A stretch of 64,000 nucleotides of DNA from Methanolobus psychrotolerans (GTDB lineage Archaea > Halobacteriota > Methanosarcinia > Methanosarcinales > Methanosarcinaceae). The notes beneath the pieces were generated by a model. It was not told the origin of the DNA and searched no databases. It saw nothing but the letters and a program-made list of their open reading frames with translations. Positions 1 through 64,000 of this stretch are shown here, in pieces (positions within the stretch are counted from its first letter, which is position 1; every line of letters starts with the position of its first letter). The stretch covers positions 62,001 to 126,000 of the forward strand of contig NZ_MBKP01000006.1 of NCBI RefSeq assembly GCF_002243045.1, given 5' to 3'. Position numbers and translations under genes: made by a program.

Positions 1-88
1 ATTATCAATATCTGAAGCGAGCACAAAAAGAGAAAAAAGATATGGAAAATATAAGAAAATGCACCCTTATAGGATGCAAAATGAGAAT

Positions 89-1216
89 TTACTTACCAAG
101 TACTATTCTTGCAATATCGTCACCGACGTCGGAAGTTCCTGCAGAGCCGCCCATATCATAGGTCCGGACCTTTGCTTCACGTATGTTGGTCTCAATAGCA
201 GAGACAATGGCATCTGCAGCTTCCTTTTCACCGAGCTGCTCTATCATCATGGCACCTGCCCAGATAGTTGCTATTGGATTGACCTTATTCAGTCCCTTGT
301 ACTTTGGTGCAGAACCATGGATCGGTTCGAACATACTGGTACCTTCTGGGTTGATATTTCCACCAGGGGCAAGTCCAAGTCCTCCCTGAACCATTGCGCC
401 AAGGTCAGTGATAATGTCACCGAACATGTTCGGAGTTACAACAACATCGAACCACTCCGGATTCTTCACGAACCACATGGTCATTGCATCGACATAATTG
501 AAGTCTGTAGTAACATCCGGGTGCTCTGATGCAATACTTGTAAATTCTTCTCTCCAAAATCCGTATATGTCGGAGAGTACATTTGCCTTGTCAACAGAAG
601 ACACATGTTTCTTACTCTTCTCTGCAAGGTCAAATGCATACCTTATAACTCTCTGTGTACCTTCCTTTGAGATCATACCGATCTGATAACCGATCTCTTC
701 ACTGTCAGTCTCGATGTCAAGACCGAACTTTGCAGAGTAAAGGGTTCTTGAGACTTCCAAAAGGTCCTTGCTGACGCCCTTCTTTGCACGCCCGCCTATA
801 CCGATATAGAAGTCCTCGGTGTTTTCCCTGACAACTGTAAAGTCAATGTCTGCAGGGGTCTTGTCCTTTATAGGTGTCCAGACACCTTCAAGCAACTTGA
901 TAGGGCGAAGGTTCACATACTGGTCAAAGTAAAATCTGGCGGCGAGAAGTACGCCCTTTTCAAGGATACCTGGTGCCACCCTCGGGTCACCTATTGAACC
1001 AAGGTAAATAGCGGAATAATTGGAAAGCTCTTTCAGGGAATCTTCTGAGATAAGTTCCCCTGTTGCAAGATAATGATCTGCACCGTGTGGGAACTCAGTC
1101 CATTCAACATCAAATCCAAATCTCTCACCTGCAGCATCGATTACCTTACGGCCTTCGGCAATGATCTCAGGTCCTATACCGTCTCCTGGAATTACAGGTA
1201 TTTTATACTGTGTCAT
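89..1216 (-). CDS. leuB: 3-isopropylmalate dehydrogenase
   Basis: NAD-dependent oxidative decarboxylase of the isopropylmalate/isocitrate dehydrogenase family, the third step of leucine synthesis; 375 aa, full family length. Visible motifs are GDGIGPE (11-17), the substrate loop RENTED (130-135), VDKAN with the catalytic Lys (208-212), metal-binding acids in YVDAM and MFGDIITD (243, 267, 271) and the NAD-site PIHGSAP (298-304). It lies 56 bp downstream of leuD on the same strand, so the two are probably cotranscribed. Homoisocitrate dehydrogenase (AksF, coenzyme B synthesis) is a close paralogue that sequence reading alone cannot exclude, but the neighbouring small dehydratase subunit favours leucine synthesis. 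Confidence 0.88.
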
Positions 1217-1272
1217 AATTACTCCTTAGATAAGATCTTCTTGATAATAACAAACATATGATCAGAATATGA

Positions 1273-1752
1273 TCAGATAATTTGTCTTGTGTATTCGATC
1301 AGGCCACCAGCATCCATTATGCCCCTGACGAAATCCGGCAGAGGTGTTGCCTGATACTTTTCGTTCTTTGTGACATTGGTGATTTCACCTGATGCAAAAT
1401 CAACAGACAGTTCATCACCATCATCTATTCTGTCAGTGTCAGGACACTCAAGAAGTGCCACACCGATATTAATAGAGTTCCTGAAAAAGATACGTGCAAA
1501 TGATTTCGCGATCACACAGCTTATCTTTGTTCCTTTCAGTGCAATTGGAGCATGCTCTCTTGAAGAACCGCAACCAAAATTGTTACCGGCAACGATGATG
1601 TCGCCTTCTTTGACCTCTTTTGGGAATTCAGGCCTTACACCTTCAAAAGCATGTGCTGCGAGTTCCCGGGGAGTATTCATGATAAGATACCTTCCCGGAA
1701 TTACAGCATCCGTATCAACGTCATCTCCGAATTTCCAGACTCTTCCGCTCAT
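1273..1752 (-). CDS. leuD: 3-isopropylmalate dehydratase small subunit
   Basis: Swivelling-domain small subunit of isopropylmalate isomerase, which pairs with a LeuC large subunit not present in this window. 159 aa, normal length. It carries FGDDVDTDAVIPGRY (8-22) and the active-site segment GNNFGCGSSREHAP (56-69). The substrate-specificity loop reads YLIM (22-25), nearer the YLVY of archaeal LeuD than the YLRT of the homoaconitase subunit HacB; both comparisons are from memory. A minus-strand TATA-like TTTATATAAA lies about 15-25 bp before the start, so the mRNA has a very short leader or none. The gene is divergent from the Lrp regulator at 1943. Confidence 0.85.
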   Translation of the reverse strand: MSGRVWKFGDDVDTDAVIPGRYLIMNTPRELAAHAFEGVRPEFPKEVKEGDIIVAGNNFGCGSSREHAPIALKGTKISCVIAKSFARIFFRNSINIGVALLECPDTDRIDDGDELSVDFASGEITNVTKNEKYQATPLPDFVRGIMDAGGLIEYTRQII

Positions 1753-1882
1753 ATTTCCACCTGATTAAGATTTTTATATAAATGCTATACTATAAGTTGA
1801 AACTATACCATAGATATCATTATACTAAATAATACTACTGGCGAATGGAGAAATCCTAAAATACATTACAAAGCAGTTGTTA

Positions 1883-1901
1883 AGAGCATATAGCATGCTC
1901 T
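1883..1901. promoter_or_regulatory. Operator-like inverted repeat upstream of the Lrp gene
   Basis: Perfect 7-bp arms AGAGCAT (1883-1889) and ATGCTCT (1895-1901) with a 5-bp spacer, in the AT-rich divergent region about 40-60 bp before the Lrp start. Size and position suit a dimeric Lrp/AsnC autoregulatory site. Function is inferred. Confidence 0.45.
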
Positions 1902-1942
1902 AACAATAATCCATTAATAATAGCAAACCTAAGTTTAATCTG

Positions 1943-2386
1943 ATGGTAAGTAAAAAAGATGAGATCATACTTTCTATACTTCAAAATGGAGCCAGAACAC
2001 CAATATCAGAAGTTGCCAAAACCGTGGGTCTTAGCGAGAATGGGGTCAGATACAGGCTTGAAAAACTTGAGGATGAAGGGTACATCAAAAACTACACCGT
2101 GTTACTGAACCCTAAAAAGTTTGGAAAGCGTATCTTTGCAATATTCAACCTTGAAATGGAACCAAAAAAGACAAATGAAAGTATTAAGAAACTTATCCAG
2201 ATAGAAGAACTTATTAAAATATACCAGACAACTGGCCAATACTCCATCAAAGCATTCGGTCTTTTCAATGATGAAGATGAACTGACCAGTTTCATAAACA
2301 ATCGCCTTCTCTGTGAGATACAGGTCCGCAATTACAGTGTAGAAATAATAACAAAAAGTATCAAGGACAGCGTCTATCACGTATGA
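1943..2386 (+). CDS. Lrp/AsnC family transcriptional regulator
   Basis: 147 aa with an N-terminal winged helix-turn-helix (about 5-55; the segment ISEVAKTVGLSENGVRYRLEKL is the HTH) followed by a short alpha/beta ligand-binding (RAM-like) domain. Family members sense amino acids as dimers or octamers and often regulate themselves. It is divergent from leuD-leuB across a 190-bp AT-rich region and abuts the end of the convergent ablB without a gap. Control of the leucine genes or of itself is plausible from position; the effector is unknown. Confidence 0.85.
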   Translation: MVSKKDEIILSILQNGARTPISEVAKTVGLSENGVRYRLEKLEDEGYIKNYTVLLNPKKFGKRIFAIFNLEMEPKKTNESIKKLIQIEELIKIYQTTGQYSIKAFGLFNDEDELTSFINNRLLCEIQVRNYSVEIITKSIKDSVYHV

Positions 2387-3223
2387 TCAAATCTTTTTGT
2401 ACCAGACATTCATGCTTTCGATACCACCTGAAATATTAGTATTGTTTATGAGGGTTCCCGCATAAATATAGGAATGGCGTGAAAATACTGTATTTATGCC
2501 ATATGACCTTGCCCTGGCAATCGTGTATGCTGTTTTGATACCCTTGTCGCGCATGTTCTTTTCCATTTCATCCAGCAGGTAATAGGAATAACCTTTGCCT
2601 CTGGATCCCGGCATTGTTGCAAAGTCTGTCATCTCGACATTACTGTTGACTTCATCCATCTCACATGATGAAACTGCAACAAGCACCCCTTTTTCCCGTA
2701 TACCGAAATAGACAAAATCTTCAGACATAGTCCTGAGCAAGTAACTGGCATCGTGTATCGGAAACGGGTAGCTTGGAAAAACCTGTCTGTACAGTTCTGC
2801 CATCTCCAAAACATCCTCTTCACAGCATACAACAAACTCTTCATCATTTGAGAGTTCCATGCCCTTAAGCTCGTTGAATTTCGAAAGGGATGTTTCCAGA
2901 ACAGTAGCAATCTCATTTGGATCTTGTTCTTCCAGACGCTCCGGGGAAAGATATCTCGCCATAAAAACAGCATCTTCGCTTCCATTGAAAAAACCTGGAA
3001 TGAAAGCTTCTTCAACATGACCCATGCTCAGAAAATGTTCCTTTGCAGATGCCGGAACCCTGGAAAATATCTTCGAATAATTGTTTTCCTGCGCAATGCC
3101 TTGAACAATGGATGGCAGTTCTTCTAAATTATCGGGTGCAGCCTTCATGAGATACACACGATCGTTAAACGGACCATGTTGGATCAGGGACCCTGCAATG
3201 TTTACTACCTGATCACGCAACAT
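2387..3223 (-). CDS. ablB: beta-lysine N6-acetyltransferase
   Basis: GNAT-family enzyme that acetylates beta-lysine to the compatible solute N-epsilon-acetyl-beta-lysine. The C-terminal GNAT core (about 130-278) has the acetyl-CoA loop [10 protein letters not shown]. An ORF extends to a TTG at 3259, but the ATG at 3223 is chosen because GGAGAGAAGGA sits directly before it and the N-terminus then begins [17 protein letters not shown]; this gives 278 aa. The start overlaps the end of ablA by 11 nt, indicating translational coupling. The pair is a hallmark of halotolerant methanogens and is salt-induced in the species studied. Confidence 0.92.
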
Positions 3224-4526
3224 TCCTTCTCTCCATGCGTGCGGTATCTTCAGGTACAAGACTCAACGCATCGTCAGAATCAGATAACAGACGTGCAATT
3301 CCCACCGACCTTAATTCTTTTGCTTCATCAAGTTTTAACTGCAATTTGCAGGCATCGCATTTGCGATCACAGTAAACCGCTTCATACGACTCAGGTTCCG
3401 CATATGAAGTGATGACACCTTCATAGTTTCTCAGAATAACCTTGTTAGTAGACCACGAAATAAGATAATTGGGCATCACAGGGATCTTACCACCGCCACC
3501 GGGAGCATCTATCACATAGGAAGGCACTGCAAAGCCACTTGTATGACCAATCAGATTTTCCATGATCTCCATACCTTTACCTACAGAAGTCCTGAAATGT
3601 GAAAGACCTTCTGAAAGGTCACACTGGTACAGATAATAAGGTCGCACTCTGTTCTCTACCATTTTGTGGAAGAGTTTCTTAAGAATCCTGTAACAATCGT
3701 TAACTCCGGCAAGCAGCACAGTCTGGTTCCCAAGAGGAATTCCCGCATCAGCAAGTTTTCTCAATGCTGCCCTTGAAGAGGTAGTAACTTCACGAGGATG
3801 ATTGAAATGTGTGTTGACCCATATAGGATGGTGCTTTTTCAATACATTAACAAGATTATCGGTTATGCGGTATGGGAGAACAACAGGCATTCTGCTGCCA
3901 ATCCTTATGACTTCCACATGGGGAATCTTCCGAAGTTCTGTGAGTATCCAGTCCAGATACTCATCTGAAAGCATGAAAGGATCTCCGCCTGACAAAAGGA
4001 CATCCCTTACCTGGGGATTGTTTGCTATGTATTCAATTCCCAGAAGGATCTCATCTTTTCCAAATATGGAACTCACATCACCGACCTTTCTTTTTCTGGT
4101 GCAGTGCCTGCAATACATCGAACATACATTGCTTATGTGAAAAAGCACCCTGTCAGGATACCTGTGAGTTATGCCCAGCACAGGGCTGTCGTAATCTTCA
4201 CTTAGGGGATCTTTCATATCATCACAGGAAACGATAAGTTCCTCAGGTGAAGGGAAAGATTGCATGAATATAGGATCATTCCTGAAATCTTCCACTTCGA
4301 TCAGCGAAAGATAGTAAGGAGTTATGGACAACGGAAATTTATCAAGTGTCTTTTCAAGTGCTTCCCTCTCATCCGCTTCAAATTTAATGTTGAGGAGGAT
4401 TTCAAAGGTATCAATATTAGTAACCGAATGTCTTAATTGCCATTTCCAGTCACTCCATTTTGCGAGAGGTTCTTCAGAATCTATTCTATCTACAATGTCC
4501 TGTTGCCTGCTTTCATAGGATTTCAT
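3213..4526 (-). CDS. ablA: Lysine 2,3-aminomutase
   Basis: Radical-SAM, PLP-dependent enzyme converting L-lysine to beta-lysine, the first step of N-epsilon-acetyl-beta-lysine synthesis. Positions in the 438-aa ORF that opens at a TTG: iron-sulfur motif CSMYCRHC (136-143), PLP-binding Lys in APGGGGKIP (about 348), and a C-terminal Cys cluster CDRKCDAC typical of the zinc site. The TTG (4529) is directly followed by an ATG (4526), which is chosen. Two TATA-like elements upstream (4675-4705, minus strand) suggest a long leader of roughly 125-150 nt, in keeping with a stress-regulated operon. Confidence 0.93.
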
Positions 4527-4669
4527 CAAATCACTTATAATATCATTTATTTCACCGAAGATCGTGGAAAACAGAATACCACTAAAAAAAGAATTCTGGT
4601 TTTATGAACAATAACTGTTCACCACAAACCATGTTCAGTGGGCGATCTTCTGTATTATGGATACATTTT

Positions 4670-4706
4670 ACGTCTTTATAAACAACATTTTATTACTATA
4701 TATAAT
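4670..4706 (-). promoter_or_regulatory. Probable promoter region of ablAB
   Basis: The 248-bp gap between ablA and the HerA-like gene holds, on the minus strand, TTATATATAG (about 4695-4705) and TTTATAAAG (about 4675-4683). Both resemble archaeal TATA boxes and would give a leader of 125-150 nt. Which one is used is not decided by sequence. Confidence 0.4.
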
Positions 4707-4774
4707 GTATTTGAAGATACTGCAAACATATGAACATATTTTTGCAGATACAGAGAAAATAGCCAATAAAAAGA

Positions 4775-6031
4775 TCAGGAAATAATTCCAGGATCGTTAC
4801 CTCCATGCCAGCTGAGGCGTGGCCTCATCCTGATTATATGAGAAGCTTCCGTGTTATCATCAACAACAAAAGCAGCCCCTTTCTCAGAGCCCATTTTCAT
4901 TATAGAATCACCAAAATTGTCCTTCATGTAAGTCGGCCTGACCGATTCAAGGACACTGATATCATCCTGTGATGTAAGACGATGACATATTACAATATCT
5001 GACTGCGAAAGTACATCGGGATGGATGGAAGAAGGACGCTGGGTTGCGAGAACCAGAGACAGACCCGGCTGACGGCCCTGCTTGAGCCACTCGTTCAGAA
5101 GGACATCAGAAGCAAGGGTCCAGCCCTGTGATGGCAGGAACTGCTGGGCTTCGTCAATGAACAGCCATACCATAGGAATACCTTTTTCAACATTTTCATC
5201 ACCCATCATTGTCCTCTCATAGGAACGACGTGCTTCAAGCCTGTGGTGATAGATGTTCCGGGCAATGGAACTGACCAGTGCAGACTTTACAGTTTCGCTT
5301 TTTATAGTACTCACGTCAATGACGGAAGTAGAGCCTCCTTTGACTATTTCACCAATACCCTCGCTCTTTTCAGCGAATATACCCCATGATACAGCGGTCC
5401 TGAAATGATTTTCCACAGCACCTTTTGTCACTATATCGGAACGTTCATCATCCATTACTGAATCGATGATGTCATCAAAAGAAAAAACCGGGTCATTTTT
5501 CAGGTTTTCAATAATTCTTATGATAAGGACACCGGATGAAGAAATTGCATCTATACCGAACAATCTGCACCACTCATATCCATCCATCTGGGATATAGGG
5601 ACTGACAGTGGCTTTACCGAAATATGCCGCTCTTCATAGCTTCTCAGGCTTCCGGAAGGAACAAAAACTTCGATATCAAATGCCCTGGGTTCAAGTTTCC
5701 ATTCATTGATGACAGATCTTTGCATTTCATTGCTCTTACCAAGTGTCCAGAAAATTCCCATAGTATCGATAACAACAGAAGAAACATTATCTTTAATATC
5801 AACAGGAAGCATCATGAGTTCCTCCATAAGCACTGCCATTGTATACGATTTACCATATCCCCTCTTTCCTGCAATAAACACAGCATGAGGATTATTGACA
5901 TCCAGAAAAACATAGGAGCCTGAAGATCTGTCACGTGCAAGATATCGCCCCAGATAAAGAAGAACATCTCTGCCATTTCCACCAAGGACATACTGCTGTT
6001 TTGAAACACCTGCATTAAAAGAGCTTTCCAT
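4775..6031 (-). CDS. HerA-like DUF87 ATPase
   Basis: 418-aa FtsK/HerA superfamily P-loop ATPase. Walker A is GKRGYGKS near residue 55 and Walker B is WLFIDEAQQF near residue 290, followed by the sensor ATQRPSS. Related proteins are hexameric DNA translocases; HerA works with the NurA nuclease in end resection, but no nurA lies beside this copy, and a HAS-barrel domain is not evident at the short N-terminus. This looks like one of the stand-alone HerA paralogues common in archaea. No ribosome site precedes the ATG, so the message may be leaderless. The product is probably cytosolic. Confidence 0.75.
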   Translation of the reverse strand: MESSFNAGVSKQQYVLGGNGRDVLLYLGRYLARDRSSGSYVFLDVNNPHAVFIAGKRGYGKSYTMAVLMEELMMLPVDIKDNVSSVVIDTMGIFWTLGKSNEMQRSVINEWKLEPRAFDIEVFVPSGSLRSYEERHISVKPLSVPISQMDGYEWCRLFGIDAISSSGVLIIRIIENLKNDPVFSFDDIIDSVMDDERSDIVTKGAVENHFRTAVSWGIFAEKSEGIGEIVKGGSTSVIDVSTIKSETVKSALVSSIARNIYHHRLEARRSYERTMMGDENVEKGIPMVWLFIDEAQQFLPSQGWTLASDVLLNEWLKQGRQPGLSLVLATQRPSSIHPDVLSQSDIVICHRLTSQDDISVLESVRPTYMKDNFGDSIMKMGSEKGAAFVVDDNTEASHIIRMRPRLSWHGGNDPGIIS

Positions 6032-6201
6032 AATAGATAAGAAAATAGCGTTACAGCATATATTATTTTTTATTAAACCTCAAATTGTAGAACTTACCAT
6101 TATAAAAGATTGAAAATAGATTCAGAAGACGCCATAACATCAAAAATCGAACCCGACCAAATTAGCAACCTTTATATATAGCAATCCATATGTAGGTGGA
6201 C

Positions 6202-6310
6202 GAGGAATCTCCGTCATCACATCATTCCCCTCTGATACATTAATTCTTTTGAGAGATGTATCATACCCCAAACTTCACCCAAAACCATCATTATGCGAGG
6301 TTCCTCTTTT
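6202..6310 (+). ncRNA. Candidate small structured RNA
   Basis: No ORF explains this stretch. A TATA box (CTTTATATATAG, 6170-6181) lies about 25 bp before it. The ends pair: GAGGAATCT (6202-6210) with AGGTTCCTC (6298-6306), nine pairs including one G-U, followed by four T residues (6307-6310) as a terminator. Inside is a perfect 8-bp hairpin, TGATACAT (6233-6240) with ATGTATCA (6256-6263). The connecting single strands are C-rich, and ACTTCACCC could pair with ribosome-binding sites. Predicted from promoter, fold and terminator only; no known family was recognised. Confidence 0.45.
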
Positions 6311-7709
6311 AACCATTCTGCATACGTGAGAGTATCCCCCTTGCAGCAAGTATTCCTGTTGCTGAAGAATTGATAAGATCCCGCGAGAGACCGGCGCCAT
6401 CACCTGCAACAAACAGGTTATAGATATTGGTTTGCATCGTGCTGTCAACTTCAATTTTAAGCGAGTAGAACTTCACCTCTGGAGCATACAAAAGAGTACA
6501 GTCCGAATCCACACCCGGAATTATCTTGCTCAGCACTTCCAGTCCTTCAATTATATCCATCACTATTCTGTGAGGCATTGCCATGGAAATATCACCAGGA
6601 GTAACGTCTTTGAGTGTATTTATAACCGGATTCCTGGAAATATGTTCATGTGTTGAGCGTCTGCCCCTTTTCAGATCTCCAAGTCTTTGTAAGACAGGTT
6701 TGCCACCGCCGATTGTCGTTGCAAGTTTTGCTACCGACTTCGCATATTTTATGGTATTTTCCATTGGTCGTGTCAGTTCCACATGCACAAGGAATGCAAA
6801 ATTAGTATTCTCAGACTCATTACTATGCATAGAATGACCATTAGTTGCAACAAATCCCTCATACTCTTCCTTTACAACAAAACCATGTTCATTCGTACAG
6901 AATGTTCTCACGAAATCATCGTATCTGCGTGTATAGATGTGGAACTTGGGGTCATGGTTTATCCGGGTCACAGGGTCCATGATTATGGAAGATACCTCCA
7001 CACGAACACCAATATCAACCCCACTGTAAGAATAATTAATTGAATGCCTGTTCACAAGACCATTCACCCACTCGTACCCAACCCTACCCGGGGCAAGCAA
7101 AGTATATCGGGAATGAATTGCCCTATTGTCCAGGAGCACACCTTTACATGCCCCCTCATCTCCAAGGATGTCCTTTACTTTCGATTCGAGAAGAAAAGAA
7201 ACCCCCATAGACTCAAGATCCTTTTTCATACAGGAAATAAGAACTGTAGAATTATCCGAACCTATGTGGCGTTGTTTTATGTCTATAAAACGTGCACCTG
7301 CAGAAGCAGCCCTGCGCTTAAGCATCTCTGCATCTGCACCTGTTGCAGAATATGCCTTCTGGGGTGCGCCGTACTTCAGATAGATGCGGTCAACATAATC
7401 CACGAGTTCCCAGGCACTCTCGTTATCTCCAGTGAGATCAGCCAGGTTGCCACCAATGTCAGGTCTCAGGTTCAGCGTTCCATCAGAATAAGCACCTGCC
7501 CCCCCAACACCGCAAAGGATAGAACATGGAGTACAATGCTTACATGATAGAACAGAGGACATATAACAATGCCTCTTATCAATGTCCTTGCCTGCATCCA
7601 CTACAAGTACCTTGAGATCTTTGCCTGCAAGCTCATATGCTGCAAAAAGCCCTGCTGGACCCGCACCTACAATTACAACATCATAATCATTGGTTACATC
7701 AGGAATAAT
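6309..7709 (-). CDS. FAD-dependent oxidoreductase (COG2509-like), anomalous start
   Basis: Large FAD/NAD(P)-binding dehydrogenase of unassigned substrate. The N-terminal Rossmann motif VVIVGAGPAG lies just downstream of position 7690, and a C-terminal FAD-site segment FVAGDGAGLSRD is near the end. A central Cys cluster, CKHCTPCSILC, is seen near residue 60. The first standard start codon in frame (GTG, 7601) would delete the FAD motif. The open frame runs up to a TAA at 7731-7733, and the only initiator-like codons before the motif are ATT (7709, 7706). An ATG at 7720 with a good ribosome site is two bases out of frame, so either an ATT start or a frameshift applies. See the finding. Confidence 0.7.
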   Translation of the reverse strand: MIPDVTNDYDVVIVGAGPAGLFAAYELAGKDLKVLVVDAGKDIDKRHCYMSSVLSCKHCTPCSILCGVGGAGAYSDGTLNLRPDIGGNLADLTGDNESAWELVDYVDRIYLKYGAPQKAYSATGADAEMLKRRAASAGARFIDIKQRHIGSDNSTVLISCMKKDLESMGVSFLLESKVKDILGDEGACKGVLLDNRAIHSRYTLLAPGRVGYEWVNGLVNRHSINYSYSGVDIGVRVEVSSIIMDPVTRINHDPKFHIYTRRYDDFVRTFCTNEHGFVVKEEYEGFVATNGHSMHSNESENTNFAFLVHVELTRPMENTIKYAKSVAKLATTIGGGKPVLQRLGDLKRGRRSTHEHISRNPVINTLKDVTPGDISMAMPHRIVMDIIEGLEVLSKIIPGVDSDCTLLYAPEVKFYSLKIEVDSTMQTNIYNLFVAGDGAGLSRDLINSSATGILAARGILSRMQNG

Positions 7710-7762
7710 AACACACCCATGGTTCCCACCTTAATCAGAGAAACATAGGTATATTGGTAGTA

Positions 7763-8830
7763 TTAGGATAAGATTTTATCCAGTTTACCGGTGGAACTTG
7801 CGATCTTTATTTCCTGGGCTATTCTCCTGCCTGTGGAAAGGTCAGGTTCGATAAGGTCAGAATAAGGGGAACCTGAAAGATAGATGTTAGTTCCTGCAAC
7901 TATGCGGGCGGATATCTCAAATACCTTGATCTCAAGCTTGTCGGTGACTACGGTTTCCAGACAGAAAGGACCGATCATACCACCAAACAGCGCAAGGGAC
8001 TGCTCAACTACTTTTTCTCCAAGGCTGAATATCTTTGGCAGAAGTGACTCCCTTGCAACAAGAGGAACATTTCCAGTTACAACATAGGTCGGGATAATGT
8101 CAGCCTCTGCAAGTTCGCGAGGGGAGCCGAGTCTGAAGATCTCATCTGCGTTAGACTCAACCCTGCGGTCCATACTGAGCATTTCAAGGATACCGGTGCT
8201 TAGTTTATAGCCATCCTCGCGGAGGGGGGAATAGAAGAAATGAAGATAATATCTTGTTCCTACAATGAATTCCTGGATGGTGAATTTCTCATTAGGATCT
8301 ACATGTTCCTTGAATTCCTCATAGTTCTTGGCAACAAAGAAACCACGGCCACCTTTTGCACCGTGGTATTTGACCATTACAGGACCATTTATATCCTGAG
8401 GTTTAACTACCCTTGGCATCTCAAGACCTGCGCCTTCCAGCCACTCACGTTCCATTTCCCTGTCGGATTCCCATTCAAGAACTGCCCTGTTACCAAATGT
8501 AGGAATAGCCATCTCGGAAAACGCATCGGTACCCATGTACTCCACAAAGGAGCCGTGGGGTATGACAATAGCATTCTTTGCCCTGAGCTTTTCGAGGATG
8601 TTAGGTATGTCTTTGTAACTGTCAATAACGACAAACTCATCTGGTTTTGCCAGTGGAAAAGCATCATAGAATCGTGGCGGTTCTTTTACACAGATCCCTA
8701 TGGTCCTGAAGCCTTCTTTCCTTGCACCGTAAAATATCTGAAGGCTTGAATGAGAACAAACAGTGGCAATGCTCAGATCATTAAGGTCGTAGTTCTCAAC
8801 AATTTCCATTATTCGTTCTTTAGTGATCAT
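7763..8830 (-). CDS. purP: FAICAR synthetase (PurP)
   Basis: ATP- and formate-dependent 5-formaminoimidazole-4-carboxamide ribotide synthetase, the archaeal replacement for the folate-dependent step of purine synthesis. It is an ATP-grasp protein of 355 aa, the family length. The N-terminal TVCSHSSLQIFYGARKEG (about 23-40), the MVKYHGAKGGRGFF ATP-grasp segment (about 150-165) and the late EISARIVAGTNIY block are all characteristic. It is divergent from the wHTH gene at 8969 across a 138-bp promoter region. The ribosome site is weak. Confidence 0.92.
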   Translation of the reverse strand: MITKERIMEIVENYDLNDLSIATVCSHSSLQIFYGARKEGFRTIGICVKEPPRFYDAFPLAKPDEFVVIDSYKDIPNILEKLRAKNAIVIPHGSFVEYMGTDAFSEMAIPTFGNRAVLEWESDREMEREWLEGAGLEMPRVVKPQDINGPVMVKYHGAKGGRGFFVAKNYEEFKEHVDPNEKFTIQEFIVGTRYYLHFFYSPLREDGYKLSTGILEMLSMDRRVESNADEIFRLGSPRELAEADIIPTYVVTGNVPLVARESLLPKIFSLGEKVVEQSLALFGGMIGPFCLETVVTDKLEIKVFEISARIVAGTNIYLSGSPYSDLIEPDLSTGRRIAQEIKIASSTGKLDKILS

Positions 8831-8968
8831 AGTGTAATAGCCCCTAGAATTTACCCCTTATTGTTCTAGCTATTCTTTAACTTTACGAGTTACGCCTGAA
8901 AATGAAGACTTCAAGCAGAACTGAAGTTAAAGGAAACAATATAAGCCAATGTTTATATACTGCACTTT

Positions 8969-9985
8969 ATGGGAGAGAACGAAGAAAGTACAAATTCCGA
9001 AAAAATACTCATTGTACCCCTCAATGAGGACTCAAAAAAGATCACACAGATACTTTCAAATGAAAAAGCAATGAAAATGCTTGAGATCCTTGCAGATAAG
9101 CCAATGTCTGCCAGCGATGTGGCTGAAAAGCTCGATATTCCGCTTACAACGGTCAAATACAACCTTGACGGACTAATAGATGTAGACCTTATAAAGGTCA
9201 AAGAAACAAAGTGGAGCCGTAAGGGGAGAGAGGTCAAGATATATGAGCCTGTGCAAAAACTGATCGTTGTCGCACCGGGAAGTATGAAAAATGACAGGTC
9301 ATCCATCATCAGCATGCTGAAAAAGTACCTTGGACTTGTTGCAGGTGCTGTTTTTGCTGCCACAGGACTTGAAGCTATTATAAAGGGCCTCAACATGGGA
9401 GCTGGGCCCGTTATGACACAGCAAGATATTGCCGTTCCAATATTTGAAAATGATGAACCTATGGCTGCCATGAGCAAGGCCATTCCTCAGGAAGAAGCCA
9501 TTGATGATGCTTTTGCAGGAAATGGGGACATGAAAGAAGGGGAAATGCCGGAAACATATACTGAAAATGTAGAAGGAACCGAAATATCCGTAGATGAGAC
9601 TGTAGTTGACGTTTCTGTCGACGAACAGGCAGTTGCAGCAGATGCCCCGGATTATGACGTGACAACTGAGTCATTCAGTTCAGATATTACTCCTGTGACA
9701 AGTGACATGAGCCCGGAAATGCTTGCCTCCTCTGCACCAAACGGAACCAATACGGGAGCAGACCTTTTGAGAGAAGGAATGAACACGACTGCCTGGAACC
9801 AGACCCAACCATTCCCTATGGCACAAACATTCACCGATAATATGACCGCTTCGGCAGAACCCGTATCAGGAATATTCCAGCATGGACTTTTTTCACACGT
9901 CAGTCTATGGTTCTTTTTCGGGTGCCTTTTCATTATCATTTTGCTATTTGTTAGAGAAATGTATTATAGAAAAAAGAACATATGA
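8969..9985 (+). CDS. Winged-helix regulator with two membrane segments
   Basis: 338 aa. Residues about 30-95 form an ArsR-like winged helix (the DVAEKLDIPLTTVKYNLDGL region is the HTH). A hydrophobic segment follows at about 113-131 (YLGLVAGAVFAATGLEAII), then about 180 acidic, Ser/Thr-rich residues without recognisable domains, and a strong transmembrane helix at about 311-330 with a basic tail. This predicts a cytosolic DNA-binding head tethered to the membrane by two helices with the acidic stretch outside. AATATAAG at about 8938-8945 places transcription start on the ATG (leaderless). truA follows 16 bp later. Confidence 0.7.
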   Translation: MGENEESTNSEKILIVPLNEDSKKITQILSNEKAMKMLEILADKPMSASDVAEKLDIPLTTVKYNLDGLIDVDLIKVKETKWSRKGREVKIYEPVQKLIVVAPGSMKNDRSSIISMLKKYLGLVAGAVFAATGLEAIIKGLNMGAGPVMTQQDIAVPIFENDEPMAAMSKAIPQEEAIDDAFAGNGDMKEGEMPETYTENVEGTEISVDETVVDVSVDEQAVAADAPDYDVTTESFSSDITPVTSDMSPEMLASSAPNGTNTGADLLREGMNTTAWNQTQPFPMAQTFTDNMTASAEPVSGIFQHGLFSHVSLWFFFGCLFIIILLFVREMYYRKKNI

Positions 9986-10001
9986 AACTGGAGTGAATGG
10001 T

Positions 10002-10811
10002 ATGAGAGTTGCTCTGAAAATAGCATATGTAGGCACCGGATATCATGGATCGCAGGTTCAGCCGGATGTTGCGACGATAGAAGGTGAACTGTTCAATGCG
10101 CTCACACAGCTTGAGATTATTGAAAACCCCAAATCAGCACATTTTTCAAGTTCCGGGAGGACAGATGCAGGAGTACATGCCAGGGAACAGGTTGTGGCCT
10201 TTGACACCGACAAAACGAACCTTGCAATACCCCGGGTGATCAATTCAAAGCTCCCAAACTCAATATGGGCATGGGCATATGCAGAAGTCCCTGATGACTT
10301 TGACCCCAGAAGATGGGCAGTCAGCCGCAAGTACAGATACATTATGAGCGGTGAGCAGTACGACATCTCCCGGATCAGAGCTGCTTCGAAGATACTTGTA
10401 GGGGAACACGATTTTGCGAATTTCTGCAGCAAAGATGAGGACAAGGGCACGGTTCGAAACGTCGAAAGGATAGATGTACGTGTAAGCGGAACCCTTACTA
10501 AGATCGATGTACAGGCAAACAGTTTCCTATGGAACATGGTAAGAAAGATGGTTACTGCCCTTACAATGGTGGGAAGCGGAGCAAGGGATGAAGAGTGGCT
10601 GAACCAGATGCTTGACCCGGAATCTTATGAGGAAGGACTTGAGCCGGCAGCTGCATATGGACTCACCCTCATGGAAGTTGAATACCCGCAGCCTATTGAC
10701 TGGTGTGAGGATAGTTATGCCATCCGAAGGGCTAATGAGAACGTACATGATTATCTGGTGCGCCACCGTGTCATGGCAGAAGTAATGGACCATCTGGTCC
10801 CAAAAGAATAA
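10002..10811 (+). CDS. truA: tRNA pseudouridine(38-40) synthase
   Basis: TruA family enzyme that modifies uridines in the tRNA anticodon arm. The start is set at ATG 10002, not at a longer in-frame opening inside the previous gene, because GGAGTGA lies at 9989-9995 and the protein then begins MRVALKIAYVGTGYHGSQ. This gives 269 aa, the normal size. The catalytic Asp is in SSGRTDAGVHAREQV (about 50-64), and the conserved FLWNMVRKMV block is near residue 180. It follows the membrane wHTH gene closely on the same strand and is probably cotranscribed. Confidence 0.93.
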   Translation: MRVALKIAYVGTGYHGSQVQPDVATIEGELFNALTQLEIIENPKSAHFSSSGRTDAGVHAREQVVAFDTDKTNLAIPRVINSKLPNSIWAWAYAEVPDDFDPRRWAVSRKYRYIMSGEQYDISRIRAASKILVGEHDFANFCSKDEDKGTVRNVERIDVRVSGTLTKIDVQANSFLWNMVRKMVTALTMVGSGARDEEWLNQMLDPESYEEGLEPAAAYGLTLMEVEYPQPIDWCEDSYAIRRANENVHDYLVRHRVMAEVMDHLVPKE

Positions 10812-10835
10812 ATCTTCCTTTCTTTTTGATCATAA

Positions 10836-11411
10836 ATGCATTTTACGACAACTATCAAAGACATGGTCATAGACTATGAGCTTATCCGCAGGGATATAAG
10901 GAATCCAAGACTTGAGTTCTGGGAGAATCGGTTATACCTGATAGTGCCGCAAACACACAATGACCATGAAAAGATAATTCAAAGGCATCGTCGATGGATC
11001 TATAACAGGTATTCCCGGATACAGAAACTAAAATATGTGTGGGCGGATGTCGAATTGGTCACTGGCAGGTCGGTTGAGGAACTGAAGAAAGTTGTAAACT
11101 CCTTTGTCACTAAAACCGGAAAAGAAATTGGAGTTAACCCTCAGAAAATAGGGTTCAGGAGGATGAGAACTAAGTGGGGAAGCTGCAGTTCAAAAGGAAA
11201 CCTTAACTTCAATAGTCATATGAGGCACCTGCCGGACAGGATGGTCGAGTATATTGTATTCCATGAGATGGTGCATCTCATCGAACTCAACCACAGCCAA
11301 CGGTTCTGGAATCACATTAAAGAACGTTTTTCAGATTATAAGGAATACGAAACATTGCTTGCAGCGTACTGGTCACTTATACAAAAACAATGCATTGATC
11401 AGTCCTTATAA
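10836..11411 (+). CDS. YgjP/SprT-like zinc metallopeptidase (DUF45)
   Basis: 191 aa. The family motif WGSCSSKGNLNFN (114-126) precedes a gluzincin-type site HEMVHLIELNHSQRFW (143-158), with zinc ligands H143, H147 and probably H153 and catalytic E144. YgjP-type proteins are also encoded beside restriction systems, but here the gene sits among housekeeping tRNA-modification genes. The last 13 nt overlap the convergent methyltransferase gene. The substrate is unknown. Confidence 0.85.
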   Translation: MHFTTTIKDMVIDYELIRRDIRNPRLEFWENRLYLIVPQTHNDHEKIIQRHRRWIYNRYSRIQKLKYVWADVELVTGRSVEELKKVVNSFVTKTGKEIGVNPQKIGFRRMRTKWGSCSSKGNLNFNSHMRHLPDRMVEYIVFHEMVHLIELNHSQRFWNHIKERFSDYKEYETLLAAYWSLIQKQCIDQSL

Positions 11412-12430
11412 AGAACCGTGTAGGTTCTTGTCAGGCTCTTGTGAACCTTCTGTGTAAATTCATCAAGAACTGAAAAACCTGCGTTCTCTGCGAAGTCGAC
11501 CACATTGAGCTCGGATACTACTACTGCGAGCTTTCCCTGTCTAAGTACCCTGTACATCTCTGCGAAAGAGTCAGAATACAGATGATGCAGTGACTCTGCT
11601 TTTATGGCTGCAGAGCGGCCATAAGGAGGGTCCGTTACAATTGCATCGACACATGAATCCTTGAGCGGGACACGACAGGCATCGCCTACAAGCTGGGAAT
11701 AGTCTGCATTGTAAGCATCAAGATTCAGCCTGGCCCCATGGGAGATCATATGGCGCACTTCGATGCCGATGACATGAGCACCTACAAGTCCGGCTTCCAC
11801 AAGAATTCCTGCCGTTCCGCTGAAGGGATCGAAAAGTGTTTCCCCGGACCGTACCTGTGAAATGTTAACTACTGCTCTTGCAACCCTGGGCATGAGCACT
11901 CCCGGATAAAAAAATGGTTTTTTATGTGGCGCTCTGTGCTCATATTCACCCCTGTCAACAGAAGCTACAACCGAACCAAATACTGCCATATCGGTCATTA
12001 CAAAACGGAATGTGACATCAGGGTTGCTGAGATTGGCCCGGAAGCCTTTACGAAAAATGCTCCCGCCAAGTCGGCCTTCGATATATTCCCTGTTGATGTT
12101 ACCGTACTTTTTGATCCTCTTTGCACGGACAACGTATGTCTGACCTGCAGATAAATGTCCAGAGAGGTCGGATCTATCGCACATGGATATAATGGAATCA
12201 GTGTCTACATCACATATGTCCACAACTTTAAGAATGTGGTGGGACATGGCAAGTCTGCCTGCAATAAAGACAAGTTTTTCATCAATGCTTTCACCTTCAA
12301 TGTCCAGGACAAGGCACAAGTCATAGGAAGCATGTTCCCTGTACCCAAGACCTTCCATTGAAAGACATGCAAAGACTTCTTTACGTGGCAGGATAGCGTG
12401 CTCTCCGGATAACTCAAAAGCATACAGCAT
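11399..12430 (-). CDS. tRNA (guanine-10-N2) methyltransferase
   Basis: 343-aa archaeal Trm11/TrmG10 enzyme that makes m2G or m22G at tRNA position 10. The N-terminal ferredoxin-like plus THUMP region (about 1-150) binds tRNA. The Rossmann methyltransferase core has FDPFSGTAGILVEAGLVG (SAM motif I, about 197-214) and the catalytic TDPPYGRSA (motif IV, about 265-273), characteristic of amino-group methylation of guanine. Convergent with the metallopeptidase gene. Confidence 0.88.
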   Translation of the reverse strand: MLYAFELSGEHAILPRKEVFACLSMEGLGYREHASYDLCLVLDIEGESIDEKLVFIAGRLAMSHHILKVVDICDVDTDSIISMCDRSDLSGHLSAGQTYVVRAKRIKKYGNINREYIEGRLGGSIFRKGFRANLSNPDVTFRFVMTDMAVFGSVVASVDRGEYEHRAPHKKPFFYPGVLMPRVARAVVNISQVRSGETLFDPFSGTAGILVEAGLVGAHVIGIEVRHMISHGARLNLDAYNADYSQLVGDACRVPLKDSCVDAIVTDPPYGRSAAIKAESLHHLYSDSFAEMYRVLRQGKLAVVVSELNVVDFAENAGFSVLDEFTQKVHKSLTRTYTVLYKD

Positions 12431-12525
12431 GATGATGGCAATAGAGAAGAGAAGTAGTATTTAAAGAGTTTCAATGAACCTCCGGGTAAAACCACGAAAA
12501 TAAAGAAAAAAACAGACAGGAATAA

Positions 12526-12816
12526 TCAGAACATTAGTTCCAGTGCTTCCTGCCCTGTCATACCTACTTTGATACCAAGATTCATTGCCGCCTGGGTGGC
12601 CCCGACAACCGGTGCCTTAAGTGCGTCATCGAATGTCCTGACACCTTTAACCTTGACTGCAACATCATTGAGGATACCTGCGGCATCCATATCGAGATAA
12701 CCGCACATCAAAAAGCCCCTGTCAGCTCGGATAACAAGCAAAGGAGCATTATGCATATGGAAACTTAGGCCCATGGCAGATCCTTTCTCAAGTTCTATCT
12801 TCTCGACAAGCATCAT
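12526..12816 (-). CDS. DUF1805 (YunC-like) protein
   Basis: 96-aa small protein with the family pattern: hydrophobic N-terminus, PLLVIRADRGFLMCGYLDM (about 30-48) and a closing GVRTFDDALKAPV segment. Function is not established for the family. GGTGAT just upstream supports the ATG at 12816, which is followed by a second ATG. It lies between the exported protein gene and the tRNA methyltransferase on the same strand. Confidence 0.75.
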   Translation of the reverse strand: MMLVEKIELEKGSAMGLSFHMHNAPLLVIRADRGFLMCGYLDMDAAGILNDVAVKVKGVRTFDDALKAPVVGATQAAMNLGIKVGMTGQEALELMF

Positions 12817-12839
12817 TAATCACCGATTCCGTAGTACGT

Positions 12840-13607
12840 TTAGGAAACATTCGATTTGCCGGCATTTAATTTCTCAAGAAGGTGATCCGTAAGCCCCGGA
12901 AATATCCTGTCAAGCATGGAAGGCGATCCGGCCATTGAATTATTGACAGGAACAGCTTCTGTAATATTATTCTCTTTTTGCTGAACAGGAGGTTCTTCTA
13001 TTGAAAATTTGAGAACAGCTTCACCCGTAAAGCCAAACTTACCATAGATACGAGTACCTTTTGAACTTTCGTTTATAGATTCATTGTCAATACCTTCTAT
13101 GGAAATAACATCCATTTCATGAGGAAGGTTTATGGTCACAGATGTTCCGGGTTCACCCTGAAACCACATCGTTGACCCTGATCCTGTGAGTGGTGTTTTG
13201 AAATCATAAAAGACCAGATAACTGTTGACTATATCATTTTGCTCATCCACCGGTCCGATAAGTTCACGGGACATATCAGAGTCCACTCTCAAAAGAGTCA
13301 CATTCTTTGAGGACTCATCTATTTTTACATCCATGTTGTCCTTTATGGATTTGAAAAATGATTTGCGGGTATTTACATCGGCTTTAAGTAACTCCCATGC
13401 ACTGACAAATCCATCGTGATCACCAAATTCCATATCAATGAATGTTTTGAATATTAAAGATCGTTCTCCGGAATATTTTTCAGTGTATCCCCATATCATG
13501 CTGTCAGTCTTTACATTGATGTTGTTATCCCATTCATAGGCAGCACTTGCCGGAACAGATAACATTGAGAATAACACGATGAACAATAATAGATTTCCAA
13601 TCCTCAA
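12840..13607 (-). CDS. Exported protein with EF-hand-like loop
   Basis: No enzyme family is recognised. From the TTG at 13607 (ribosome site GGATGAG just upstream) the product is 255 aa and begins with a clear signal peptide ending VPASA-A near residue 22. Starting at the ATG at 13658 instead would overlap map by 29 nt and put 17 charged residues before the hydrophobic core, so TTG is preferred. At about residues 57-66 the sequence DHDGFVSAWE resembles a calcium-binding EF-hand half-loop. The rest is predicted beta-rich (an Ig-like fold is possible), and the C-terminus is a low-complexity tail. DUF4897 is a possible family name, not confirmed. Confidence 0.6.
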   Translation of the reverse strand: MRIGNLLLFIVLFSMLSVPASAAYEWDNNINVKTDSMIWGYTEKYSGERSLIFKTFIDMEFGDHDGFVSAWELLKADVNTRKSFFKSIKDNMDVKIDESSKNVTLLRVDSDMSRELIGPVDEQNDIVNSYLVFYDFKTPLTGSGSTMWFQGEPGTSVTINLPHEMDVISIEGIDNESINESSKGTRIYGKFGFTGEAVLKFSIEEPPVQQKENNITEAVPVNNSMAGSPSMLDRIFPGLTDHLLEKLNAGKSNVS

Positions 13608-13629
13608 TATGATCTCATCCTTTGTTTCT

Positions 13630-14526
13630 TTATTTAGTAGTAACTTCGCATCCGTCATCTGTGACTATGAGAGTATGCTCTGTCTGAGAAACCATCCCAC
13701 CGGATACTTCCTTAAGTACCGGATATGAATGGACAATCCCGGCTTTTTCAAGCTGTATCAGGGCAAAATCAAGTTGGGGAGTATTAAGCCATCTTTTTGC
13801 AAACGGAAGGGTCCTGTAAGGTTCAAGCTCCTTGAGAAGAGCCCTCGCTGCTGGCAAACGCACAGGTTTTCGGTTTATGACCTGAAATATCTCTGTAAGG
13901 GAGCCATCCACAACTTTCCCAACACCATCTGTAGCAAAAGGTTCTATCGCTATGATGTCACCTGTATGAAGTACGACACCGTTGCTTACTCTTCTGTTGG
14001 GTACACTTGGATGTGCGTGAGGGATATACTGTGCAAGGCCATGTCCGGTAAGGTTTCCTACTGGCTTATAGTCGTGGGCAAGAATAGCATCTTCTATAGA
14101 AGCTCCGATGTCTGCCGTGTTTACACCATTTCGGACAGTATCGATCGCAGCTTGCAGCCCGTCCTCAGAAGCTTTCACAAGGTCGCTGTACTTACCAGAA
14201 AGATCGATGGTGATTGCAGAATCTGCAATGTAGCCATCCACATGGACCCCAAGATCAAGCTTAATTACATCTTCACCAAATACAGTTTGATCTCCGGCAA
14301 ATGGAGTTGCATGTGCGGCTTCATCATTACGGGAAATATTACATGGGAAAGCCGATCCATCCGCCCCGAGCTCAATAGCTCTGTTCTCTACGAACTCGGC
14401 TATTTCAAGAAGGCTGACATCCACCTTTATTAGGTCTCTTGCCTCGCTTCTTACCTGCGAGAGTATCTTTCCTGCTTTGACATATTTATCTATGATCTCT
14501 TCGATCTCCTGAACTTTGTCCGCCAT
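13630..14526 (-). CDS. map: Methionine aminopeptidase, type II
   Basis: 298-aa metalloprotease that removes initiator methionine. Metal ligands are recognisable in KLDLGVHVDGYIADSA (two Asp, about 85-100), the histidine of GHGLAQYIPHAHPSVPN (about 153-169), EPFATDG and the late QTEHT. The helical insert that defines type II is present after GHG. A strong AAGGAGAT site precedes the ATG. Head-to-tail with the exported-protein gene downstream and the Xaa-Pro peptidase upstream. Confidence 0.92.
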   Translation of the reverse strand: MADKVQEIEEIIDKYVKAGKILSQVRSEARDLIKVDVSLLEIAEFVENRAIELGADGSAFPCNISRNDEAAHATPFAGDQTVFGEDVIKLDLGVHVDGYIADSAITIDLSGKYSDLVKASEDGLQAAIDTVRNGVNTADIGASIEDAILAHDYKPVGNLTGHGLAQYIPHAHPSVPNRRVSNGVVLHTGDIIAIEPFATDGVGKVVDGSLTEIFQVINRKPVRLPAARALLKELEPYRTLPFAKRWLNTPQLDFALIQLEKAGIVHSYPVLKEVSGGMVSQTEHTLIVTDDGCEVTTK

Positions 14527-14560
14527 TTGAAATCTCCTTTATATAATTAATTTTTCAGGA

Positions 14561-15736
14561 CTAATATACAAACCTCTTTTCCATCTCTGTCAGATTCTCA
14601 AAACCATCTGAAGTTACAAGAACCATGTCCTCCAAACGTATGCCACCAACATCGGGATAGTACAGTCCCGGCTCGATTGTGATGACATTTCCTTCCTCAA
14701 GTGCAACCTCACTGTTGCCTACAAATGGAAGTTCATGTATCTCAAGCCCGACGCCATGTCCTGTGGAATGGATGAAACCTACATTTGACCCTTCCCGAAT
14801 AGTGTCGTAGCCTTTCTCTTTAAAGACATCACAGACTTTGTTGTGTATTTCGCTGCATTTGACCCCTGGTTTGACCATCTCTATGGCAATTTCCTGTGCT
14901 GCAAGGACAGCTTCGTACATGTCAGCTAGTTTTTCGGAAGGCTCGCCTTTGAGCACCGTCCGGGACATGTCGGCATAATACCTTTCTCTCTTGCTACGTG
15001 GAAAGATATCTATTACGATGGGCTCATTGGCCTTAAGAAGACCTGTGCCTACCCAGTGCGGATTTGCAGAGCCGGTACCACCGGCAACGATTGTACTCTC
15101 TGCCTCACAACCATGTTCAAGAAGAGTTATGTCTATTTCCTTGCGAATAATTTCAGATGTCAGGGCAAAGCCGTGGTAATTGAGTGTGCCTTCGACATCT
15201 TCGGACTTTCGGACCATCTCAACAGCCGCTTTCATTGCTGTGTTACAGGCATCCTGAACTTTTTTTATGGTCTTGATCTCTATAGGATCCTTTCTTGAAC
15301 GAAGTTGAGCAAAGGGACTTTTGATAGCCTCTATGGAGAAACCCTCTTCCTTGAGGGTCTGAGCAATATAATATGGGAAATCCCTGGGAACTGCAACTCT
15401 TCTTGCACCTTCCTTTTGCAGTATATGCGCAAGGCAGTCGCAATAGGCAAGAAATGGATCCTGTCTTTCCTTTACTTTTGACCTATAATCACAATCCTGT
15501 AGTGTGCGAATATCAGAAACCCTTGATTCTATCTCCGCCCTTCCTTTTTCCATGTCTGAAACAAGGATCGTTTCAGCTGCGCCTTTTGTATGAAAATAAG
15601 CGAACTCATCTGATGCAAAAAAACGGGTTGCGTAATAGATGTCTGCATTGTTCGAATTCCCTACCATCAGATATACATCTGACCTGTGGCTTTCCAGCAA
15701 TCCGGAAATATCAATGGGAACTGTTGTTGAGGTCAT
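14561..15736 (-). CDS. Xaa-Pro peptidase (M24B family)
   Basis: Creatinase-type N-terminal domain (about 1-140) followed by a pita-bread metallopeptidase core. Metal ligands fit IVIDIFPRSKRERYYADMSRT (two Asp, about 235-255), the GHGVGLEIHELPF histidine, TIEPGLYYP and the late GGIRLEDMV. The chosen ATG (15736) gives 391 aa; an upstream in-frame ATG at 15799 would add 21 unconserved residues. ATATAATATT directly before the start hints at a very short leader. The paralogous fold to the neighbouring map suggests local functional grouping in peptide turnover. Confidence 0.85.
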   Translation of the reverse strand: MTSTTVPIDISGLLESHRSDVYLMVGNSNNADIYYATRFFASDEFAYFHTKGAAETILVSDMEKGRAEIESRVSDIRTLQDCDYRSKVKERQDPFLAYCDCLAHILQKEGARRVAVPRDFPYYIAQTLKEEGFSIEAIKSPFAQLRSRKDPIEIKTIKKVQDACNTAMKAAVEMVRKSEDVEGTLNYHGFALTSEIIRKEIDITLLEHGCEAESTIVAGGTGSANPHWVGTGLLKANEPIVIDIFPRSKRERYYADMSRTVLKGEPSEKLADMYEAVLAAQEIAIEMVKPGVKCSEIHNKVCDVFKEKGYDTIREGSNVGFIHSTGHGVGLEIHELPFVGNSEVALEEGNVITIEPGLYYPDVGGIRLEDMVLVTSDGFENLTEMEKRFVY

Positions 15737-15951
15737 AATATTATATCTAGTAGTTACTAGTACAAAATTGTTATCAAATGCCCGGCTTGGAAAGGGCAAC
15801 CTAAAATCCCGGATGATTTGCAGACCGATGTATCAGAAAGTAATATGCTCATATCTCTGCAAGTATTAGTACATAGGACCTGTTTTTATGTCCATAAACA
15901 TACAAGAGATCCCCATTCTGGTTATATACAACTCCATAAATATCAGCTATT

Positions 15952-16341
15952 ATGCACAATGCAAATCAGTACGTTTCACAATTTGCAAATATATCAGAAT
16001 TCCTCATGGACATCAAATATATTATCTTGTTTTACGTACTTGGTGATTTCCTGACAACTGCCCAGGCTCTCAACTATGGGTTTGAGGAAAATCAGTTTCT
16101 TGCAATGGTATTCCAGAACTATGGAGTAGGTTCCCTTCTCATTCTGAAGGTGTTCTTCCTCGCAATAGTATACTGGAATTACAGAATGTTGAAGGATTCG
16201 GGCTCCAGATGGACATGCCTCCTATGGGAAATGTCCAGAAAAAGTATAGCGATTATTGGTTTGTTCCTGGTGGTGAACAATCTGATGGTCATTTTTATGG
16301 AATGCAGCTTAGTGCAGATAATCCATACTATGGCTCTTTAA
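15952..16341 (+). CDS. Small polytopic membrane protein (DUF5658-like)
   Basis: 129 aa with about four hydrophobic helices (near 20-38, 58-78, 88-105 and 108-128) and the motif GDFLTTAQALNYGFEENQF after the first helix, which I associate with archaeal DUF5658-type proteins. TATA element GTTATATACA at 15921-15930 puts transcription start on the ATG, so the mRNA should be leaderless. Function unknown. Confidence 0.6.
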   Translation: MHNANQYVSQFANISEFLMDIKYIILFYVLGDFLTTAQALNYGFEENQFLAMVFQNYGVGSLLILKVFFLAIVYWNYRMLKDSGSRWTCLLWEMSRKSIAIIGLFLVVNNLMVIFMECSLVQIIHTMAL

Positions 16342-16928
16342 CTTCCCCCTATAAAAAACGGAAAAACGGCTTAAATAAATTAAAAACGGAAAAACTGAAA
16401 ATCCACCATTTATTTTTTTTACTTGCATAGTTACCTAAATTCCAATCATAACAAGTCTTTAATTGGTTTTTGTTCAACGCCTGAAACACAAAAGAATAGC
16501 CTGTACAGTAATTATGCTGCAGGACAAAAGTTTGCAAGTCCTTCCTGCATAAGTACATCTGGCCTGAGATCATGAGATAATAGCTGAAAACAAACTAACA
16601 ACCACCATCAAAGCTAGATAAACAGACACAAGAAACATAACCCTTAGCACCGTAGATCGAACTTGCTTACCAAACATAACAGTCTGCAGATTAGATGATA
16701 TGATATTAATAGATTTTGTTATGTGGCAAATTTATGCACATACTGATAATAATGTATTTTATGAAGAAAATGCGCTCACCATTCGCTTGGAAGGTCCATC
16801 TACTTGTTGCAATTCAGCAGAGTATAACAGTAACAAACAGAAGGCTGATGCGAGAGTATTCTTATCTTTGTAGTTATAACTGGCAGATCTAAATCAAAAC
16901 AGATATCGATAATCCATTAGTAGGTGAT
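16342..16928. other. AT-rich intergenic region with no convincing gene
   Basis: The first part holds short A-rich repeats of the unit GGAAAAACGG/TGGAAAAACTG. A 43-codon ORF (16761-16892, plus strand) follows a weak TATA-like AAATTTATGC and could be leaderless, but its product matches nothing I know and it may be chance. No repeat pairs, tRNA or terminator were seen. The stretch may contain decayed coding sequence. Confidence 0.4.
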
Positions 16929-17039
16929 CTAAGGAACATTCACAAATCCCACAAATAAAACGACTGCCAGTAGCAGGACAAGATATAGAATCCCAACCAT
17001 CATGACTTTGAATAGGTTTGAATTGCCAGAAATATTCAT
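16929..17039 (-). CDS. Possible 36-aa single-helix membrane peptide
   Basis: The product is a short polar N-terminus followed by a hydrophobic helix (about residues 13-33, rich in V, L, I) and ends FVNVP. The longer reading frame that contains it runs back through the tRNA-Asp gene, so only the part from the ATG at 17039 is credible. The ribosome site is weak. Small membrane peptides of this sort are common but hard to confirm. Confidence 0.3.
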   Translation of the reverse strand: MNISGNSNLFKVMMVGILYLVLLLAVVLFVGFVNVP

Positions 17040-17172
17040 ATCCGACCAACTCAAATAAATAACGTTCAAAATATCAACCGTTAGTAATATTGTGTGATAT
17101 ACAAAATAATAGATCATACATTGAATAATAAAAAGAATAAATCCCCGGATAAACAGGGATTTAAACGAATAC

Positions 17173-17244
17173 GCCCGAACCGGGATTCGAACCCGGGTCG
17201 GAGCCTCGACAGGGCTCCATGATAGGCCTCTACACCATTCGGAC
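17173..17244 (-). tRNA. tRNA-Asp (GTC)
   Basis: The 72-nt cloverleaf reads on the minus strand from 17244. The acceptor GTCCGAA pairs with TTCGGGC (one T-G), the anticodon stem is GAGCC/GGCTC around loop CTGTCGA with anticodon GTC, and the T arm is CCGGG TTCGAAT CCCGG. CCA is not encoded. A TATA box (minus strand CTTTATATAG, about 17291-17299) lies about 47 bp upstream. Confidence 0.93.
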
Positions 17245-17290
17245 ATTGACAAGTTTTCGCTTGTGAGCACCCCTATAAAGAGGGTTTTTC

Positions 17291-17300
17291 TATATAAAGC
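17291..17300 (-). promoter_or_regulatory. TATA box of tRNA-Asp
   Basis: GCTTTATATA on the minus strand, about 47 bp before the tRNA-Asp 5' end, with no other minus-strand gene between. It implies a primary transcript with a leader of about 20 nt removed by RNase P. Confidence 0.6.
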
Positions 17301-17317
17301 TTTTCATGATTTAAAAG

Positions 17318-17425
17318 TCCCGCCTCCCAGACTCGAACCGGGGGCATCGCGGTGCCTGCGCGTAATGTGATCATGTCACATGAACCAAACTACAGCCGCG
17401 CACTCTACCACTGAGTTAAGGCGGG
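17318..17425 (-). tRNA. tRNA-Tyr (GTA) with a 36-nt intron
   Basis: On the minus strand the acceptor CCCGCCT pairs with AGGCGGG and the discriminator is A. The C1-G72 pair with A73 is the archaeal tRNA-Tyr identity set. The anticodon GTA is at 17391-17393. The anticodon stem CGCGG pairs with CCGCG only if about 36 nt (17354-17389) just after position 37 are removed, the canonical 37/38 site of archaeal introns cut by EndA. The mature tRNA is about 72 nt. The T arm is CCCGG TTCGAGT CTGGG. Confidence 0.9.
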
Positions 17426-17922
17426 TCTAACAAATCATGCTTCCGCACAACATTGTTGTACGATGCAACACTCCAATACGCACAATCATACTTAGCTCTT
17501 TCGCCGGAAAACGCATATGAAAACATGAAGCATATAAATAAGAAAAATGAGGGCTTGTAACTCTTTAAATTTCATATTATTTAGAACTACAAATTGTGAG
17601 ACGATGCTACACTACGCGGCGAACGTATCTATATCTATTTCTGGAGGTATGGGTTTTGACCTTGTCTCTATCCATAAATGTATATTCCAGTAAATTCTAC
17701 ATTTAAAATGGGGAATCTCAACAAACTTTCAAGGCCGGTAAGCTATATGATCCCGCAAGGCCCTCTTCGTCCACTGGGAGTGTACCCTTTACCTTATAGC
17801 ACCGCATGGCCCTTTATAGCTGGAAGGCCCGAAGCTGCAGCATTCCCACCACATGACAACGGTAATTTGGCGTATCAATAAAAAGCTCCGCACAAACGGA
17901 CAGACAGAATGAGGCGACATGA
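17426..17922. other. Intergenic region: tRNA-Tyr leader and a GC-rich segment
   Basis: Next to tRNA-Tyr lies an inverted repeat ACAACA-T-TGTTGT (about 17448-17460) in the likely tRNA leader, and the minus-strand TATA-like TTATTTATATGC (about 17530-17541) is its probable promoter. From about 17728 to 17830 the sequence turns clearly GC-richer and self-complementary (AGCTATA near 17740 with TATAGCT near 17815, flanked by GGCC on both sides). An ORF of 67 codons spans it, but the product is proline-rich and unconvincing. The rest seems empty. Confidence 0.4.
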
Positions 17923-19878
17923 ATGATGAAAAAGAAATCCATCATACGGGAACTTGGAGAAGATGAGCTGCTCCTTCCATATCTTGTCAATGCCGCACTT
18001 CTTGCAAATGATAGGATCAAATATTACTTAACCTTGCTTCAGACCGCAAAGGCAAAAGCTGAACATCCTACCATGGAATTCCCTGACCTGAGGGTTGAGA
18101 GGGTCACTGCCGGTGAGAAGGATGCCGAGCTGGATAATACAGTCATGTCGTCCGTAAAACTGGATAGCGGGAAATTCATGATTCCATTCTCGGACAGGAT
18201 CATCGGCTACATCTGTGGCTGCATGGAAGATATGATCCGCCCTTTTGCTGTTTCAGACAAAACAAATGAAGAGGCCTTCACCCACAGATTCACAGAAATA
18301 TCCAGACTCCTGCCAGGACCTGATACTAAAGTGATCACCAATGAAGATATAACTATGATAACATCCGGAGACCGCGGACGCGGTGATAGCCTGCACATGC
18401 TGGTGATGGACCTGCACAAGTCCCTCAACAGATTGCAGGAAGAGATAGCCGGGGAGATCATAGATGGTGCAAGCACGTACATGCTCACTGATAACGACAA
18501 AGTCCTCGTAAAAGCTTTCATGAAAGGACTGAACCGTACCGCACCCCTGAAGTTCGGCCATCCGGGGCTGGGGACAACGGTCACACGAAGCGGCCAGAAA
18601 CTGCTGATACAGAACGATATAGGGGAAACGGATGCCCACGTTATGGTGATAAATGTCCAGGGAACAGATGCCTCAATGACCTACACCGATGTCCACATGC
18701 CCAGATTGCTGTTCTTCCAGAGCCTTTTCGATGCATACAGGGTTGAATGGGAAGACACGCTCTCCAAAAGCGCCTGTGAGCAATTAGAGGAAAGGATCTT
18801 TCATCTTTCCGTGGGGAAATACTCTGCCACGGACACGGACAAACTGGAAATATTCCTTGAACATCTGGGCTCAAGGATCGTCTTCCTTATCGACTGGAAC
18901 CGAGCACGTAAAAAGTTGCGTAATTTCATGCGCAACAGGGACTGCATCCAGGTGCTCAAGTGGGCTGCGGACAATGAGAAGGGTCATAGGGGTTTCCTGG
19001 TCCTTGGTGGGGAACAGCTTATATTCGAGTCCCTGGAGGTTGCATCCAAGATACCCATGCGCTACGGAGAGCCTTTGTATCAGGTCATAGGCGGGGAAAG
19101 GACCATGGAATTCTTCAAATGGGTCCTTGAAAGATCCTCTTCGGGCCTGTTGGAGAAACAGACCCACCTCTTCATACAGGACGAGATCAAAGCAGAGCTT
19201 CTCAGATACTTCCATTCGGCACACCAGGATCTTATGGAGCTCTGTTCCGAGCATGCATCCCTGATGGTGGAGATGGCTACCACGGTCAATGACACCCTTC
19301 TGCATATCCGGTATGGAGAAGATGCCGAGCTTGTAAGGAAGAATGCGAACAGGGCAAAAAAATGGGAAAAGGATGCCGACGAGCTGGTTAACAGGATCAG
19401 GTCATTGTCCCGCAGGATAGAGGTTGCAGAGTTCTTCACAACCCTGATAATGATTGCTGATGATGTAGTCGACTACATGGAGGAAGCGGCTTTTATGACC
19501 ACTATTGCAGTGGACACTGTGAGATCTGAGAACATCCGTACATGCCTGTGCTCAATAGCCGGAATGACCTTGAAAGGTTGCCAGGAGTTCTTGAAAGCCT
19601 TGTATGCTTCCCAGTACTTGACCCTCAGTTTTACCCCGGAGGAAATGCAGAACTTTCTCAAGTCCGTGAACCTTATCTTCGATGTGGAAGAGGAATGTGA
19701 TGCTGCTTTGCGTACTGCAAGGACCCACATTATAACAGAAAGCGCAGATTTCAGGGAATTGCACGTTGCCATGGAGATAGCCGTAAATCTCGAAAAGTCC
19801 ACCAACTCACTGATGAAAGCCTCTTTCACCATCAAGGACAACATCTTTGAGAGCCTCAACCTCTGGGGGATGCGCTGA
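17923..19878 (+). CDS. Large protein with C-terminal PhoU/DUF47-like helical domain
   Basis: 651 aa. The N-terminal two thirds are not recognised: an alpha/beta pattern with FVLGGEQLIFESL near residue 365 and no Walker motifs or membrane segments. The last 220 residues (about 430-650) are helical and resemble the PhoU/DUF47 fold, with repeated acidic metal-site-like clusters such as IMIADDVVDYMEEAAF and LIFDVEEECDAALR. PhoU-type proteins adjust phosphate uptake or phosphotransfer partners. The stop overlaps the start of the PPDK-like gene (TGATG), so the two products are made together and probably act together. The GC content looks higher than in the neighbours. Confidence 0.6.
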   Translation: MMKKKSIIRELGEDELLLPYLVNAALLANDRIKYYLTLLQTAKAKAEHPTMEFPDLRVERVTAGEKDAELDNTVMSSVKLDSGKFMIPFSDRIIGYICGCMEDMIRPFAVSDKTNEEAFTHRFTEISRLLPGPDTKVITNEDITMITSGDRGRGDSLHMLVMDLHKSLNRLQEEIAGEIIDGASTYMLTDNDKVLVKAFMKGLNRTAPLKFGHPGLGTTVTRSGQKLLIQNDIGETDAHVMVINVQGTDASMTYTDVHMPRLLFFQSLFDAYRVEWEDTLSKSACEQLEERIFHLSVGKYSATDTDKLEIFLEHLGSRIVFLIDWNRARKKLRNFMRNRDCIQVLKWAADNEKGHRGFLVLGGEQLIFESLEVASKIPMRYGEPLYQVIGGERTMEFFKWVLERSSSGLLEKQTHLFIQDEIKAELLRYFHSAHQDLMELCSEHASLMVEMATTVNDTLLHIRYGEDAELVRKNANRAKKWEKDADELVNRIRSLSRRIEVAEFFTTLIMIADDVVDYMEEAAFMTTIAVDTVRSENIRTCLCSIAGMTLKGCQEFLKALYASQYLTLSFTPEEMQNFLKSVNLIFDVEEECDAALRTARTHIITESADFRELHVAMEIAVNLEKSTNSLMKASFTIKDNIFESLNLWGMR

Positions 19879-21485
19879 TGGCGGATACTGCAGGCAGGAT
19901 GGTCACTTTCGGATATGGATACAGGACAGAAGCCCCTGTGGAGGAGTTCGGCAGAAAGGCATCTGTGCTTGCCGAGATGGCATCACTGGGCATACCTGTG
20001 CCGCCGGGATTCGTACTGAACGTTTCGGTATGCGAGGACTATTTCAAGAATTCCCGAAAACTTCCCCAGGATGTACCTGACCAGTTAAAGAATGGAATAT
20101 CTTTCCTTGAAAAGGCCACAGGGCTCTCTTTTGGAAGTGAGCGTAAGCCACTGCTCGTTTCTGTGAGGTCCGGGTCGGCAATATCGATGCCAGGTGCCAT
20201 GGAAACCGTACTCGACGTGGGACTGAACCATAATACGGTCAAAGGCCTCATATTTCAGACAGGAAGCCCGAGGTTTGCCTGGGATTCGTATCGCCGGATG
20301 TTTGAAAGTTTTGCAAGAACTGTATTTTCCCATGGAACTGAGCATTATTCCCCCCTGCTTGAGGAAATGATGGAGAGAGAAGGTATCTCCGAAGAAAGCG
20401 AACTTGACTCTTTCCTGTTGGAAGAACTGATAAGGGACTATGAACGCGTTTTCCAGAACAATGGCATGAAAAGGTTCCCTGTGGATAGTTATGAACAGCT
20501 CGGACTTGCGGTCACTGCGGTCCTGGATTCCTGGATGAGACCCAAGGCCCGGGAATACCGCAGGATGGAAGCCGCCCAAAAGGTCCGGGGAACGGCCGTG
20601 ACGGTCCAAGCCATGGTGTTCGGGAATAGAGGACCGCACTCCGGAGCAGGTATCATTTTCACACGTAACCCCTGGTTGGGGGAGAACTGCCTTGTGATCG
20701 ATTTCAAGTTCGGCGTACAGGGAGAGGACTTAGTCTCAGGCTACCGGGCAGGGACAAAGAAAATGGAATTGAAAGAGGTGCTGCCCGACGTGCATAAAGA
20801 CCTTGTGAAATTCGGGAAGATCCTTGAGATGTACTACAGGGACATGCAGGACATAGAGTTCACCATCCAGGAGGGAAGATTGTACATTCTGCAGAGCAGG
20901 GAGGGCAAAAGGGCACCCTTTGCAGCCCTCCGGATTGCAGTGGATATGGTTGACGAAGGGCTCATAGATACAAAAATTGCTCTGGAGCGGATTAAAGGGA
21001 TCGACTTGGATGACATCACCATGCAGGAGATCGTCTCAAAGGAGAGGGTCATCGGGAAGGGAGATCCTGCATCATCTGGAGTTACCAGCGGAAGGATCGC
21101 TCTTTCTAACAAGAAGGCGGAAAGTTTGTCAACGGAAGGCAGGGTGATACTTGTAAGGGAAATGCCCTCTTCTGAGGATATAATAGGTATCAGGGCAGCC
21201 AGCGGATATCTGACAGCCAGAGGGGCAAGGACCGCACATGCGGCTGTCGTTGCGCGCCAGATGGGGAAGGTCTGCATAGTCAACTGTATGGACTTGCACA
21301 CAGAACCTGATTCAGGAAGATGCACCATAGGAACACAAGAGCTGTGTGAGGGGGACACCATAAGCATTGACGGGATTTCCGGTCATGTTTATGAGGGTGA
21401 GGTAGAGATAGAATATGAAAGACCGCTGGAGCTCCTTTCCAGGGTTGGGGAGTGGAAAGAGTTAGCCGGGAAAAAATCTATTTAA
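19878..21485 (+). CDS. PPDK-like protein lacking the PEP/pyruvate domain
   Basis: 535 aa, matching only the first two domains of pyruvate phosphate dikinase. An ATP-grasp nucleotide-binding region opens with GRKASVLAEMASLGIPVPPGF-type sequence, contains RSGSAISMPGAMETVLDVG (about 96-114) and the late EFTIQEGRLYILQSREGKR, and is followed by a swivelling phosphohistidine domain with GARTAHAAVVARQMGK, catalytic His near residue 454. The TIM barrel that binds PEP or pyruvate is absent and the ORF ends cleanly, so the acceptor must be something else, plausibly the coupled upstream protein. It is not a simple PPDK or PEP synthase. Confidence 0.75.
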   Translation: MADTAGRMVTFGYGYRTEAPVEEFGRKASVLAEMASLGIPVPPGFVLNVSVCEDYFKNSRKLPQDVPDQLKNGISFLEKATGLSFGSERKPLLVSVRSGSAISMPGAMETVLDVGLNHNTVKGLIFQTGSPRFAWDSYRRMFESFARTVFSHGTEHYSPLLEEMMEREGISEESELDSFLLEELIRDYERVFQNNGMKRFPVDSYEQLGLAVTAVLDSWMRPKAREYRRMEAAQKVRGTAVTVQAMVFGNRGPHSGAGIIFTRNPWLGENCLVIDFKFGVQGEDLVSGYRAGTKKMELKEVLPDVHKDLVKFGKILEMYYRDMQDIEFTIQEGRLYILQSREGKRAPFAALRIAVDMVDEGLIDTKIALERIKGIDLDDITMQEIVSKERVIGKGDPASSGVTSGRIALSNKKAESLSTEGRVILVREMPSSEDIIGIRAASGYLTARGARTAHAAVVARQMGKVCIVNCMDLHTEPDSGRCTIGTQELCEGDTISIDGISGHVYEGEVEIEYERPLELLSRVGEWKELAGKKSI

Positions 21486-21540
21486 ACCCGACATAAAGAA
21501 AAAAATCGGTTTTGGACCATGCCAGGATCCATGTTAGAAC

Positions 21541-21903
21541 TTAACATGTCAGATGAAACAGCCCGATAGCCTTGCCTTCTGCTTCGTTCCATTTCTTGAT
21601 CGCTTCAGAGGTTGGCATCAGTTCCACATCACACCCCTTTTTTCTGAGATATGCATCCGCCTTTTTGGAGATCTTCACCATACCTTCCTGGCCTGAACCT
21701 ATTATGATCCTCTCAGCCCCTTTCTCGTAAACATATTTTGCTTCTTCCACGGATATCTTGTGGGACGTGCCATAGACTTCCCTGGATAGCTTCTTCTTGC
21801 GCTTCTTTACATCACCATCCAGACGAATGATGATGTCTTTCTCAAAAGTCTTACCTTCTACAGTAATGCTTCCAAATTCGGTTGCTTCTATGTTGGGTTT
21901 CAT
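21541..21903 (-). CDS. Mth938-like (DUF498) protein
   Basis: 120 aa of the Mth938/NDUFAF3-like fold. Features are FGSITVEGKTFEKDIIIR at the N-terminus and GAERIIIGSGQEGMVKIS in the middle (about 65-82), typical of this small cytosolic family. Biochemical function is unassigned. A strong GGGGACAGGAG ribosome site precedes the ATG. It is convergent with the PPDK-like gene. Confidence 0.8.
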   Translation of the reverse strand: MKPNIEATEFGSITVEGKTFEKDIIIRLDGDVKKRKKKLSREVYGTSHKISVEEAKYVYEKGAERIIIGSGQEGMVKISKKADAYLRKKGCDVELMPTSEAIKKWNEAEGKAIGLFHLTC

Positions 21904-22127
21904 ACTCCTGTCCCCCTTACTTCAAATGATTTATTATCTCATCAGCTTCATATAACTTTTTGCAAAGCTCCCGGGATGGAGATGGAACTAAGGGGTCTGG
22001 ATCAAAATAAGAACGTCCGTTTATGAATAAAAATAAGAGAAATAGCAGAACAAAACAAAGATAAGAAAAAGAAGATGCTATCCTGTATTTGACACAGAAC
22101 AGCTTTTTTGATATTTAATTGTCAAGC

Positions 22128-23324
22128 TCAGAAAGTATCAAGTTCGCCGTTAATGACCATCCGGGTTATCTTTGTAACATCGGAAAGCCATTCGTCCATA
22201 AGAACCTCAGTTTCTGCCCTTACAGAAGCAAAGTTTGCACCGTCTTCAGGAATTATCTGCGCACTTGCCACAAATGGCTGGTCTATTGGCTGGCCTATCT
22301 GGGAAAGCAGCTTAATGTAAACATCCTGAACACCAGGGACAGCCTTTACGATATCCCTTGCCATCTGAGTGGAAAGCAGATTGTAGATCTTACCAATGTG
22401 GTTGATCGGGTTTTTACCACTGGTTGCCTCCATACTCATAGGCCTGTTTGGAGTAATAAGTCCGTTGCAGCGGTTGCCGCGACCTACAGAACCATCATCA
22501 CCCATCTCAGCAGAAGTACCGGTCACAGTAAGGAACACGGAATTGCACTTCACATTGTCTGCTGCATTAATAAAGGTCTTAACATTACGATCTGTACGTT
22601 TAAGTGCAAGATCAGTCACATAATCAGCCATTTCTTCTTTTATATTGAGGTAGTGATCCATATCATCAATGTGCCTTCCAACCATGCCACAGCATATTGT
22701 CAGGTTGATGTCATCCCCATCCCTCAAACCCATGACCTTAATATCAGTTCCAATACCTGGAACCTTCTTTTTCAGGTCAGTTATTAACATCCTCTCAGAC
22801 TCGTATACAATCTGTTCAAGTTCTGAAAATGGAGCGTGTCCCACACCAAATGAAGTGTCATTTGCCATTGGGATTCTGTCTCTGTTGAAAACATCCCTGA
22901 GATCTGAGGAACCGGTACCAAGTTTGCAATCTACGATAATGTCACTTTCAAGATCAAGATCTACTATGTTAGTCCGGAGGTACTGCCTTGCTGCCCTAAG
23001 AGCAACAGCTTCTGCCGGAATTTCTATACCTTCGAATTCCTTGGTTGCCCGCCCAACAAGAAGTGTGTATATAGGCTGGATAACCTCTCCGCCACCGAAC
23101 TGCGGATTTGACCTTCCTGCCACTATCTGTGTTTCGTCTGTATTGTGGTGGAGAACTACACCACATTTTGCAATATATTCCTTGCACAATGCACGGCTTA
23201 CTGCCTCTGCAAGACCGTCAGAGATACTGTCAGGGTGACCGACACCCTTTCTCTCCACAAGTTCTATCTGTTGTTTTTCCACCGGCGTTTCAATCAAGTG
23301 TTCAACTTTGATGTTTCGCATCAT
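22128..23324 (-). CDS. mat: S-adenosylmethionine synthetase, archaeal type
   Basis: 398-aa archaeal methionine adenosyltransferase making S-adenosylmethionine from methionine and ATP. It is recognisable from [24 protein letters not shown] (about 24-47), [12 protein letters not shown], and the [23 protein letters not shown] block (about 275-297), conserved in the archaeal family but not in bacterial MetK. Two consecutive ATG codons follow AGAGGATT; the first is used. Divergent from hisG. Confidence 0.94.
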
Positions 23325-23594
23325 ATTAATCCTCTAGAAAATCAATTAAGTGACAAATAAAAGATAAGAATAGATAATTAAGGTTAATTATGTATCCTTC
23401 GCTATATCAAGCACGTATTAAATATATAATATTACCCATCAAAGAATATAACCTGAAATAATAACCACGTTCTTTTAAATGAATGTTTTAAATGAATGGG
23501 CAAGAATAAGAATTCAGCGTGAACTCTATATGCTATAAATGTCTTTCAAAGAACATTCAATTGATACTGATTATAATTTCACGGAAGGATCCCC

Positions 23595-24449
23595 ATGATA
23601 CGCATTGCAATACCCAATAAAGGGCGCTTACATGACCCCACTGTAAGTCTTCTCAAAGAGGCTGGGCTCCCTGTACTTGAAGGGGGGACAAGGAAACTTT
23701 TTGCCAAGACTAGTGATCCTGAGATCACCTATCTTTTTGCAAGAGCTGCAGATATTCCCGAGTATGTACAGGATGGTGCTGCAGATGTGGGAATCACCGG
23801 TCTGGACCTTATAAATGAAACTGGATCAGACGTAGAGATTCTTCTGGACCTTAAATTCGGCAGCGCAAATCTTGTTCTTGCCGTGCCTGAAGATTCCCCA
23901 ATAACTTCTGCAAAAGAACTTGAAGGAATGCGTGTTGCCACTGAATTCCCCAATATCACTGCCAAGCACTTCAAGAACCTTGGAGTGAACATTGAGGTAA
24001 TAAAGGTGAGCGGTGCATGTGAGATGACACCACACGTAGGGATTGCCGATGCTATTGTAGACATTTCCAGCTCCGGCACGACCCTTGTAACCAATCACCT
24101 GAAAATGATTGAAAAAGTATTCTCCTCATCTGTATACCTTATTGCAAATAAGAAGACAAAAGAGAACAACGGAAAGATCGGACAGATCAAGACCGCTGTG
24201 GAAAGTGTCCTCCGGGCAAAAGGGAAACGTTACCTGATGATGAACGTGCCTGCCGATTCACTGGAAACTGTCAAGAAAGTCCTTCCGGGACTTGCCGGTC
24301 CAACTGTGATGAAAGTTGAATCAGATGACTCAATACTTGCAGTGCATGCAGTTGTTGACGCAGACGGTATCTTTGCCACCGTGGACGAACTCAAGAAAGC
24401 AGGTGCCAAAGATATACTGGTAGTGCCCATTGAGAGAATGATGCCCTGA
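23595..24449 (+). CDS. hisG: ATP phosphoribosyltransferase, long form
   Basis: First enzyme of histidine synthesis, joining ATP and PRPP. At 284 aa it is the long HisG with a C-terminal ACT-like domain (about 210-284) that binds histidine for feedback inhibition. The N-terminal IRIAIPNKGRLHDPTVSLL, the EYVQDGAADVGITGLDLI segment and the PRPP loop VDISSSGTTL (about 155-164) are present. The start follows GGAAGGATC. It heads a tight hisG-hisA-hisB run. Confidence 0.94.
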   Translation: MIRIAIPNKGRLHDPTVSLLKEAGLPVLEGGTRKLFAKTSDPEITYLFARAADIPEYVQDGAADVGITGLDLINETGSDVEILLDLKFGSANLVLAVPEDSPITSAKELEGMRVATEFPNITAKHFKNLGVNIEVIKVSGACEMTPHVGIADAIVDISSSGTTLVTNHLKMIEKVFSSSVYLIANKKTKENNGKIGQIKTAVESVLRAKGKRYLMMNVPADSLETVKKVLPGLAGPTVMKVESDDSILAVHAVVDADGIFATVDELKKAGAKDILVVPIERMMP

Positions 24450-24455
24450 GGTAAC

Positions 24456-25205
24456 ATGACCTTTGAAGTAATACCTGCTGTTGACATAAGAAACGGCAAA
24501 TGCGTACAACTGGTCCAGGGAATTCCCGGCAGCGAAATGATATCCATAGATGATCCAGTGGCAGTAGCCAGAGACTGGGTGTCCCAGGGTGCTAAGACAT
24601 TACACCTCATAGACCTCGACGGCGCCATTGATGGAAAACGTAACAATACCCCTACCATCGAAAAAATAGTCGAGGAATGCAAACCTCTTGGAATAGAGAT
24701 ACAGGTTGGCGGAGGGATACGCTCTTTTGATAATGCGGCCGATTTGCTAAAAATAGGGGTTAACAGAGTCATACTCAGCACAGCAGCCATAAATAACCCC
24801 CTAATTATCAAAGAGCTGGCAGATGCATTCGGAAGCAGGCACATCAACGTTGCCCTTGACTCTAAAAACGGCAAAGTGTCTATTGAAGGATGGCAAAAAC
24901 AATCCGAATTCACGGCCATTGAAATGGGGATCAGGTTTGAAAAACTGGGAGCTGGAAGTATCCTGTTTACAAATATTGATACCGAAGGATTGTTGCAGGG
25001 AGTCAATACCATACCTACCGAAGAACTGGTGAAGTCAGTCAGCATCCCGGTGATAGCATCCGGTGGCGTTACAAGCCTTGATGATCTAATTGCTTTAAAA
25101 AAGACAGGTGCTAAAGCAGTGGTTGTCGGAAGTGCACTATACACAGGGAAGTTCACACTTCCAGAAGCGATAAATATAATCAGTGAAGAATTATACAAGG
25201 AATAG
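24456..25205 (+). CDS. hisA: ProFAR isomerase
   Basis: 249-aa (beta/alpha)8 barrel catalysing the fourth step of histidine synthesis. Catalytic Asp in VIPAVDIRNGKCVQL (about 4-18) and the second acid in TNIDTEGLLQGVN (about 172-184), plus phosphate loops VGGGIRS and ASGGVTS. Starts 6 bp after hisG with GAGGTAAC as ribosome site. Confidence 0.94.
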   Translation: MTFEVIPAVDIRNGKCVQLVQGIPGSEMISIDDPVAVARDWVSQGAKTLHLIDLDGAIDGKRNNTPTIEKIVEECKPLGIEIQVGGGIRSFDNAADLLKIGVNRVILSTAAINNPLIIKELADAFGSRHINVALDSKNGKVSIEGWQKQSEFTAIEMGIRFEKLGAGSILFTNIDTEGLLQGVNTIPTEELVKSVSIPVIASGGVTSLDDLIALKKTGAKAVVVGSALYTGKFTLPEAINIISEELYKE

Positions 25206-25222
25206 AGTAACCGGGTGCACCC

Positions 25223-25798
25223 ATGAGAAAAGCAAATATATCACGTAAAACCAGCGAAACCGATATCTTCATCAAACTGGAACTTGATGGAGAAGGCTTT
25301 GCAGATATCAGTACTGGCATTGGTTTTTTTGATCATATGCTCACTGCATTCACAAAACACGGGAACTTCAATCTTACGATCACAGCTATCGGCGATCTTG
25401 TTGTTGATGATCACCATCTTATAGAAGATACCGGCATCGTTCTGGGCCAGGCAATAGCAGAGGCGCTTACTGACAAAGCTGGCATTGCAAGATTCGGAGA
25501 AGCACGTATACCAATGGATGAAGCAATGGCAAGTGTTGCCCTTGATATTGGAGGGCGCAGCTATCTTGTAATGGACGCAGAATTCAAGGCTCCAAAAGTC
25601 GGAGAATTCAGCACTCAGATGGTAGTTCACTTTTTTGAAGCCATTGCACAGAACTCAAAGATAAACATGCATGCCCATGTTTATGGGGACAATGACCACC
25701 ATAAGATAGAAGCACTTTTTAAGGCATTCGCCTATGCTTTTCGAAGAGCTGTTACCATTGAAGGAAAAGGGATTAAAAGCACAAAAGGTGTGCTTTAA
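25223..25798 (+). CDS. hisB: Imidazoleglycerol-phosphate dehydratase
   Basis: 191 aa, the monofunctional HisB length without the phosphatase domain. Metal-binding histidine motifs [11 protein letters not shown] (about 32-42), [10 protein letters not shown] (about 60-70) and [14 protein letters not shown] (about 154-167) are clear. It is 17 bp after hisA and ends the operon, just before the convergent MutS-like gene. hisI lies elsewhere in this window (54839), so the pathway is split. Confidence 0.94.
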
Positions 25799-25814
25799 GT
25801 CCAAAAATACAGTT

Positions 25815-27935
25815 TCATCCCAACTGAAACTTGCTCATTAATTTATTGTAGAATGCCTGTTCTTTTCCATTCGTCTTTTTGGAAAGCCTCTCAACTATAA
25901 GTTCAGGAGTACTTTTTGCAACATAATTGTAGCGTGGGCTCCTGTCAACTATCAGATTCAGATCGGCATCCAGTCCTTTTGCTTCTATCCCGTCAACCCT
26001 GATATTGCATGCCGTATTTTCCATAATCAGCCCTGAAAGATGTGACACGAATATAGATATGGTACTGCTGTTCTCATTGAGTACTTCAAGTATACCTGCC
26101 ATGATTTTTGCCGATGCTCCTGGTTCTGTGATGGATTCAAGCTCATCTGCCAGCACAAATTTTGCAGATTCATCAGCCACTACCGAAAATTCAGTAAGAG
26201 TTGTTTCGAATGCACCTGCATCCAGAGTGCCTTTTGATTTGGCAAAGTAATACATCGACTCCGTGAGAGAGAGTTCCATATTCTGCGCAGGAACAGGGAA
26301 TCCCATATGAGCAAGAATGATGCTCTGGGCAAGAAGTTCCAATAGAGATGTTTTCCCACCAGAATTCACACCACTTAAAAGCACAACCCTGGTGCCCTCA
26401 CCTTCGGGACTGAAACTATTATCCCCTACTGAATAGTCAATGGGTACAACGTTACCATGCCTGGAAAGAAGGAACAGGTTTCGCCCATCCTTAAAACCAA
26501 TACCCGTACTATTCATGATCTCCGGCATCTTCAGATCGTATGCACTCGCAAAAGAACCTATGGCAAATCCCACATCAAAATCGAGCACCTCACGAACCAT
26601 TTCCCGGACAATTGTCCTGTATGAAGACAATATACGGGAAACCTCACGTTTATGATTGAATTTCCTTTTCTGGACCTTTTTGTTCAGATATTGTTTCAGA
26701 GAGCTAAGAACATCAACGTCTGCTTCCACAGGATGCATAATTCCTTCCGGGAACAAGGAATCAACCATCAATCGTTCTTTCTTTTCAAGCTGAAGTTCAT
26801 TACATATCCTGTCCGCACCTTCTTTGACGATAGTATGATAACTCTTATGCAGTTTCTTCCCAAGCATCTCCTTCAACTCAATGGAACCGTTCATAACCTT
26901 CAGCATATCCTGCCCGCTAAGTGTCATCTGGCTGTTCTCAAGACAGGAATTAAGATTTTCATTGACAGAACGGACAGTTTCTGTGACAGATGAATTAAGC
27001 CTGTCCATTGCATCAGAAATCCTATCCACCTCCTCATCCGTTCCATGGGCAATGTCGCCATTCTCGTCTATCAGGGCCAGTGTGGATGCAAGCAGCTCAA
27101 GTTCATCATCGTCCGTCCTGTCAAAAAAACGAATTCCCCTAGAACGAAGCAACCTTATCACTTTAATGGAAGATTCTAATGACTTCAGATTTTTGGAGAA
27201 TACCAGTATTTCCTTTTCAGGTACAACCTTGAAATCATCCAATTCTTCCAGATCAGAAAAGAATTCCGGCTCCAGGTCTTCAGGCAGATCGAATGACAGG
27301 TAATCATCACCCACTACAATAACCTGGGAAAAGCCCCTGGAAACATCAATGAATTCTGAAAGGGAGCGTGCAAGATGCACATCAACCAGCCCTGCAAAAC
27401 GTTTTCTTGCAGACTCGTAACTATCCTGGTCAGATGTTATGATCACCCTGTCACGTACCTTGGGACACTGGTGTTTAAAGTTAAGCTGGGAGGTCTTTGA
27501 CAGCAAGTCAACAATATTCTCATCCCCTTCCAACACAGTGGCAGTTTCCATATAATAGGATACTGACTCACGTATCTGCATTATTTTTTCAATTTTGGTT
27601 GAAGGATACGGGAAGAAGACATGCAGTTTGTCCCTGGAGTATCTTGTATGGGTAAATTCCTTCACAATATCAAGCAATTTTTCATAAACATCCATTGCCT
27701 CTCTTGTTCTCAAAAAATCAGAAACTGTAACCCCTTCAGCCCTGGAAGCTACGTCCTGTATCAGAGATATGGCATATCGCTGGCCAATACCTTCCACCTC
27801 GGAGATGCTGGCGATGTCACCCGCAAGTATAGCATCCAATGCCTGGCTCTCACTACCGAAATGTTCTACAAAACGCTTTGACATTTTGCCCCCTATACGA
27901 GGAATATCCTGTAAAGTCCTTACATCGGCTAACAT
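25815..27935 (-). CDS. MutS-like ATPase with N-terminal helix-hairpin-helix
   Basis: 706 aa. Residues about 5-65 contain tandem HhH-like elements (IPRIGGKMSKRFVEHFG and VEGIGQRYAISL). The middle is helical lever/clamp sequence, and the C-terminal ABC-type ATPase has Walker A SGVNSGGKTSLL (about 520-531) and Walker B FVLADELESI. It differs from MutS1 in lacking the mismatch-recognition Phe-x-Glu domain and from bacterial MutS2 in lacking a C-terminal Smr. The start overlaps the upstream stop by one base (TAATG). It is probably the last gene of a DNA-repair-like operon. Confidence 0.75.
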   Translation of the reverse strand: MLADVRTLQDIPRIGGKMSKRFVEHFGSESQALDAILAGDIASISEVEGIGQRYAISLIQDVASRAEGVTVSDFLRTREAMDVYEKLLDIVKEFTHTRYSRDKLHVFFPYPSTKIEKIMQIRESVSYYMETATVLEGDENIVDLLSKTSQLNFKHQCPKVRDRVIITSDQDSYESARKRFAGLVDVHLARSLSEFIDVSRGFSQVIVVGDDYLSFDLPEDLEPEFFSDLEELDDFKVVPEKEILVFSKNLKSLESSIKVIRLLRSRGIRFFDRTDDDELELLASTLALIDENGDIAHGTDEEVDRISDAMDRLNSSVTETVRSVNENLNSCLENSQMTLSGQDMLKVMNGSIELKEMLGKKLHKSYHTIVKEGADRICNELQLEKKERLMVDSLFPEGIMHPVEADVDVLSSLKQYLNKKVQKRKFNHKREVSRILSSYRTIVREMVREVLDFDVGFAIGSFASAYDLKMPEIMNSTGIGFKDGRNLFLLSRHGNVVPIDYSVGDNSFSPEGEGTRVVLLSGVNSGGKTSLLELLAQSIILAHMGFPVPAQNMELSLTESMYYFAKSKGTLDAGAFETTLTEFSVVADESAKFVLADELESITEPGASAKIMAGILEVLNENSSTISIFVSHLSGLIMENTACNIRVDGIEAKGLDADLNLIVDRSPRYNYVAKSTPELIVERLSKKTNGKEQAFYNKLMSKFQLG

Positions 27936-28780
27936 TATACATCCGGGTTAGATGCGAAATTATCCAGAGTGCAGTTTGCAATCCCTCTTTCAACCTTGTA
28001 CCTGTCTCTTTCTGACATCATGCTCATGGACGCTGAATCTTTGGGTTGCAGTTGCTTAGCATGGCTTTTATTTCTCCTTTTTTGTATCATCTGAGAATCG
28101 TAATACATGTCCCACATTTCATCAACCTCATCACACGCATTAGAGAAACCCAGACTCCCTGCCAATGAGGAAGGAACCTTTGTGAAATGTTCAAGCCCCA
28201 CATGCCCGCCATTGCCGATCCAGGCAACATCTCCCTCTATGACAGAAACCGGAAGATCAGGGTTCTTCCTTGCAAGCCAGCGGCAGAACATGTCACCTAT
28301 CCGATGCGGTGAATCCACTTTAACAGACAGCACACCATTTACTAAATATGGGCGGGCAAACATGCATAAACGATGATAAGATCGAGACACAGCACGCATA
28401 TAATTATAGTATTTCTTACCCGTGATGCTCTTGCCTGAATAAAGCAGTTCAGCATTGCCCTTGCAGGAACACAGAAAACGGACCAATTCTATTGGCTTTG
28501 AACTTCCGTGCCTTAATACCATAGCAATGTATCCTTCAACATCCGGATCACGCTGGAACATCCTTGAACCCTGTTTCCCAAATATATTACGGACAAGCAT
28601 TGTTGTGTCGGCCACGCATCTGAAACCAAATACTTTCACTTCATCAATACCCGTAAAATCCATTTTTTGTTTCAGCTCATCCTTATCCTTTGCAGAAATG
28701 AGATCACAATCCGGATTTTCTATAAGCTCTGCACATGCAAGCAAAATACCCTCTACATTATCTCTGAAAGCTACGATCAT
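27935..28780 (-). CDS. DUF4130/TIGR03915-type putative DNA repair protein
   Basis: 281 aa. This family is habitually encoded next to a SplB-like radical SAM protein (TIGR03916), as here, and is named as a DNA metabolism protein from that linkage and a glycosylase-like pattern. Conserved-looking blocks are IAMVLRHGSSKPIELVRF, YYNYMRAVSRSYHRLCMFARP and SPHRIGDMFCRWLARKNPDLPV. It overlaps the radical SAM gene by 4 nt (ATGA) and the MutS-like gene by 1 nt, so all three are coupled. Family assignment is from memory. Confidence 0.7.
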   Translation of the reverse strand: MIVAFRDNVEGILLACAELIENPDCDLISAKDKDELKQKMDFTGIDEVKVFGFRCVADTTMLVRNIFGKQGSRMFQRDPDVEGYIAMVLRHGSSKPIELVRFLCSCKGNAELLYSGKSITGKKYYNYMRAVSRSYHRLCMFARPYLVNGVLSVKVDSPHRIGDMFCRWLARKNPDLPVSVIEGDVAWIGNGGHVGLEHFTKVPSSLAGSLGFSNACDEVDEMWDMYYDSQMIQKRRNKSHAKQLQPKDSASMSMMSERDRYKVERGIANCTLDNFASNPDV

Positions 28781-29919
28781 GCACCCACCCCTGCAAAAGA
28801 GAAAAGGTTTGTCTGCTTTTTCCCGTTAATTTCTATAAATGGACGTGCACGGGCAAGCACAACGCCCATACGTGTAAGTTCTTTTTCTGATTTTATTGGC
28901 CTTGACTGAATTATCCTGTTAGCACCGACAGGACCAATTCCCGGCACTGTGAGCAACTGTTCCCTGCTTGCAGTGTTTATGTTCACCGGGAACATATCCG
29001 GACTGCATGACGCAAGCAACATCTTTGGATCAGCATCAACAAGAAAACCATTGTCATCAAGAACACGATCCAGATCACTGGCAGTCAAACCATAATCTTT
29101 CAAAAGATAGGATGTCTGATATAGCCGTACTTCCCTCCACAAAGGAGAAGGGTCGTTGCTTTCAAGAGGAGTAAAGGGAACCGGATCAAAACTCATAAAA
29201 TAAGGTCTTCTCAGTTCATACCTGTCCATGAACTTTTCAACGGTTTCGATTATCTCCCTGTCAGGTTCCTGCAACGCACCCACGACAAACTGGGTATCAT
29301 TGGCACCGACAATACGACCCTGGAAACCTGCCTCACATCTTTTCTTATTTATAAGGTCCCGTGTCCACTGCAACCGCTGGAGCACATCGCTCTGGTAATC
29401 AAAATTCGGGCATATTTCCGAATAGTTCACTGAGCTTGTAGTCTCTGCATTAACACCGAACTTGTTTGCATAATCTGCAATTTCCTCAAGCAGATACTTT
29501 GGAGTACCCGGCATTACGCGAATATGAATGTAACCAGTGAATCCCTGGCCTCGCAGAAGTCTTGCAACATCCAGTTGTTTCTCTGCCGTCCTTTCGGCGT
29601 CCCCGATTACGCCTGAGGACAGGAACAAGCCTTCTATGGCATTCCTTCGGTAGAAAGACCACGTGATCTTTACAATTTCCTCAGGACTTAATGATGCACG
29701 CACAGAATCTCTTCCACACCTGTTGGGACAGTATGTGCATTCCCCAGAACACGCATTTGTCATCAATGTCTTGTAGAGCTGTATGCAACGACCGTCCGGT
29801 CCGAAAGCATGACAGACCGCGCTCTGGTTGCAGCTATCGTATTTAGTGCCTTCGGACAGTACCCTCATCCTTTCCATAAGCGTCATATGGTGCTCATTAG
29901 CAGGATTTCTTTGAATCAT
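28777..29919 (-). CDS. Radical SAM putative DNA modification/repair protein
   Basis: Radical SAM motif CSGECTYC (near residue 58 from the chosen start) lies in a SplB-like core, and the C-terminus carries an HhH DNA-binding element (VNINTASREQLLTVPGIGPVGANR). The open frame extends to 30159, but the first 80 codons encode an implausible hydrophobic stretch overlapping the regulator gene, so the ATG at 29919 (380 aa) is preferred; ATG 29886 is also possible. It is paired with the DUF4130-type gene as in many genomes. Spore-photoproduct-lyase-like repair is an inference. Confidence 0.75.
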   Translation of the reverse strand: MIQRNPANEHHMTLMERMRVLSEGTKYDSCNQSAVCHAFGPDGRCIQLYKTLMTNACSGECTYCPNRCGRDSVRASLSPEEIVKITWSFYRRNAIEGLFLSSGVIGDAERTAEKQLDVARLLRGQGFTGYIHIRVMPGTPKYLLEEIADYANKFGVNAETTSSVNYSEICPNFDYQSDVLQRLQWTRDLINKKRCEAGFQGRIVGANDTQFVVGALQEPDREIIETVEKFMDRYELRRPYFMSFDPVPFTPLESNDPSPLWREVRLYQTSYLLKDYGLTASDLDRVLDDNGFLVDADPKMLLASCSPDMFPVNINTASREQLLTVPGIGPVGANRIIQSRPIKSEKELTRMGVVLARARPFIEINGKKQTNLFSFAGVGA

Positions 29920-30101
29920 CAACAGATAATATGTATGACATGAATATAAACCGCTGGCAAGCGGGGTGAAAGTATTCAGGAAGAAAACAGATAGTACCGG
30001 CAAAAGTACAAAACAATAACTAATAATGATTTTTAAAGTGAATACGGAAATTATAGAAGAAAAAAAGAATTTGGTGATGAATGATGCTTTAAAGAACATC
30101 A

Positions 30102-30653
30102 TTACTTTTTGAACTTGACCTTGACCTTTAAGATACTTATTGGCTCCAGTTTCTTCCACATTACCGTGGATTCTCTGTCAAATCTGTATTCATTGACATT
30201 CTTATCAGAAAATACCCCATCCACTTCATAGATAAAGAAACCGTCTTCACCATTCGTAGAAACAATATTGTCCTGCCCGTGCACATTCTTAACTTCCACA
30301 ACAGCAGCCTTTTTAAGTGCTTCCAGAAGTGTGGCACCTTTTTCCACTTCAACGGTCCTGGAAGGCGCAAATATATCCAGAGCATTGAAAATATTCTTAT
30401 TATTCAATTGCAGGACATGTGTTTTACCATAAACCTTGCGCTGTATAAGGTCCGCATCTTCAAGAATATTTGCGTGCTTTGCAGCAACAGGAACAGAAAT
30501 ACTCAGTTCTCTTGCAAGTTCGGAGATATGCATTTCACCCTCAGTAAGCCTTTGGAGCATCCTGAGTCTGGTTTCACTTCCAAGAGCACTGAACAGTTTC
30601 AAACGGTCCGTATGCTCAAGATTCTCGGAATCATTGTTATCGAGAGTGCTCAT
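30102..30653 (-). CDS. ArsR-type regulator fused to a transcobalamin-like (DUF4430) domain
   Basis: 183 aa. Residues about 17-90 are a clear ArsR winged helix (LFSALGSETRLRMLQRL, then ISELARELSISVPVAAKHANIL). From about 105 to 180 comes a second domain with GATLLEALKKAAVVEVKN, FFIYEVDGVF and a closing MWKKLEP, matching the DUF4430/transcobalamin C-terminal-like pattern (beta-grasp-like). No metal-binding ArsR Cys motif is seen. Neighbours are the DNA-repair-like operon downstream and the cbiZ pair upstream, both on the same strand. Effector unknown; a cobamide or a peptide would be guesses. Confidence 0.7.
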   Translation of the reverse strand: MSTLDNNDSENLEHTDRLKLFSALGSETRLRMLQRLTEGEMHISELARELSISVPVAAKHANILEDADLIQRKVYGKTHVLQLNNKNIFNALDIFAPSRTVEVEKGATLLEALKKAAVVEVKNVHGQDNIVSTNGEDGFFIYEVDGVFSDKNVNEYRFDRESTVMWKKLEPISILKVKVKFKK

Positions 30654-30783
30654 AATTAGCAGTTAATGTGGAGTATTATATATAGGTTTCTGCATAAACG
30701 GTTCATTAAACCGGCTATTTTAAGAGATATGGAAAAAATAATAATATTAAAATGATAAAATATCTGATAATCAGCTAGCAAGG

Positions 30784-31764
30784 TCAACTATGCAATGCCC
30801 TTTTCTGTGTAGATATTTTTGTATCAAGGGAACACAGATCAGTTGAAACAAATTCGTGCGTCAGAAAATCAGGAGACACAAATTCAACTATCTGTGAACA
30901 CTTCTCACTAGTGAAAGGCATATGCTGATCCATCTGTTCAAGGACCTCCATTACAGACAAAAGACGATCATGGAAAGGCATATCTGCAAACCCCATCGGA
31001 AGTTTATTCCCTGATGAATTGCGCAGGTATTGGCCTGAAAGACTGCAATGGAAATGCATCCCTTCAATTCGCCTGATGAACTCTTCAGGATGATTGGAAA
31101 GCAGGTCAAGCACAAGATTAATTGAGCATTCCTCATCCTCACATCTCATCGTTGCATTCATCAGGTGTCCGGTATCCAGCACAAAAGCCCAGTTATCAAA
31201 ATCAAGACGGGAAGCAAAATATTCGACATTCATAGGATCAAGGAAAGTAAGACCCGGCCACCAGAGATTCTCAAAGAATATCCTGACAGGCGGCTCCCCA
31301 TTCGGATAAATGGACACTGCCTCATTCAGGAATTCGGCAGTCGTTGCAAGCACATCATAGTCTGTGCATCCAAAGCTTCGTGTAAAGACCTGCTCCAGTT
31401 CAGCATAAGAAACGTGGAATACTGCATACGATGCATTCAGAAGTGCTGCATTTTCAAGTGACATCCTGAAAGTATCAATTACATCTTCACGGCTGCTTCC
31501 ACCAAATACATAAACCTTCTCAAATTCTTCCATCTCCTGGGAAAAAGCAGACGGATCGGCCCATGCCCTATGCCTTCCCATCCAGTAAGGAAGATGTACA
31601 CCTTCTATAAGATCAACAGGTACATCCGGGAGCGGAGATGAATCCACAAAGAGTTCTAATCCATCAAGCTCATGCCTGACAAGAAAATTCCGTATCTTAT
31701 CCCAGTCAGAATCGAACATCTTCATGTCATTCTCATAAAGAGAGAAGTTCATCAGTTCTTTCAT
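30784..31764 (-). CDS. TIM-barrel (sugar phosphate isomerase/AP endonuclease 2-like) protein
   Basis: 326 aa with the xylose-isomerase-like barrel pattern: LDGLELFVDSS, YAVFHVSYAEL, VRIFFENLWWPG (metal Glu) and WAFVLDTGHLMNA (Asp and His ligands), then GMHFHCSLSGQY. Relatives include isomerases, epimerases and endonuclease IV. The AGGAGTG ribosome site supports the start. It lies 18 bp downstream of cbiZ and is probably cotranscribed, so a step in cobamide side-chain or nucleotide-loop metabolism is a possible role, not shown. Confidence 0.6.
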   Translation of the reverse strand: MKELMNFSLYENDMKMFDSDWDKIRNFLVRHELDGLELFVDSSPLPDVPVDLIEGVHLPYWMGRHRAWADPSAFSQEMEEFEKVYVFGGSSREDVIDTFRMSLENAALLNASYAVFHVSYAELEQVFTRSFGCTDYDVLATTAEFLNEAVSIYPNGEPPVRIFFENLWWPGLTFLDPMNVEYFASRLDFDNWAFVLDTGHLMNATMRCEDEECSINLVLDLLSNHPEEFIRRIEGMHFHCSLSGQYLRNSSGNKLPMGFADMPFHDRLLSVMEVLEQMDQHMPFTSEKCSQIVEFVSPDFLTHEFVSTDLCSLDTKISTQKRALHS

Positions 31765-31782
31765 TTCTACACTCCTGGTGAA

Positions 31783-32976
31783 TCAGGGCCTGAAATTACA
31801 AAGACTTTCCTGGCCACAGTTCTTTGCCAGCCAGGCTGTTACACGGACCCAGTTCTCGATAATCGTATCTTTTTCATCTGTCAGTTCATCAAAAGGGATG
31901 GAAACTCCCAAGCCAAGCATTCCAGGAAGGCTTTTCATAATAGAGAGAGCTACCCTCCTGCCAGCAGCCTCCGGTACAAGACCCCATGAGATTTCGTCTT
32001 CAATATGCAGAATTGAACCTGTTGCCCCGACAAGGACAGGATTCTTTGACACTTCGCGCAATTTTTTGAAAAAAGCAGCTTTGCGATTATCCCCATCCAT
32101 ATGAGATGCCGCTTTCCAGTAGCTAGTTTCATCTATCTTAAACCGTTCAAGCCTCACAAGCATATCCCTTTGGGAGAGAGGACTTAAGTCAGACTGCATC
32201 TCAAGTGCCTTAAGAGTACACTCAATAATAACATTCCCAATAAGTTCACCCAATTTAGAATGCTGTCCTGCATCTGTCAGCAAAAGAGGACTAGTACCAT
32301 CTGCAATCACAGCTATCATATCTGTCCCCGATCCAGTGGCAATTCCAGTGGAATAACGACTGGGGGCAATCAGCTGCTGTAAAGCTGCAGTCTTTGCTTC
32401 GGTTGCAGTAATAACAGCTCTTGCCATAGTATAGCAGGGAAGGTTTGCACCTATTAACAATATAGTGTTTATAGTTCCCTGAATGAACTGATGCAAGCCA
32501 TCTTCCTGATAATAGGAGGCAGGGTCACCAACACGCCCGCCATTTACCTCAATGCCGGCGGTCATGACAGCAGTTACTTCCACACCACGAAAAGATTTTG
32601 ACACAATTGAAACATTGTCCATATTAGCAGCTGTCAGCAGTCCTGAAGCAGTATCCGGGTCTGCATTCAGCTTTTTTGCAATTATGGAAAGGTAAGCAGG
32701 AATACTGCCTCCATCAAGGTCTTTTGGAGCATGCTTACTTTTTGGGACCCTGTGATTGAAAATTACTCTAAGGTCTTCCCGGTAACCACCATTTAACCAT
32801 GATGTTGTGAGAGTTTTTCTCCCCTCTGGCAGGCTCAGCAAAATAGAATCTTTATACCTGTATACTTTCTCTTTGCCTGTGGTTTCAAAAAGAAGAGTAC
32901 TTTTTTCTCCTGTGTTCCCTTCAAATAGTTCAGGGTCAGGGTCCTGACCTGTTACTTTCCTGGATCTTGCTGCCAT
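31783..32976 (-). CDS. cbiZ: Adenosylcobinamide amidohydrolase with C-terminal extension
   Basis: CbiZ hydrolyses adenosylcobinamide to cobyric acid so that archaea can salvage incomplete corrinoids. Family blocks are SWLNGGYREDLRVIFNHRVP, SGLLTAANM, TAGIEVNGGRVGDPASYY, GTINTILLIGANL, and ITATEAKTAAL, with a late GQHSKLGELIGN. The ORF opens at 33051, but the ATG at 32976 follows GGAGAT and is chosen (397 aa). About 130 residues after the CbiZ core are not explained; archaeal CbiS proteins fuse CbiZ to an alpha-ribazole phosphatase, but I could not match the tail to that. Confidence 0.83.
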   Translation of the reverse strand: MAARSRKVTGQDPDPELFEGNTGEKSTLLFETTGKEKVYRYKDSILLSLPEGRKTLTTSWLNGGYREDLRVIFNHRVPKSKHAPKDLDGGSIPAYLSIIAKKLNADPDTASGLLTAANMDNVSIVSKSFRGVEVTAVMTAGIEVNGGRVGDPASYYQEDGLHQFIQGTINTILLIGANLPCYTMARAVITATEAKTAALQQLIAPSRYSTGIATGSGTDMIAVIADGTSPLLLTDAGQHSKLGELIGNVIIECTLKALEMQSDLSPLSQRDMLVRLERFKIDETSYWKAASHMDGDNRKAAFFKKLREVSKNPVLVGATGSILHIEDEISWGLVPEAAGRRVALSIMKSLPGMLGLGVSIPFDELTDEKDTIIENWVRVTAWLAKNCGQESLCNFRP

Positions 32977-33161
32977 GGAAATCTCCATATCAATTATTAC
33001 CTGATCCTGATACAATGCCCAAAAATAGATGGACAGAATGCCACAGGACATTAATGAATATATCCCGGCGTATATTAAATATCTTTTGAGAAGTAACTAA
33101 CTAATATATCATTGATCATCTGTTAAAAACGAGCAAGTATAAAATCCTTTAAAACAGGATA

Positions 33162-34619
33162 TCAGACTTTTAACTCCTCATAATCAGGCAATTTATGGGA
33201 CGTATCAACATAGACTCCTTTCTTCAATAATTCTCCTACGTAAAGCCTTGCCCACACAAAGATGAATAACGAACCCAGGACATTACCTATAACCATTCCC
33301 CACCATACACCAACAAGTCCCTGATTCAGATTTAAGGCAAAGAAGACGGCGAACACAGGCACGAATATGACAGCACGCAGAATCGTTGCAATAAGTGCAT
33401 TAAAACCTTTGCCCACACCCTGGAAAAGAGAGGAGGAAAGCATTCCCAGAGAGACTGTGGGATAGAATATGCAGATGATCCTGAGGAATGTAATAAGGTC
33501 GTCCGTGATGTGAGAAGCACTTTCCGACAATGTGAATGCAGAAGCTATCTGGGGAGCGAAGATAAAAGTCAAAAGAGCTATGCCAGTCTCCACAAGAAGA
33601 CCTATCTTCATTGAATAGAGATGAGAGAAGGAGACTTTGTCATATGAACCTTCACCGTATGAAAAACCAGTCATCGTCACAACAGCTGTAGAAATACCTA
33701 TCAGCGGAGCTAAGGCTATCGTTGCAACACGCCATCCAACAGTGTAAACGGCTACTCCGTCAGTATTGCTGACAGCTATTATAATAACATTCATTACAAG
33801 CATCATAAGAGCCATGGATGCCTGCTGCACAGAAGCAGGAATACCAACTTTGAAGATATCCCGGAGGATTTCTTTTTCAAAACTGAAATCCTTGAAATCA
33901 AAAGACAAGTAGGTATCTTTTTTAAAGAACAGCCAGTTGGACATAAGAACAGCAGTCACCCCCATTGATAATACAGTCGCCCAGGCTGCACCTGAAACAC
34001 CCATCTTGAACTGATAAATGAAGATAGGATCAAGGATTATATTCAGGACAGAACCAAATATCATAGCATTCATAGCCCGTTTGGTATCACCCTCGCTGCG
34101 CAGTATTGAATTTGCAACGTTGGTAAAGAAAAGGAGAACACTGCCTCCAAAGATGATACGGCCATAAGATGTTGCCATTGCAGTAGTCTCACCAGCACCT
34201 ATGAGAACAAATATCGGTTCTGCAAATACAAAAAGAGTTATTGTGAAAACAGCAGACAATAACAACATCAGGATCATCGTATGAACTGCAACATTGTCCG
34301 CACCTTTTTTGTCCTTTGAGCCAAGCCTTCGGGATATAGCTGAACCGGCTCCAACACCCAGGCCATTGGACAATGCAATGATAACAAAGAAGAAAGGGAA
34401 TACAAAACCAACTGCTGCAAGTGCATCTGCTCCCAAGCCGGAAACCCAGAAGGTGTCTACCAGATTGTAAAGGGTCTGGATAGACATACCAAACATCATT
34501 GGCAATGCCAGTTTCATGATAGCCTTTTTTGGGTCACCTAACATGGATCGAATGCCTGATGAAACTTTGTGGGACCCAACAGATGGAGCCGGATTTTCAT
34601 TCGTTATTGCACTATTCAT
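33162..34619 (-). CDS. MATE family multidrug/Na+ exporter
   Basis: 485-aa polytopic membrane protein with about 12 predicted helices in two homologous halves. The MATE signature is visible in ALPMMFGMSIQTLYNLVDTFWVSGLG (about 37-62) and again after midpoint (VGIPASVQQASMALMMLVMNV). Its start overlaps the end of the upstream MarR gene by 8 nt, so the regulator and pump form one transcription unit controlled by the operator at 35113-35147. Confidence 0.9.
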   Translation of the reverse strand: MNSAITNENPAPSVGSHKVSSGIRSMLGDPKKAIMKLALPMMFGMSIQTLYNLVDTFWVSGLGADALAAVGFVFPFFFVIIALSNGLGVGAGSAISRRLGSKDKKGADNVAVHTMILMLLLSAVFTITLFVFAEPIFVLIGAGETTAMATSYGRIIFGGSVLLFFTNVANSILRSEGDTKRAMNAMIFGSVLNIILDPIFIYQFKMGVSGAAWATVLSMGVTAVLMSNWLFFKKDTYLSFDFKDFSFEKEILRDIFKVGIPASVQQASMALMMLVMNVIIIAVSNTDGVAVYTVGWRVATIALAPLIGISTAVVTMTGFSYGEGSYDKVSFSHLYSMKIGLLVETGIALLTFIFAPQIASAFTLSESASHITDDLITFLRIICIFYPTVSLGMLSSSLFQGVGKGFNALIATILRAVIFVPVFAVFFALNLNQGLVGVWWGMVIGNVLGSLFIFVWARLYVGELLKKGVYVDTSHKLPDYEELKV

Positions 34620-35109
34620 TTGAAGCCTTCTTCATATCGTTTTCAGATGAGATGTTTCTGGCAGCTTTTTCCACCATGGAAATGAACATAGCCTTTTCTT
34701 CGTCACTGAATCCATGCAAAAGCACATCATTGAGCTGTGAAATGAGACTGAACAACAGGGGTTTCATTTCACGTCCTTTGTCAGTAAGATAGACACAATA
34801 AGCACGTTTATCGCATGAATCTCTTTTTCGTACAACATAACCCATTTCTTCAAGTTTGTTCACAGAACGGGTAATAGTTGCCCTGTCATATTTCAAGGAA
34901 TTTGCAAGTGTTTCCTGACTTACTCCTTCATTATGCAGTAAACGCATAAAAAAAGGGAACTGACCACTTCCTATGCCATATGGCTCCAGCTCTTTTGAAA
35001 GATATATGTTAATCGATCTGAAAAGATGAGATATACCTCTGCCTATGGATTCATGCTTGTTAATGCTGCAAATGTATTCAAGTTTTACAGTATTTACCAG
35101 GACCATCAC
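34612..35109 (-). CDS. MarR family transcriptional regulator
   Basis: 165 aa with the MarR winged helix: GSGQFPFFMRLLHNEGVSQETLANSL, RATITRSVNKLEEMGYVVRKRD (wing) and a C-terminal dimerisation helix. GTG at 35109 is followed directly by ATG at 35106; either may be used. Upstream lie tandem TTGC-N4-GCAA palindromes between the TATA-like TTTATAGT (about 35154-35161) and the start, a typical repressor position. It probably represses itself and the overlapping MATE gene until an inducer binds. Confidence 0.88.
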   Translation of the reverse strand: MMVLVNTVKLEYICSINKHESIGRGISHLFRSINIYLSKELEPYGIGSGQFPFFMRLLHNEGVSQETLANSLKYDRATITRSVNKLEEMGYVVRKRDSCDKRAYCVYLTDKGREMKPLLFSLISQLNDVLLHGFSDEEKAMFISMVEKAARNISSENDMKKASNE

Positions 35110-35112
35110 CAG

Positions 35113-35147
35113 TTAGTTGCATTAGCAATTGTTGCATATGCAACTAA
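35113..35147. promoter_or_regulatory. MarR operator: tandem TTGC-N4-GCAA palindromes
   Basis: TTGCATTAGCAA (35117-35128) and TTGCATATGCAA (35132-35143), the latter within the perfect palindrome GTTGCATATGCAAC (35131-35144), have centres 15 bp apart. They are enclosed by a 10-bp perfect inverted repeat TTAGTTGCAT (35113-35122)/ATGCAACTAA (35138-35147). They sit just before the MarR start. Confidence 0.7.
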
Positions 35148-35194
35148 TCTAAACTATAAAAAAGCATTCATTGAAATAATCAGAATTGGTAAAA

Positions 35195-36109
35195 TCAATC
35201 TACGAAAAGCTCAACACCCATCAATTCAAGGAAAATCTCTTCAAGTGAGGGTACAATGGTGCGCATCTCTACTATATCCCCGCTTTTGGATGCCACCCAT
35301 TTGGTAGTCCGATTAACTACATCGATCTCATTGGTAATAACTACGTAATTATTGTTAATGTTCTTGGCATCCGATATCGTGTATTCTTCAATATCATCAA
35401 CCTTAAACTCAAGACGATACTGTATCTTGCCATATTGCGTTCTTATTTCCTCGGCGGTTCCCAGTGTTACCATCTTGCCCCCTTTAAGGATAAGTATCCT
35501 GTCACAGAGACTTTCCACCTGGTAGAGATTGTGAGCACTGAATATGATGGTCTTTCCAGATTGTTTCAGCGAGCGCACATAATCAGTAATATACCGGGAA
35601 GTCATCGGGTCTAATCCTGATGAGGGTTCATCATATATCAGGATGTCAGGGTCATTGATAAGAGAGCGGGCTATGGCAACTTTACGCTTCATTCCCTTTG
35701 ACAGATCCCCTATCTTTTTGCCTTCTGCATTGAGGGAAAGATCAAACAGAAGTTCACGTATCTTTTTCTTTGCACGGTCCCGCGGAACACAGTATAGTTC
35801 TGAGAAGAAAAGGAGATAATCGTCAACCCCCATTCCCTCATACAAAGGAGATTCTTCAGGCAGGAATCCAAGGAACGATTTAATCTCAACAGCATCCTTA
35901 GAAATGTCCAGCCCTTTCATGTAGATGTTTCCGGAGGTCGGCCGGACAAGACTGGTGAGCATTTTTAAAGTCGTGGTCTTACCGGCGCCATTCGGACCTA
36001 CTATCCCAAAAATCTGCCCTTTACCCACTGAAAAAGAAAGGTTCTCTACAGCAACGAATTCGCCGTATTCTTTCCGCAGCCCGTTAACTTCAATAATGCC
36101 AGATTCCAC
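35195..36109 (-). CDS. ABC transporter ATP-binding protein
   Basis: 304-aa nucleotide-binding subunit of an ABC-2 type exporter: Walker A GPNGAGKTT (about 38-46), signature LSKGMKRK (about 138), Walker B/D-loop ILIYDEPSSGLDP (about 155-167), H-loop FSAHN. About 80 extra C-terminal residues are typical of the drug/Na+ exporter ATPases. The start is GTG. The likely partners are the two permeases at 37128 and 38936, which are divergently transcribed with the MscS gene between. Confidence 0.88.
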   Translation of the reverse strand: MESGIIEVNGLRKEYGEFVAVENLSFSVGKGQIFGIVGPNGAGKTTTLKMLTSLVRPTSGNIYMKGLDISKDAVEIKSFLGFLPEESPLYEGMGVDDYLLFFSELYCVPRDRAKKKIRELLFDLSLNAEGKKIGDLSKGMKRKVAIARSLINDPDILIYDEPSSGLDPMTSRYITDYVRSLKQSGKTIIFSAHNLYQVESLCDRILILKGGKMVTLGTAEEIRTQYGKIQYRLEFKVDDIEEYTISDAKNINNNYVVITNEIDVVNRTTKWVASKSGDIVEMRTIVPSLEEIFLELMGVELFVD

Positions 36110-36191
36110 AACATGGTTATATGCGTTACTATATATAAACGATTTTATAAAATATTAAAAGCATAGTTTGAGAGCAACTATGCACCTGAAT

Positions 36192-37001
36192 TCAGAGCTT
36201 GTACATATGTACATCCAGCTGCGGGAAAGGAATCTCAATATCTTCCCTGTCAAATGCTGTATGTATGGCTATGGCCAGATCATTTTTAACTGCCCAGAAA
36301 TCAGATGTCTTCACCCAGGCACGCAATTGCAGATTCACAGAGGAATTAGCCAGTTCAGTAGTAACAACTGCTGGTGCCGGTTCACTTAGCACAAGAGCAT
36401 GCTGCCTGATGACATCCATAGCAACTTTTACAGCGGATGGGATATCTGTGGCATAACTCACACCTACATCCACTGACACCCTACGCGTAGGCATACGGGT
36501 TGCGTTCACGATAGGACTGCCCCACACAAGCTTGTTAGGAAGTGTTATGAACTGATTGTCGGGAGTAAGGAGTTCTGTTGCCATAATGCCAACAGCATGA
36601 ACTGTTCCTGAAAAACCATTAACAGTTACGAATTCCCCTTTGTCAAGAGGCCTTAAAGATGCTATCCACACACCTGCAGCCAGATTGTTCAGGGAATCCT
36701 GCATACCAAAACCAAGTATCAGGCCGATGACCGCCGAAAGACCTACAACCACCGAGCTCACATCAACTCTGAGGGCACTTACAAATGCAAGCAATACTCC
36801 AACATAAAGTAATGCACGCAGGAACCGAACAAGGAATTCAATGACAAGTTCGGGAAGTTTTGTTTTCTTCAGGCCATTTCTGAACATACCGGAGAGAACT
36901 CCTGCAACCAGAATACCTGCAACTAGTATGAAAAGTGCAAATACAACATCTGCCAGTGATATTGTCGTGTAAGGTATAGTTTGGGATAAAATATCTGCCA
37001 T
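36192..37001 (-). CDS. MscS family mechanosensitive channel
   Basis: 269 aa with three N-terminal membrane helices (near 17-37, 58-78 and 85-105), the pore-lining glycine/alanine-rich helix (VVVGLSAVIGLILGFGMQDSLNNLAAGV) and a cytosolic beta-domain beginning RPLDKGEFVTVNGFSGTV. The normal small MscS plan. It releases solutes on hypoosmotic shock, which fits an organism that accumulates N-epsilon-acetyl-beta-lysine. Confidence 0.9.
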   Translation of the reverse strand: MADILSQTIPYTTISLADVVFALFILVAGILVAGVLSGMFRNGLKKTKLPELVIEFLVRFLRALLYVGVLLAFVSALRVDVSSVVVGLSAVIGLILGFGMQDSLNNLAAGVWIASLRPLDKGEFVTVNGFSGTVHAVGIMATELLTPDNQFITLPNKLVWGSPIVNATRMPTRRVSVDVGVSYATDIPSAVKVAMDVIRQHALVLSEPAPAVVTTELANSSVNLQLRAWVKTSDFWAVKNDLAIAIHTAFDREDIEIPFPQLDVHMYKL

Positions 37002-37127
37002 GTCATCACTTCGGGAAGTAATTTATAGATGTTCTTTTTATGATAAACATTTACTGGCATATAATCATTTTGAATTACAATCCGATTTATGAAATATGTA
37101 TTAATATAATAAGCACATAATAAAATA

Positions 37128-38939
37128 ATGATGGCAAGCTGGTTTACTATTGCAAAGTGGGAACTTTTAAGGTCTAAACTTAAGTTCGATACACGATCGA
37201 TGATCATGCTAATATTATCTTTGATGCTGGTAATAGTTGCCTCTTACGCTGCGTCCCAGACAGGGATGAGCATGAACCAGAAAATATACCTCGTAGTTAT
37301 TTCACAACCGGAAGTCCAGCCTATTATCGAAACTGATCAGAGATTTGATTATATCCTGGTTGACAGATTCGCTGCAAGCGCTTATAATGAATATGGTGCA
37401 GATATTGCAATCATAGGAAACAATGTATACCTGGGAGACACCCGTAAATCAGCAGCAGCCGGAGACTCACTTGACAATACATTTAAAACCTACCGGGAGA
37501 TAGTGCTCACATCATATAATGATGTAAACAACAGCCATCCCGTATGGGTCACAGTCCATGACCTGGAAAGACCGCAGAACTTCCAGCTAGCTGGGACTGA
37601 GGAAACTGTTGATAGTCTTAGCAGAGGAGCAAACCGATCCGCAGGATACGGGACAGGGACCAACGGTGCAACCGGCTTAGGAAGTAGTGGAGCTATCAGA
37701 ACCGGTTCTTCAACCATATCCCCTGAGGATATTGCAGCTCTTGATACTATGGAAGGAAAGACTTTCTTTGAGAGGCAGACCCTTTCCACACCTTCTAATT
37801 TTTCGCCACCAATTCCATTCACAGCTATACTATACGCATTCCTCTTCATATTCCCCATATATTTCGTCTCACAGTTTTACTCTACCAGCCTGATGGATGA
37901 GCGTACCAACAAGAAAGGAGAACTTGTACTTGTTGCACCTTTGCGTGGAATTGATGTTGTGATCGGGAAAACTATCCCATACATTTTCATCACAATGGCC
38001 ATACAGGCAGCTATCACTCTATACATACTCGGCATACCATCAACGTTTGCAGGTGTCGAAAGAGCATTACTTGTACTTGCAGCCATATTCCCCGTGGTCC
38101 TGCTTTTCTTTGCACTCTCATTTTACAGTGCGATTCTTTCAAGAAGTTTCAAAGAACTTACATTTGCAAGCGTTTTCTTGTCGGTAATCATATCAGGGTA
38201 CCTTTTTTTTCCTGCCATGTTTGCAAATATCCATGCCATCAGTTCCATTTCCCCGATAACGCTAATCGTGAGACTTATTGAGAACGAAACAGTCCTTGCA
38301 AATACGTATCTTTTCTCAACCCTTCCATTTTACTTTGTGGCAATTTCAGTATATGCTTTTGGAACCTTTATTTTCAGGGAAGAGGACCTGTTCACACAGA
38401 AATCCATAACCGGAAAAATAGTTGACTGCTTTGAGATGTTCCTTTCATACCCATATGGATCCGTATTCCTGCTAAGCATCGTATTCATTCCTTTTGTATA
38501 TATGACACAGTTGATGCTCATAGTCATGCTCTTCAATTTGCCTGTACCATATTCGATAATTGCAATGATCCTGCTGTCCGCAATGGCAGAAGAACTTGTA
38601 AAATCAATCGGTATTTATGCACTGTTCAAAAGGAAGATAGTAGATATCACATTGAGGAATGCAATCAAATATTCCATACTATCCGGTGCAGGCTTTTTCG
38701 TGGGTGAAAAAGCCGTCGCTGTTCTTACACTGGCACCAATTGCAAGCTCGGCCTTCGGTTCGGTGATGACAATGGGTACTCTACTATTGATACCGTTGTT
38801 CCTCCACATTACAACAGTACTCATCAGCTCACTGGTAATGTACATGAAAGGACCACGCTATTACGTGGCAGCTGTTATACTGGCAACCATTTTTCACAGT
38901 ATATATAATATAATGATCCTGAGGGAGTTGTTCTTTTGA
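37128..38939 (+). CDS. ABC-2 permease fused to a PrsW-like membrane protease domain
   Basis: 603 aa. The first 400 residues follow the ABC-2/NatB plan: one N-terminal helix (about 22-42), a long extracytosolic domain with a Gly/Ser/Thr-rich linker (about 165-200), then five to six helices. From about 430 to the end come further helices with AMAEELVKSIG (about 486-496), FFVGEK (about 523-528), LFLHITT (about 562) and IFHSIYN (about 588), which match the EExxK, FxxxE and His motifs of PrsW/CPBP-type intramembrane metalloproteases. Two adjacent ATG codons; near-leaderless. The next permease overlaps by 4 nt. Confidence 0.72.
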   Translation: MMASWFTIAKWELLRSKLKFDTRSMIMLILSLMLVIVASYAASQTGMSMNQKIYLVVISQPEVQPIIETDQRFDYILVDRFAASAYNEYGADIAIIGNNVYLGDTRKSAAAGDSLDNTFKTYREIVLTSYNDVNNSHPVWVTVHDLERPQNFQLAGTEETVDSLSRGANRSAGYGTGTNGATGLGSSGAIRTGSSTISPEDIAALDTMEGKTFFERQTLSTPSNFSPPIPFTAILYAFLFIFPIYFVSQFYSTSLMDERTNKKGELVLVAPLRGIDVVIGKTIPYIFITMAIQAAITLYILGIPSTFAGVERALLVLAAIFPVVLLFFALSFYSAILSRSFKELTFASVFLSVIISGYLFFPAMFANIHAISSISPITLIVRLIENETVLANTYLFSTLPFYFVAISVYAFGTFIFREEDLFTQKSITGKIVDCFEMFLSYPYGSVFLLSIVFIPFVYMTQLMLIVMLFNLPVPYSIIAMILLSAMAEELVKSIGIYALFKRKIVDITLRNAIKYSILSGAGFFVGEKAVAVLTLAPIASSAFGSVMTMGTLLLIPLFLHITTVLISSLVMYMKGPRYYVAAVILATIFHSIYNIMILRELFF

Positions 38940-40036
38940 GTAAAAATGGAAATTCATGCAGGAAAATGAAGACCATCGCTAAAAAAGAATTCAAAGAACT
39001 GATGAGGGAAAAAACATTCATACTTGCCATTATAATTCAGCTTTTTATAGCATCATTCTCAACGTTCCTTGTTATCGGACTTACATCATTCTATGACCCA
39101 ACCACACTAGGAAATATAGAAATGCAAGGAAGTTCCATTGCGGTTGTTGGAACTGAAGAAAACGAATTTTATAAACTACTGCAGGAGAGCAATCTCCACA
39201 CACAACTATATACAGATTTTCAGATGGCATACACAGACTTCTATAATCACAAGGTCGATGCAATAATCATGACTCCCCTTGGGTCTTCCGGTGGGACTGA
39301 TTTACTTAACGTGGATATATACCTGCCAAAATCAGAGATCAGAGCAACCATTGTTTCTCTTCAACTAAAAGAACCCCTGGAAAAATATGAGCAAAGTGTA
39401 AGAGATATAAGAACGCAGAGATTACCCGGATACACCCCTATCGAATTCAACATAATCAAAAGAGGACTCAGAACAACCTCCACGTACTTTGAGTTTATAT
39501 ATGTAGCACTTCTTCCTTTGCTGATATTTACTCCTGCATTTATATCAGGAGGACTCATAATTGATTTTATTACCGAGGAATATGAACGCAAAACAATGGA
39601 AATGCTCCTTGTATCGCCTGCATCTATGATTGAGATCATAAGTGGAAAAGCGTTCATGGCAATAATGATAGTTCCATTGCAATCCTCTGTCTGGATGCTG
39701 CTGCTCTCTATGAACAGGGTATCCATAGACAATTCACTACAGATATTACTTGTAGTGACAATTATTGCTGCCGTACTTGTGCTGGCAAGCACTACAATTG
39801 CAGTGCTTTTAAAAGAAAGAGGAGTTGCTCAACTGCTTTACTCACTGATCCTCATCTTCCTGTTTATGTCCTCTTACCTATTCACAAACTCTCCTCTAAA
39901 CCTGGTGACCCGTCTTTCAATAGAAAGCATAGGTTCACTTGAAGCCTGGACATGGATAGGTATCTACATGCTTGTTGCAATTATCCTTTACTTATTAATG
40001 ATGATAGTTGTGAAGCGGGACCCAAATAACATTTAA
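38936..40036 (+). CDS. ABC-2 type transporter permease
   Basis: 366 aa with the NatB/CcmB-like plan: an N-terminal helix (about 28-48), a large external domain (about 60-170), then five helices toward the C-terminus. The KKEFKELMREKTFILA and ITEEYERKTMEMLLVSPAS segments are standard for this family. It begins with TTG overlapping the previous stop, after GGGAG; ATG 38966 is an alternative. It should form a heteromeric exporter with the PrsW-fused permease and probably the ATPase at 35195. Confidence 0.82.
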   Translation: MSKNGNSCRKMKTIAKKEFKELMREKTFILAIIIQLFIASFSTFLVIGLTSFYDPTTLGNIEMQGSSIAVVGTEENEFYKLLQESNLHTQLYTDFQMAYTDFYNHKVDAIIMTPLGSSGGTDLLNVDIYLPKSEIRATIVSLQLKEPLEKYEQSVRDIRTQRLPGYTPIEFNIIKRGLRTTSTYFEFIYVALLPLLIFTPAFISGGLIIDFITEEYERKTMEMLLVSPASMIEIISGKAFMAIMIVPLQSSVWMLLLSMNRVSIDNSLQILLVVTIIAAVLVLASTTIAVLLKERGVAQLLYSLILIFLFMSSYLFTNSPLNLVTRLSIESIGSLEAWTWIGIYMLVAIILYLLMMIVVKRDPNNI

Positions 40037-40053
40037 AACATACAAATATATAG

Positions 40054-41907
40054 ATGATATTGATGCCAACAAAAAAGCTTCTGCCCTTACTATCTCTAAT
40101 ATGTATCCTGCTGATACTCATAGCTCCTGCAAGTGCATATGGTATCCGTGAAGAAGATATATGGATATTCCAGGGTTCCTACGAACTGGGGATTGGTGAA
40201 AGAGCATACCTTGAAGGAGCTACTATCAAAGTACACGAAATAAGCACCGATAATGAACCCTCTGCTACCCTCCTTATATACACTAACGCAATTTTTAAAG
40301 AAGCTTTCCAGGTAGATGCCGGATTGAACAACGAATATATCTATGGCGGGGAACTCAGGATCTATGCAATTGCCATCAGCCAGGACAAAGTTTTCCTGGA
40401 AATATACAAGCAAAAGACTGAGCTTGTCTGGATCACCGATATTCCCAAGACATCATTCAAAATTGGTGACACACTAACGGGGAATGACTATAAGATAAGT
40501 TTTACAGCCATCAACGAGGATGGTGCTGTTATAGCGGTTGAACATAATGGCAATAATATCGAAGGGACCTATAAAACAGGTGACCACCAGAAACTATCCG
40601 ATGAACTCATGATCAATGTTGTATATTTGAATACAAATACAAAAGAAGTGTTTATAGAAACTTTGAGACCCGGCTCCCCTGACATCAAAATAGAGGTAGC
40701 GAACATACATAACAGTTATGATCCAGATGAATCCATAGAATATGAACTTATGGTCACAAATAATGGCACAATACCATTGCACGGGATAATAATAACTACA
40801 GAATGTGATGACGGGAAAGTAGAAGAGACGACCCAGCAACATTCAATACTGGAACCTGGAAAACAGAAAAAGTTCCAGATACGCGTTAAACCTGATATAG
40901 AACCCGTTGACAGAAATACAAGGATGATATCAAAAGTGCAAGGTTATGATTACAGAGGAAATGAATACACCGGTGAAGCTACAGCTCAGGCAAATGTAAA
41001 ACCTTACATTTCCATCGAAAAGGAAGTTTATTCCATAGAAAAAACATCGGAAAAACCTGAATTTGGAACGCAGCAGTACTTCCATATAATAATTACACTT
41101 AAGAATAAGGCAAGTTTCCAGACAGCTGTTACTGTCACAGACGAATTGCATGCATCCTTTATTCCTAAAGACCTTGAAAATACAGAATGGACAGTGGTAC
41201 TTGATGCAGGCGCCACAAAGACAATAGAGTACTTTGCATCCCCCGCAGAACCGGGAGATTTTACATTTATGCCTGCAGAGGTAGTATGGAAAGATGGAGG
41301 AGAAACCTACTCACTGGAATCTGAAGAAATAATTCAGACTTTCCGCGTAAGCGGTTCAAAGGTAATTGTGGAAAAGGAAGTAAGTTCCAGTTATATGCTT
41401 GTAGGAGAAGAAATAGTAATCAATATAAGAATCATCAATGAAGGTGACAAAAGCCTTGAAGCATCGTTTATGGAAAGCATCCCTGATGAACTGACTTATG
41501 TTGAGGGGAAGGATTCATGGAAAGGAACATTGGAAACGTATCAGGTCAGGGAATTCAGTTACGTTGTCAGGGCAGAAAGAGCAGGTGAGTACTACTTGCC
41601 TGAAACCGAGCTGAGTATTACGGATGAGAATGGAATAAAAAAGAATTCCGTTTCAGGTACACCTTTCCTATACATTGATGATGCCCTTGTGGTAGATGAT
41701 TCTTACTTTGAAGATAACAGCTACATTGAGGCAAATGACGTTTTTTATGAAACGTATGATGAAAACCCAACAACGCAATCCCAAATTACAAGATTTGAGG
41801 CAGCGGGGTTCCTGGCATCTTCATTTACCACCCTGTTTCTGCTTATAGCTATTGTACCTGCATTCATATATTTATATATAATCAGAGTATATAAGAAAGA
41901 GACATAA
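40054..41907 (+). CDS. Exported, membrane-anchored multi-domain protein (DUF11/CARDB-like repeats)
   Basis: 617 aa. A signal peptide ends around APASA (residue 28), followed by beta-rich domains. Two or three copies of an Ig-like DUF11/CARDB-type module are recognisable by phrases such as EYELMVTNNGTIPLHG, HIIITLKNKASFQTAVTVTDEL and INIRIINEGDKSLEASFME. A single helix near 589-609 and a basic tail anchor it in the membrane. It follows the permease by 17 bp. It is probably a cell-surface scaffold or substrate-binding partner of the exporter. Confidence 0.6.
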   Translation: MILMPTKKLLPLLSLICILLILIAPASAYGIREEDIWIFQGSYELGIGERAYLEGATIKVHEISTDNEPSATLLIYTNAIFKEAFQVDAGLNNEYIYGGELRIYAIAISQDKVFLEIYKQKTELVWITDIPKTSFKIGDTLTGNDYKISFTAINEDGAVIAVEHNGNNIEGTYKTGDHQKLSDELMINVVYLNTNTKEVFIETLRPGSPDIKIEVANIHNSYDPDESIEYELMVTNNGTIPLHGIIITTECDDGKVEETTQQHSILEPGKQKKFQIRVKPDIEPVDRNTRMISKVQGYDYRGNEYTGEATAQANVKPYISIEKEVYSIEKTSEKPEFGTQQYFHIIITLKNKASFQTAVTVTDELHASFIPKDLENTEWTVVLDAGATKTIEYFASPAEPGDFTFMPAEVVWKDGGETYSLESEEIIQTFRVSGSKVIVEKEVSSSYMLVGEEIVINIRIINEGDKSLEASFMESIPDELTYVEGKDSWKGTLETYQVREFSYVVRAERAGEYYLPETELSITDENGIKKNSVSGTPFLYIDDALVVDDSYFEDNSYIEANDVFYETYDENPTTQSQITRFEAAGFLASSFTTLFLLIAIVPAFIYLYIIRVYKKET

Positions 41908-41927
41908 CCGGACAGGAGGAACATACT

Positions 41928-42344
41928 ATGGAAATTCTGGCATTTATCGGATCTGCAATGCTTTTTACATTATTCGCCGCATTCGTGCTCTTTGTCCTTA
42001 TCAATATGTCATCCAGACTTGCACTCTTTATTCTGTTCCTGACACCTCTTTTTTTTATATTCTTACTACCTGGGACCTCAATCGCTTTCCTTTCATACAG
42101 GCAGATGCTACTTGCAAACGGGCTTGTACCCATTAATAATTTCCACATCTTACTAATGCTTTGGTCCTCCCTTATAGGAATAATCCTGTATACTGACTTT
42201 CTTACATGGTATCTTGCAAAGGGAGCTAAAATGAAAACAGGAACGGCGAATAAAGGTAAAAGCACAGAACCCTTTGCAGATCACCTAAAGAATGCATCTT
42301 CTGCAATTAAAAAAGCAAAGAATACCCTTCTGAAACGTAATTGA
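41928..42344 (+). CDS. Small membrane protein of unknown function
   Basis: 138 aa with three or four hydrophobic helices (about 2-24, 28-50, 70-92) and a highly basic C-terminal tail rich in Lys. No family recognised. The AGGAGGAA ribosome site is strong and it begins 20 bp after the surface-protein gene, so it belongs to the same operon. A role with the exporter or the surface protein is inferred from position only. Confidence 0.6.
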   Translation: MEILAFIGSAMLFTLFAAFVLFVLINMSSRLALFILFLTPLFFIFLLPGTSIAFLSYRQMLLANGLVPINNFHILLMLWSSLIGIILYTDFLTWYLAKGAKMKTGTANKGKSTEPFADHLKNASSAIKKAKNTLLKRN

Positions 42345-42356
42345 TGTCCGGAAAGC

Positions 42357-42665
42357 TTGTTATGTAAAGGAAGATCATTTACATACGGGGGATTCATCCT
42401 GACAGATGAGGAAGAGAAGTATACCATAGAAATAAAGAAAAATGAAGAATATAAACCTGTACCGTGGAAATCTGCACTCTATTCCCTGATATTTCCAGGA
42501 CTCGGGCAGATATACAATGGAGAGATAGGCCGGGGATCTTACTATTTTGTAATTGCTTTTATGCTCATAGTTGCTGCATATCTTGTTATTCCGATAGTGA
42601 TATACATTATTTTCTGGCTATACAGTATATATCAGGCATTCAATTATGCAAGAGACATTCACTAA
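42357..42665 (+). CDS. TM2-like small membrane protein
   Basis: Up to 102 aa. A charged N-terminus (DEEEKYTIEIKKNEEYKP) is followed by a TM2-type hairpin: SALYSLIFPGLGQIYNGEIGRGSYYF and IVIYIIFWLYSIYQAFNYARD. The start is uncertain: TTG 42357 is the only standard initiator before the core, while GGGGGA at 42387-42392 lies six bases before CTG 42399, which may be the true start (88 aa). Last gene of the membrane cluster; the following 50 bp hold a hairpin-like GGAGCA-AAA-TGCCCC that could end transcription on both strands. Confidence 0.6.
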   Translation: MLCKGRSFTYGGFILTDEEEKYTIEIKKNEEYKPVPWKSALYSLIFPGLGQIYNGEIGRGSYYFVIAFMLIVAAYLVIPIVIYIIFWLYSIYQAFNYARDIH

Positions 42666-42714
42666 AAAAGTAAGGACCACTAAAAATAAAAATAAAGGAG
42701 CAAAATGCCCCATT

Positions 42715-43395
42715 TTATGCAGAATTATTGTTATAAGGTGCAGCCGTCAGCGATGAAACACCACCCATGGCAATAGAATAGTAAACAGGCTGTGTTGGCG
42801 TAAGCCATACAGTACCGGTTCCTTCAAAGGTCTGAAGGAGACCTTCACCAGAGGTTAGTTTACCTGCAATACCCTTCCCGGATCTCTCTACGGTGAACTT
42901 CACAGAATCAGACCTTAACAGAGCAATACTTCTGTCAACCTGAAGTTTCTCGTTATCAAGATTAAATTTCAATATCTCTACCATTGGAACCGGACTTTCA
43001 AGAATACATATGCCTTTACCACTGATCTTTGTCTGGAACCATCCTTCTCCGCCTAATAATCCTCCGGTAAGGCTCTTCTGGGTTGCCACCCCAACCTCAA
43101 GTGTTGATTCTGCACAGTAGAATATACCTTTATCGACAACAATAGAACCACCATCCAGTGTCACTATAAGATAATGACCAAAACTCGGTTCCAGGAATAC
43201 CTCACCTGTTCCCCTGTAGAGAGGATTGAAAGTGGATTCGTTTGTAAGCTTGTTCTTTATCATCTTCTTTGCAAGACCGCCAACACCACCGATATTGGCA
43301 TCGCATACGATGTTTCCCTTATGGAAATAGAGAGCTCCTGGTTCTACTATGACACCACTATCATTGAGGGTGAGTTTTACTTGTTTCAGGGCCAT
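42715..43395 (-). CDS. AIM24 family protein
   Basis: Beta-rich AIM24/TIGR00266-like protein of unknown biochemical role. 226 aa from the ATG at 43395, but that ATG has no ribosome site and the open frame continues upstream to a TGA at 43573-43575. The added residues (for example AEVLQYNSLTGSKDP and ALAKTLYHIQKSG just before the Met) look like the N-terminus of this family, so the real protein is probably about 277 aa starting near 43548, where the only candidate is ATT. Repeated Gly-rich strands GGLLGGEGWFQTKISGKG and GKLTSGEGLLQTFEGTG mark the fold. Confidence 0.75.
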   Translation of the reverse strand: MALKQVKLTLNDSGVIVEPGALYFHKGNIVCDANIGGVGGLAKKMIKNKLTNESTFNPLYRGTGEVFLEPSFGHYLIVTLDGGSIVVDKGIFYCAESTLEVGVATQKSLTGGLLGGEGWFQTKISGKGICILESPVPMVEILKFNLDNEKLQVDRSIALLRSDSVKFTVERSGKGIAGKLTSGEGLLQTFEGTGTVWLTPTQPVYYSIAMGGVSSLTAAPYNNNSA

Positions 43396-43548
43396 GCCTG
43401 ATTTCTGTATATGGTACAGAGTCTTTGCAAGGGCAGGGTCCTTACTGCCAGTTAAAGAATTGTACTGGAGGACCTCTGCTTTAAAGTTCCCTTTATCAAT
43501 ACTGTCAAGGACAGTTATATTGTTATAGAATTTTGTTTCTGTGATAAT

Positions 43549-43987
43549 ACCACATCCAAATGAAAAACAGAATCAAGGTACATTAACCTTTACAGTTTTC
43601 ACTATTATATTTAATAATATATAATATATAAGTATATCTACATTTTATAGAGGAAAGAGATATAAAGTATATAGGGTCCTTGTATATTCATCACTCTGTA
43701 ATGATTTTTAAATTATTTTGTCTTAATACCAAGTTTTACAGTCATCCTCACTAAAAGTATACCTAACGAACAGTAATTTTGAACAGCTCCCTTTATACCG
43801 GTATAAATTATTTAGGGAGTATGCTTTCTTCGCCAATTTGAATTTAAGACTAAATAAAAAGTACTTTTTCTTGGGAAACTCCTATTAACTTATGCTTCTA
43901 AAAAAGATGGTAATTATTGCTGTAGTATGTGGATAATATCAGATGACCTTAAAAGTATAGAATACCGGATAAATCCCGGAGTAAAAA
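43549..43987. other. AT-rich intergenic region with a palindrome
   Basis: 439 bp between the AIM24 protein (extended start) and the hydrolase. It contains several TATA-like stretches (about 43605-43640 and 43660-43672) and a perfect 16-bp palindrome at 43792-43807. No ORF or tRNA was recognised. The hydrolase promoter probably lies in the last 100 bp. Confidence 0.5.
43787..43819. promoter_or_regulatory. Nested inverted repeat with perfect palindrome
   Basis: TTTATACCGGTATAAA (43792-43807) is fully palindromic and is flanked by CTCCCT (43787-43792) and AGGGAG (43814-43819), forming a second, outer inverted repeat. It lies about 180 bp before the hydrolase start. It resembles a dimeric repressor site; function inferred. 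Confidence 0.4.
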
Positions 43988-44779
43988 ATGAACCAGAACC
44001 TCAGAAAATACGGAACAGCACCATACAATATAGCAGTCATTCATGGAGGTCCCGGAGCACCTGGAACAGTGGCAGAGCTGGCGATGGGACTCTCAGACAG
44101 AACCGAAGCAGGAATATTGGAGCCACTGCAGACATCAATGAGCATCGAAGGACAGATAGTGGAATTAAGAAGAATGCTAAAAAAACACGGGAAACTGCCT
44201 CTCTCGTTGGTCGGGCACTCCTGGGGAGCATGGCTGGCCTTTATGTTTGCCGCGCGCTACCCCTCCTATGTAAGGAAACTGATACTTATCTCAAGCGGAC
44301 CATTTGAAGAGAGATATGCTTCCACAATTATGCAGACACGGCTGGATCGTATGACTGAAAACGAGAGAGAAAAGTACCTGCATCTTAGTTCAAGGATGAG
44401 CGACCCTTCTGTAACAAATAAGAACCACGTGTTTGCAAAATTTGGAAAACTTATCTCAACTGCTGATTCTTTTGATCTTGTGCCTTATGAAGAAGTGAAT
44501 GCGGGATTTATGCATGATGTCAATAAAAGCATATGGAGTGAAGCCAGCTATTTAAGAAGAAGCGGAAAACTGCTCCGGATGGGCATGGATATACAATGTC
44601 CTGCGGTTGCAATCCATGGCAACTATGACCCGCATCCTTTTGAAGGAGTGGAAGAACCACTTTCAAGAGCAATCAGTGACTTCAAGTTTATCCTGCTGGA
44701 AAAATGCGGACATTATCCATGGCTGGAAAAGCAGGCTTCAAATGAATTTTACATGGTTCTGGAAAAAGAGCTTGCCTGA
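43988..44779 (+). CDS. Alpha/beta hydrolase
   Basis: 263 aa. The oxyanion region is VIHGGPGAPG (about 17-26), the nucleophile elbow is GHSWGA with Ser near residue 77, an acid candidate is in IHGNYDPHP (about 207-215) and the catalytic His is in EKCGHYPWLE (about 238-247). The HGGPG element is typical of proline iminopeptidase-like hydrolases, but the substrate cannot be named. CCCGGAG just upstream supports the ATG. Confidence 0.85.
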   Translation: MNQNLRKYGTAPYNIAVIHGGPGAPGTVAELAMGLSDRTEAGILEPLQTSMSIEGQIVELRRMLKKHGKLPLSLVGHSWGAWLAFMFAARYPSYVRKLILISSGPFEERYASTIMQTRLDRMTENEREKYLHLSSRMSDPSVTNKNHVFAKFGKLISTADSFDLVPYEEVNAGFMHDVNKSIWSEASYLRRSGKLLRMGMDIQCPAVAIHGNYDPHPFEGVEEPLSRAISDFKFILLEKCGHYPWLEKQASNEFYMVLEKELA

Positions 44780-44801
44780 AAAAGTTAAAAGAAAAGAGAA
44801 A

Positions 44802-46574
44802 TCACTCATCCAGAATATTGTGGTAGTAATACTCTCCCTTGCTTTTTTGCTCCCTGTCAAGCCTTGAATTCGGTTTATTGACTCTTGGACGAGAAGTATC
44901 CTCATCACGCCTGAATGTAATTCCAAGGTTTGCCAGGAATTTGTTCATACCATCCTGCATGCTTAAAGGCTGATGGGCTTTTCCGTAAACTGCCGGCTCA
45001 CCCTCAAAAACTATAAGGCGCTCGCTCAGCAGGTCTATCAGATATATATCGTGGTCAACTACCATTGCAGTCTTGCGATTGTTCTCTGCGAACCTCTTAA
45101 TAACTTTTGTTGCCATTGAACGCTGTTCCACGTCAAGGTGGGCACTTGGCTCATCAAGTATGTACATGTCAGCATCCTGACAAAGGCAGGCTGCGATGGC
45201 TACTCTTTGGAGTTCTCCGCCACTGAGCTCTGTGAGCAGGTGGTCGTAGAGTCTTTCAAGCTGCAAGGGTTTTACTACTTCTGACTGGAAATAACTGCTG
45301 TCAAATTTATTGGAAATACCACGCAGGAAATACTGTACCGGAATCACCGTATCGGCTTTGATATATTGTGGTTTGTATGCAATTTTGATATTAAGATCAA
45401 GTTTGCCCTCATCCGGCTCTACCTCTCCTGCAAGTATCTTGACAAATGTGGATTTACCGATACCATTAGGCCCTACTATACCGAGAACTTCACCTTCTTT
45501 TAGTGAGCCGGCAACGGTTGAAAGAGTAAATTCATTGCCATATTTCTTTGAGAATGCTTCATAGTTCACAAGTGTGTTGATATCTGTCCCTACCCTTGGA
45601 GGGTGGACCTCGAACTTGATGGTTTCCGGACGTATACGCACGTTCTCTTCAGCAAGGTAACCTTTAAGATACTGGTTGATCGCAATGCGCACACCCTTGG
45701 GATGGGTTATCACGCCATATCCTCCAGGTTCTCCGTATGCCACATGTACAACATCGGCAAGCATGTCAAGTATTGCAAGGTCGTGCTCAACAACAAGTAC
45801 GGCTTTTTCCTCTGCTATCTCCTGGATGAGCTGTGCCGAATTGATACGCTGGTAGATATCAAGATAAGGACTTATTTCGTCAAAAAAGTAGAAATCAGCA
45901 TCTTTTGCAGCACATGCGGCAATAGCCACCCTCTGGAGTTCACCGCCACTGAGCTCTGTTATCTTGCGGTCAAGAACATGCGAAAGGTTGAGACGCTCGA
46001 TCAGTTCCGGGAGTTTTCCTCTTTCATCTGTCTTATCGAGAAGCTCGCTGGTCTTACCCTTGAAAGCTTTGGGTATCAGATCTACGTACTGGGGTTTCTG
46101 GGATACTTTGACGTTACCGTCTGCCACATCACTGAAATAGTCAAAGAGTGCTGTCCCGGCATAATGTTCAAGTACTGTGTCCCAGCTGCCACTTTCCTGT
46201 GAGAAATTTGGAAGGAGGTTACCTGAAAGGATCTGCACTGCCGTACTTTTACCAATACCATTGGGTCCGAGAATACCTGTAACTCTTCCAACCTGCGGGA
46301 CTGGCAGGCCATAGAGGGCAAACCCATTAGGACCGTACCTGTGGGTCGGTTCTGTGAGGGCCTCTGGAAGACCGATGATCATTATGGCTTCAAAAGGACA
46401 TTTGTGAACACATATTCCGCATCCAACACAAAGTTCTTCGGATATCAGTGGCTTACCATCATCTGCAAAAATGATAGTTTCATCCCCGGTCCTTACACGA
46501 GGACAGTATTTTTCGCACTCATGACTGCAACGTCTTGGCTGGCATCTATCTCTGTTCAATATTGCGATTCGCAT
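44802..46574 (-). CDS. Ribosome recycling/biogenesis ATPase RLI (ABCE1)
   Basis: 590-aa essential archaeal ABC protein that splits ribosomes after termination. Two N-terminal [4Fe-4S] motifs (RCQPRRCSHECEKYCP and CVGCGICVHKCPF) precede two nucleotide-binding domains, each with GPNGIGKST and LSGGELQRVAIA, separated by the hinge. Full length with all motifs intact. AGGGAT before the ATG. Confidence 0.96.
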   Translation of the reverse strand: MRIAILNRDRCQPRRCSHECEKYCPRVRTGDETIIFADDGKPLISEELCVGCGICVHKCPFEAIMIIGLPEALTEPTHRYGPNGFALYGLPVPQVGRVTGILGPNGIGKSTAVQILSGNLLPNFSQESGSWDTVLEHYAGTALFDYFSDVADGNVKVSQKPQYVDLIPKAFKGKTSELLDKTDERGKLPELIERLNLSHVLDRKITELSGGELQRVAIAACAAKDADFYFFDEISPYLDIYQRINSAQLIQEIAEEKAVLVVEHDLAILDMLADVVHVAYGEPGGYGVITHPKGVRIAINQYLKGYLAEENVRIRPETIKFEVHPPRVGTDINTLVNYEAFSKKYGNEFTLSTVAGSLKEGEVLGIVGPNGIGKSTFVKILAGEVEPDEGKLDLNIKIAYKPQYIKADTVIPVQYFLRGISNKFDSSYFQSEVVKPLQLERLYDHLLTELSGGELQRVAIAACLCQDADMYILDEPSAHLDVEQRSMATKVIKRFAENNRKTAMVVDHDIYLIDLLSERLIVFEGEPAVYGKAHQPLSMQDGMNKFLANLGITFRRDEDTSRPRVNKPNSRLDREQKSKGEYYYHNILDE

Positions 46575-46627
46575 GTAAAATCCCTGTCAGTGAAATAAAA
46601 TAAATGGATAATGCTAAAAAGAAAAGA

Positions 46628-47041
46628 TCAATTAAGGAGCAACGTCCATGTTACAAGACAGAAATCTATAACGATGAACTCAACATAGAACCAGTCCTTA
46701 AAACCGAATTCCTTTGTCCTGATCTTGAAAAGCGGGAATACAAGTTTCATGGCATAGTAGGAAAGCGCAGCAATGATTATCATTATTGCATACCACTTCA
46801 TGGCAGGGTCGTCACTTATCCCAAGCTGTATGTAGGCAAGTATGCCGGCTATTATACCAATAATAGCTGCAACTGCCGTTTTGACGATACCCTCCTTGTG
46901 AGCTTTCTTCCTTTCTTCCGGAGTCTTCACTTTAAATGAAATCTTGCCGGAGCCTGATGAAGTAGGAACTGGTTGCGCAATATCTGTGGATTCCTGTGTA
47001 GAAGTGGCCACTGATTGCTTTTTCTTGGATGATTTTGACAA
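46628..47041 (-). CDS. EMC6-like membrane protein
   Basis: 137 aa: a polar, Ser/Thr/Lys-rich N-terminus (1-45), then helices near 55-72, 84-102 and 116-135, ending FGFKDWFYVEFIVIDFCLVTWTLLLN-like. The FGFKDWFY and TWTLLLN signatures are those I associate with archaeal proteins related to EMC6 of the eukaryotic membrane insertase. The start is TTG with AGGAGATCA upstream. It follows the MBL nuclease gene and precedes RLI on the same strand. Confidence 0.65.
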   Translation of the reverse strand: MSKSSKKKQSVATSTQESTDIAQPVPTSSGSGKISFKVKTPEERKKAHKEGIVKTAVAAIIGIIAGILAYIQLGISDDPAMKWYAIMIIIAALSYYAMKLVFPLFKIRTKEFGFKDWFYVEFIVIDFCLVTWTLLLN

Positions 47042-47125
47042 TTGATCTGATCTCCTGGTACAACTTGGATAGTGTGGGTATAAAAACCAATACTTATATA
47101 AATGTTTATCCTGCCAGAAAGGACT

Positions 47126-48112
47126 TCACACAAATTCATTGCTTAAAACATTATTTATCCGGTCAATAGAAAGCGCATTAAAACCAATGCATTCAAGATG
47201 TTTTGCAAATCTTCCAGGACGGTGACCACTGGGATGATAGACAACTGTAAATTCAGGACCAATATCCTTTACCATTGTTACAAGTCCCCTGGCATCCAGA
47301 TGATCGCTGATCTGGATTGCAGGATATCGATAATCACTGCGTCCCGTCATTACAAATTTAGACATGCGGGAAGGCAGTTTCTCCAGATCCCATGGGGGGA
47401 CTATACTTATGCAATCTCCACAGCCTTCTCCAAGACACGCCAGTTCCCCGGCACCTTCAAGAAGGCCCCTTGTAAGTGAAAGAGATTGATCTTCCATCTC
47501 TATTGTACCATCATAACCAAGTCCCCGGAGAAGCTCCACGGCTCTTTGTGCCTTACCGAAGGCATAGGCTCCAAAAGCAATAGATGGATGATCCCTGAAA
47601 GCATTCTCAAAACCTGATATATCGTCGTCAAAATAACAGGTCGCATCCCCCGGGTCCCCATAATTAGCTTCGGTTATCAGCAGGTCACACTCAGGAAGCA
47701 TAGAAGCATCCTTTACATCACCTGTCACAAGGATCCTTGTGCCAAGTTCATTCTCCCACATAAACGAGGTTGAACCTACCGTGTGAAAATTTGGGAAGGT
47801 CTGCACCTTTACGCCGCAGGTCTCTATTATATCTCCTACTTTAAAAGTCCTGCCGGCATATTTACGCTCATGGCGTATCTCAAGGGCAATGGCAGTCTTA
47901 TCGGAGCACACTGCGCGCTCAGACAGCATTGCAGATTTACCATAGTGGTCAGAATGGGCATGAGTAATAAGATAAGCATCTGGCTGCTGGTATTTTGCAG
48001 GAGTCCGGGTAGTATCTATTGAAAATGTGACAAGTTTGCCTTCGACAGACCTGAACTTCACAGAAAGATGAGGCTTAAAAGAACCCCGGGAGTTCTTCTC
48101 CCTGAAAACCAT
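47126..48112 (-). CDS. MBL-fold nuclease (mRNA 3'-end processing factor-like)
   Basis: Metallo-beta-lactamase fold with THAHSDHYGKS (HxHxDH metal site), VTGDVKDAS and later GRSDYRYPAIQISDHLDARG and VVYHPSGHRPGRF, matching archaeal proteins called exonucleases of the beta-CASP family. The ATG at 48112 (328 aa) begins MVFREKNSRGSF. The frame stays open to a TTG at 48208, whose extra 32 residues (including PVPRLRKLKELVDLGV) cannot be excluded. Follows the thioredoxin gene. Likely acts on RNA or DNA ends. Confidence 0.78.
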   Translation of the reverse strand: MVFREKNSRGSFKPHLSVKFRSVEGKLVTFSIDTTRTPAKYQQPDAYLITHAHSDHYGKSAMLSERAVCSDKTAIALEIRHERKYAGRTFKVGDIIETCGVKVQTFPNFHTVGSTSFMWENELGTRILVTGDVKDASMLPECDLLITEANYGDPGDATCYFDDDISGFENAFRDHPSIAFGAYAFGKAQRAVELLRGLGYDGTIEMEDQSLSLTRGLLEGAGELACLGEGCGDCISIVPPWDLEKLPSRMSKFVMTGRSDYRYPAIQISDHLDARGLVTMVKDIGPEFTVVYHPSGHRPGRFAKHLECIGFNALSIDRINNVLSNEFV

Positions 48113-48231
48113 TACACCAAGATCAACCAGTTCCTTCAATTTACGTAACCTCGGAACTGGATTGACCTGAAGGTATTTACACTTTTTCAAAAATACGGAG
48201 GAAAACAATTTGAAAAAAGAATATCAGGCGC

Positions 48232-48501
48232 CTAAAGCACCTTTTTCAGTTCTTCGATGAGGACACCTGCGGTGGTAAGCCCGGTAAAACGCTTTACTGG
48301 CTTTCCGTCCTTCACTATAATAAGGGTAGGTACCGCCTGGATACCATACTGAGATGCCAGACTCTGGTTCTGATCCACATCTATAACCTTTACATCAACC
48401 TTGTCACCAAATTCTGCTGTTACCTTTTCAAGATGAGGTTTCTGCATCTTACAAGGTCCACACCAGGTTGCACTGAAATCCAAAAGTTCCGGTTTGCTCA
48501 T
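48232..48501 (-). CDS. Thioredoxin
   Basis: 89-aa small thioredoxin with the redox motif TWCGPCK (Cys near 14 and 17), cis-Pro in GIQAVPTLIIV and the C-terminal GLTTAGVLIEELKK helix. The short length is normal for methanogens. GAGGTG precedes the ATG. The following MBL gene is on the same strand. Confidence 0.92.
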   Translation of the reverse strand: MSKPELLDFSATWCGPCKMQKPHLEKVTAEFGDKVDVKVIDVDQNQSLASQYGIQAVPTLIIVKDGKPVKRFTGLTTAGVLIEELKKVL

Positions 48502-48705
48502 ATAAACACCTCTGTATAATATATCCCATGAATTGATTATTTTTACTTTTATCGATGTAGCACATTACCAGAGCGGAAAGAGATTGCCTGCAACCTGAGT
48601 CCCCAAAACCCAGTGCCTCTTTGCAACGGTGATGTGCATTACACACACAACCATGTTCACAATTGTATATAATGTTTTCGTTTACGTTATATACTGACGT
48701 TATAC

Positions 48706-49497
48706 TCACATACGCCTTATCCGAGAAGTTAGATCAAGCGGCTTAGCGTAATAAGGCGCAGTGGTCACAATGACATCCACAAGCTTTGCATATTCTGGTA
48801 TCATACCAATATCTATCCCGCCAACTGCGATTTCCAGATGTGGATTAAGAGCGCGCAGCTCCGGCACCAATGATCCCAGTTCCTGGGGACTGTAATGGTC
48901 CAGTAGAAGCAGATCAGCCACAGGTGCAGATTCATAAGCCTCTTCCCTGGTCCTTGGTTCGATCTCTATCTTACGCATGGCCCTGAGCTTTACCTGTTTT
49001 TCCATTACATCCAGATGGTTCTGTGTAATGAGAATAGAATCGCTCAAGGAGTTTCGGTGATGGTCACCGCCTCCTATCTTTACAGCCTTAAGCTCATACT
49101 TGCGAAATCCCGGATGAGTTTTACGGCTTGTTGCTACCATAATATCAGGATTTGATTTTTTTGCAAGCTCCACAGCAAAACGGGTACTTGAGGCAATAGA
49201 GCACACCAGTGAAAGGAAGGTCTGCGATATACGCCACAGTTTAAAAAGTTCCGGAAGATCGCCCTGTGCCTCAAATATCACATCGTTAGGATTGAACTCA
49301 GCACCATTTTTCACCATGCTCACAACTTCAAGGCCTTTCTTTTTGTAGAAAGCCGCAAGGTCATCCATACATGCGGCAACCCCATGCTCCCTTGATTTTA
49401 TACGAAGTCTTCCATTACCTTCTATACCAAGGAACTCTGTGGTCTCATCCCCGTAAGGACAATCCTCTGAAAGATAAAGATCAAAAAAGTCTATCAT
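48706..49497 (-). CDS. QPRTase-fold phosphoribosyltransferase (NadC/ModD-like)
   Basis: 263 aa of the quinolinate/nicotinate phosphoribosyltransferase fold: TSRKTHPGFRKYELKAVKIGGGDHHRNSLSD (split by positions about 126-156) with the PRPP-binding Arg/Lys/His set, ITQNH, and LLLLDHYSP/AVGGID barrel strands. It resembles both NadC and ModD, so the exact substrate is open; a role in NAD synthesis or in molybdenum-linked metabolism is possible. AGGAGAT precedes the ATG. The 200 bp downstream hold no gene. Confidence 0.75.
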   Translation of the reverse strand: MIDFFDLYLSEDCPYGDETTEFLGIEGNGRLRIKSREHGVAACMDDLAAFYKKKGLEVVSMVKNGAEFNPNDVIFEAQGDLPELFKLWRISQTFLSLVCSIASSTRFAVELAKKSNPDIMVATSRKTHPGFRKYELKAVKIGGGDHHRNSLSDSILITQNHLDVMEKQVKLRAMRKIEIEPRTREEAYESAPVADLLLLDHYSPQELGSLVPELRALNPHLEIAVGGIDIGMIPEYAKLVDVIVTTAPYYAKPLDLTSRIRRM

Positions 49498-49563
49498 AGT
49501 AATCTCCTGCGCTACTTAATAGGAGAGTATATTTCATAACTGTTTCTATTTTTAAAGAAAAAA

Positions 49564-49588
49564 GGAGGACATCAGTCCTCCAGTGTTG
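49564..49588 (-). terminator. Hairpin terminator containing the acs stop codon
   Basis: On the minus strand GGAGGAC-TGAT-GTCCTCC is a perfect 7-bp hairpin (49564-49581) followed by six T residues. The acs stop codon TGA sits inside the four-base loop. The form resembles a bacterial intrinsic terminator. Confidence 0.65.
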
Positions 49589-51461
49589 AGATGTCTCCAG
49601 GGTCCTGGCCAAGTTCCCGTGCCTTTAGCAGGCGCCTCATTATTTTGCCGCTGCGGGTCTTTGGCAAAGATTCCACAAACTCGATCTCCGATGGCATAGC
49701 TATCGGACCTATGTTCATCCTTACATGATAGATAAGGTCCAGTTTCAACTTGTCGCTGGCCTTGAATCCCATGCGCAGTATGATGAAAGCCTTAATGGAA
49801 TCTCCCTTGAGAGGATCAGGTTTTCCGATAACTGCCGCCTCTGCTACAGCCTCATGTGACACAAGGGCACTTTCAACCTCGGCACTGCCAATGTTATGGC
49901 CTGCAACTATCAGGACATCGTCAGAGCGACCAAGGATCATGATGTATCCATCCTCATCCTTTACTGCCAGGTCACCTGCGGTGTAATATTGCCCAATAGT
50001 GCTCCAATACTGGCGATATCGCTCATCGTTACCGTAGACAGTCCTCATCATGGAAGGCCATGGTTCCTTTATAACAAGCAAACCACCGGTTCCGGGAGGA
50101 ACAGGTTCACCATTCTCATCAACGACATCGGCAATAACACCAGGGACTGGCTTTCCTGCAAACCCGGGCTTCATGGGTTCACCAATCGTTGTTGTAAGCA
50201 TATGCATACCGGTTTCGGTTTGCCACCACGTATCCAGAATGGGACATGTCTCCTTGCCAATAACACGATAATACCACTCAAAAGCCTCAGGATTGAGAGG
50301 TTCCCCAACTGAACCCAGTATACGCAGTGAGCTCAGATTGTACTTTTCGGGCCACTGCGCACCCATCCTCATGAACATGCGAATTGCTGTTGGTGCTGTG
50401 TAGAAAATAGTTACATCGAACTCTTCTACCATACTCCACCATACACCAGGATCTGGATAGTCCGGTGTTGTTTCGGAAATAAGGACCGTCGCACCCATTG
50501 ATAGCGGGCCGTAGACAATGTAACTGTGACCTGTGATCCATCCTGGGTCTGCAGTGCACCACATGACATCGCTCTCTTTCAGGTCGAAGATATTCTTTGT
50601 GGTGTAATAGGTACCGACCATGTAGCCACCACAGACATGAACTATTCCTTTTGCCGGACCAGTCGTTCCGCTGGTATAGAGAATAAACAATGGATCCTCA
50701 GCGTCCATGACCTCCGGTTGGCACTCTTTTTCCACACCTTCCATGATCTCGTAGAAATCAACTTCAATCTCCGAGAAAAGCTCCAGTTGCGGAGTCATTC
50801 TCCTGAGAACAACTATCTTCTCCACACATGAAGCATTAACAACAGCCTCATCTACCAGGGTCTTGAGGTCTATACGCTTTCCGCGCCTCAGAGTTGCGTC
50901 TGCAGTGATAACTATCTTAGCCTGTGCATCTTTTATCCTAGAGTGTAATGCGTTGGCACCGAAACCACCGAATACTACACTGTGTACCGCACCTATACGG
51001 GCACATGCCAGCATTGCAATTATCTGCTCAGGGACAAGTGGCATGTAAATACATACCCGGTCACCTTTTTCCACTCCAAGTGACTTCAGGCCGTTTGCAA
51101 ATCTCATAACCTCACGGTAAAGCTGGCGATATGTTATGACCTGCTCTTCACCGTTATCACCAACCCAGATCAGGGCTACTTTGTTCCTTTTCCCATTGAG
51201 GACATGACGGTCCAGGCAGTTATAAGTAATGTTCAGCTTTGCATTGGTGAACCATTTTGCATATGGATGATCCCACTCCATTACCCTGTCCCATTTTTTG
51301 AACCACTCGAGTTCTTCTGCAACATTTTCCCAGTGTTTTTCAGGGTCTTTCAGAAAATTGCCATAAGCAGTTTCATAGTCCTGTATCCAGGATCTTTCCC
51401 TGACAGATGGATCGGGAAGGTAGCTTTTGCTATTCAGCTTGACATCGAAATTCTCAGACAT
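49572..51461 (-). CDS. acs: Acetyl-CoA synthetase (AMP-forming)
   Basis: 629 aa from the ATG at 51461, chosen because AAAGGAG lies just before it; an upstream start at 51503 adds 14 unconserved residues. AMP-binding motif [34 protein letters not shown] and the C-terminal SGKIMRRLL with the acylation-regulated Lys are all present. It activates acetate, or another short acid, to the CoA ester. Methanosarcinaceae that do not grow on acetate keep it for assimilation. The long leader has tandem TATA-like sites near 51675-51710. Confidence 0.93.
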
Positions 51462-51805
51462 GCTCGCTCCTTTTTGCATTAATAATCGTGATGTTTGCTC
51501 CATGACCTCAGGTCACTTCAAGGCCAATCGAACCAGTCTTTACAGGCAACCACATCATGTCATTTTGAAGAACAAACAAAGGTTCATGCATAAACCCCGG
51601 GACATGAAAGGAACCGCGTTGAAGAAGTGTATATCATAAATCACCAACAACTATCACGTATAATCATGATATTGATATATACCTATTTTGGTCTCAGCAA
51701 TATATATCCCAGAACAAATAAGTTAATGCTCCAGAAGCAAACTTTGGCAATGATTAGAATAAAGCTATGAAACCGATAGCTGAAAACGCAAGAACAAAAA
51801 AAGAA
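51462..51805. other. acs upstream region
   Basis: 344 bp between acs and the NAC gene. On the minus strand it contains two TATA-like elements (GGATATATATTG and GGTATATATC, about 51675-51710), implying a leader of about 170-220 nt, and an inverted repeat TGACCT-C-AGGTCA (51503-51515) about 40 bp before the acs start. No ORF is convincing. The repeat may be a regulator site acting on acs. Confidence 0.45.
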
Positions 51806-52156
51806 TTATGATGAGAGTGACAGAATAGCCTCTGCCAGATCACCATTTGCATTTTTCAATGCGTCCCTGGCTTTATCTTCGGACACTCCGGTCTGCTCTG
51901 CAACGAGCCTCACGTCATCATCGGGTATTTGTACATCCCTGGCGACCTCTTCCGGAGTACCGACTATCTGATAGGTATCCACACCCTGAGCATTCATTAT
52001 GGAGACGTTGGCATCGTTAAATACGATATCCCTTGAAGCTGTCCGTATAATGACCTGTTCAACCTCATCTATGTCAGTGATGTTAATACCCATCTGTTTC
52101 ATCATCTGTTTGACCTTTGCAGGATTCATTCCCCTGCCACCTATTCCCGGAAACAT
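51806..52156 (-). CDS. Nascent polypeptide-associated complex protein (aNAC)
   Basis: 116 aa from ATG 52156 (AAAGGTGAT upstream). The N-terminal FPGIGGRGMNPAKVKQMMKQMGI leads into the NAC beta-barrel (VEQVIIRTASRDIVFNDANV) and the C-terminal UBA domain (DVRLVAEQTGVSEDKARDALKN). Homodimeric archaeal NAC binds nascent chains at the ribosome exit. Confidence 0.95.
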   Translation of the reverse strand: MFPGIGGRGMNPAKVKQMMKQMGINITDIDEVEQVIIRTASRDIVFNDANVSIMNAQGVDTYQIVGTPEEVARDVQIPDDDVRLVAEQTGVSEDKARDALKNANGDLAEAILSLSS

Positions 52157-52219
52157 GTAATCACCTTTGTATATGAATGAATTACCCAAATATTCAATTA
52201 TATGTTATTAAAAAGTTGC

Positions 52220-52552
52220 TTAACAGCATCCGCCACCACATGATGAGGAGCTGCATCCACCACCGGACGAGGGATTGTCGATGACAAAGCCCTTTCCTGA
52301 AGGACCATCTACGTAGTCGATCTTTGCATTGGACAGGCCATCTGCATCATCTTTATTCATTACGATCTTAAGACCTTTGTTCTCAACTATAAGGTCATGA
52401 TCTTCGCTGATCTCATCCTCAAGTGACATTCCATACTGCACACCGCAGCAGCTCATGCCTGCAATGAAAACTCTGAGAGCGACATCCTGTTTGTTCTGTT
52501 CCTCAAGCAGTGATTTTAATTCAGCTGCTGCTTTGTCAGTTACTTCTACCAT
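52220..52552 (-). CDS. HesB/IscA-like iron-sulfur assembly protein
   Basis: 110 aa with the A-type carrier fold: VTDKAAAELKSLLEEQ, RVFIAGMSCCGVQYGMSLED (Cys pair near 34-35) and FVIDNP. The usual C-terminal CGC is replaced by a Gly/Ser/Cys-rich tail with six Cys in the final segment (GGGCSSSSCGGGCC), which could bind iron or a cluster differently from classic IscA. GAGGAATCA precedes the ATG. Confidence 0.78.
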   Translation of the reverse strand: MVEVTDKAAAELKSLLEEQNKQDVALRVFIAGMSCCGVQYGMSLEDEISEDHDLIVENKGLKIVMNKDDADGLSNAKIDYVDGPSGKGFVIDNPSSGGGCSSSSCGGGCC

Positions 52553-52678
52553 TATTGATTCCTCATTGTTTTGTTTGAAATTACTACAAGGTGACTACCG
52601 GGTAATCCCTTATATGTGTTTTTGATATATAAACAATTCGTATTGTTACGAACTGGTTTGATCGTCCCGACATAACCT

Positions 52679-53878
52679 TTACACAAATTCAACGTCATCG
52701 TCTACCGGATTTTTCAAGACCTCACCGCTTGAAGCATTTATCTCCACAGAGTTCCTCTGCCCCTTTATTTCCCATATAGGAACATAAACGAGTTCCACCT
52801 GCAAGCTAATATCTGACTCGACTGGCTTAAATCTTTTGTGTTCGGAGATTATAGCTTCACCCTGAGTATCATCAAAACGCAGATCACGCGTATAATCATC
52901 TACGATCATATTAAGAAGCTGCTTCCGTGCATCCTCTTCACATGTAACAGGCGTTTTCACGTCATACTCGACAGCTGGAACCACAACACTTTCACGTATA
53001 TCATTGAGGTTCATGTTCTCTGAGTGACCATTGAGTGCATTAAGACAGCCAGAACCATCGCCGGATATGTCGATTATCTTGGACCTGTACCGATGTTCCA
53101 CGCTAAGGGAATAACTGTACTTCCAGAAAGGCACGAATTTCAATATTGCACCATTCGATCCTCGGATATGAGGTGTTGATATGGAGATCGCACGTTCTCT
53201 TGATATGTTTACCGGCGATGAATGCAGATCCAGTATCATTGAATCTTCAGGCAACCTCTGGACCGGAACTGCAGGAAATTCAATAAACTGCTCATCCAAA
53301 ACTTCTGCAACCTCATGTTCCTCAGGAACAGATTCAGAAGATTGCCCACGCGGGCGATAATATTGTACTTCTGTTACTCTCTCAACTGAAGGAGTGGGTG
53401 CCCTGGGGACACGTGACACAAACTTGTCTTCTAAAGCTCTTTTTTCGACATGAGGAGAGGAACCAGTTCCAAATATAGCATTTATAGCTTCTTTTGCATA
53501 TTCATCTGACCTGTTGACCGGTTTTTTGATGCCTGTCTCAAGCAGATCAAGTTCTGCAGTTGCCCCTTCGATATCTGCAAGCACTGCCCTGCCGATTTTC
53601 AAGGCCAGGTCATCCCGGCCCCACACATCAATACCTGAAGCTGCTGCCTGACGAAGAACTTCATCAGATATATTGCCAGCGATTACATAGAGACCTTTTC
53701 CCTCTGCGATCTGACTTGCAAAGTCCCGCACCTCTACGACATCCGGAGTGTATGAAAGCTTAATGAACGTTTTCAATCCACTCTTTTCAGCAACTAGGTC
53801 ATACCTGAAAGAATCTGTAACATCGTAACCTGATGATGTGAAAATATCCCTCAAAATTCGCACTAAGTCCTGTTTCAT
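52679..53878 (-). CDS. Uncharacterised archaeal protein with nuclease-like N-terminus
   Basis: About 399 aa from the second Met (53878; an ATG at 53887 is too close to its GGGT). Residues about 1-110 resemble a restriction-endonuclease-like fold (YDLVAEKSGLKTFIKL, then VIAGNISDEVLRQAAASGIDVWGRDDL), but the motif around the second active-site position reads FIK rather than ExK, so activity is uncertain. A low-complexity linker (about 140-220) leads to a C-terminal domain with VPFWKYSYSL and VYVPIWEIKGQRNSVEINASSG. No membrane segments. Confidence 0.5.
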   Translation of the reverse strand: MKQDLVRILRDIFTSSGYDVTDSFRYDLVAEKSGLKTFIKLSYTPDVVEVRDFASQIAEGKGLYVIAGNISDEVLRQAAASGIDVWGRDDLALKIGRAVLADIEGATAELDLLETGIKKPVNRSDEYAKEAINAIFGTGSSPHVEKRALEDKFVSRVPRAPTPSVERVTEVQYYRPRGQSSESVPEEHEVAEVLDEQFIEFPAVPVQRLPEDSMILDLHSSPVNISRERAISISTPHIRGSNGAILKFVPFWKYSYSLSVEHRYRSKIIDISGDGSGCLNALNGHSENMNLNDIRESVVVPAVEYDVKTPVTCEEDARKQLLNMIVDDYTRDLRFDDTQGEAIISEHKRFKPVESDISLQVELVYVPIWEIKGQRNSVEINASSGEVLKNPVDDDVEFV

Positions 53879-53949
53879 TATAATCATTACCCATTTTGCC
53901 GGTTAAGTAAAATAACTTTCCATGAATAAAAAGCATAAAGATGTGAAAG

Positions 53950-53973
53950 CATGTTTCCTGGTGTGGAAACATG
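53950..53973 (-). terminator. Hairpin downstream of the KaiC-like gene
   Basis: Perfect 9-bp inverted repeat CATGTTTCC (53950-53958)/GGAAACATG (53965-53973) with a 6-nt loop, in the 100-bp gap after the minus-strand KaiC-like gene. There is no T run, so attenuation or protection of the mRNA end is as likely as termination. Confidence 0.45.
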
Positions 53974-53980
53974 ATAAATA

Positions 53981-54745
53981 TTAAAGAACACGTGTAGTAG
54001 TTTCCAGTTCGATTCCTTTATGTGTGACCTGATAAGAAATTGTCCGGTTAGGAACGAGCATTCCGCGCATTTTGCGAATCATAATATTGCGCTCGATCTC
54101 ACTTCCACGTTCCCTGATCCTGAACTCTATGACACCGTCACATATGTGGCGAAGGGTGTTCTCAGTTATGGAGTCATGCATTCCGCTGGTCATCAGTATC
54201 AAGTGGATAGCTCCTGTTGCCTTACCGATGGAAGATATCAGTTCAATTGATTCAACTACGGTATTGAGACTATAGCCACGCAGAAAATATGAGATAGAAT
54301 CAATAACTCCACGGTACTTTTTATCTCGCTTTTGCGTTACTGTAGCTTTCAGTAGATTCATCGAATCAATACCCTTTTTAAGAAAATCCTTGGCAGAAAG
54401 ATTGCTGGTGAACTCTTTTGGGAGCACATTGTAAAAGCGTGGGCCGTAAGCGTCGACAAAATCAAGGCGTCCACCCACAAGATACTTTTCTACATCCCAT
54501 TTCATATCCTCCATCTCATGAACTATCTCCTGAGCAGGGTGCTCTGAAGTGAAGTAGAAGACATCCTCGTCGTTTAAAAGACCGCCATACACAAATTGCT
54601 GGGCAAACATCTCGGAATTGGCCCCTGGCTCTGCAAGAATGAGAATCGTGGCCCCGGGAGGAACTCCTCCGCCAAGTTGCACATCCAGTCCGGCTATTCC
54701 TGTAGGAACCCTATATCCACCTGTACCATCAAAACTATAATCCAT
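53981..54745 (-). CDS. KaiC/RecA-superfamily protein with degenerate Walker A
   Basis: 254 aa. The RecA-fold order is kept: GIAGLDVQLGGGVPPGATILIL, then FYFTSEHPAQEIVHEMEDMKWD, RGVIDSISYFLRGY (Walker B-like) and a C-terminal RKMRGMLVPNR. The P-loop position reads AEPGANSE (about 38-45) with no Lys and no Ser/Thr in register, so normal ATP hydrolysis is unlikely. Relatives include GvpD/ArlH-type regulators. The start is ATG 54745 after GGGGTATGAT. The partner protein is unknown. Confidence 0.7.
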   Translation of the reverse strand: MDYSFDGTGGYRVPTGIAGLDVQLGGGVPPGATILILAEPGANSEMFAQQFVYGGLLNDEDVFYFTSEHPAQEIVHEMEDMKWDVEKYLVGGRLDFVDAYGPRFYNVLPKEFTSNLSAKDFLKKGIDSMNLLKATVTQKRDKKYRGVIDSISYFLRGYSLNTVVESIELISSIGKATGAIHLILMTSGMHDSITENTLRHICDGVIEFRIRERGSEIERNIMIRKMRGMLVPNRTISYQVTHKGIELETTTRVL

Positions 54746-54838
54746 AATCATACCCCGGTAATGCAATTATTTTGATAACAATTATATTAATACTGAAGGA
54801 TAATAGTCTTTTATAGTATATAGCAATTAGTGATGCTC

Positions 54839-55201
54839 ATGATAAAAACTGAAGATATGAAGTATGATAACGGACTCATACAGGCTATTGCTCAGGACAA
54901 TACTACAAAAGAAGTCCTGATGTGCGCCTTCATGAACAAGGAAGCACTGGAGAGGACCATTGATACCGGTATAGCGCACTACTGGAGCCGTAGCAGACAG
55001 AGCCTCTGGAAGAAAGGAGAGAGTTCCGGACACATACAAAAAGTTGTCGAGATAAGGATAGACTGTGACATGGATGCAGTCCTTTTAGTGGTGGAGCAGA
55101 CCGGAGGCGCGTGCCACACCGGATTTCGTTCATGTTTCTACAGGACAGTAGACGGCAAAGAGATCGGAGAAAAAGTGTTCGACCCCGAAGAGGTCTATTG
55201 A
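54839..55201 (+). CDS. hisI: Phosphoribosyl-AMP cyclohydrolase
   Basis: 120 aa; opens the purine ring in the third step of histidine synthesis. The zinc/active-site segments [55 protein letters not shown] are diagnostic. A TATA element (about 54811-54825) puts transcription start on the ATG at 54839; in-frame GTG 54830 and ATG 54833 lie just upstream. It stands apart from hisG-A-B at 23.6 kb and lacks the HisE domain. Confidence 0.94.
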
Positions 55202-55310
55202 GAATATTGCCAGCCAGCAATTATCCTTTCACTGCCCATTTCATCTTTTTTTCACCTCGTTTAAAGGAGTGGCGACTTAATTATATAGTCAGCAGACCAT
55301 ATTCGTAAAT

Positions 55311-57152
55311 ATGGAAGAATGTGCAGAAAACAGGCAAAAGATAGTCCCTGACACAAGTGCGGTCATCGATGGGATCCTCTCCGGAAGGATACACGATGAA
55401 GGACTTAGGGACGTGGATATATATGTTCCGGAAGCCGTGATAGCTGAACTGGAAGCCCAGGCTAACAGGGGACTTGAGATAGGATACAAAGGTCTTGAGG
55501 AGATCCAGGAACTCCAGCGATATGCGGGAAAGAAATACATCAGATTATTTTTCACAGGTCCCCGACCAAATCTTGACCAGGTGAAGCTTGCAAAGGGCGG
55601 CGAGATCGATGCGCTGATAAGAGAAACTGCTGTTGAGCTAGATGCAAAATTTGTCACTGGTGACAGGGTGCAGTCACTTGTTGCAAAGGCAAAGGGACTT
55701 GAAGTTGAATTTGTAAAGCCTCCTTTTGAAGATTTCGGACCGTTGCTTGTGGATGAATTCTTTACACCTGACACAATGTCAGTCCACCTGAAACATAAGG
55801 TCTGCCCCATGGCAAAGAAAGGTTCCATTAAAGATGTACAGTATGTGAAGATACGGGATGAGCCATGCACATACAGTGAACTTAAAATGATATCAAGGGA
55901 ACTGCTTGACAGGGCACGCTCGGACCAGGAATCCTTTACGGAAATATCCTTTAGCGGCGCCGCGGTGCTCCAGATAAGGAACATGAGGATTGCCATAGCC
56001 AACCCCCCATTTTCCGATGATGTGGAGATCACCATCGTGCGTCCGGTAGCATCAGTATCACTGGACGAGTATCGTTTGAGCGATATGCTGAAAGAGAGGA
56101 TACGCACCCAGAGAGGAATACTAATTGCAGGACCGCCGGGTGCAGGAAAGTCTACTTTTGCAGCTGGTGTTGCCACTTATCTTAATGACAGGGGGTTTGT
56201 TGTCAAGACTATGGAATCACCACGTGACCTTCAGGTGCCACCGGAGATCACCCAATACGCACCTCTTGACGGCAGCCTTGAGAATACGGCTGATGTGCTC
56301 CTGCTTGTGCGTCCGGACTATACGATATATGACGAAGTGCGCAAGACAAAGGATTTTGGCATATTTGCAGACATGAGACTTGCCGGTGTCGGTATGATAG
56401 GAGTTGTGCACGCCAACCGGGCGGTTGATGCTATCCAGAGGCTTATCGGCAGGGTGGAGCTTGGTGTTATTCCACAGGTAGTGGATACTGTGATATTCAT
56501 CGATAAAGGAGAGATTGCCAAGGTGCAGGTTCTCGATTTCACTGTGAAGGTCCCGGCAGGCATGATGGAAGCGGACCTTGCAAGACCTGTTATCCTTGTT
56601 TCTGACCTTGAGACTGGTAAGAGTGAGTTTGAGATATACACCTACGGTGAGCAGGTGGTTGTCATGCCTCTTGGCGGTGAGCAGCAGAGAAGCCCTTCAT
56701 GGAAACTTGCGGAAAGCGAGGTGAAAGATTTTATCGGCAACTATGCCAGCGGCCCGGTTGAAGTGGAAATGGTCTCTGACCACCGTGCTATGGTACGTGT
56801 AAGGGACACTGATATGCCCAGGGTGATAGGCAAAGGCGGCAAAACAATCGATGATATTGAGAAGGTGCTTGGAATTCACATCGATGTGCGTAAGTTCGAG
56901 TCCGGAGAGGAGCGTAAAACTCGTGAGAAGAAGGAATACCACCCTATCATCGAGCGCACGAAAAAGCACGTCATACTCAACGTCCCTGAGATCGCAAGCC
57001 GTGATGTGGAAATCTATGCCGGAGAGGAGTTCATGTTCTCAGCCACTGTCGGCAGGCATGGCGACATCAAGGTAAGGATAGATTCAACGATTGCATTTGA
57101 TATAGAGGATGCTATTGACGAGGGCGAAGTTATCTGGGTTAAGGAAATTTGA
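55311..57152 (+). CDS. PIN-ATPase-KH protein (COG1855 type)
   Basis: 613 aa. A PIN domain (about 10-140; VPDTSAVIDG and DAKFVTGDRVQSLVAKAKGL with Asp ligands) is followed by a VirB11/PilT-like ATPase (Walker A GPPGAGKST near 273-281) and a KH RNA-binding domain (RVIGKGGKTIDDIEK near 503-517) with a C-terminal beta region. The architecture is conserved in archaea and suggests an ATP-driven ribonuclease. The TATA-like TTAATTATATAG (about 55277-55288) makes the message leaderless. Confidence 0.85.
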   Translation: MEECAENRQKIVPDTSAVIDGILSGRIHDEGLRDVDIYVPEAVIAELEAQANRGLEIGYKGLEEIQELQRYAGKKYIRLFFTGPRPNLDQVKLAKGGEIDALIRETAVELDAKFVTGDRVQSLVAKAKGLEVEFVKPPFEDFGPLLVDEFFTPDTMSVHLKHKVCPMAKKGSIKDVQYVKIRDEPCTYSELKMISRELLDRARSDQESFTEISFSGAAVLQIRNMRIAIANPPFSDDVEITIVRPVASVSLDEYRLSDMLKERIRTQRGILIAGPPGAGKSTFAAGVATYLNDRGFVVKTMESPRDLQVPPEITQYAPLDGSLENTADVLLLVRPDYTIYDEVRKTKDFGIFADMRLAGVGMIGVVHANRAVDAIQRLIGRVELGVIPQVVDTVIFIDKGEIAKVQVLDFTVKVPAGMMEADLARPVILVSDLETGKSEFEIYTYGEQVVVMPLGGEQQRSPSWKLAESEVKDFIGNYASGPVEVEMVSDHRAMVRVRDTDMPRVIGKGGKTIDDIEKVLGIHIDVRKFESGEERKTREKKEYHPIIERTKKHVILNVPEIASRDVEIYAGEEFMFSATVGRHGDIKVRIDSTIAFDIEDAIDEGEVIWVKEI

Positions 57153-57498
57153 GCGGTTCATTATACTGGAACAAATAGTGTCATTGGGCTGAAAAGGATT
57201 AACATCCACAATCCTGCTCAGCTTTATCAGATTTTTCTTTTCGAATCGTATGGCTCACAGGAGTGCATGATAAATCAGAAAATACCCAAAAGTGTCCGGG
57301 AAAATCTTACAGATTACTCTGATGACCTTACAGGCTCAGCACTTAGTTAAAAATGAGTGTTTTTTAGAATATGTGCGCAACCACGGAATTGTTACATTTT
57401 ATAGCAACCAATAAACATTTATATTAATTGATAAATATTATTGTATGCAAATAAAATAGATAACATTCCATAAAATATAGTCTATAAGGGGAAATAAG
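57153..57498. other. Intergenic region with one possible 27-aa ORF
   Basis: A start ATG at 57267 preceded by CAGGAGTGC opens a 27-codon ORF (to 57350) whose product matches nothing known; it could be the stump of a lost gene. The last 90 bp are very AT-rich and contain a TATA-like ACATTTATATTAA (about 57413-57425) that serves the Cys-rich gene. Nothing else is seen. Confidence 0.35.
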
Positions 57499-57705
57499 AT
57501 GAGTGAATGCGAACTACTCAGAAAATGCGGATTCTTTCAGAAGTATCAAAGCACCAAGGAACTGGCATGCAAAGGATTCATCAGCAGATACTGCAAGGGT
57601 CCTGACATGGACAACTGCAAACGCAAGGCATACAGGAAGGAACATGGTATGGCCCCAAGTGATGATATGATGCCTGATGGGCACACTATCGGCAGAGTTT
57701 GTTGA
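57499..57705 (+). CDS. Small Cys-rich cytosolic protein
   Basis: 68 aa with cysteines at about 4, 10, 24, 32, 39 and the C-terminal residue; typical pieces are CELLRKCGFFQKY, CKGFISRYCKG and GMAPSDDMMPDG. I recognise the pattern as a family that also occurs at the ends of sensor proteins in methanogens and delta-proteobacteria, but no function is known to me. The cysteines could bind zinc or an iron-sulfur cluster. AGGGGAA precedes the ATG. Confidence 0.7.
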   Translation: MSECELLRKCGFFQKYQSTKELACKGFISRYCKGPDMDNCKRKAYRKEHGMAPSDDMMPDGHTIGRVC

Positions 57706-58041
57706 GTTTTCAGAGCTCTGTCAAGATCTTCACTAAAGATGTTACCAGGCTAAAGGAGTATATAGTGAACAAAAAGAGTACGGCTATCCATTGAAACTTG
57801 TTTCTGGCTCTATGGGGACACTGTTGACCGTCAATTTCAGATCCATGATTCACAAACCGTCCAAAACAACACAAAGAGGCAAGGAAGCTAAGATAGAAGG
57901 ATAATGCCCTTTGAACCTTTTGCATCTTCAGACCTTTGGACATGCCACATCAAAAGAAGCAGCTTTTTAGCAGCTTTATCTTATGGCACAGGGAAAACGT
58001 GCAGTTGTATCTATGAAATGCGGATGGAAAAATATCAGATT
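57706..58041. other. Intergenic region, possibly decayed coding sequence
   Basis: 336 bp, less AT-rich than true spacers in this window, with short open frames on both strands (for example a 77-codon minus frame) whose products are not convincing. No repeats, tRNA or promoter elements stand out. Best explained as a gene remnant at the edge of the accessory region. Confidence 0.35.
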
Positions 58042-58464
58042 TCAAGATGCCCTGCTTAGATATTCTACGATATATCTGGCAAATTCATCAAAATCTTCAA
58101 GCCTTTCGGTCAGGAACATGTGCAGGATATCGACATCTATCCCTTCATACATGTGAACCAGGACATTCCTGAAACCTGCTGCCTGGGCGAAGTCTTCTGC
58201 AAAGTTTGCCGGAATAATCCCATTTTTACCAAGTATGAGGAATACACTTCGGTAGACCTCAGGCCTTTCAAGTCCTTCTCTTGAGATTATTATTTCACCT
58301 ATATCTATTGCACTTTCAATAGCTAACTGGAAATTCCGCTCAACTGCGCTGCGAAGTTCATAATTATCCTCCAGCCCGGCACTGCTTGCATCTACGGACT
58401 TCAGATAACTGACACATCTCTGCATGAAATTCAGTTTACGGAGGATTTTTTCATTATCGTGCAT
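58042..58464 (-). CDS. HepT-like toxin (DUF86, HEPN)
   Basis: 140-aa helical HEPN protein. The ribonuclease motif Rx4-6H appears as RNVLVHMY (about 109-116). The gene begins directly after the stop codon of the MNT nucleotidyltransferase gene with no gap. In characterised pairs MntA adenylylates a tyrosine next to the HepT active site and thereby neutralises it; the Tyr after the His is present here. Confidence 0.9.
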   Translation of the reverse strand: MHDNEKILRKLNFMQRCVSYLKSVDASSAGLEDNYELRSAVERNFQLAIESAIDIGEIIISREGLERPEVYRSVFLILGKNGIIPANFAEDFAQAAGFRNVLVHMYEGIDVDILHMFLTERLEDFDEFARYIVEYLSRAS

Positions 58465-58911
58465 TCATGTCAGCCCCTTTTCCATAATCCTCTTGAGGAA
58501 ATTACGGTTCAAACGATCCTCATAATATTTCCAGTCCAGATAAGTGGACATTATCCGCTGCTCCACATCAACTTTCAGGTCCTGGTCCCTTTCAAATACA
58601 AGTACATTTGGCTTTATAATCTCAAAACTCAGGACCGGCGACGTATCATTGATCACCAGAAGATCGACCTTGTCGCTTTTGAGCAAAGTTGCCAGACTGC
58701 CTATTAGTTCAATGCGTTTATGGTTTCTCTGCACTTTTGTAAGGGTACCGGACAGATAGACCCCTATATCAATATCACTCCGAGCACCGGCTTTACCCTC
58801 TGATACGGACCCGAACAGGTAGGCAAGCTCAACACATTCCTCTCCAAGAAAGAATTCTTTGAGAATTGGGATAAGTTGTTCTTTATCAAGCATCGGGGTG
58901 GTCGTGTTCAT
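58465..58911 (-). CDS. MntA-like minimal nucleotidyltransferase antitoxin
   Basis: 148 aa with the MNT signature GSVSEGKAGARSDIDIG (GSx10DxD, about 38-54), where the paired Asp bind metal, and a third acid in KVDLLVIND. The ATG at 58911 follows GGTAATC; a TTG at 58923 is less likely. Upstream partner of the HepT toxin in a type VII toxin-antitoxin module. Confidence 0.88.
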   Translation of the reverse strand: MNTTTPMLDKEQLIPILKEFFLGEECVELAYLFGSVSEGKAGARSDIDIGVYLSGTLTKVQRNHKRIELIGSLATLLKSDKVDLLVINDTSPVLSFEIIKPNVLVFERDQDLKVDVEQRIMSTYLDWKYYEDRLNRNFLKRIMEKGLT

Positions 58912-59032
58912 GATTACCGGCAAGGAAAAGTTTTCTAAATTTTTGTATGTGTTTATACGTAATAAAGGTTAAGTGAGCAAACGACAACTGCAAGAGAACG
59001 GATAGGAGGTATTGCAGGAACTGGATTTACCC

Positions 59033-59071
59033 AAGGTGACCACACAAAGGAACAAAATTTGTAGTCACCTT
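59033..59071. repeat. Inverted repeat carrying the GGTGACYACA motif
   Basis: AAGGTGAC (59033-59040) and GTCACCTT (59064-59071) form an 8-bp stem extended by ACAAA/TTTGT. It contains one GGTGACCACA (59035-59044) and one inverted GGTGACTACA (59060-59069). It lies just beyond the 3' end of the methyltransferase gene. Confidence 0.6.
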
Positions 59072-59089
59072 TTGAAGGGTCTGCATTTT

Positions 59090-59647
59090 TTAAGTCTTTT
59101 TTAAGATCACTGCTTTGTCAGGAAAACGCTTTGGCCTCTTCGCAACTGTAAACCCGGCATTGCTGGCTATTTTGATGGCTTCCTCAAACGTCTTTTTTGA
59201 TACATGCAGCGGTAGCTCGACTATGTAGATCTGGCCATTATCTTTGAGTAACGATACCAACTCTCTGAAAAATGCTTCTTTATCCGCAACCTCATGCACC
59301 ATGTAGAACAGGAAAACAAAGTCAAAATTCCCGGACACGCCTATTTTGTCTTCATCAGACTTATGCAATATGATATTTAGTTCAGTTCCGGAAGCTTTTA
59401 TCTTTTCCCTTACTTTCTGGAGCATGCCTTCCTGTAAGTCAACAGCAACTACCCGACCGTTCTTTCCAACCATCCAGGCAATGTCAAGGGTAAAGAAACC
59501 CGGACCACACCCTACTTCCAGGACATCCATTCCTTCTTTGATATACGAACCAAGTATTTTGCGAGGGTTTTGCAACCATCTCCGAATCCTGCTATCAAGA
59601 CTGCCCGCCCGTTCTACCGGGCATACACGGATATTTTCAGTACTCAT
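59090..59647 (-). CDS. SAM-dependent methyltransferase
   Basis: 185 aa from ATG 59647 (GGAGAGAG upstream); a longer frame to 59740 runs into the Fic promoter. Class I Rossmann core: DVLEVGCGPGFFTLDIAWMVG (motif I), VVAVDLQEGML and FDFVFLFYMVHEV. UbiE/Methyltransf_11 type; the substrate is unknown. Divergent from the Fic gene with a shared 130-bp control region that carries an inverted repeat. Confidence 0.82.
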   Translation of the reverse strand: MSTENIRVCPVERAGSLDSRIRRWLQNPRKILGSYIKEGMDVLEVGCGPGFFTLDIAWMVGKNGRVVAVDLQEGMLQKVREKIKASGTELNIILHKSDEDKIGVSGNFDFVFLFYMVHEVADKEAFFRELVSLLKDNGQIYIVELPLHVSKKTFEEAIKIASNAGFTVAKRPKRFPDKAVILKKT

Positions 59648-59731
59648 TACGACTCTCTCCTTTAACCCTGTACTGATACTATTAGTGTAGACGTTGTTCC
59701 CTGAGCTTAAATACTCCATGTCCTTTCCACA

Positions 59732-59766
59732 GGTGACCACAAAATGCTATATAGAATGTGGTCACC
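59732..59766. repeat. Inverted repeat over the Fic promoter
   Basis: Perfect 10-bp arms GGTGACCACA (59732-59741) and TGTGGTCACC (59757-59766), with a 15-bp spacer that contains the TATA-like CTATATAG. A factor bound here would block transcription of Fic and possibly of the divergent methyltransferase. Confidence 0.65.
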
Positions 59767-59775
59767 CATTTAAGT

Positions 59776-60675
59776 GTGCATATAGAAAAAAGAAAACAGG
59801 GACAAAACACGAAATATTACCTGTCCCACTCCTACCGTGTCGGCAAAAGGACGAAGAAGATACGGCATTATCTGGGCCTGAACCTGACAGAGGAAGAGAT
59901 AGAGGAGCGCAGGGAAGAAGCGAAAAAGGAGATCGAGCAGCAGATCCAGGTTAAGACCGACCTGTTGAAGTTCTCCCTTACAAGGAAGGAGATCGAGAAG
60001 CTGAACGAGTACGACAGGGAGATAGATATCGTTCATCTTGATGTGGCAGGCTGGAAAGCCTTCACTGAAAAGTTCGTTTTCAATACCAACGCCATCGAGG
60101 GTTCAGCCGTTACCCCGGAAGAGGTCCATTACCTGCTCCGGCACCACGGGGATGCCACTAATTGTGATGAGATCGAGGCACTGAATGTCGCACAGGCTGT
60201 GGATTTCATACAAAACACGGATGAAGAACTCTCACTTGAGCTCATCAAAAAGCTCCATAAACTGTGTTTTGAAGGCTCCAAGAAGTTTGCCGGCAACCTG
60301 AGGGATGTGGAAGTGGTCATACGCAACGCCTACGGTGAGGTCGTACACCGCGGCATCCCAAAAGAAGAGATCAAAAATGAACTGGAAGAACTTTCAAACT
60401 GGTACAACGACAACGCCGATGACCTGAAGCCCCTTGTACTGGCAGCACTGGTCCACAACCAGTTCGAGTTCATCCACCCCTTTGAGGACGGCAACGGCAG
60501 AGTCGGAAGATTGCTGCTGAATTATGTATTGTTACGACATGGTTACCCGCCTATTAATATATTGTTCGAGGACAGGGGGCGGTATTATCGTTGCCTGCAA
60601 AAGTATTCCGGCGAGGATGTGCTGGAGGATACGCTTGAGTTTTTGGTTGAGCAGTATCGCAAGGGGATGGAATGA
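59776..60675 (+). CDS. Fic family protein (AMPylator-like)
   Basis: 299 aa. The Fic core motif HPFEDGNGRVGR (near residue 235) is complete, and the N-terminal FNTNAIEGS contains the (S/T)xxxE(G/N) inhibitory helix of self-inhibited (class II) Fic proteins. A charged coiled-coil-like segment (LTEEEIEERREEAKKEIEQQ) lies at about 40-60. The TATA at about 59746-59755 places transcription start at the GTG 59776 (leaderless); the upstream GTG 59758 lies within the inverted repeat and is less likely. Targets are unknown. Confidence 0.88.
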   Translation: MHIEKRKQGQNTKYYLSHSYRVGKRTKKIRHYLGLNLTEEEIEERREEAKKEIEQQIQVKTDLLKFSLTRKEIEKLNEYDREIDIVHLDVAGWKAFTEKFVFNTNAIEGSAVTPEEVHYLLRHHGDATNCDEIEALNVAQAVDFIQNTDEELSLELIKKLHKLCFEGSKKFAGNLRDVEVVIRNAYGEVVHRGIPKEEIKNELEELSNWYNDNADDLKPLVLAALVHNQFEFIHPFEDGNGRVGRLLLNYVLLRHGYPPINILFEDRGRYYRCLQKYSGEDVLEDTLEFLVEQYRKGME

Positions 60676-60685
60676 GAGGATTGTA

Positions 60686-60695
60686 GGTGACTACA
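60686..60695 (+). repeat. Fifth copy of the GGTGACYACA motif
   Basis: GGTGACTACA, 10 bp after the Fic stop, inside a short palindrome TGTAG-GTGA-CTACA. It is identical to the inverted copy at 59060-59069. Confidence 0.55.
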
Positions 60696-60730
60696 TGGTT
60701 GTAGTGGAGATGTGGACATCAGTTGAAAAA

Positions 60731-60872
60731 ATAACGATCAGCTTTGTTCCATGGCTATCGTTAAGTAAAATCGTTAACATAGGGTTAACGATAATCCCTA
60801 TTCATAATGTATCCTGCTGATACTTTTATTCACAGAAGGAAAGTTATCGTTAAATCGTAAAGTTAACGATAA
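60731..60872. repeat. Iteron-like cluster of TTATCGTTAA
   Basis: Within 142 bp there are copies at 60756-60764 (+), 60769-60778 (+), 60784-60794 (-), 60844-60853 (+) and 60862-60872 (-), plus a partial copy at 60731-60740. The last pair is a perfect 10-bp inverted repeat with a 9-nt loop right after the stop of the truncated regulator. No ORF is present. Confidence 0.7.
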
Positions 60873-60873
60873 T

Positions 60874-61554
60874 TTATTCCTGGTTTTCGAAGATAACGGC
60901 CGCAGAGTATTTAGTGGAGGGACCACTGCCGATTCTTATAACATGACCGGTGGATATGAGCTTGTTAACACGCTTGAGAACGCTGACTTCGGAGAGACCA
61001 AGCTCCTGGCTAAGTTCCCCACTTGTGGAAACACGGGTACTTTTTAGTAATCGTATGATCGTATCGTCGATCTCGTCAAGCTCTGAAATTGTCTTCTTTG
61101 TGAAAACAATCTCTGTACGATATGGCTTAAGAATGAATTCAACATCAACAAGAGGATGCTTTGAGCACACTTCTTTGATCCTGTTTATACCTGAGCCGTA
61201 TTTTTCGATATATCCCATATCATACATGTATTGTGAAAGCAGAGGATTGCGGGGCTTGTGGGAAGGTTCATCTGGAGTTACTCCCGGAGGGAAATTGCCA
61301 GGGTTCTTGATTCTTATCCTTGTAGGGAAGATGAATATCTGGACCTCGGAAGGATCGAAATAGTTGCGATGTGTGAGTGCGTTAATGACAGCCTCCCTGA
61401 GTGCTTCAGGAGGATATTCAGGAAAATCACCTCTTTTCCATCCTCTCATGGAGCCACCTGCCACTTTCAGGTTCTTGTCGAAATATTCCTCTATGAAGTC
61501 GACGATTTCCCAGACTGGCCCGATGAATTCCCGTGAATCTTTGTAGCGGTCCAT
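60874..61554 (-). pseudogene. Truncated HATPase/winged-helix regulator (AlbA_2-type family)
   Basis: 226 aa corresponding to the C-terminal half of proteins usually 400-480 aa long. A GHKL-like region starts at EYPPEALREAVINALTHRNYFDPSEVQIFI (split over about 46-75) and continues through PRNPLLSQYMYDMGYIEKYGSGI, followed by a winged helix (LLKSTRVSTSGELSQELGLSEVSVLKRV). The N-terminal AlbA_2 DNA-binding domain is missing and the frame opens abruptly inside the preceding DUF3795 gene. It may still be expressed, but it looks like a deletion product. Confidence 0.65.
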
Positions 61555-62111
61555 TTCCTCAGTTTCAAGTGATACTGTTTCCGGGCGGCAATTTCGTCTA
61601 ATATAGAATGGAGCAATTTAGATCTTCCCTTAAGGTCTAGTCCTTCAGAACTGTTTTTTGCTTTTTCCAGTGCTTCTTCTAGTTCCCCAATCTCCAGAAC
61701 CGTTGTTGCAATACAATAATAACTTTTGGAACGACCTTCGTTAAATTCCTGCAACATTCGGTTTAGCAATTGTTCTCTGACCTTTTGTGATTTTTCAAAC
61801 TCATGAACTCCATTTTTTTGGATAAAGGCAATATCGTCTTCAAGTTTCTGATAACATTTGAATGAATCACTCTTTTTCCCGGCTGTCCTGTGTTTTTCCC
61901 ACTTCTCACAAGTCTCATTTTCCTTGCAATCCCAGCAGAACTCAATCCCTTTCTTCTTTACTGCGCAGGTGATAAAAGGACAACCTACTGCCATTCTGCC
62001 TTCGCTTTTACAGCCTAGGCACCGGCTTTCTGTGGTCATGTGATAATTTGGACAAAGCCTGCAGGAAAGCCCGCATATCCCAATTTCAGGGATTTTTATT
62101 TCCATAGACAT
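61491..62111 (-). CDS. DUF3795 zinc-binding-like protein with foreign C-terminus
   Basis: 206 aa. The N-terminal half has the DUF3795 cysteine pattern (CGLSCRLCPNYHMTTESRCLGC, then CPFITCAVKKKGIEFCWDC and CEKWEKHR). The helical second half reaches YHLKLRK at about 182-188, where relatives of this family normally end. The last 18-20 residues are read out of frame from the start of the truncated regulator, overlapping it by 64 nt. This suggests that a deletion fused the two genes. Confidence 0.7.
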   Translation of the reverse strand: MSMEIKIPEIGICGLSCRLCPNYHMTTESRCLGCKSEGRMAVGCPFITCAVKKKGIEFCWDCKENETCEKWEKHRTAGKKSDSFKCYQKLEDDIAFIQKNGVHEFEKSQKVREQLLNRMLQEFNEGRSKSYYCIATTVLEIGELEEALEKAKNSSEGLDLKGRSKLLHSILDEIAARKQYHLKLRKWTATKIHGNSSGQSGKSSTS

Positions 62112-62238
62112 TTATTTGATAGTGTTTCTTTTACCTTTATCGTTGTCCAGTAACTGCTTCGGCGTAACAGGAGATGAGATGCTGGCCGAAAATCCCACGG
62201 ACTCCTTCATGTATCCTTTTTAAAAAAGCTGGGAGAAC

Positions 62239-62913
62239 TTAATCGTCTTCTCCGCAGTAAGCGCAAACTCCCATCCGGGGAGAATTGACAACGGGAAGCA
62301 TCATATCCTCACCACATTCATGTTCCTTGCAACATTCATCGCAATATAACGCAAGTTCTTCGTAACTGCATTCAGCACATACCTGTGTTGCAGGTTCCCC
62401 ACATTCCACGCATGCAAAAACAGGAGGTAAGTTGCGCGCCATGAGTACTACTCTTTCTTTCCTTTTGACTCCCAGACTTACTGATAATACCTTCAGTACC
62501 AGTTCAGTGGTCGAGCCGAAATCATACTCATACATGAATTCGAGTCCTTCGGACAGAACATCCTTCAACTTCGCCTTCATATCCCTGTTTCTTTCATACA
62601 TAAGATACGGATCCGGATGGGAATCGTATGTCTCGCCGCCGATGCTGAACATACTCAGATGTCCGCAGCATTCCAGCCACTTGTCCCTCAGGAACTGGTC
62701 CAGGTCCTTTAAAGATGCGTTGGCGGATGCATCAAGATACATGCAATATTCTTTCCTGTAAAGGCCTTTGACCTGAATGCAATAATATAGCTCTCTGCCT
62801 GGCGGATTTTGTTCTTTCCGGACATTACAGTTCTCCAGATGCCTTTTTATGGCAATTTTCCCGAAAACCTCACCACAATAATTACACCTTATACTTTGCT
62901 TCGCCTTCTTCAT
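62239..62913 (-). CDS. pRiA4b ORF-3-like protein with zinc fingers
   Basis: 224 aa. An N-terminal C2HC finger (CNYCGEVFGKIAIKRHLENC) is followed by a pRiA4b ORF-3 (IS1096 TnpR-type) core with YLDASANASLKDLDQFLRD and FMYEYDFGSTTELVLKV, and a C-terminal Cys-rich ribbon (CVECGEPATQVCAECSYEELALYCDECC is seen in pieces from about 170). The family turns up in mobile and defence-rich regions; biochemical role unknown. GGGAATCC precedes the ATG. Confidence 0.7.
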   Translation of the reverse strand: MKKAKQSIRCNYCGEVFGKIAIKRHLENCNVRKEQNPPGRELYYCIQVKGLYRKEYCMYLDASANASLKDLDQFLRDKWLECCGHLSMFSIGGETYDSHPDPYLMYERNRDMKAKLKDVLSEGLEFMYEYDFGSTTELVLKVLSVSLGVKRKERVVLMARNLPPVFACVECGEPATQVCAECSYEELALYCDECCKEHECGEDMMLPVVNSPRMGVCAYCGEDD

Positions 62914-63117
62914 TGGATTCCCTTCTCTTCATTTGTTCCTTGTCGTTCCTTACCTTGCATGATACCCTTTTAGTTACAACTGAAAGGATGCTATTTTTTC
63001 AAATATAGAGGTTAACGACGGGAAGGTTTTTCAAATTATGGTTCTGCTGAATCAAAATAATAAAAGATATTTACCAGGAATACGCAGTTGTTTATACTCA
63101 ATTTTGGAGATGTGCAC

Positions 63118-63576
63118 ATGAAAGACGGAATCGAGATGAAAGAAGAAAAAGCACAGCCAGTCCTGTCGATCAGGACCAGGGCGGCGGTCCGGGACCTTCC
63201 CCGCATAATCAGGGAGAACTACGGGAAGATCATGCAGTATCTGGAGAAGATAGGCCAGCAGCCTGCCTGCGCACCCTTTGTCGCGTACTATAATATGGAT
63301 ATGGAGGACCTTGACCTGGAGATAGGCTTCCCGGTCCTCAGGCCACTGGATGGTAGCGGTGAGATAAACAGATCGGAGATACCCGCAGGAAAATATGTAT
63401 CCATGATGTACAAGGGCCCCTACGCAGGCATGGAAAAACCTTACAACGACATGATGAAATGGATCGGAGAACACGGATACAAGCCAAAGGGCATTGCCTA
63501 CGAGTATTATTACAATTCACCTATGGAAGTACCGGAAAGCGAGCTGTTGACCCGCATTGTAATGGCTATCGAGTGA
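63118..63576 (+). CDS. GyrI-like/AraC effector-binding domain protein
   Basis: 152 aa. Start ATG 63118 with GGAG about 9 bp upstream; an earlier in-frame ATG at 63088 is less likely. Stand-alone effector-binding fold: SIRTRAAVRDLPRIIRENYGKIMQYL, DLEIGFPVLRP, AGKYVSMMYKGPYAGMEKPYNDMMKWI and YEYYYNSPMEVPESEL. No DNA-binding domain. Such proteins bind small amphipathic molecules. GC content looks higher than nearby genes. Confidence 0.82.
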   Translation: MKDGIEMKEEKAQPVLSIRTRAAVRDLPRIIRENYGKIMQYLEKIGQQPACAPFVAYYNMDMEDLDLEIGFPVLRPLDGSGEINRSEIPAGKYVSMMYKGPYAGMEKPYNDMMKWIGEHGYKPKGIAYEYYYNSPMEVPESELLTRIVMAIE

Positions 63577-63738
63577 GACGGTGCGCTCCGGCTGTGCGGG
63601 GACCGGTAGAAGATCTGCGCATCTGCGTGAATTCTCTGAACCAATATTGCCGTTGAGGTATGATCGCCTACAGAACTCTTTTAGTAAAAGTACGCTTGCC
63701 GGGAAATCAATTTAATATACAAGAACCACGGATGAATA

Positions 63739-63948
63739 ATTAGGGAGTGCACGATCGCTCTTGAAGTTGCAGAAGATGGCGGATACACTGCACATTGCCT
63801 TGAGCTTCCGGCAGCTATCAGCGAGGGAGATACCAGAGAAGAAGCCCTTGAAAATATCAAGGGGGCAATTGAGCTTGTGCTTGAGGTCGCTGAAGAGCAG
63901 GCAAGAGTCTTCGGCGAGATCGCAAAGGTTGATGTTGCAAGTGCCTGA
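63739..63948 (+). CDS. HicB-like antitoxin with apparent ATT start
   Basis: 69 aa in the HicB partial RNase-H fold: CTIALEVAEDGGYTAHCLEL, then GDTREEALENIKGAIELVL. An in-frame TGA at 63733-63735 is followed by ATA, ATT, AGG, GAG, so the expected N-terminus MREC begins at ATT (63739). GGATG lies about five bases upstream. No ATG, GTG or TTG occurs before the middle of the protein. It directly precedes a HicA-like start. Either a rare initiator or a lost start. Confidence 0.65.
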   Translation: MRECTIALEVAEDGGYTAHCLELPAAISEGDTREEALENIKGAIELVLEVAEEQARVFGEIAKVDVASA

Positions 63949-63949
63949 G

Positions 63950-64000
63950 ATGCCAGTGATCTCCGGCCGGAAGACTGCTTCTGAATTACGTCCTGCTAAA
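63950..64000 (+). CDS. HicA-like toxin, partial (cut by window end)
   Basis: Seventeen codons are visible from ATG 63950, beginning MPVISGRKTASELR, which resembles the usual HicA opening (LPxxSGRExxxxL). It starts one base after the HicB stop codon, the standard adjacency of hicB-hicA modules in this order. The dsRBD-like remainder with the catalytic His is outside the window. Confidence 0.5.
   Translation, partial: MPVISGRKTASELRPAK

What the first reader, a model, noticed from the sequence alone, without database searches (positions are those of the whole stretch)
17923..21485. Two-gene phosphotransfer system: DUF47-tailed protein plus PPDK without PEP domain
Two translationally coupled genes encode a 651-aa protein ending in a PhoU/DUF47-like domain and a 535-aa enzyme with the ATP-grasp and phosphohistidine domains of PPDK but no PEP/pyruvate barrel. 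The catalytic His is kept. By analogy with rifampicin phosphotransferase, which uses the same two domains on another acceptor, the phosphate may pass to the partner protein or a ligand it holds. This would be a new phosphorelay or nucleotide-driven switch.
Basis: partly seen in the sequence, partly recalled or inferred. Interest (0 to 1): 0.65.

Follow-up and report, generated by a model that had tools for sequence, protein, structure and literature searches.

The report
PPDK-half kinase with PhoU-tailed partner
Some methanogens and a few bacteria carry an inseparable gene pair, an ATP-driven phosphohistidine enzyme that lacks the usual pyruvate site and a conserved partner protein of unknown fold, and in several lineages the pair sits inside polyphosphate-handling gene clusters, which suggests an undescribed phosphate-transfer system in phosphate storage or sensing.

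Summary
A (17923-19878, 651 aa) ends in a DUF47/PhoU fold. B (19878-21485, 535 aa) is the ATP-grasp plus phosphohistidine half of PPDK, with catalytic His454 and the ATP-site residues kept and no PEP barrel. The genes overlap by one base (TGATG).

A and B occur in the same 21 of 393 phylum genomes, never one without the other. B follows A directly in every locus examined, including two proteobacterial plasmids. His454 is invariant in 24 B sequences. No free-standing barrel exists in 14 pair genomes.

New here: the pair lies in polyphosphate/phosphate loci in several lineages (PPK1-CHAD-Ppx-A-B with SixA convergent; PPK1-CHAD-phosphoesterase-A-B; CYTH-CHAD, PhoU or Pst genes elsewhere). In the window genome it stands alone.

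Best explanation: a two-component PPDK-type dikinase. B charges His454 from ATP plus Pi, and A supplies the second phosphoryl site through its conserved N-terminal domain, acting in phosphate/polyphosphate metabolism. A's role and the acceptor are inferred. Works like HpeHI/PpsAB, but the split differs, the grasp domain is PPDK-type and the partner is unrelated. New variant of a known kind; no earlier description found in the held papers.

The parts
17923..19878 (+). Gene A: 651-aa protein, novel N-terminal domain plus DUF47/PhoU-like C-terminal domain
   Evidence: ORF; present in the same 21 of 393 genomes as B; 25-sequence alignment
18373..19002 (+). Conserved core of A (aa 151-360): D155, H158, D163, H165, E178, H213, QND 230-232, H239, D256, H258, R261, D324, N326, R329, K330, H355; candidate second-substrate (acceptor) site
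   Evidence: 44 of 210 positions invariant in 25 sequences against 11 of 211 in the DUF47 part; no solved-structure match by profile; only weak YbjN-like fold similarity
19243..19875 (+). DUF47/PhoU-like domain of A (aa 441-651) with conserved D486, R493, D513, D517, E520, E589, D593, R597
   Evidence: Pfam PF01865 sub-threshold; profile match to 3l39 E 6.7e-5; Foldseek 3l39/2olt prob 1.00, E 0.015-0.15
19876..19880 (+). TGATG: stop of A overlaps start of B by one base (translational coupling likely)
19878..21485 (+). Gene B: 535-aa PPDK-type ATP-grasp plus phosphohistidine protein without PEP/pyruvate barrel
   Evidence: own clade, support 1.0
19935..20912 (+). ATP-grasp domain of B (aa about 20-345), with K27, R97, D325, E327, Q339, R341
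21030..21407 (+). Swivelling phosphohistidine domain of B (aa about 385-510)
   Evidence: PEP-utilizers PF00391 at aa 422-502; match to the solved PPDK His domain 2fm4
21237..21239 (+). Codon of His454, the equivalent of the PPDK catalytic histidine (motif GARTxHAAVVAR)
   Evidence: invariant in 24 of 24 B sequences

Best explanation
A-B is a two-component dikinase of the PPDK type that works in phosphate/polyphosphate metabolism. B binds ATP in its grasp domain and, like the first half of PPDK, moves a phosphoryl group onto His454, using Pi and releasing AMP and PPi (inferred from the conserved residues). The His domain then swivels, not to a pyruvate barrel, which is absent, but to A. A's conserved N-terminal domain holds the second substrate and takes the phosphoryl group (or gives it, since the PPDK half-reaction is reversible). 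A's PhoU-like tail probably senses phosphate or metal, or tethers the complex. From gene context the second substrate is most likely polyphosphate or another inorganic phosphate species. Shown: the obligate pair, intact kinase-half residues, lack of a barrel, the conserved N-domain core, the gene context. Inferred: catalysis, contact between A and B, acceptor, direction.
For: Same 21 of 393 phylum genomes carry full-length A and short B, none carries one alone; B (527-634 aa frames, 760-872 bits) is cleanly separated from full-length PPDK (881-1008 aa, 529-638 bits). B directly downstream of A on the same strand in 26 loci (25 distinct), including Methylocella and Aquabacterium plasmids. A and B distances correlate at r 0.94. 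Catalytic and ATP-site residues kept, B a clade of its own with support 1.0. No lone barrel in 14 pair genomes. Context: PPK1-CHAD/HD-Ppx-A-B with SixA convergent (L078); PPK1-CHAD-metallophosphoesterase/Ppx-III-A-B (L047, L048); Ppx, CHAD and PPK1 divergent from A-B (L058); SixA next to B in L059 and L064; CYTH-CHAD, PhoU, PstS (L012, L011); pstSCA divergent (L066). PPK1 within 10 kb in 4 of 7 pair genomes with both on one contig, 0 of 29 for full-length PPDK. PPK1 in 20 of 21 pair genomes versus 138 of 393 overall.
Against: Many loci, the window included, have no phosphate or polyphosphate gene nearby, and in Methylocella the pair follows fatty-acid oxidation genes. PPK1 co-occurrence is confounded by clade: most pair genomes come from one family rich in PPK1. 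No known polyphosphate-binding motif was found in A. Physical contact of A and B and any activity are untested. The A model is of moderate confidence (pLDDT 74.7, pTM 0.60).
Confidence: 0.48

Rival explanations
1. Regulatory phosphate/energy sensor. The phosphorylation level of B follows [ATP][Pi]/[AMP][PPi], so B is a natural phosphate gauge; B passes the phosphoryl group to a histidine of A, whose PhoU-like domain then controls phosphate uptake or polyphosphate enzymes, and SixA removes the mark.
For: PhoU-like domain in A; SixA phosphohistidine phosphatase next to B in L059, L064 and L078; PstS, PhoU or pst genes near A-B in L011, L012, L059, L066.
Against: A's N-terminal core (44 of 210 residues invariant, many D/H/N/R/K) looks more like a substrate or catalytic site than a receiver. 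SixA is adjacent in only a few loci of one family.
Confidence: 0.24
2. Metabolic small-molecule kinase: A binds an organic alcohol, phenol or acid that receives the phosphoryl group, as in HpeHI, CreHI and PpsAB; the polyphosphate neighbourhood is secondary.
For: Same logic of a separately encoded acceptor component in known two-component dikinases (PMC12167813); Methylocella pair downstream of beta-oxidation genes.
Against: A has no sequence or fold similarity to rifampin-type acceptor domains in PDB searches; PPK1, CHAD, Ppx, Pst and SixA recur instead of catabolic genes.
Confidence: 0.17
3. B is an ordinary PPDK fragment that works with a barrel encoded elsewhere, or a decaying PPDK copy.
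For: B is homologous to PPDK over its whole length.
Against: No lone barrel in 14 pair genomes, and the pair genomes outside family f1 show no full-length PPDK hit beside B; near-constant length (525-568 aa, one ORF of 629 with an upstream start), intact catalytic residues, separate clade, obligate partner.
Confidence: 0.04

Closest known systems
Pyruvate, phosphate dikinase (PPDK; TIGR01828)
   Same: Same ATP-grasp and phosphohistidine domains in the same order, same catalytic and ATP-site residues, near-gapless alignment to the solved enzymes.
   Different: No PEP/pyruvate barrel; motif GARTxHAAVVARQ instead of GGMTSHAAVVARG; obligate partner A; separate clade.
Two-component small-molecule dikinases HpeHI, CreHI, PpsAB (phenylphosphate synthase) (PMC12167813)
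   Same: ATP grasp and acceptor site on separately encoded proteins, with a swivelling His carrying the phosphoryl group between them.
   Different: There the His domain is fused to the acceptor component and the grasp domain is PEP-synthase-like; here the His domain stays with a PPDK-type grasp domain and the partner is an unrelated protein with a PhoU-like tail.
Rifampin phosphotransferase (RPH; PMC4844700)
   Same: ATP-grasp plus swivelling His domain used on an acceptor other than pyruvate.
   Different: Single chain with its own rifampin-binding domain; no A-like partner.
DUF47/PhoU-like phosphate regulators (3l39, 2olt)
   Same: C-terminal about 210 residues of A share the helical fold and PhoU-type acidic motifs.
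   Different: A adds a 440-residue conserved N-terminal part with no known family and is tied to B.
Polyphosphate gene clusters (PPK1, Ppx, CHAD; CHAD binds polyphosphate, PMC6537752)
   Same: A-B is embedded in such clusters in several archaeal lineages.
   Different: A dikinase-type pair is not described as part of them in the papers found.

Membership tests
PPDK | ATP-grasp domain with conserved nucleotide/Mg residues | tested here: met
   K27, R97, E327, Q339, R341 in 24 of 24, D325 in 23 of 24
PPDK | Phosphohistidine swivel domain with catalytic His | tested here: met
   His454 in 24 of 24
PPDK | C-terminal PEP/pyruvate barrel, in cis or in trans | tested here: not met
   B ends after the swivel domain; no lone PF02896 frame in 14 pair genomes
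PPDK | NCBIfam TIGR01828 cut-off reached | tested here: not met
   544 bits against 843 required, half the model covered
Two-component small-molecule dikinase (HpeHI/CreHI/PpsAB type) | Two obligately linked genes, one with the ATP grasp, the other with the acceptor side | tested here: inconclusive
   Two obligately linked genes shown; that A is the acceptor side is inferred
Two-component small-molecule dikinase (HpeHI/CreHI/PpsAB type) | His swivel domain carried by the acceptor component together with an RPH-like acceptor domain | tested here: not met
   Swivel domain is on B with the grasp domain; A has no RPH-like match by profile or fold
Two-component small-molecule dikinase (HpeHI/CreHI/PpsAB type) | ATP-dependent phosphorylation of a small molecule | not testable with these tools
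   needs biochemistry
DUF47/PhoU_div | PhoU-like helical domain over the Pfam cut-off | tested here: inconclusive
   19 bits, cut-off 24.4, but profile match to 3l39 E 6.7e-5 and fold match prob 1.00 at E 0.015
Polyphosphate metabolism cluster | Genomic linkage to PPK1, Ppx or CHAD genes beyond chance | tested here: met
   PPK1 within 10 kb in 4 of 7 same-contig pair genomes vs 0 of 29 for full-length PPDK; operon-like runs in L047, L048, L064, L078. Not met in the window locus itself
Polyphosphate metabolism cluster | Activity on polyphosphate | not testable with these tools
   needs biochemistry

The most novel reading that the evidence does not exclude
A-B is a new enzyme of polyphosphate metabolism: a phosphohistidine polyphosphate dikinase that links polyphosphate to the ATP/AMP/PPi pool (ATP + Pi + polyPn to AMP + PPi + polyPn+1, or the reverse, making ATP from AMP, PPi and polyphosphate), mechanistically distinct from PPK1 and PPK2.
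Probability: 0.22. Interest if true: 0.82.

Novelty: new variant of a known kind. Interest (0 to 1): 0.62.

Why it matters
It would show the PPDK kinase half re-used with a separately encoded, previously unknown acceptor protein, and would add a new ATP-linked player to archaeal and bacterial phosphate or polyphosphate handling, where few enzymes are known and several archaeal steps are unassigned. The conserved N-terminal domain of A (no known fold match) is a concrete new enzyme or receptor family to solve, and a 'pyruvate phosphate dikinase' annotation for such short proteins is probably wrong.

Tried and rejected
Fragment or pseudogene of PPDK: rejected by near-constant length, intact residues, clade support and the obligate partner. 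Barrel supplied in trans: rejected, every PF02896 match in 14 pair genomes lies in a frame of 758-912 aa. Rifampicin-type acceptor domain in A: no profile or fold match. Anti-phage defence: no meaningful PADLOC hit and no phage homologue of A. Known fold for the N-terminal part of A: full-length and N-domain AlphaFold models (pLDDT 74.7 and 73.0) gave only weak YbjN-like matches, TM about 0.4, E at best 0.025. Bacterial distribution could not be mapped well: genome contigs allows one scan, and its peptide patterns found only Methanosarcina; 'of' with a plasmid locus is not accepted. The IMG/VR hit L065/L066 is host DNA (pst genes) beside phage tail genes, not a phage gene. Promoter and terminator scans were at the shuffle level.

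Full report
Observation. Two ORFs lie exactly where described: A, 17923-19878 (651 aa), and B, 19878-21485 (535 aa); the stop of A and start of B overlap in TGATG. B carries PPDK_N and the phosphohistidine mobile domain and nothing more; PPDK model TIGR01828 aligns only to positions 16-511 of 865, and the alignment to solved PPDKs is near-gapless up to the end of the His domain. A has one sub-threshold Pfam hit, DUF47/PhoU_div at aa 442-637. A 14-sequence profile finds one solved structure, the PhoU-like 3l39 (E 6.7e-5, positions 439-643), and the AlphaFold model (pLDDT 74.7, pTM 0.60) matches the same fold family with probability 1.00, though Foldseek E-values are only 0.015-0.15. The N-terminal 440 residues match no family; the N-domain model gives only weak YbjN-like similarity.

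Host. The genome is 3.16 Mb; its family (f1) includes a genome whose contig has the same length as a record of Methanosarcina sp. Ant1 and gives the same match (G145:C66 and MDTP02000066.1), so the window is most likely a Methanosarcinaceae genome of another genus. It also has a full-length PPDK (912-aa frame) and two other full-length barrel enzymes of 808 and 822 aa.

Is the pair real? A full-length A was found in 21 of 393 genomes drawn across the phylum (six further genomes have only weak partial matches). An independent search with B found two sharply separated groups: short B, frames 527-634 aa at 760-872 bits, in exactly those same 21 genomes, and full-length PPDK, frames 881-1008 aa at 529-638 bits, in the other matching genomes and beside B in two of the 21 (one genome, G003, has a PPDK broken into two frames). 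In 26 fetched loci (L012 and L046 are the same region, so 25 distinct) B lies directly downstream of A on the same strand, including plasmids of Methylocella tundrae and Aquabacterium olei; the same holds in L066, L078 and L079. Two MAG contigs (L010, L013) and G437 have A split into pieces by frameshifts. Pairwise distances of A and B over 24 loci correlate at r 0.94; part of this is simply shared ancestry.

Is B a working kinase half? In 24 B sequences His454, K27, R97, E327, Q339 and R341 never vary, D325 varies once, and B forms one clade (support 1.0) apart from full-length PPDK and from the actinobacterial PPDK-like proteins sampled. B ends about 20-30 residues after the swivel domain in every member. 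In 14 pair genomes all PEP barrel domains sit in frames of 758-912 aa, the size of full-length PPDK or PEP synthase.

What is A? Conservation is concentrated in aa 151-360: 44 of 210 positions are invariant in 25 archaeal and bacterial sequences, against 11 of 211 in the DUF47 part. The invariant polar residues there include D155, H158, D163, H165, E178, H213, Q230, N231, D232, H239, D256, H258, R261, D324, N326, R329, K330 and H355. Such a set is typical of a substrate-binding or catalytic site (inference). The DUF47 part keeps PhoU-type acidic motifs (D513/D517/E520, E589/D593).

Context. In genome G361 the order is PPK1, CHAD-HD, Ppx/GppA exopolyphosphatase, A, B, then convergent SixA (L078). 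In G226 PPK1 and an HD/Ppx-III-like gene lie just upstream of A on its strand, and SixA follows B (L064). In G060 and G032 of another family the run is PPK1, CHAD, metallophosphoesterase/Ppx-III, A, B on one strand. In G312 Ppx, CHAD-phosphoesterase and PPK1 are divergent from A-B. CYTH-CHAD, PhoU and PstS flank the pair in Methanosarcina sp. Ant1, PstS in L011, SixA, PhoU and PstS in L059, and pstSCA is divergent from a bacterial A-B in L066. With PPK1 and the gene of interest on one contig, PPK1 lies within 10 kb of A in 4 of 7 pair genomes but of full-length PPDK in 0 of 29 (my count from the coordinates). PPK1 occurs in 20 of 21 pair genomes against 138 of 393 overall (Fisher 5e-9, not corrected for kinship). 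Against this, more than half of the loci, the window included, show no such neighbour, and the Methylocella pair follows beta-oxidation genes.

Mechanism. PPDK works in steps: ATP and Pi charge the His with release of AMP and PPi, then the His domain swivels to a second site (established for PPDK; PMC5371819, PMC8100219). B keeps the first half and lacks the second site. Because A accompanies B without exception and carries a conserved core, A most likely supplies the second site. From context the second substrate is most likely an inorganic phosphate species, polyphosphate first. Known two-component dikinases (HpeHI, CreHI, PpsAB; PMC12167813) show that separate acceptor components exist, but there the His domain sits on the acceptor protein and the grasp domain is PEP-synthase-like, so A-B is a different split. 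A regulatory reading (B as Pi/energy gauge, A as PhoU-like effector, SixA as eraser) is the main rival. Neither catalysis nor contact between A and B could be tested here.

Novelty. CHAD domains are known to bind polyphosphate and to lie in polyphosphate gene clusters (PMC6537752), and methanogens make polyphosphate and carry PPK1 (PMC6864096), but no paper in the held library that I could find describes a PPDK-half/DUF47 pair. That is absence from one library, not proof of novelty.

Noticed in passing
L078:479-10207: Compact polyphosphate cluster in genome G361: PPK1, CHAD-HD, Ppx/GppA, A, B in overlapping or adjacent frames, SixA convergent; a good locus for experimental work.
   Followed up: yes
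L047:2703-3200 and L048:472-990: Conserved 165-172 aa protein without Pfam match just upstream of PPK1 in the same run as A-B.
   Followed up: no
L049, L050, L052-L057 downstream of B: Recurrent convergent block in one archaeal family: FAD-dependent oxidoreductase, a protein of about 320 aa without Pfam match (tested in L049), a protein of about 250 aa and a TrmB-like regulator next to B.
   Followed up: partly
L074:4345-6689 and L076:4932-10297: Rhodococcus and M. avium plasmids carry PPDK-like proteins of about 540-580 aa beside a 201-202 aa protein without Pfam match and a separate PEP-utilizing enzyme; a second, unrelated kind of short PPDK.
   Followed up: partly
window 21541-21903 and L011:7297-7659: A 120-aa protein that looks alike in both lies just downstream of B, on the opposite strand in the window.
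   Followed up: no
L066: IMG/VR contig is listed as viral but holds bacterial pst genes and A-B beside phage tail genes: probably a prophage edge.
   Followed up: partly
window 13630-15799: Two adjacent minus-strand genes that look like methionine aminopeptidase and a second M24-type (Xaa-Pro) peptidase.
   Followed up: no
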